A stretch of 12,323 nt of DNA. Origin: Acidobacteriota bacterium. Its GTDB lineage: Bacteria > Acidobacteriota > Thermoanaerobaculia > Multivoradales > JAHEKO01. Made by a program: the position numbers and the translations under genes. The stretch spans positions 4,091-16,413 of the forward strand of contig JAHEKO010000033.1 in NCBI GenBank assembly GCA_024638355.1, given 5' to 3'. Positions 1-12,323 of the stretch are shown in pieces. The notes beneath the pieces were generated by a model. The model did no database searches. It saw only the letters and a program-made list of their open reading frames with translations, and was not told where the DNA came from. The first letter of the stretch is position 1. Each line of letters begins with the position of its first letter.

Positions 1-585
1 GATCTCGACGAGAGCGCCGAGCGGGTGGGTCCGGCGAAAGCGCTCTGGACCTTCTTGCGCTTCGCCTCGAAGAACTTCCGGCTCGCCTCGGTGGGGCGCT
101 GGTACCGCTTCGGCTACGCCTGCGTGAGGTTCGGCCGGCCGCTGTCGGTCAAGGAGTACATCGCCGAGCGCGGCATCGACTTTCCGGCGCTCGAGCGGAG
201 CCAGCGCTTCGCGCGGGTGGCGGAGCTGGCCGACGAGCTGATGGGCCGGATCCAGGCCGCCGTGCCGGCGCTGCCGACTCCGCTGGTGGCGACCGTCCTG
301 CTCGACGAGCCCGAGCGGCCGCGCAGCGAGCTGGAGATCAAGGCGGCGGCGCAGGCGCTCATCGAGGATCTCGAGGCGCGCGGGGTCGAGGTCTACGTGC
401 CCCGCGCCGACCGCGACTACGCCATCCAGGTCGGCCTGCGCATGCTGAAGCTGCGGCGCGTGGTCGAGGAGCGGCAGGGGCTTTTCCACACCGTGAGCCG
501 CGAGCTACCGCTGCTCGAGTACTACGCGGGCTCGATCGCGCCCCGAGGCTTGGTGGCGGAGCCGGGAGCGGCGCCTCCGAAATGA
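1..585 (+). CDS. plsB: Glycerol-3-phosphate acyltransferase (PlsB-like), C-terminal part, cut by window edge
   Basis: This is the C-terminal end of a PlsB-type acyltransferase, the membrane-associated enzyme that puts the first acyl chain on glycerol-3-phosphate in phospholipid synthesis. Frame 1 is open from the first base, so the true start lies upstream. A GTG at 25 falls inside the conserved domain and is unlikely to be the start. The visible part has the block RGRWYRFGY-like (here GRWYRFGYACVRFGRPLS, about residues 32-49 of the fragment), seen downstream of the acyltransferase core in this family. It is followed by the helical C-terminal region with PTPLVATVLL and, near the end, LLEYYAGSIAP. 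The catalytic HX4D and glycine motifs are off-window and cannot be checked. The stop overlaps the next start (ATGA, 582-585), which implies translational coupling. A PlsC-type enzyme with a long tail is the alternative. Confidence 0.72.
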   Translation, partial: DLDESAERVGPAKALWTFLRFASKNFRLASVGRWYRFGYACVRFGRPLSVKEYIAERGIDFPALERSQRFARVAELADELMGRIQAAVPALPTPLVATVLLDEPERPRSELEIKAAAQALIEDLEARGVEVYVPRADRDYAIQVGLRMLKLRRVVEERQGLFHTVSRELPLLEYYAGSIAPRGLVAEPGAAPPK

Positions 586-1031
586 GTGGCCGCGGCCTGC
601 CCAGGGTCCACCGGCGGCGTTTGGCGCTGATCCTCGTCCTCCTCGCGGTCTATGCGGTGGTGTGGATCAAGGACCGCTTCTCGGCGGCTCCGGCCGGGTC
701 CGGCGATGCCGCGGTCGAGGCCGCTTTCGAGTCGCAGACCTCGGGACGCATGCTGGAGGTCGAGGCGGTGGTCGAGCGGCTGCTCGACGACGACCTCGAA
801 GGGAGCCGGCATCAGAGGCTCATCGTTCGACTCGACTCGGGATCGACCCTCCTCGTCTCGCACAACATCGACCTGGCGCCGCGCGTTCCGGCCGCCGTCG
901 GCGATCGGCTCGAGGTGCGCGGCCAGTACGAGTGGAACGAGCAGGGCGGCCTGCTGCACTGGACGCACCACGATCCCGCGGGCCGGCGCCCCGGGGGCTG
1001 GATCCGTCACCGCGGCAAGACCTTCGACTAG
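582..1031 (+). CDS. Membrane-anchored DUF3465 family protein
   Basis: This 149-residue protein has one N-terminal hydrophobic segment (about residues 12-29, LALILVLLAVYAVVWI) after an Arg-rich start. It is therefore probably anchored in the inner membrane, or secreted, with the rest in the periplasm. Residues 48-149 match my recollection of DUF3465: a small beta-barrel-like domain with a histidine at the SRHQR turn, a V-G-D-x-L-E-V-R-G-Q-Y strand, and the signature HWTHHDP followed by GGWIRHRGKTF at the C-terminus. The fold looks OB-like, and the function is unknown. The ATG overlaps the stop of the acyltransferase gene (ATGA), so it is probably translated from the same mRNA. The gene converges on the minus-strand gene at 1042 with only 10 bases between the stop codons, and I see no terminator hairpin there. 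Family assignment is fairly secure; no role can be given. Confidence 0.75.
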   Translation: MSGRGLPRVHRRRLALILVLLAVYAVVWIKDRFSAAPAGSGDAAVEAAFESQTSGRMLEVEAVVERLLDDDLEGSRHQRLIVRLDSGSTLLVSHNIDLAPRVPAAVGDRLEVRGQYEWNEQGGLLHWTHHDPAGRRPGGWIRHRGKTFD

Positions 1032-1041
1032 GAAGGTCGGG

Positions 1042-2013
1042 CTAGAGCAGATCGTTGTCGCGCAGCCAGGTCTCGTTGAGCTTCGAGAGGTAGCGCTCGC
1101 CCGAGTCGGGAAAGAGGGTGACGGCCAGGGCGTCGGCAGGCAGCTCCCGCGCCACCTGGCGGGCACCCGCCGCGGCGGCGGCGGCCGAGGAGCCGACGAA
1201 GATCCCCTCGACGCGGGCCAGCTCGAAGACCGCTCGATAGGCGGTGCGATCGTCGATCGAGATCACGTCGTCGATCACGTCCATCCAGATGCTCTCCGGT
1301 AGCAGGTCTTCGCCGATGCCGTCGATCAGGTACTGATGGATGCGCTCCTCGGGCGGCATCTCGCCGGTCTCTTTGTAGTGCTTGTAGACGCTGCCGATCG
1401 GGTCGACCCCGATCACCCGCACCTCCGGGTTCTGCTCCTTGAGAAACCTGCCGACGCCGCTGATGGTGCCGCCGGTGCCCATGCCGGCGATCCAGTGCGT
1501 CACCCTTCCGTCGGTCTGGCGCCAGATCTCGGGACCGGTCGTGCGGTAGTGCGCCTCGGGATTGGCCTGGTTGTAGTACTGGTAGGGGAGGAAGGCGCCC
1601 TGCTCGTCGCGGATCCGCTCGGCCACCTTGTAGTAGGAGCGGGGGTCGTCGGCGGCGACGCCGGTGGGGCAGACGATCACCTCGACCCCGTAGGCCTCGA
1701 GCAGGCTGATCTTCTCGGCGGGGATCTTGTCGGCGGCCGTGCAGATCAGCTTGTAGCCGCGCAGGGCCGCCGCGATCGCCAGTCCGACGCCCGTATTGCC
1801 GGAGGTCGGCTCGACGATCGTGGCGCCCGGCTCGAGCAGGCCGTCGCGCTCCGCGGCCTCGATCATGGAGATACCGATCCGATCCTTCACGCTGGAGCCC
1901 GGGTTGAAGTACTCGACCTTGGCCGCCAGCGGGGCGCCCTCGGGCGAGAACCGGCTGAGCCGCACCAGCGGCGTGTTGCCCAGGGTCTCCAGAATGTCGT
2001 TGTAGATCTCCAT
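1042..2013 (-). CDS. cbs: Cystathionine beta-synthase / cysteine synthase family enzyme (PLP-dependent)
   Basis: This is a fold-type II PLP enzyme of 323 residues that joins serine (or O-acetylserine) with homocysteine or sulfide. Visible motifs are the PLP lysine in SSVKDR (Lys43), the substrate loop TSGNTG (70-75), and the phosphate-binding loop GTGGTISG (179-186). A PLP-nitrogen serine is likely in VGSS (Ser276). The stretch DPIGSVYKHY, then DGIGEDLLP and the ending SGERYLSKLNETWLRDN, resembles cystathionine beta-synthase more than CysK. The regulatory CBS-domain pair of the human enzyme is absent, as is common in bacteria. I start at ATG 2013 because MEIYNDILETLGNTPLV is the usual family start. 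An in-frame GTG at 2034 would add seven non-conserved residues and has no ribosome-binding site. GGAG abuts this ATG too closely to be a normal ribosome-binding site. It lies 33 bases downstream of the secreted-protein gene on the same strand. Confidence 0.88.
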   Translation of the reverse strand: MEIYNDILETLGNTPLVRLSRFSPEGAPLAAKVEYFNPGSSVKDRIGISMIEAAERDGLLEPGATIVEPTSGNTGVGLAIAAALRGYKLICTAADKIPAEKISLLEAYGVEVIVCPTGVAADDPRSYYKVAERIRDEQGAFLPYQYYNQANPEAHYRTTGPEIWRQTDGRVTHWIAGMGTGGTISGVGRFLKEQNPEVRVIGVDPIGSVYKHYKETGEMPPEERIHQYLIDGIGEDLLPESIWMDVIDDVISIDDRTAYRAVFELARVEGIFVGSSAAAAAAGARQVARELPADALAVTLFPDSGERYLSKLNETWLRDNDLL

Positions 2014-2024
2014 CTCCGAAGGGC

Positions 2025-2030
2025 AAAGTA
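2025..2030 (-). promoter_or_regulatory. Possible -10 box (TGC-TACTTT) just upstream of the cbs-like gene
   Basis: On the minus strand the hexamer TACTTT is preceded by TGC, which fits an extended -10 element. It ends 11 bases before the preferred ATG at 2013, so a transcript would have a very short leader of about five bases. I see no convincing -35 hexamer. The AT-rich patch stands out in GC-rich DNA, but a chance match is possible. Confidence 0.25.
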
Positions 2031-2046
2031 GCACAGCGATAGGTGG

Positions 2047-2961
2047 TCAGGGACGGGCCAGGACGACCTCTCGAAGCCGGACTTTCGCCCGCCCCAGCCA
2101 GCCCAGGCGGCCGCTGATCAGCACCGGCGCGCGGGTCGCGGCGTCGAGGTAGACGCGCACGTCGCCGCGCATCCCGAGGAAGCGGAACTCGTCCTCGGCG
2201 GCGTCCGCACCGACACCGCGGCCGCGCAGCAGAATGCGGAGCGTATCGAGCTCGCCGTCGCGCTTTCGGGTGCCCGCGTCGTCGGTCTCGACATGATCGA
2301 TCTGCAGCCGTTCCCGAGCCTCGACGGTCAGCTCGACCTCCATCACCCGGCCCTTGCTCAGGACATGGGTCGTCGCCCGGTCGCCCGGCTCGAGCAGCTC
2401 GGCGGCCGCCAGCGTGAAGAACAGGCCGGACGCCAGGCCGAGACCGCCCCGGGGCTCCCGCGGCAGCTCGAGCAGCCACTCGGAGCGGTCGCTCCAGGCG
2501 CTCGGGTCGACGCCGCGCTGGCTCCGATCCGGCCTGCGGGTGTCGATATGGACCGCTGTCGGCCCGAACCGGTAGGTGCGGCTGCGATTGCGTCGCTGCT
2601 GGCGACCGGTCTCGACCTGGGTTCGCTGCAGCGCCGCGCCCCGGGTGTCGAGAATGAGGTCGAGCCGCGAGCGCCGGCCGAGGCCTTCGCTGTCGAGCTC
2701 CAGCAGCCAGCCCCCCGTCTCCGGCGCGGGTAACCAATCTCCGGGTCCGGGCTCGATCAACCGACGCTCGAGCTCGGCCGCCGAGAGCTTGCGAATGCTC
2801 AGCGTGGTCTCGACCGAAAAACCGAGCTTGGAGGCCTTGAAGGCGAGCTCCGACCAGCCGATGCGGCCCGAGTCGAGCTCGCCGGCGGCCGCCGCGGGCG
2901 CGAGCGCGAGCAGCAGAAGGGCGGCCGTCAGGCGAGGTCGTACGGTCGGTCTCGGCGTCAA
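2047..2961 (-). CDS. Secreted protein, DUF3108-like, function unknown
   Basis: This is a predicted exported protein of 304 residues. From the TTG at 2961 it begins with a textbook signal peptide: Arg-rich n-region (MTPRPTVRPR), hydrophobic core LTAALLLLALAPAAAA, and a likely cleavage before GELDSG. There is no lipobox cysteine. The TTG has GGAG nine bases upstream (CCGGAGACAGATCAGTTG). The longer in-frame GTG at 3021 has no such site and would put 20 polar residues before the signal. The mature part is beta-rich: an opening strand pair (about 34-57), a middle RNRSRTYRFGP segment, and a closing YLDAATRAPVLISGRLGWLG. This resembles DUF3108 periplasmic/outer-membrane-associated proteins. The resemblance is moderate and the function is unknown. 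The cbs-like gene follows 33 bases downstream; nothing in this protein suggests a metabolic link to it. The gene is divergent from the secreted protein at 3098. Confidence 0.6.
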   Translation of the reverse strand: MTPRPTVRPRLTAALLLLALAPAAAAGELDSGRIGWSELAFKASKLGFSVETTLSIRKLSAAELERRLIEPGPGDWLPAPETGGWLLELDSEGLGRRSRLDLILDTRGAALQRTQVETGRQQRRNRSRTYRFGPTAVHIDTRRPDRSQRGVDPSAWSDRSEWLLELPREPRGGLGLASGLFFTLAAAELLEPGDRATTHVLSKGRVMEVELTVEARERLQIDHVETDDAGTRKRDGELDTLRILLRGRGVGADAAEDEFRFLGMRGDVRVYLDAATRAPVLISGRLGWLGRAKVRLREVVLARP

Positions 2962-3045
2962 CTGATCTGTCTCCGGCGGCGAGTTCGAGCAAGGAATGTG
3001 CCGCGTGGGCTCTGCTGGCACGGTGGGAAGCTGGTGAGAAGGTCA

Positions 3046-3058
3046 GGCTAAGCTAGCC
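3046..3058. promoter_or_regulatory. 13-base palindrome in the divergent intergenic region (possible operator/promoter core)
   Basis: GGCTA-AGC-TAGCC is a perfect 5-base inverted repeat around a 3-base centre, placed between two divergent genes for secreted proteins. It contains -10-like hexamers on both strands (TAAGCT plus, TAGCTT minus). No clear -35 boxes are visible. A short GC-rich palindrome can arise by chance, so this is only a candidate for shared control. Confidence 0.2.
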
Positions 3059-3097
3059 GGGTGGTTCGGCGGCCTTGCCGGCCGGAAGGAGACTCTG

Positions 3098-3952
3098 ATG
3101 AACCGACGGATCATTCCCATTGGAACGACGCTCGTGATCGCGGCGCTTCTCGGCCCGGCTCCGGGCCGCTCGGACGAGCACACCGGCTGGCGTGAGGCGG
3201 CGGTGTGGGACGACGGCAACGCCGAATTCTGCGCCTACGAGGTGTCGTGGCCGCGCTACGGCCAGGTCTACGAGGGCCGCGCCCTGTTGATCGCGGTCAA
3301 GGAGCCGTGGGCGCCGGACCTCGACGTGAAGGCCGATCGCCCTCGCGCCGACGGCTTCGAGGTGATCAAGCTCAACCACGTCCGCGATGTGCCGACGGGA
3401 ATCTACACCTACCATCAGATGGCGAGCGCCTTCGTCCGGCGCGACTCGGGCGAGCTCGAGAAGCTGGCCGCCACGAGCTCCGAAGGGTGCGGGATCTCGA
3501 CGGCCATGATGGTCGACGGCAGGCTCACTACCAGCTCCTACTTCGATGGACAGGGTCAGCGACAGCAGCCGTTCCCGGCGGGAGCGATCGCCGACGACGC
3601 CCTGCCCCTCGCGCTGCGCGACTTCCTGAGCGGCGCCCTACCCGCGAGCGTGAGTGTCTTTCCGACGCTGATGGCCGGCCGCTTCGCGCCCCTCGAGCCG
3701 GCCGAGCTCGCGATCTCGCGGCTGCGCGGGGTCGATGTGTCGGTCCCCGCCGGCGGCTTCTCCGCCACGGCGATCCGCCTCGATGGCCCGGGCGGCGGCA
3801 CCTTCTACTTCGACACGCGGGCGCCCCACCCGCTGGTCAAGCTGGAGCGCGAAGACGGTACGACCTACGAGCTCGCCAAGTGCGAGCGCATTCCCTACTG
3901 GAGCATGGCCGGTCCGGGCGGCGAGCGGTGGCTACCCGAGTCGGTCCGCTAG
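3098..3952 (+). CDS. Secreted protein of the family often mislabelled 'septum formation inhibitor Maf'
   Basis: This is a 284-residue exported protein. The signal peptide covers about residues 1-25 (MNRRIIPIGTTLVIAALLGPAPGRS). The body carries a pattern I associate with a Bacteroidetes/Acidobacteriota secreted family: AEFCAYEVSWPRYGQVYEGRA, then DVKADRPR, a KLN motif (about 91-93), TGIYTYHQMASAF, TSSEGCG (127-132), and SYFDGQGQ. Some public entries call such proteins 'Maf', but the protein has nothing of the true Maf nucleotide pyrophosphatase (no N-terminal SxSPRR motif). The C-terminal third, ending GTFYFDTRAPHPLVKLEREDG, resembles the end of DUF3108 proteins, so it may be a lipid- or envelope-binding beta structure. 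Cysteines near 45, 131 and 262 could form a disulfide. The start is supported by AAGGAG six bases before the ATG. The last 25 bases overlap the hydrolase gene. Function unknown. Confidence 0.65.
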   Translation: MNRRIIPIGTTLVIAALLGPAPGRSDEHTGWREAAVWDDGNAEFCAYEVSWPRYGQVYEGRALLIAVKEPWAPDLDVKADRPRADGFEVIKLNHVRDVPTGIYTYHQMASAFVRRDSGELEKLAATSSEGCGISTAMMVDGRLTTSSYFDGQGQRQQPFPAGAIADDALPLALRDFLSGALPASVSVFPTLMAGRFAPLEPAELAISRLRGVDVSVPAGGFSATAIRLDGPGGGTFYFDTRAPHPLVKLEREDGTTYELAKCERIPYWSMAGPGGERWLPESVR

Positions 3953-4923
3953 CGCGCCCTCGCCCGCTCTCGGGGCACTTCTGGACGCTGGCCGGGTACG
4001 CCCGCGGCCGCCTCCCGGCACGAGCGCCGGCCTCGCGTCCGTTCGAGCTGTCGGTCCGGGACCCCGTCGCGGGCGAAGTCCGGCTCACCGGCCGCCACAC
4101 CGACGCCGGCGGCGAGGGCCTGGTGGTGATTCTGCACGGCATCGCCGGGAGCTCGGAGAGCGCGTACGCCGTGCGAGTCGCGTGGGCGGCCCGGGAGGCG
4201 GGTCTCTCCAGCCTGCGGCTCAATATGCGCGGCTCCGACCGCTCGGGAGAGGACCTCTTCCACGCGGGACTGACCGCCGATCTGCACGCGGTGCTGGAAT
4301 GCGGCGAGCTCGCGCGCTACCGCTCGCTCTACGTCCTCGGCTACTCGCTGGGCGGTCACGTCGCGCTCCGGGCGGCGACCGAGGAGGTCTCGGCGCGGCT
4401 CGAGTCGGTGGCGGCGATCTGCTCGCCCCTCGACCTTTCGGCGTGCGCTTCGGCCTTCGACAGGCCGGCCTGCTGGCTCTACCGGCGCCGGATCCTGGCC
4501 GATCTGGCGGAGCTCTACGAGCGGGTGGCGGCGCGGCGGCCGCTGGCCGTCGCGCCCGAGCGGGTGCACCGGGCGCGCTCCCTGCGCGAGTTCGACGGTC
4601 TCACCGTAGCGCCGCGTTTCGGCTTCGCCGACGCCGAGGACTACTACCGGCGGATGAGCGTCGGGCCGCGCCTCCAACGGTTGCGAGTTCCCGCCTTGCT
4701 CGTCGTCGGGGTGTCGGATCCGCTGGTGCCGCTGGCGACGCTCTTGCCCTTCCTCGATTCCCCGCCTTCCGCCTTGAGCGTCGAGTATCTGGACCCGGGC
4801 GGTCACGTCGGCTTCCCCGCGTCGGCCGGGCTCGGCCTCGACGGCCCGCGGGGGCTCGAAGGGCAGGCGGTCGCGTGGATGACCGGCTCTCGCGACGCCG
4901 TGCGCTATCATGGCCATCGGTAG
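3928..4923 (+). CDS. YheT-like alpha/beta hydrolase
   Basis: This serine hydrolase of 331 residues resembles the YheT/EMB8 group (putative esterases, some acting on lipids). Visible features are the oxyanion HG motif at 70-71 (ILHGIAGSSES), the nucleophile elbow GYSLGG with Ser140, a probable acid Asp264 (GVSDPLVP), and His293 (GGHVGF). The N-terminal PLSGHFWTL corresponds to the xxxGHLQTL element typical of the family. A cap region (about 170-245) holds the helical insertions. There is no signal peptide, so it is probably cytoplasmic. The GTG at 3928 is the only plausible start close to the conserved N-terminus; it overlaps the preceding gene by 25 bases. The same frame stays open far upstream, but that part is a shadow of the secreted-protein gene. 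The stop is two bases before the pssA start. Substrate unknown; the company of pssA makes a lipid ester plausible. Confidence 0.85.
   Translation: MATRVGPLARPRPLSGHFWTLAGYARGRLPARAPASRPFELSVRDPVAGEVRLTGRHTDAGGEGLVVILHGIAGSSESAYAVRVAWAAREAGLSSLRLNMRGSDRSGEDLFHAGLTADLHAVLECGELARYRSLYVLGYSLGGHVALRAATEEVSARLESVAAICSPLDLSACASAFDRPACWLYRRRILADLAELYERVAARRPLAVAPERVHRARSLREFDGLTVAPRFGFADAEDYYRRMSVGPRLQRLRVPALLVVGVSDPLVPLATLLPFLDSPPSALSVEYLDPGGHVGFPASAGLGLDGPRGLEGQAVAWMTGSRDAVRYHGHR
4906..4911 (+). promoter_or_regulatory. Possible -10 box TATCAT ahead of pssA
   Basis: TATCAT lies inside the last codons of the hydrolase gene and ends 14 bases before the pssA ATG. I see no -35 hexamer at the usual distance. 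It would give pssA a transcript of its own with a leader under ten bases. This is weak on its own and is noted because similar hexamers occur before other starts here. Confidence 0.18.
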
Positions 4924-4925
4924 TC

Positions 4926-5624
4926 ATGGGTCCCGCTCCGCGCAGATTGGTCTTCATCCCGAACACGGTGACCGCGGCGAACATCGCCGTGGGCTTCCTG
5001 GCGATGCTGGCGGCGGCCGACGGCCGTTTCGAGCTGTCGGTGTACCTGCTCGTGGTCTGTATCTTCCTCGACATGGCCGACGGCCGGCTCGCCCGGGCCC
5101 TCAAGGTGACCAGCAAGTTCGGTCAGGAGATGGACAGCCTGAGCGACACGGTGAGCTTCTGCGTGGCGCCGGCGTTTCTGGTCCAGCGCGCCGTCCTGGC
5201 GCCGCTCGAGGGCGCGGGTGTCGCGGTGGCGGTGGTCTACATCCTGGCCGGGGTATTCCGGCTGGCGAGATTCAACCTGACGAGCGACGAGCACGCGAAG
5301 GCGCGCAAGACGCTGGGCGCTCCGACTCCGGTGGGCGCCGGCTACCTGATGGTTCTGGTGCTCATCCGCGACGACGTACCGGCCGGCGCCGGTGCGGCGC
5401 TGGTCGTGGTCATGGCCATGCTCATGGTCTCGCGCATCCAGCTGCCCGAGCTGCACGGCCGGGGCCTGGTGAGCAACATGATGCTGATCGGCGTCGCCAA
5501 CTACTTCGCCCTGGTGATCTGGCCGACCTGGTACACGGTCATCTGGTGGAACGTCTGGAACGTTGCCATCCTGATCGCCGCGCACCGACGCGACCGCCGC
5601 CTCGAGCTCTCCGAGTCGCTCTAG
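4926..5624 (+). CDS. pssA: CDP-diacylglycerol-serine O-phosphatidyltransferase (phosphatidylserine synthase)
   Basis: This integral membrane enzyme makes phosphatidylserine from CDP-diacylglycerol and L-serine, the step before phosphatidylethanolamine. The CDP-alcohol phosphatidyltransferase signature D-x2-D-G-x2-A-R-x8-G-x3-D-x3-D is complete: Asp49, Asp52, Gly53, Ala56, Arg57, Gly66, Asp70 and Asp74. The opening [18 protein letters not shown] and later FRLARFN (about 114-120) and TPVGAGYL are typical of the PssA subclass rather than phosphatidylglycerophosphate synthase. Length (232 residues) and roughly six hydrophobic segments fit. The ATG at 4926 follows the hydrolase stop after two bases. 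There is no clear ribosome-binding site, so coupling with the upstream gene is likely. The phosphatidylserine decarboxylase gene, often adjacent, is not in this window. Confidence 0.92.
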
Positions 5625-5658
5625 CCGCTCGCCCGGAGCCGGGAGAAAGGAGAGGCCG

Positions 5659-7827
5659 ATGAATCGCCTCGCGAACGAGAGCAGCCCCTACCTGCTGCTG
5701 CACAAGGACAATCCGGTCGACTGGTACCCGTGGGGCGAGGAGGCGCTGGCCCGCGCCCGTTCCGAGGATCGCCCCATCTTCCTGTCGGTCGGCTACTCGA
5801 CCTGCTACTGGTGCCACGTGATGGAGCGCGAGTCGTTCGCCGACGCCTCGATCGCCGAGATCATGAATCGGGAGTTCGTCAACATCAAGCTCGACCGCGA
5901 GGAGCGCCCCGATCTCGACGAGATCTACATGACCGCGACCCAGGTCCTGACCCAGCACGGCGGCTGGCCGAACTCCCTCTTCCTGACGCCGGAGCTCGAG
6001 CCGTTCTTCGCCGGCACCTACTTCCCGCCCGAAGATCGGCAGGGTCAACCGGGCTTTCGGCGGGTGTTGATGTCGATGGTCGAGGCGTGGAAGAGCCGCC
6101 GTCCGGAGGTGCTCGAACAGGCGCGGAGCGTCGCCGACGCGATCCGCAGGTACCTGGAAGAGCGCACCCAGCCGAGCGAGCGTCCGCCGGGGCGCGAAGC
6201 GGCACGCGAGTCGCTCGCCGCGCTCGAGCGTCGCTTCGACCCGCATTGGGGCGGCTTCGGCGGAGCGCCGAAGTTTCCGACACCCTCGAATCTGCTGCTG
6301 CTCGAGGAGTTCGTCGACGAGTCGCCGCGAGCGGCCGAGATGCTGACCGCGACGCTCGATCAGATGGCGCGCGGCGGAATCTACGACCGGCTCGGCGGCG
6401 GCTTCCACCGCTACGCCACGGACGCCGAGTGGAAGGTACCCCACTTCGAGAAGATGCTCTACGACAACGGCCTGCTGCTCGAGCTCTACGCGCGCGAGTG
6501 GGCGCGTGGCGGCGATCCGCAGATGGCGCGGGTCGCGCGCGAGACGATCGGCTTCCTCGAGCGTGAGCTGAGCGCCGAGGACGGGGCCTTTCGGGCGGCC
6601 CTCGACGCCGAGACCGAGGGAGTGGAGGGCGCCTTCTACGTGTGGACCGCCGACGAGCTGCGAGCGGTACTGGGAGCCGAGGATTTCGGCTTCCTGGCGC
6701 CGCTCTACGGCTTCGACCGGGCCCCCTTCTTCGAGGATCGACACTACGTGCTTCACCTGCCGCGGCCGCTGAGCGAGCAGGCCAGGAAGCGTCGCATCGG
6801 CCTCGAAGAGCTGGAGGCCCAGATCGAGCCCCTGCGCGCGCGGCTGTTCGAGGCGCGGGCCACGCGCCCGCCGGTGCATGCCGATCGCAAGGTCATGGCC
6901 GACTGGAACGGCATGGCGATCGCGGGTGTGGCGGAAGCCGGACGGCTGCTGCCCGAGCCGGCGTTCGTCGAGCGCGCCCGCCGAGCGGCGGAGGCGGTTC
7001 TCGCCCGGCTCCGTCCGCAGGGCGAGCTGCTGCACGTGCGCCGAGGGGAGGGCGAGCCGATTCGCGCCCTGCTGGCCGACTACGCCTTCCTGGTTCGCGG
7101 CCTGCTGGCGCTCCATCGCGCCGGCGCCGGCGAGCGCTGGCTCGAGCTCGGGGCCGAGCTTTCGGCCGAGCAGATCGACCGTCTCGAGGATCCCGAGGGC
7201 GGCTTCTTTACCGCCGCGGCCAGCGACGAGATCCTCTGCCGCAGCAAGGAGGTGTTCGACGGCGCCACTCCGGCGGCGAACGCCATCGCCGTGCTCAACC
7301 TGCTGGAGCTGGCCGAGCGCACCGGCGACGCCCGCTGGCGCGACGTCGCGGCGAAGAGCTTGCACGCCTTCACGGGTCTGATCGAGAAGCTGCCGGACGG
7401 GGCTCGAATGATGGCTCTCGCGGCCCGCAGGCTCGCCGCGCCGGCGGAGGAGGGGAGCCCGGAAGCCGCGGAGGACCCGGTCTCGGCCAGCGCTCGCTGG
7501 CGATCGGCGCCGGACGCCGAAGGCTGGCGCGGCTTCGAGGTCGTGCTCGGAATCGACGAGGGCTGGCACCTCTACGGGCGCTCGGTCGAGTCGCTGCCCC
7601 GGGTCGAGCTGCGCGCGTCCCGAGGCGAGCTGCGCGAGGTGGAGTATCCGAGCGGCGAGACGAATCGGCTCGAGCTGGACGGCGAGCCGCTCGAGACCTA
7701 TTCCGGCTCGATATCGATCATTGGGGAGGCGCGGGCCGGGGACGGACCGGTGACGCTCGAGGTGGCCTATCAGGCGTGCGAGACCGGCCGCTGCCTGGCT
7801 CCCCGGGTGGCGCTGTTGGAGCTTTAG
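5659..7827 (+). CDS. DUF255/YyaL thioredoxin-domain protein with C-terminal DsbD alpha-like domain
   Basis: This 722-residue protein has three parts. Residues 1-165 form the DUF255 thioredoxin-like domain, starting [24 protein letters not shown], with redox pair Cys49-Tyr-Trp-Cys52, then [18 protein letters not shown] and [11 protein letters not shown]. Residues about 190-590 form an alpha/alpha-barrel of the glycosidase-like type, with [30 protein letters not shown] and [11 protein letters not shown], as in YyaL and human SPATA20. Residues about 606-722 resemble the DsbD N-terminal domain: GWHLYG, a Tyr-Ser-Gly strand, and [12 protein letters not shown] with Cys707 and Cys712 as a likely redox pair. 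The first two parts are the usual protein (about 600-700 residues); the third is an extra. No signal peptide is visible, which is odd since DsbD domains normally work in the periplasm. AAGGAG lies seven bases before the ATG. The molecular function of the family is unsettled. Confidence 0.9.
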
Positions 7828-7857
7828 CCCACGCGTCGGATCGTGGCCGCGCAGCGG

Positions 7858-7863
7858 TATACT
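7858..7863 (+). promoter_or_regulatory. Candidate -10 box TATACT, giving a nearly leaderless nfeD transcript
   Basis: TATACT matches five of six bases of the TATAAT consensus and stands alone in a GC-rich stretch between two genes. The nfeD ATG at 7870 begins six bases after its end, almost where transcription would start. There is no Shine-Dalgarno sequence before that ATG, which fits a leaderless message. No good -35 box is visible. Confidence 0.38.
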
Positions 7864-7869
7864 GATTGC

Positions 7870-9225
7870 ATGACAAGGCGAGCCATGCGGCCCTTCCGAA
7901 TCGCCGCCGCGACGATGCTCGTTCTGTGCGCCTGGGCGGCGCTCGGCCAGGAGGCCGCCGCTCCCCTGGTCGTGCATCTCGAGGTGGATTCGATCATCCA
8001 TCCGGTGGCGGCGCAGTACATCGCCGAGGGCATCGAGGAGGCAGAGCGCTCGGGCGCCGCGGCCGTGGTGATCGAGCTGTCCACTCCGGGCGGGCTGCTG
8101 ACCTCGACGCGCGAGATCTTCACCGACATGCTCGGCTCCGAGGTGCCGGTCGTCGTCTACGTCGCGCCGAGCGGCGCGCAGGCGGCCTCGGCCGGCTTCT
8201 TCCTGCTGATGGCGGCCGACCTGGCGGCGATGGCTCCGGGAACCAATACCGGGGCGGCGACGCCGGTGATGGGCGACGGCCAGGACATCGAGGGCGCGAT
8301 GGGGGAGAAGGTCGAGCAGGACGCTCTGGCCACGATCCGCTCGCTGGCGACCCGCAACAACCGCAACGTCGAGCTGGCCGAGGCGGCGATCACCGAAAGC
8401 CGCTCCTACACCGCCGAAGAGGCGCTCGAAGGTAACCTGATCGAGGTCATCGCCGACGACCTGGAGTCGCTGCTCGCCCAGATCGACGGCCGCGAGGTGG
8501 CCGGAGGGGGAGACGAGCCGCGAACGGTCCAGACCGCGGACGCTCGGGTGCGGAGGGTCGAGATGGGGGCCTTCCAGAAGTTCCTGGCGACCATCGCCCA
8601 TCCCAACATCGCTTACATCCTGATGACGATCGGCGGGCTCGGGCTCTACTTCGAGCTGTCCAATCCCGGCGCGGTCCTGCCCGGCGTCGTCGGCGGCATC
8701 TGCCTCATCCTGGCGTTCTTCGCGCTCTCGGTGCTGCCGGTGAACTACGCCGGCGTCGCCCTCATCATCCTGGCGCTCATCTTCTTCATCGCCGAGGTCA
8801 AGATCGTCAGCTTCGGCCTGCTCACCGTGGCCGGCATCATCTCGCTGGTGATCGGCTCGCTCATGCTGTTCAAGAGTGCCGACCCGGCGATTCGCGTCAG
8901 CCTCGATGTGATCATGGGCGTCACGCTGTTCGCCGGCGTGGTGGTCGCGTTCCTCACCGTCATGGTCGTGCGAGCACACCGGCAGCAGGTGCGGACCGGC
9001 ACGGAAGGTCTGATCCGCGAGGAAGGCGTCGCGCGGACCCGGCTCGATCCGCGCGGCAAGGTCTTCGTGCACGGCGAGATCTGGGACGCCGTCAGCGACG
9101 ACGCGGTAGAGTCCGGGGACCCCATCGCCGTCGAGGCGGTGAACGGGATGTTGCTACGCGTCCGCGGCCTCAGCCGACGGCCGGCCGAGGCCGGCGACGG
9201 CGCCGACGCCGACGCTGAGGTTTGA
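7870..9225 (+). CDS. nfeD: NfeD family membrane serine protease (long form, ClpP-like domain)
   Basis: This 451-residue membrane protease belongs to the long NfeD class (archaeal PH1510 type), thought to cleave stomatin-like partners. A signal/anchor segment spans about residues 8-25. The ClpP-like domain follows, with STPGG (71-75), the nucleophile Ser107 in [20 protein letters not shown] (121-133), and a probable catalytic Lys147 in GEKVEQDA. Several membrane segments cover about 245-375. The C-terminal OB-fold NfeD domain ends the protein (about 378-435; [34 protein letters not shown]). I start at ATG 7870. An in-frame GTG at 7843 would add nine polar residues ahead of the signal and has no ribosome-binding site. 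An ATG at 7885 is also possible. The slipin gene follows 25 bases downstream, the classic pairing. A -10-like TATACT just upstream suggests its own promoter. Confidence 0.93.
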
Positions 9226-9250
9226 ACGGTTACTGAGACGAGGTGGCGTA

Positions 9251-10018
9251 ATGGGTATCTATGGTCTGGCCATCGTGGCTTTCCTGGCGATCATCGTGCT
9301 GACACGGTGGATCAACGTCCTCAACGAGTACGAGCGCGCGGTCACCTTCTGGCTGGGACGCCTGGGCCGGATCGCCAAGGGACCCGGGCTGGTCTTCATC
9401 TTCTGGCCGTTCGAGCGCATGGTGAAGATGTCGCTACGAACCGTCGTTCACGACGTGCCGTCGCAGGACGTCATCACCCGCGACAACGTCTCCGTCAAGG
9501 TCAACGCGGTGGTCTATTTCCGCGTGGTCGATCCGATGAAGGCGGTGGTCGAGGTCGAGAACTACCTGTTCGCGACCAGTCAGATCGCCCAGACCACCCT
9601 GCGTTCGGTGCTCGGTCAGGCCGATCTCGACGAGCTCCTCGCCGAGCGCGAGAAGCTCAATACCGAGCTCCAGTCGATCATCGACATGCACACCGATCCC
9701 TGGGGCATCAAGGTGTCGTCGGTCGAGGTCAAGCACGTCGACCTGCCGCAGGAGATGCAGCGGGCGATGGCGCGGCAGGCCGAGGCGGAGCGCGAGAAGC
9801 GGGCCAAGATCATCCACGCCCAAGGCGAGCTCCAGGCTTCCAAGCAGCTGGGCGAGGCGGCGGAGGTCATCTCGGCGAATCGCGTCACCCTTCAGCTGCG
9901 CTATCTGCAGACGCTGACCGAGATCGCCTCGGAGAAGAACTCGACCGTCATCTTCCCGCTGCCGATCGATCTCCTGACGGCGTTCGGTCCTCGGAGTGGT
10001 GAGGATCGAGGTTCGTGA
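9251..10018 (+). CDS. Slipin (stomatin-like SPFH/Band 7 protein)
   Basis: This 255-residue membrane scaffold protein belongs to the SPFH superfamily. One hydrophobic segment at residues 3-19 anchors it. The SPFH domain runs about 25-190, starting [31 protein letters not shown] and including [43 protein letters not shown] and [17 protein letters not shown], all typical of slipins. An Ala/Glu-rich coiled coil (about 175-220) precedes a hydrophobic tail, [12 protein letters not shown], the sort of segment that the partner NfeD protease cuts in archaeal homologues. GAGG lies upstream of the ATG. The gene directly follows nfeD, and its stop overlaps the GTG of the next gene (GTGA, 10015-10018). 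It probably forms membrane domains with NfeD; its exact role in this organism is unknown. Confidence 0.94.
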
Positions 10019-10728
10019 GCGGATCGGCTCGGCAAAGCTACTACGAGATCGCGCTCACCAACCGGCAGGTGCTGACGGTCTTCGTCGTCCTGCTGGTGTC
10101 GGTGCTGGCGGCGTTCCTTTCGGGGGTCTGGGTCGGCCGCCGGGCGGGGTCGGGGGAGGGCCGCACCGTCGAAGCGCAGACGATCGAGGCGGCCGCCGAG
10201 CCGGATGGGGAGTCGCTGGCCCGGCTCGACTTCTTTACGGGCGACCCGCAGGAGCAGGAGACGGCCGAGGCGCCGGATGTCGCGGCCGCGGCCGAGCCGG
10301 AGCCCCCGCCGGCCCCCCGGCCCGAGCCGGCCGACGAGTCGATCCCGGAGCCGGTAGCCGAGCCGGTCGAAGAGCCGGCTGCCCAGGCGCCGGCGGAGGA
10401 GGCCGTTGTCGCCGAAGCGCCCGAGCCCGCCGCCGAGCCCGCGGCCGAGCCCGCGGCGGAGAGCGAGCCGGAACCGGTGACCGCGGCGCCGACGGCGGCG
10501 GGGGCGCTGGTCGTCCAGGTCTTCTCGTCCAACAACCAGGTGCAGGCTCAGGGGGTCGTCGACCGGCTGCGGGCCGGCGGCTATCCCGCCCTGCTGTCGC
10601 CGGTCGAGGTGTCCGGCCGGACCATGTACCGGGTCCGCATCGGTCCGTACGCGGATCGCCAGGTCGCCGAGGGCATCGCCGAGCAGGTGCGCCGCGACTT
10701 CCGGCTCGAGACCTGGATCACCGAGTAG
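10015..10728 (+). CDS. SPOR-domain membrane protein
   Basis: This is a single-pass inner membrane protein of 237 residues. A short cytoplasmic start ([12 protein letters not shown]) precedes a transmembrane helix at about 18-40. A long acidic, proline- and alanine-rich linker (about 50-162) spans the periplasm. A SPOR domain sits at 164-236 ([30 protein letters not shown], then [23 protein letters not shown]). SPOR domains bind glycan strands stripped of stem peptides, and many such proteins act at the division septum. The start is GTG 10015, which overlaps the slipin stop (GTGA), so the two are probably translated together. The linker holds a small tandem repeat. The domain call is secure; a role in division is inference from the family. 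The architecture resembles FtsN or DedD only in broad outline. Confidence 0.9.
10423..10458 (+). repeat. Three 12-base tandem repeats encoding Glu-Pro-Ala-Ala
   Basis: Units start at 10423, 10435 and 10447, each GAGCCCGC followed by CGCC, GGCC or GGCG. They encode three EPAA units in the periplasmic linker of the SPOR protein. The surrounding linker is made of looser EPV/EPA units. Such repeats can change copy number and so linker length. Confidence 0.75.
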
Positions 10729-10747
10729 CTCCGCGACCGGACGGCTG

Positions 10748-12247
10748 GTGGCCACGCATCCGATGACCACCCGGCTCCGCCGCGCGGCTCCGTGGGTCGT
10801 CGCGGTGCTGGGAGGCGCCGTCTGGGCTCTCTGCTTCGGACGCCAGGCGCTCGTCGTGGCGCCCTGGCTCGCGCTCGCGCCTCTGCTGCTTCTCCTCTCC
10901 CACCGCCGTGCCGCGTGGCTCGGTCTCGTTCATGGCGCCTCCTACTGGCTGCTCGCGGTGAGCTGGATCGGGCCCACGCTCGAGGTGTTCGGCGCCCTGT
11001 CGAGCTGGCTGTCGATCGTTCTGCTCCTCCTGCTTGCGCTCTACCTCGGCGCCTACTCCTGGGCGTTCGCGGGGCTGGGCCGCCGCCTCTGGCTGCGGGG
11101 CGGACCTACGGCGCTCTTCGGCCTGCCTTCGCTGTGGGTGGCGCTGGAATGGCTGCGAACCTACATCTGGACGGGCTTCCCCTGGAACCTCGCCGGCTAC
11201 GCCTGGGTCGAGGTTCCGGGCGCGCTCGAGCTGTCGGCCTGGATCGGCATCTACGGCGTCTCCTTCGTGGTGCTGCTGGCGAACACGGCGCTGGCGCGAG
11301 CCGTGGCGGCGTGGCGGCCGGCGATCGGGATCGCCGCGGTCGGCGTCTGCCTGAGCCTGTTGGCGTTCGGGGCGCGCTGGGCCGGCGGCCCGCCGCTCGA
11401 GGAGGCTCCGGGCCAGGCGCGAGAGATCCGCATCGTGCAGCCCAACATCCCGAATCTCACCGACTTCGACCCCGCCAAGCTGAGGCGCTTCTACGAACGG
11501 CTGATCTCGCTGTCGGAGGAGGCTTGCGACGTCGAAGGGGCTCTGCTGATCTGGCCCGAGTCCGCCGCCTGGCCGAAGACCGCGGAAGACCCCGAGCTGC
11601 GGGCCGACGTCGCCCGTCTCGCCGCGAGGGGCTGCGACGTGGTGCTCAACTCGGTGACGCGCGATGGCGACCGCGTCTACAACTCGGCGCTCCTGATCGG
11701 CGTCGACGGGATCGCCGGACGCTACGACAAGCGGCACCTGGTGCCCTACGGCGAGCACGTGCCGCTGGCCGACTGGCTGCCGTTCGTCGGCACGATCGCG
11801 CGCATGGCGGGACAGTTCACCCCGGGAGACGAAGCCCGGCTCATCGACTGGCAGAGCGAGCGGTTGGGCATGGCCATCTGCTTCGAGGTGATCTTCCCCA
11901 GCGAGGTGGCGGCCCTCGTTCGCGCCGGGGCCACCCTGCTGGCTACCGTTACCAACGACGCCTGGTACGGCGACACCTGGGCTCCCTGGCAACACTTCCG
12001 GATGGCGCGCTTCCGCGCCGCCGAGGCGCGCCGGCCGCTGGTGCGTGCGGCGATCACCGGCGTCTCGGGCGTGATCGGACCCGACGGTCGGGTGGTCCAG
12101 CGACTCGGCGTTTTCGAGCAGGGCATCCTGCGTGCGCGAGTCGCCGGCGCCACCGGCATCAGCCCGGCGGTGAGGGCCCCGTGGCTCGTGCCGCTCCTCT
12201 GCTCGCTGGCCGCGGCCTTTGCTATCCTTCGCGCGAGGCGAAGATGA
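10748..12247 (+). CDS. lnt: Apolipoprotein N-acyltransferase
   Basis: This inner membrane enzyme adds the third acyl chain to the N-terminal cysteine of lipoproteins, taking it from a phospholipid. The 499-residue protein has about six N-terminal membrane segments (residues about 15-210) with GFPWNLAGYAW (143-153). A nitrilase-like periplasmic domain (about 225-465) follows, and a final membrane helix (about 475-495). The catalytic triad is visible: Glu271 (WPESAAWP), Lys328 (YDKRHLVPYGE) and Cys378 (ICFEVIFP). The essential-loop residues YGEHVP and NDAWYG are present too. The GTG at 10748 is taken as start; ATG 10763 (MTTRLRR) is equally possible, and neither has a strong ribosome-binding site. 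The stop TGA overlaps the prfB start (ATGA, 12244-12247). Its presence implies a diderm cell with triacylated lipoproteins. Its preferred acyl donor is probably phosphatidylethanolamine, whose precursor pssA makes. Confidence 0.95.
   Translation: MATHPMTTRLRRAAPWVVAVLGGAVWALCFGRQALVVAPWLALAPLLLLLSHRRAAWLGLVHGASYWLLAVSWIGPTLEVFGALSSWLSIVLLLLLALYLGAYSWAFAGLGRRLWLRGGPTALFGLPSLWVALEWLRTYIWTGFPWNLAGYAWVEVPGALELSAWIGIYGVSFVVLLANTALARAVAAWRPAIGIAAVGVCLSLLAFGARWAGGPPLEEAPGQAREIRIVQPNIPNLTDFDPAKLRRFYERLISLSEEACDVEGALLIWPESAAWPKTAEDPELRADVARLAARGCDVVLNSVTRDGDRVYNSALLIGVDGIAGRYDKRHLVPYGEHVPLADWLPFVGTIARMAGQFTPGDEARLIDWQSERLGMAICFEVIFPSEVAALVRAGATLLATVTNDAWYGDTWAPWQHFRMARFRAAEARRPLVRAAITGVSGVIGPDGRVVQRLGVFEQGILRARVAGATGISPAVRAPWLVPLLCSLAAAFAILRARRR
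12223..12228 (+). promoter_or_regulatory. Possible -10 box TATCCT ahead of prfB
   Basis: TATCCT lies in the last codons of lnt and ends 15 bases before the prfB ATG. It would give prfB its own short-leader transcript alongside read-through from lnt. No clear -35 hexamer is visible. Confidence 0.22.
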
Positions 12248-12323
12248 TCACGGCGGAGACCCAGCAACAGCTCGACGAATTGGCGCAGCGCCTGGACCAC
12301 CTCAGGAGGTTTCTTTGACGAGG
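12244..12323 (+). CDS. prfB: Peptide chain release factor 2, 5' end, with programmed +1 frameshift; cut by window edge
   Basis: Release factor 2 ends translation at UGA and UAA codons. Only the start is here. The zero frame reads 24 codons, MITAETQQQLDELAQRLDHLRRFL, then an in-frame TGA at 12316-12318. This is the layout of bacterial prfB (E. coli has 25 codons, ending LRGYL, before its TGA). The helix matches the RF2 N-terminus in style (QQLDELAQRLDHLRRFL). After the slip the +1 frame reads GAC GAG, giving Asp-Glu, as in the family where Asp follows the shift. The ATG has GCGAGG five bases upstream and overlaps the lnt stop. The rest of the protein lies beyond the window, so the assignment rests on the recoding site plus the N-terminal helix. 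This is not a pseudogene or a short peptide gene. Confidence 0.88.
12304..12319 (+). other. prfB: Programmed +1 ribosomal frameshift site of prfB
   Basis: AGGAGG (12304-12309) is an internal Shine-Dalgarno-like element; three bases (TTT) separate it from the slippery codon CTT (12313-12315). The stop TGA follows with C as the next base, a poor termination context. The E. coli site is AGGGGGTATCTTTGAC, with the same spacing. When release factor 2 is scarce, the ribosome pauses at TGA, slips one base on CTT and reads GAC, so the factor controls its own synthesis. Confidence 0.92.

Follow-up and report, generated by a model that had tools for sequence, protein, structure and literature searches.

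The DNA analysed here (hereafter the window, 12,323 nucleotides) corresponds to positions 4091-16413 of contig C10, and it stops at position 12323 because the contig, which is 16413 bases long, ends there. Its right-hand end carries the lnt gene followed on the same strand by the opening of prfB, the gene for release factor 2 (RF2), a protein that ends translation. The features of this region, all on the + strand, are the following:

10748..12247, + strand: lnt (apolipoprotein N-acyltransferase), upstream of prfB; its TGA overlaps the prfB ATG as ATGA (12244-12247)
12235..12238, + strand: GAGG, five bases 5' of the prfB ATG, a possible initiation Shine-Dalgarno (SD) sequence
12244..12318, + strand: zero-frame opening of prfB, with 24 sense codons from the ATG (MITAETQQQLDELAQRLDHLRRFL) and an in-frame TGA, read from the sequence
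12304..12309, + strand: internal SD-like AGGAGG, three bases 5' of CTT, based on the sequence and on shuffles, with identical spacing in 50 order-level loci
12310..12312, + strand: TTT codon separating the SD-like element from the slippery CTT; this TTT would sit in the E site
12313..12316, + strand: slippery CTT-T, comprising the P-site Leu codon and the first base of the TGA, based on the sequence and on the order-level loci
12316..12318, + strand: premature, RF2-specific stop TGA, codon 25 counted from the ATG at 12244; the next base is C (12319)
12317..12323, + strand: start of the +1 frame, GAC (Asp25), which runs on in contig C333 into RF2

Further upstream, the window holds a gene for a DUF255 thioredoxin-fold protein (Thioredox_DsbH) with a DsbD_N domain at its C-terminus (5659-7827). 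This is followed by a pair at 7843-10018, an NfeD1b-type membrane protease gene and then an SPFH/Band 7 (slipin-like) gene, after which come a SPOR-domain gene and lnt.

The original prediction described a 24-codon open frame ending in TGA and an AGGAGG-TTT-CTT-TGA-C arrangement with the exact spacing of the prfB recoding site. Both descriptions agree with the sequence to the base (ATG 12244, TGA 12316-12318), and the corresponding 16-base pattern, RGGRGGNNNCTTTGAC, has a single occurrence in the window and is absent from all of 200 dinucleotide shuffles of it. In the 4.27-Mb genome, the pattern is found in two places, which are overlapping contig ends with the same DNA and hence a single locus, and a backwards control version of the pattern gave no match in the same genome. 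The arrangement shares with the E. coli type of prfB frameshift its SD-like element, three-base spacer, CTT-TGA-C, position near codon 25 and RF2 in the +1 frame. It differs in that the E. coli type consensus is near AGGGGG with TAT before CTT, whereas the window has AGGAGG and TTT, both of which also occur in relatives; furthermore, the TGA is codon 25 in the window and, as given in a passage of PMC12421855, codon 26 in E. coli.

The +1 frame can be followed beyond the window, as the final 121 bases of C10 are also the first 121 of contig C333 (reversed), this being the longest exact overlap, and these bases include the ATG. C333 alone therefore carries the whole of prfB from its ATG, and no joining of contigs is needed. 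Reading 24 codons from this ATG, shifting once by +1 at CTT-T and continuing for another 345 codons yields an RF2 of 369 amino acids, with SPF at residue 201 and GGQ at residue 246. Rightward extension from 12317 was the check proposed with the original prediction, and the frame neither closes quickly nor encodes something other than RF2. The 369-residue protein scores 501.6 bits against the prfB model TIGR00020 (cut-off 370), and a 343-residue piece from C333 scores 500.4 bits against this model and 276 and 273 bits against RF1 models. The Pfam PCRF and RF-1 domains are both matched, and RF2 chains are the top matches among solved structures. Named database proteins from a Thermoanaerobaculia bacterium are 72-77 percent identical to this RF2; among named genome loci, the two best belong to an Acidobacteria MAG (62 percent) and a Thermoanaerobaculia MAG (61 percent). 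The host is thus probably a member of the class Thermoanaerobaculia in the Acidobacteriota. Elsewhere in the genome, the prfB model finds a full-length match below the cut-off (284.7 bits, C683) and a short match (33.6 bits, C351), which we take, by score, to be a putative prfA and a putative ArfB-like protein, respectively.

Conservation was assessed in 59 genomes of the same order, our own included. Of these, 49 possess a prfB above the cut-off, yielding 50 loci since one genome contributes two, and the ten genomes lacking such a match were left out. CTTTGA at the junction, with an open RF2 frame behind it, is present in 50 of 50 loci (49 of 49 when our own is set aside; relatives G001-G058), the TGA itself being invariant by construction of the search. 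The SD hexamer is most commonly CGGGGG (28 loci), followed by CGGAGG (13), AGGGGG (5), AGGAGG (3, including the window) and CGGCGG (1), and the codon before CTT is TAT in 42 loci, TTC in three, TAC in three and TTT in two. An ATG lies 24 codons upstream in 43 of the 50. The base after the TGA is C in only 21 loci, A in 15 and G in 14, so that this position varies within the order. The genome G038 carries two over-cut-off prfB loci (on C93 and C72), one of which encodes a protein only 49 percent identical to the RF2 of the window; the contamination listed for G038 is 9 percent.

These loci also bear on whether an error of sequencing or assembly introduced the stop into a gene that truly occupies one frame. 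The window does stop five bases past the TGA, where its contig runs out, and the genome is fragmented into 696 contigs. However, the same bases are present on C333 (though assemblers can copy an overlap), and the CTTTGA junction occurs at the same place in the 49 other order-level loci, a degree of conservation that makes such an error exceedingly improbable.

The survey was extended to 119 genomes of the phylum, our own included, of which 110 possess an over-cut-off prfB and nine, lacking one, were left out; many of the genomes without such a match, in this set and in the order-level set, are incomplete or split. To count as a site, a locus had to show CTT plus a stop, GG or GAG within the seven bases 5' of the codon next to CTT on its upstream side, a start between 18 and 45 codons upstream, and a +1 frame that stays open; the search covered CTT-type slippery sites and not those of the TTT type. 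By this rule it is present in 100 of the 110 genomes, namely six shared with the order-level set and 94 of the 104 others, and in all 94 of the latter the stop is TGA, even though the search was open to TGA, TAA and TAG. An earlier, stricter SD pattern had returned 60 sites, 43 loci without a site and one unparsed locus among the 104; it missed GGGAG- and GGAGC-type elements, hence the recount under the looser rule, in which 94 loci had the site and ten did not. The site is the rule in this phylum, apparently the Acidobacteriota, as it is in most of the bacterial genomes surveyed in PMC12421855, passages of which describe the prfB frameshift mechanism and report a premature stop in 8,164 of 12,753 genomes (64 percent). 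The main texts of PMC12421855 and PMC13245932 contain no mention of Acidobacteri- or of lnt.

On this sequence evidence, the end of the window is almost certainly the 5' end of prfB with its canonical autoregulatory +1 programmed ribosomal frameshift. By analogy with the prfB family, slippage and RF2-dependent feedback would be expected in this organism. Ribosomes would start at 12244, read 24 codons and reach the UGA while CUU occupies the P site. With plentiful RF2, termination at the UGA would release a 24-residue peptide; with scarce RF2, the ribosome would pause, AGGAGG would pair with the 16S tail, and the Leu tRNA would slip from CUU to UUU, with translation in the +1 frame yielding the 369-residue RF2. 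The site is intact-looking and ordinary, with no novelty, and the mechanism is already known as a means for many bacteria to set their RF2 level. For annotation purposes, the gene would be complete and autoregulated, not broken.

The 16S tails of four order relatives from other families end in CACCTCCTTTCTAAG, which includes CCTCCTT. A 16S match was found neither in our own genome nor in its 17 same-family relatives, so that the anti-SD is documented solely for the order's other families. Computed pairing with this tail amounts to -11.5 kcal/mol for AGGAGG, as against -10.7 kcal/mol for the E. coli-like AGGGGG. The suggestion that AGGAGG is possibly the stronger of the two is thus borne out in computation, but the gain is small and exists on paper only.

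It had also been anticipated that automatic annotation would probably start the gene downstream or call it broken. The best 120 of 7999 scored proteins were sorted by eye from their first 36 residues. Among these 120, 115 lack the pre-shift peptide: three (P0020, P0074 and P0116) bear a long, wrong-frame extension in the +1 frame, and 112, their GGQ falling no later than residue 234, have a shorter N-terminus, although some of these begin upstream of the site in the +1 frame. The zero-frame pre-shift peptide is retained in P0011, P0018, P0050, P0064 and P0120, which are the five NCBI-named entries among the best 120; NCBI-sourced but unnamed entries in the same set, for example P0002, are shortened. 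The expectation accordingly holds for 115 of these 120 proteins but fails for the five NCBI-named records. Similar defects are recorded in passages of PMC3711429, where 17 of 428 prfB genes are unannotated or called pseudogenes and some RF2 entries are without their N-terminus. Catalogue entries for relatives are thus mostly devoid of the true RF2 N-terminus.

The 112 shorter N-termini in this set of 120, of which 95 place GGQ at residue 207, could also be read as a sign that most RF2 synthesis begins at a start codon beyond the site, the 24-codon frame being a leader or nothing. We consider this very improbable, since the annotated downstream starts, at M-x-x-PGFW, resemble gene-caller defaults, and solved RF2 chains possess about 27-30 more N-terminal residues. 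Moreover, conservation across the order extends to the zero-frame helix and the recoding site, neither of which would be needed with a downstream start. A start at 12244 followed by frameshifting is the reading retained here.

The position of lnt upstream of prfB on the same strand is shared by 44 of the 50 order-level loci, our own included, and 21 of these 44 show the ATGA overlap, ten of them from genus g11. This raises the question as to whether the supply of RF2 may influence prfB at two points, namely the internal UGA and the lnt stop within ATGA, likewise an RF2-specific UGA, the latter affecting re-initiation onto prfB. We regard such a double effect as unlikely. One of two congeners (G002) has the ATGA overlap and the other (G001) does not, and other four-base stop/start overlaps of neighbouring genes occur in the window (ATGA at 582-585 and GTGA at 10015-10018); hence, the lnt/prfB geometry may mean nothing. 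No open-licence literature on prfB, lnt and translational coupling was found.

The ten over-cut-off phylum genomes without the site (of 110) make up the whole of family f33 in the sample (loci L189, L202, L209, L223, L226, L228, L234, L235, L236 and L240), and in 10 of 10 prfB lies in one frame. The N-termini of these proteins match named Geothrix and Holophagaceae loci, and by sequence the family resembles this group; it belongs to the same phylum and has an orthologous RF2, but differs from the window in lacking the site throughout. CTT plus a stop was also encountered in two named Geothrix-group loci (L065 and L070), as chance matches outside the recoding context that were not counted. A search of open-licence literature on release factor 2, frameshift and Geothrix found none.

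PMC12421855 links disappearance of the site to heavy use of UGA as a stop. In PMC13245932, UGA usage is put at 31 percent for site-bearing species and at about 40 percent for the others, with no significant link between site loss and UGA usage once ancestry is corrected for. Family f33, the sole family having lost the site in our phylum sample, did not show higher UGA usage, at 54.5 percent of 156 called genes versus 60.2 percent of 103 in site-keeping order members (both small samples). Our own genome, with 69.1 percent GC in 168 kb sampled, uses TGA for 53.1 percent of 130 called stops and keeps the site nonetheless. These values come from a simple long-ORF caller, a looser setting of which gives 57.3 percent TGA of 131 for our own genome, so that differences of a few percent mean little. 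The survey thus adds a small data point to the live dispute between PMC12421855 and PMC13245932 over site loss and UGA usage.
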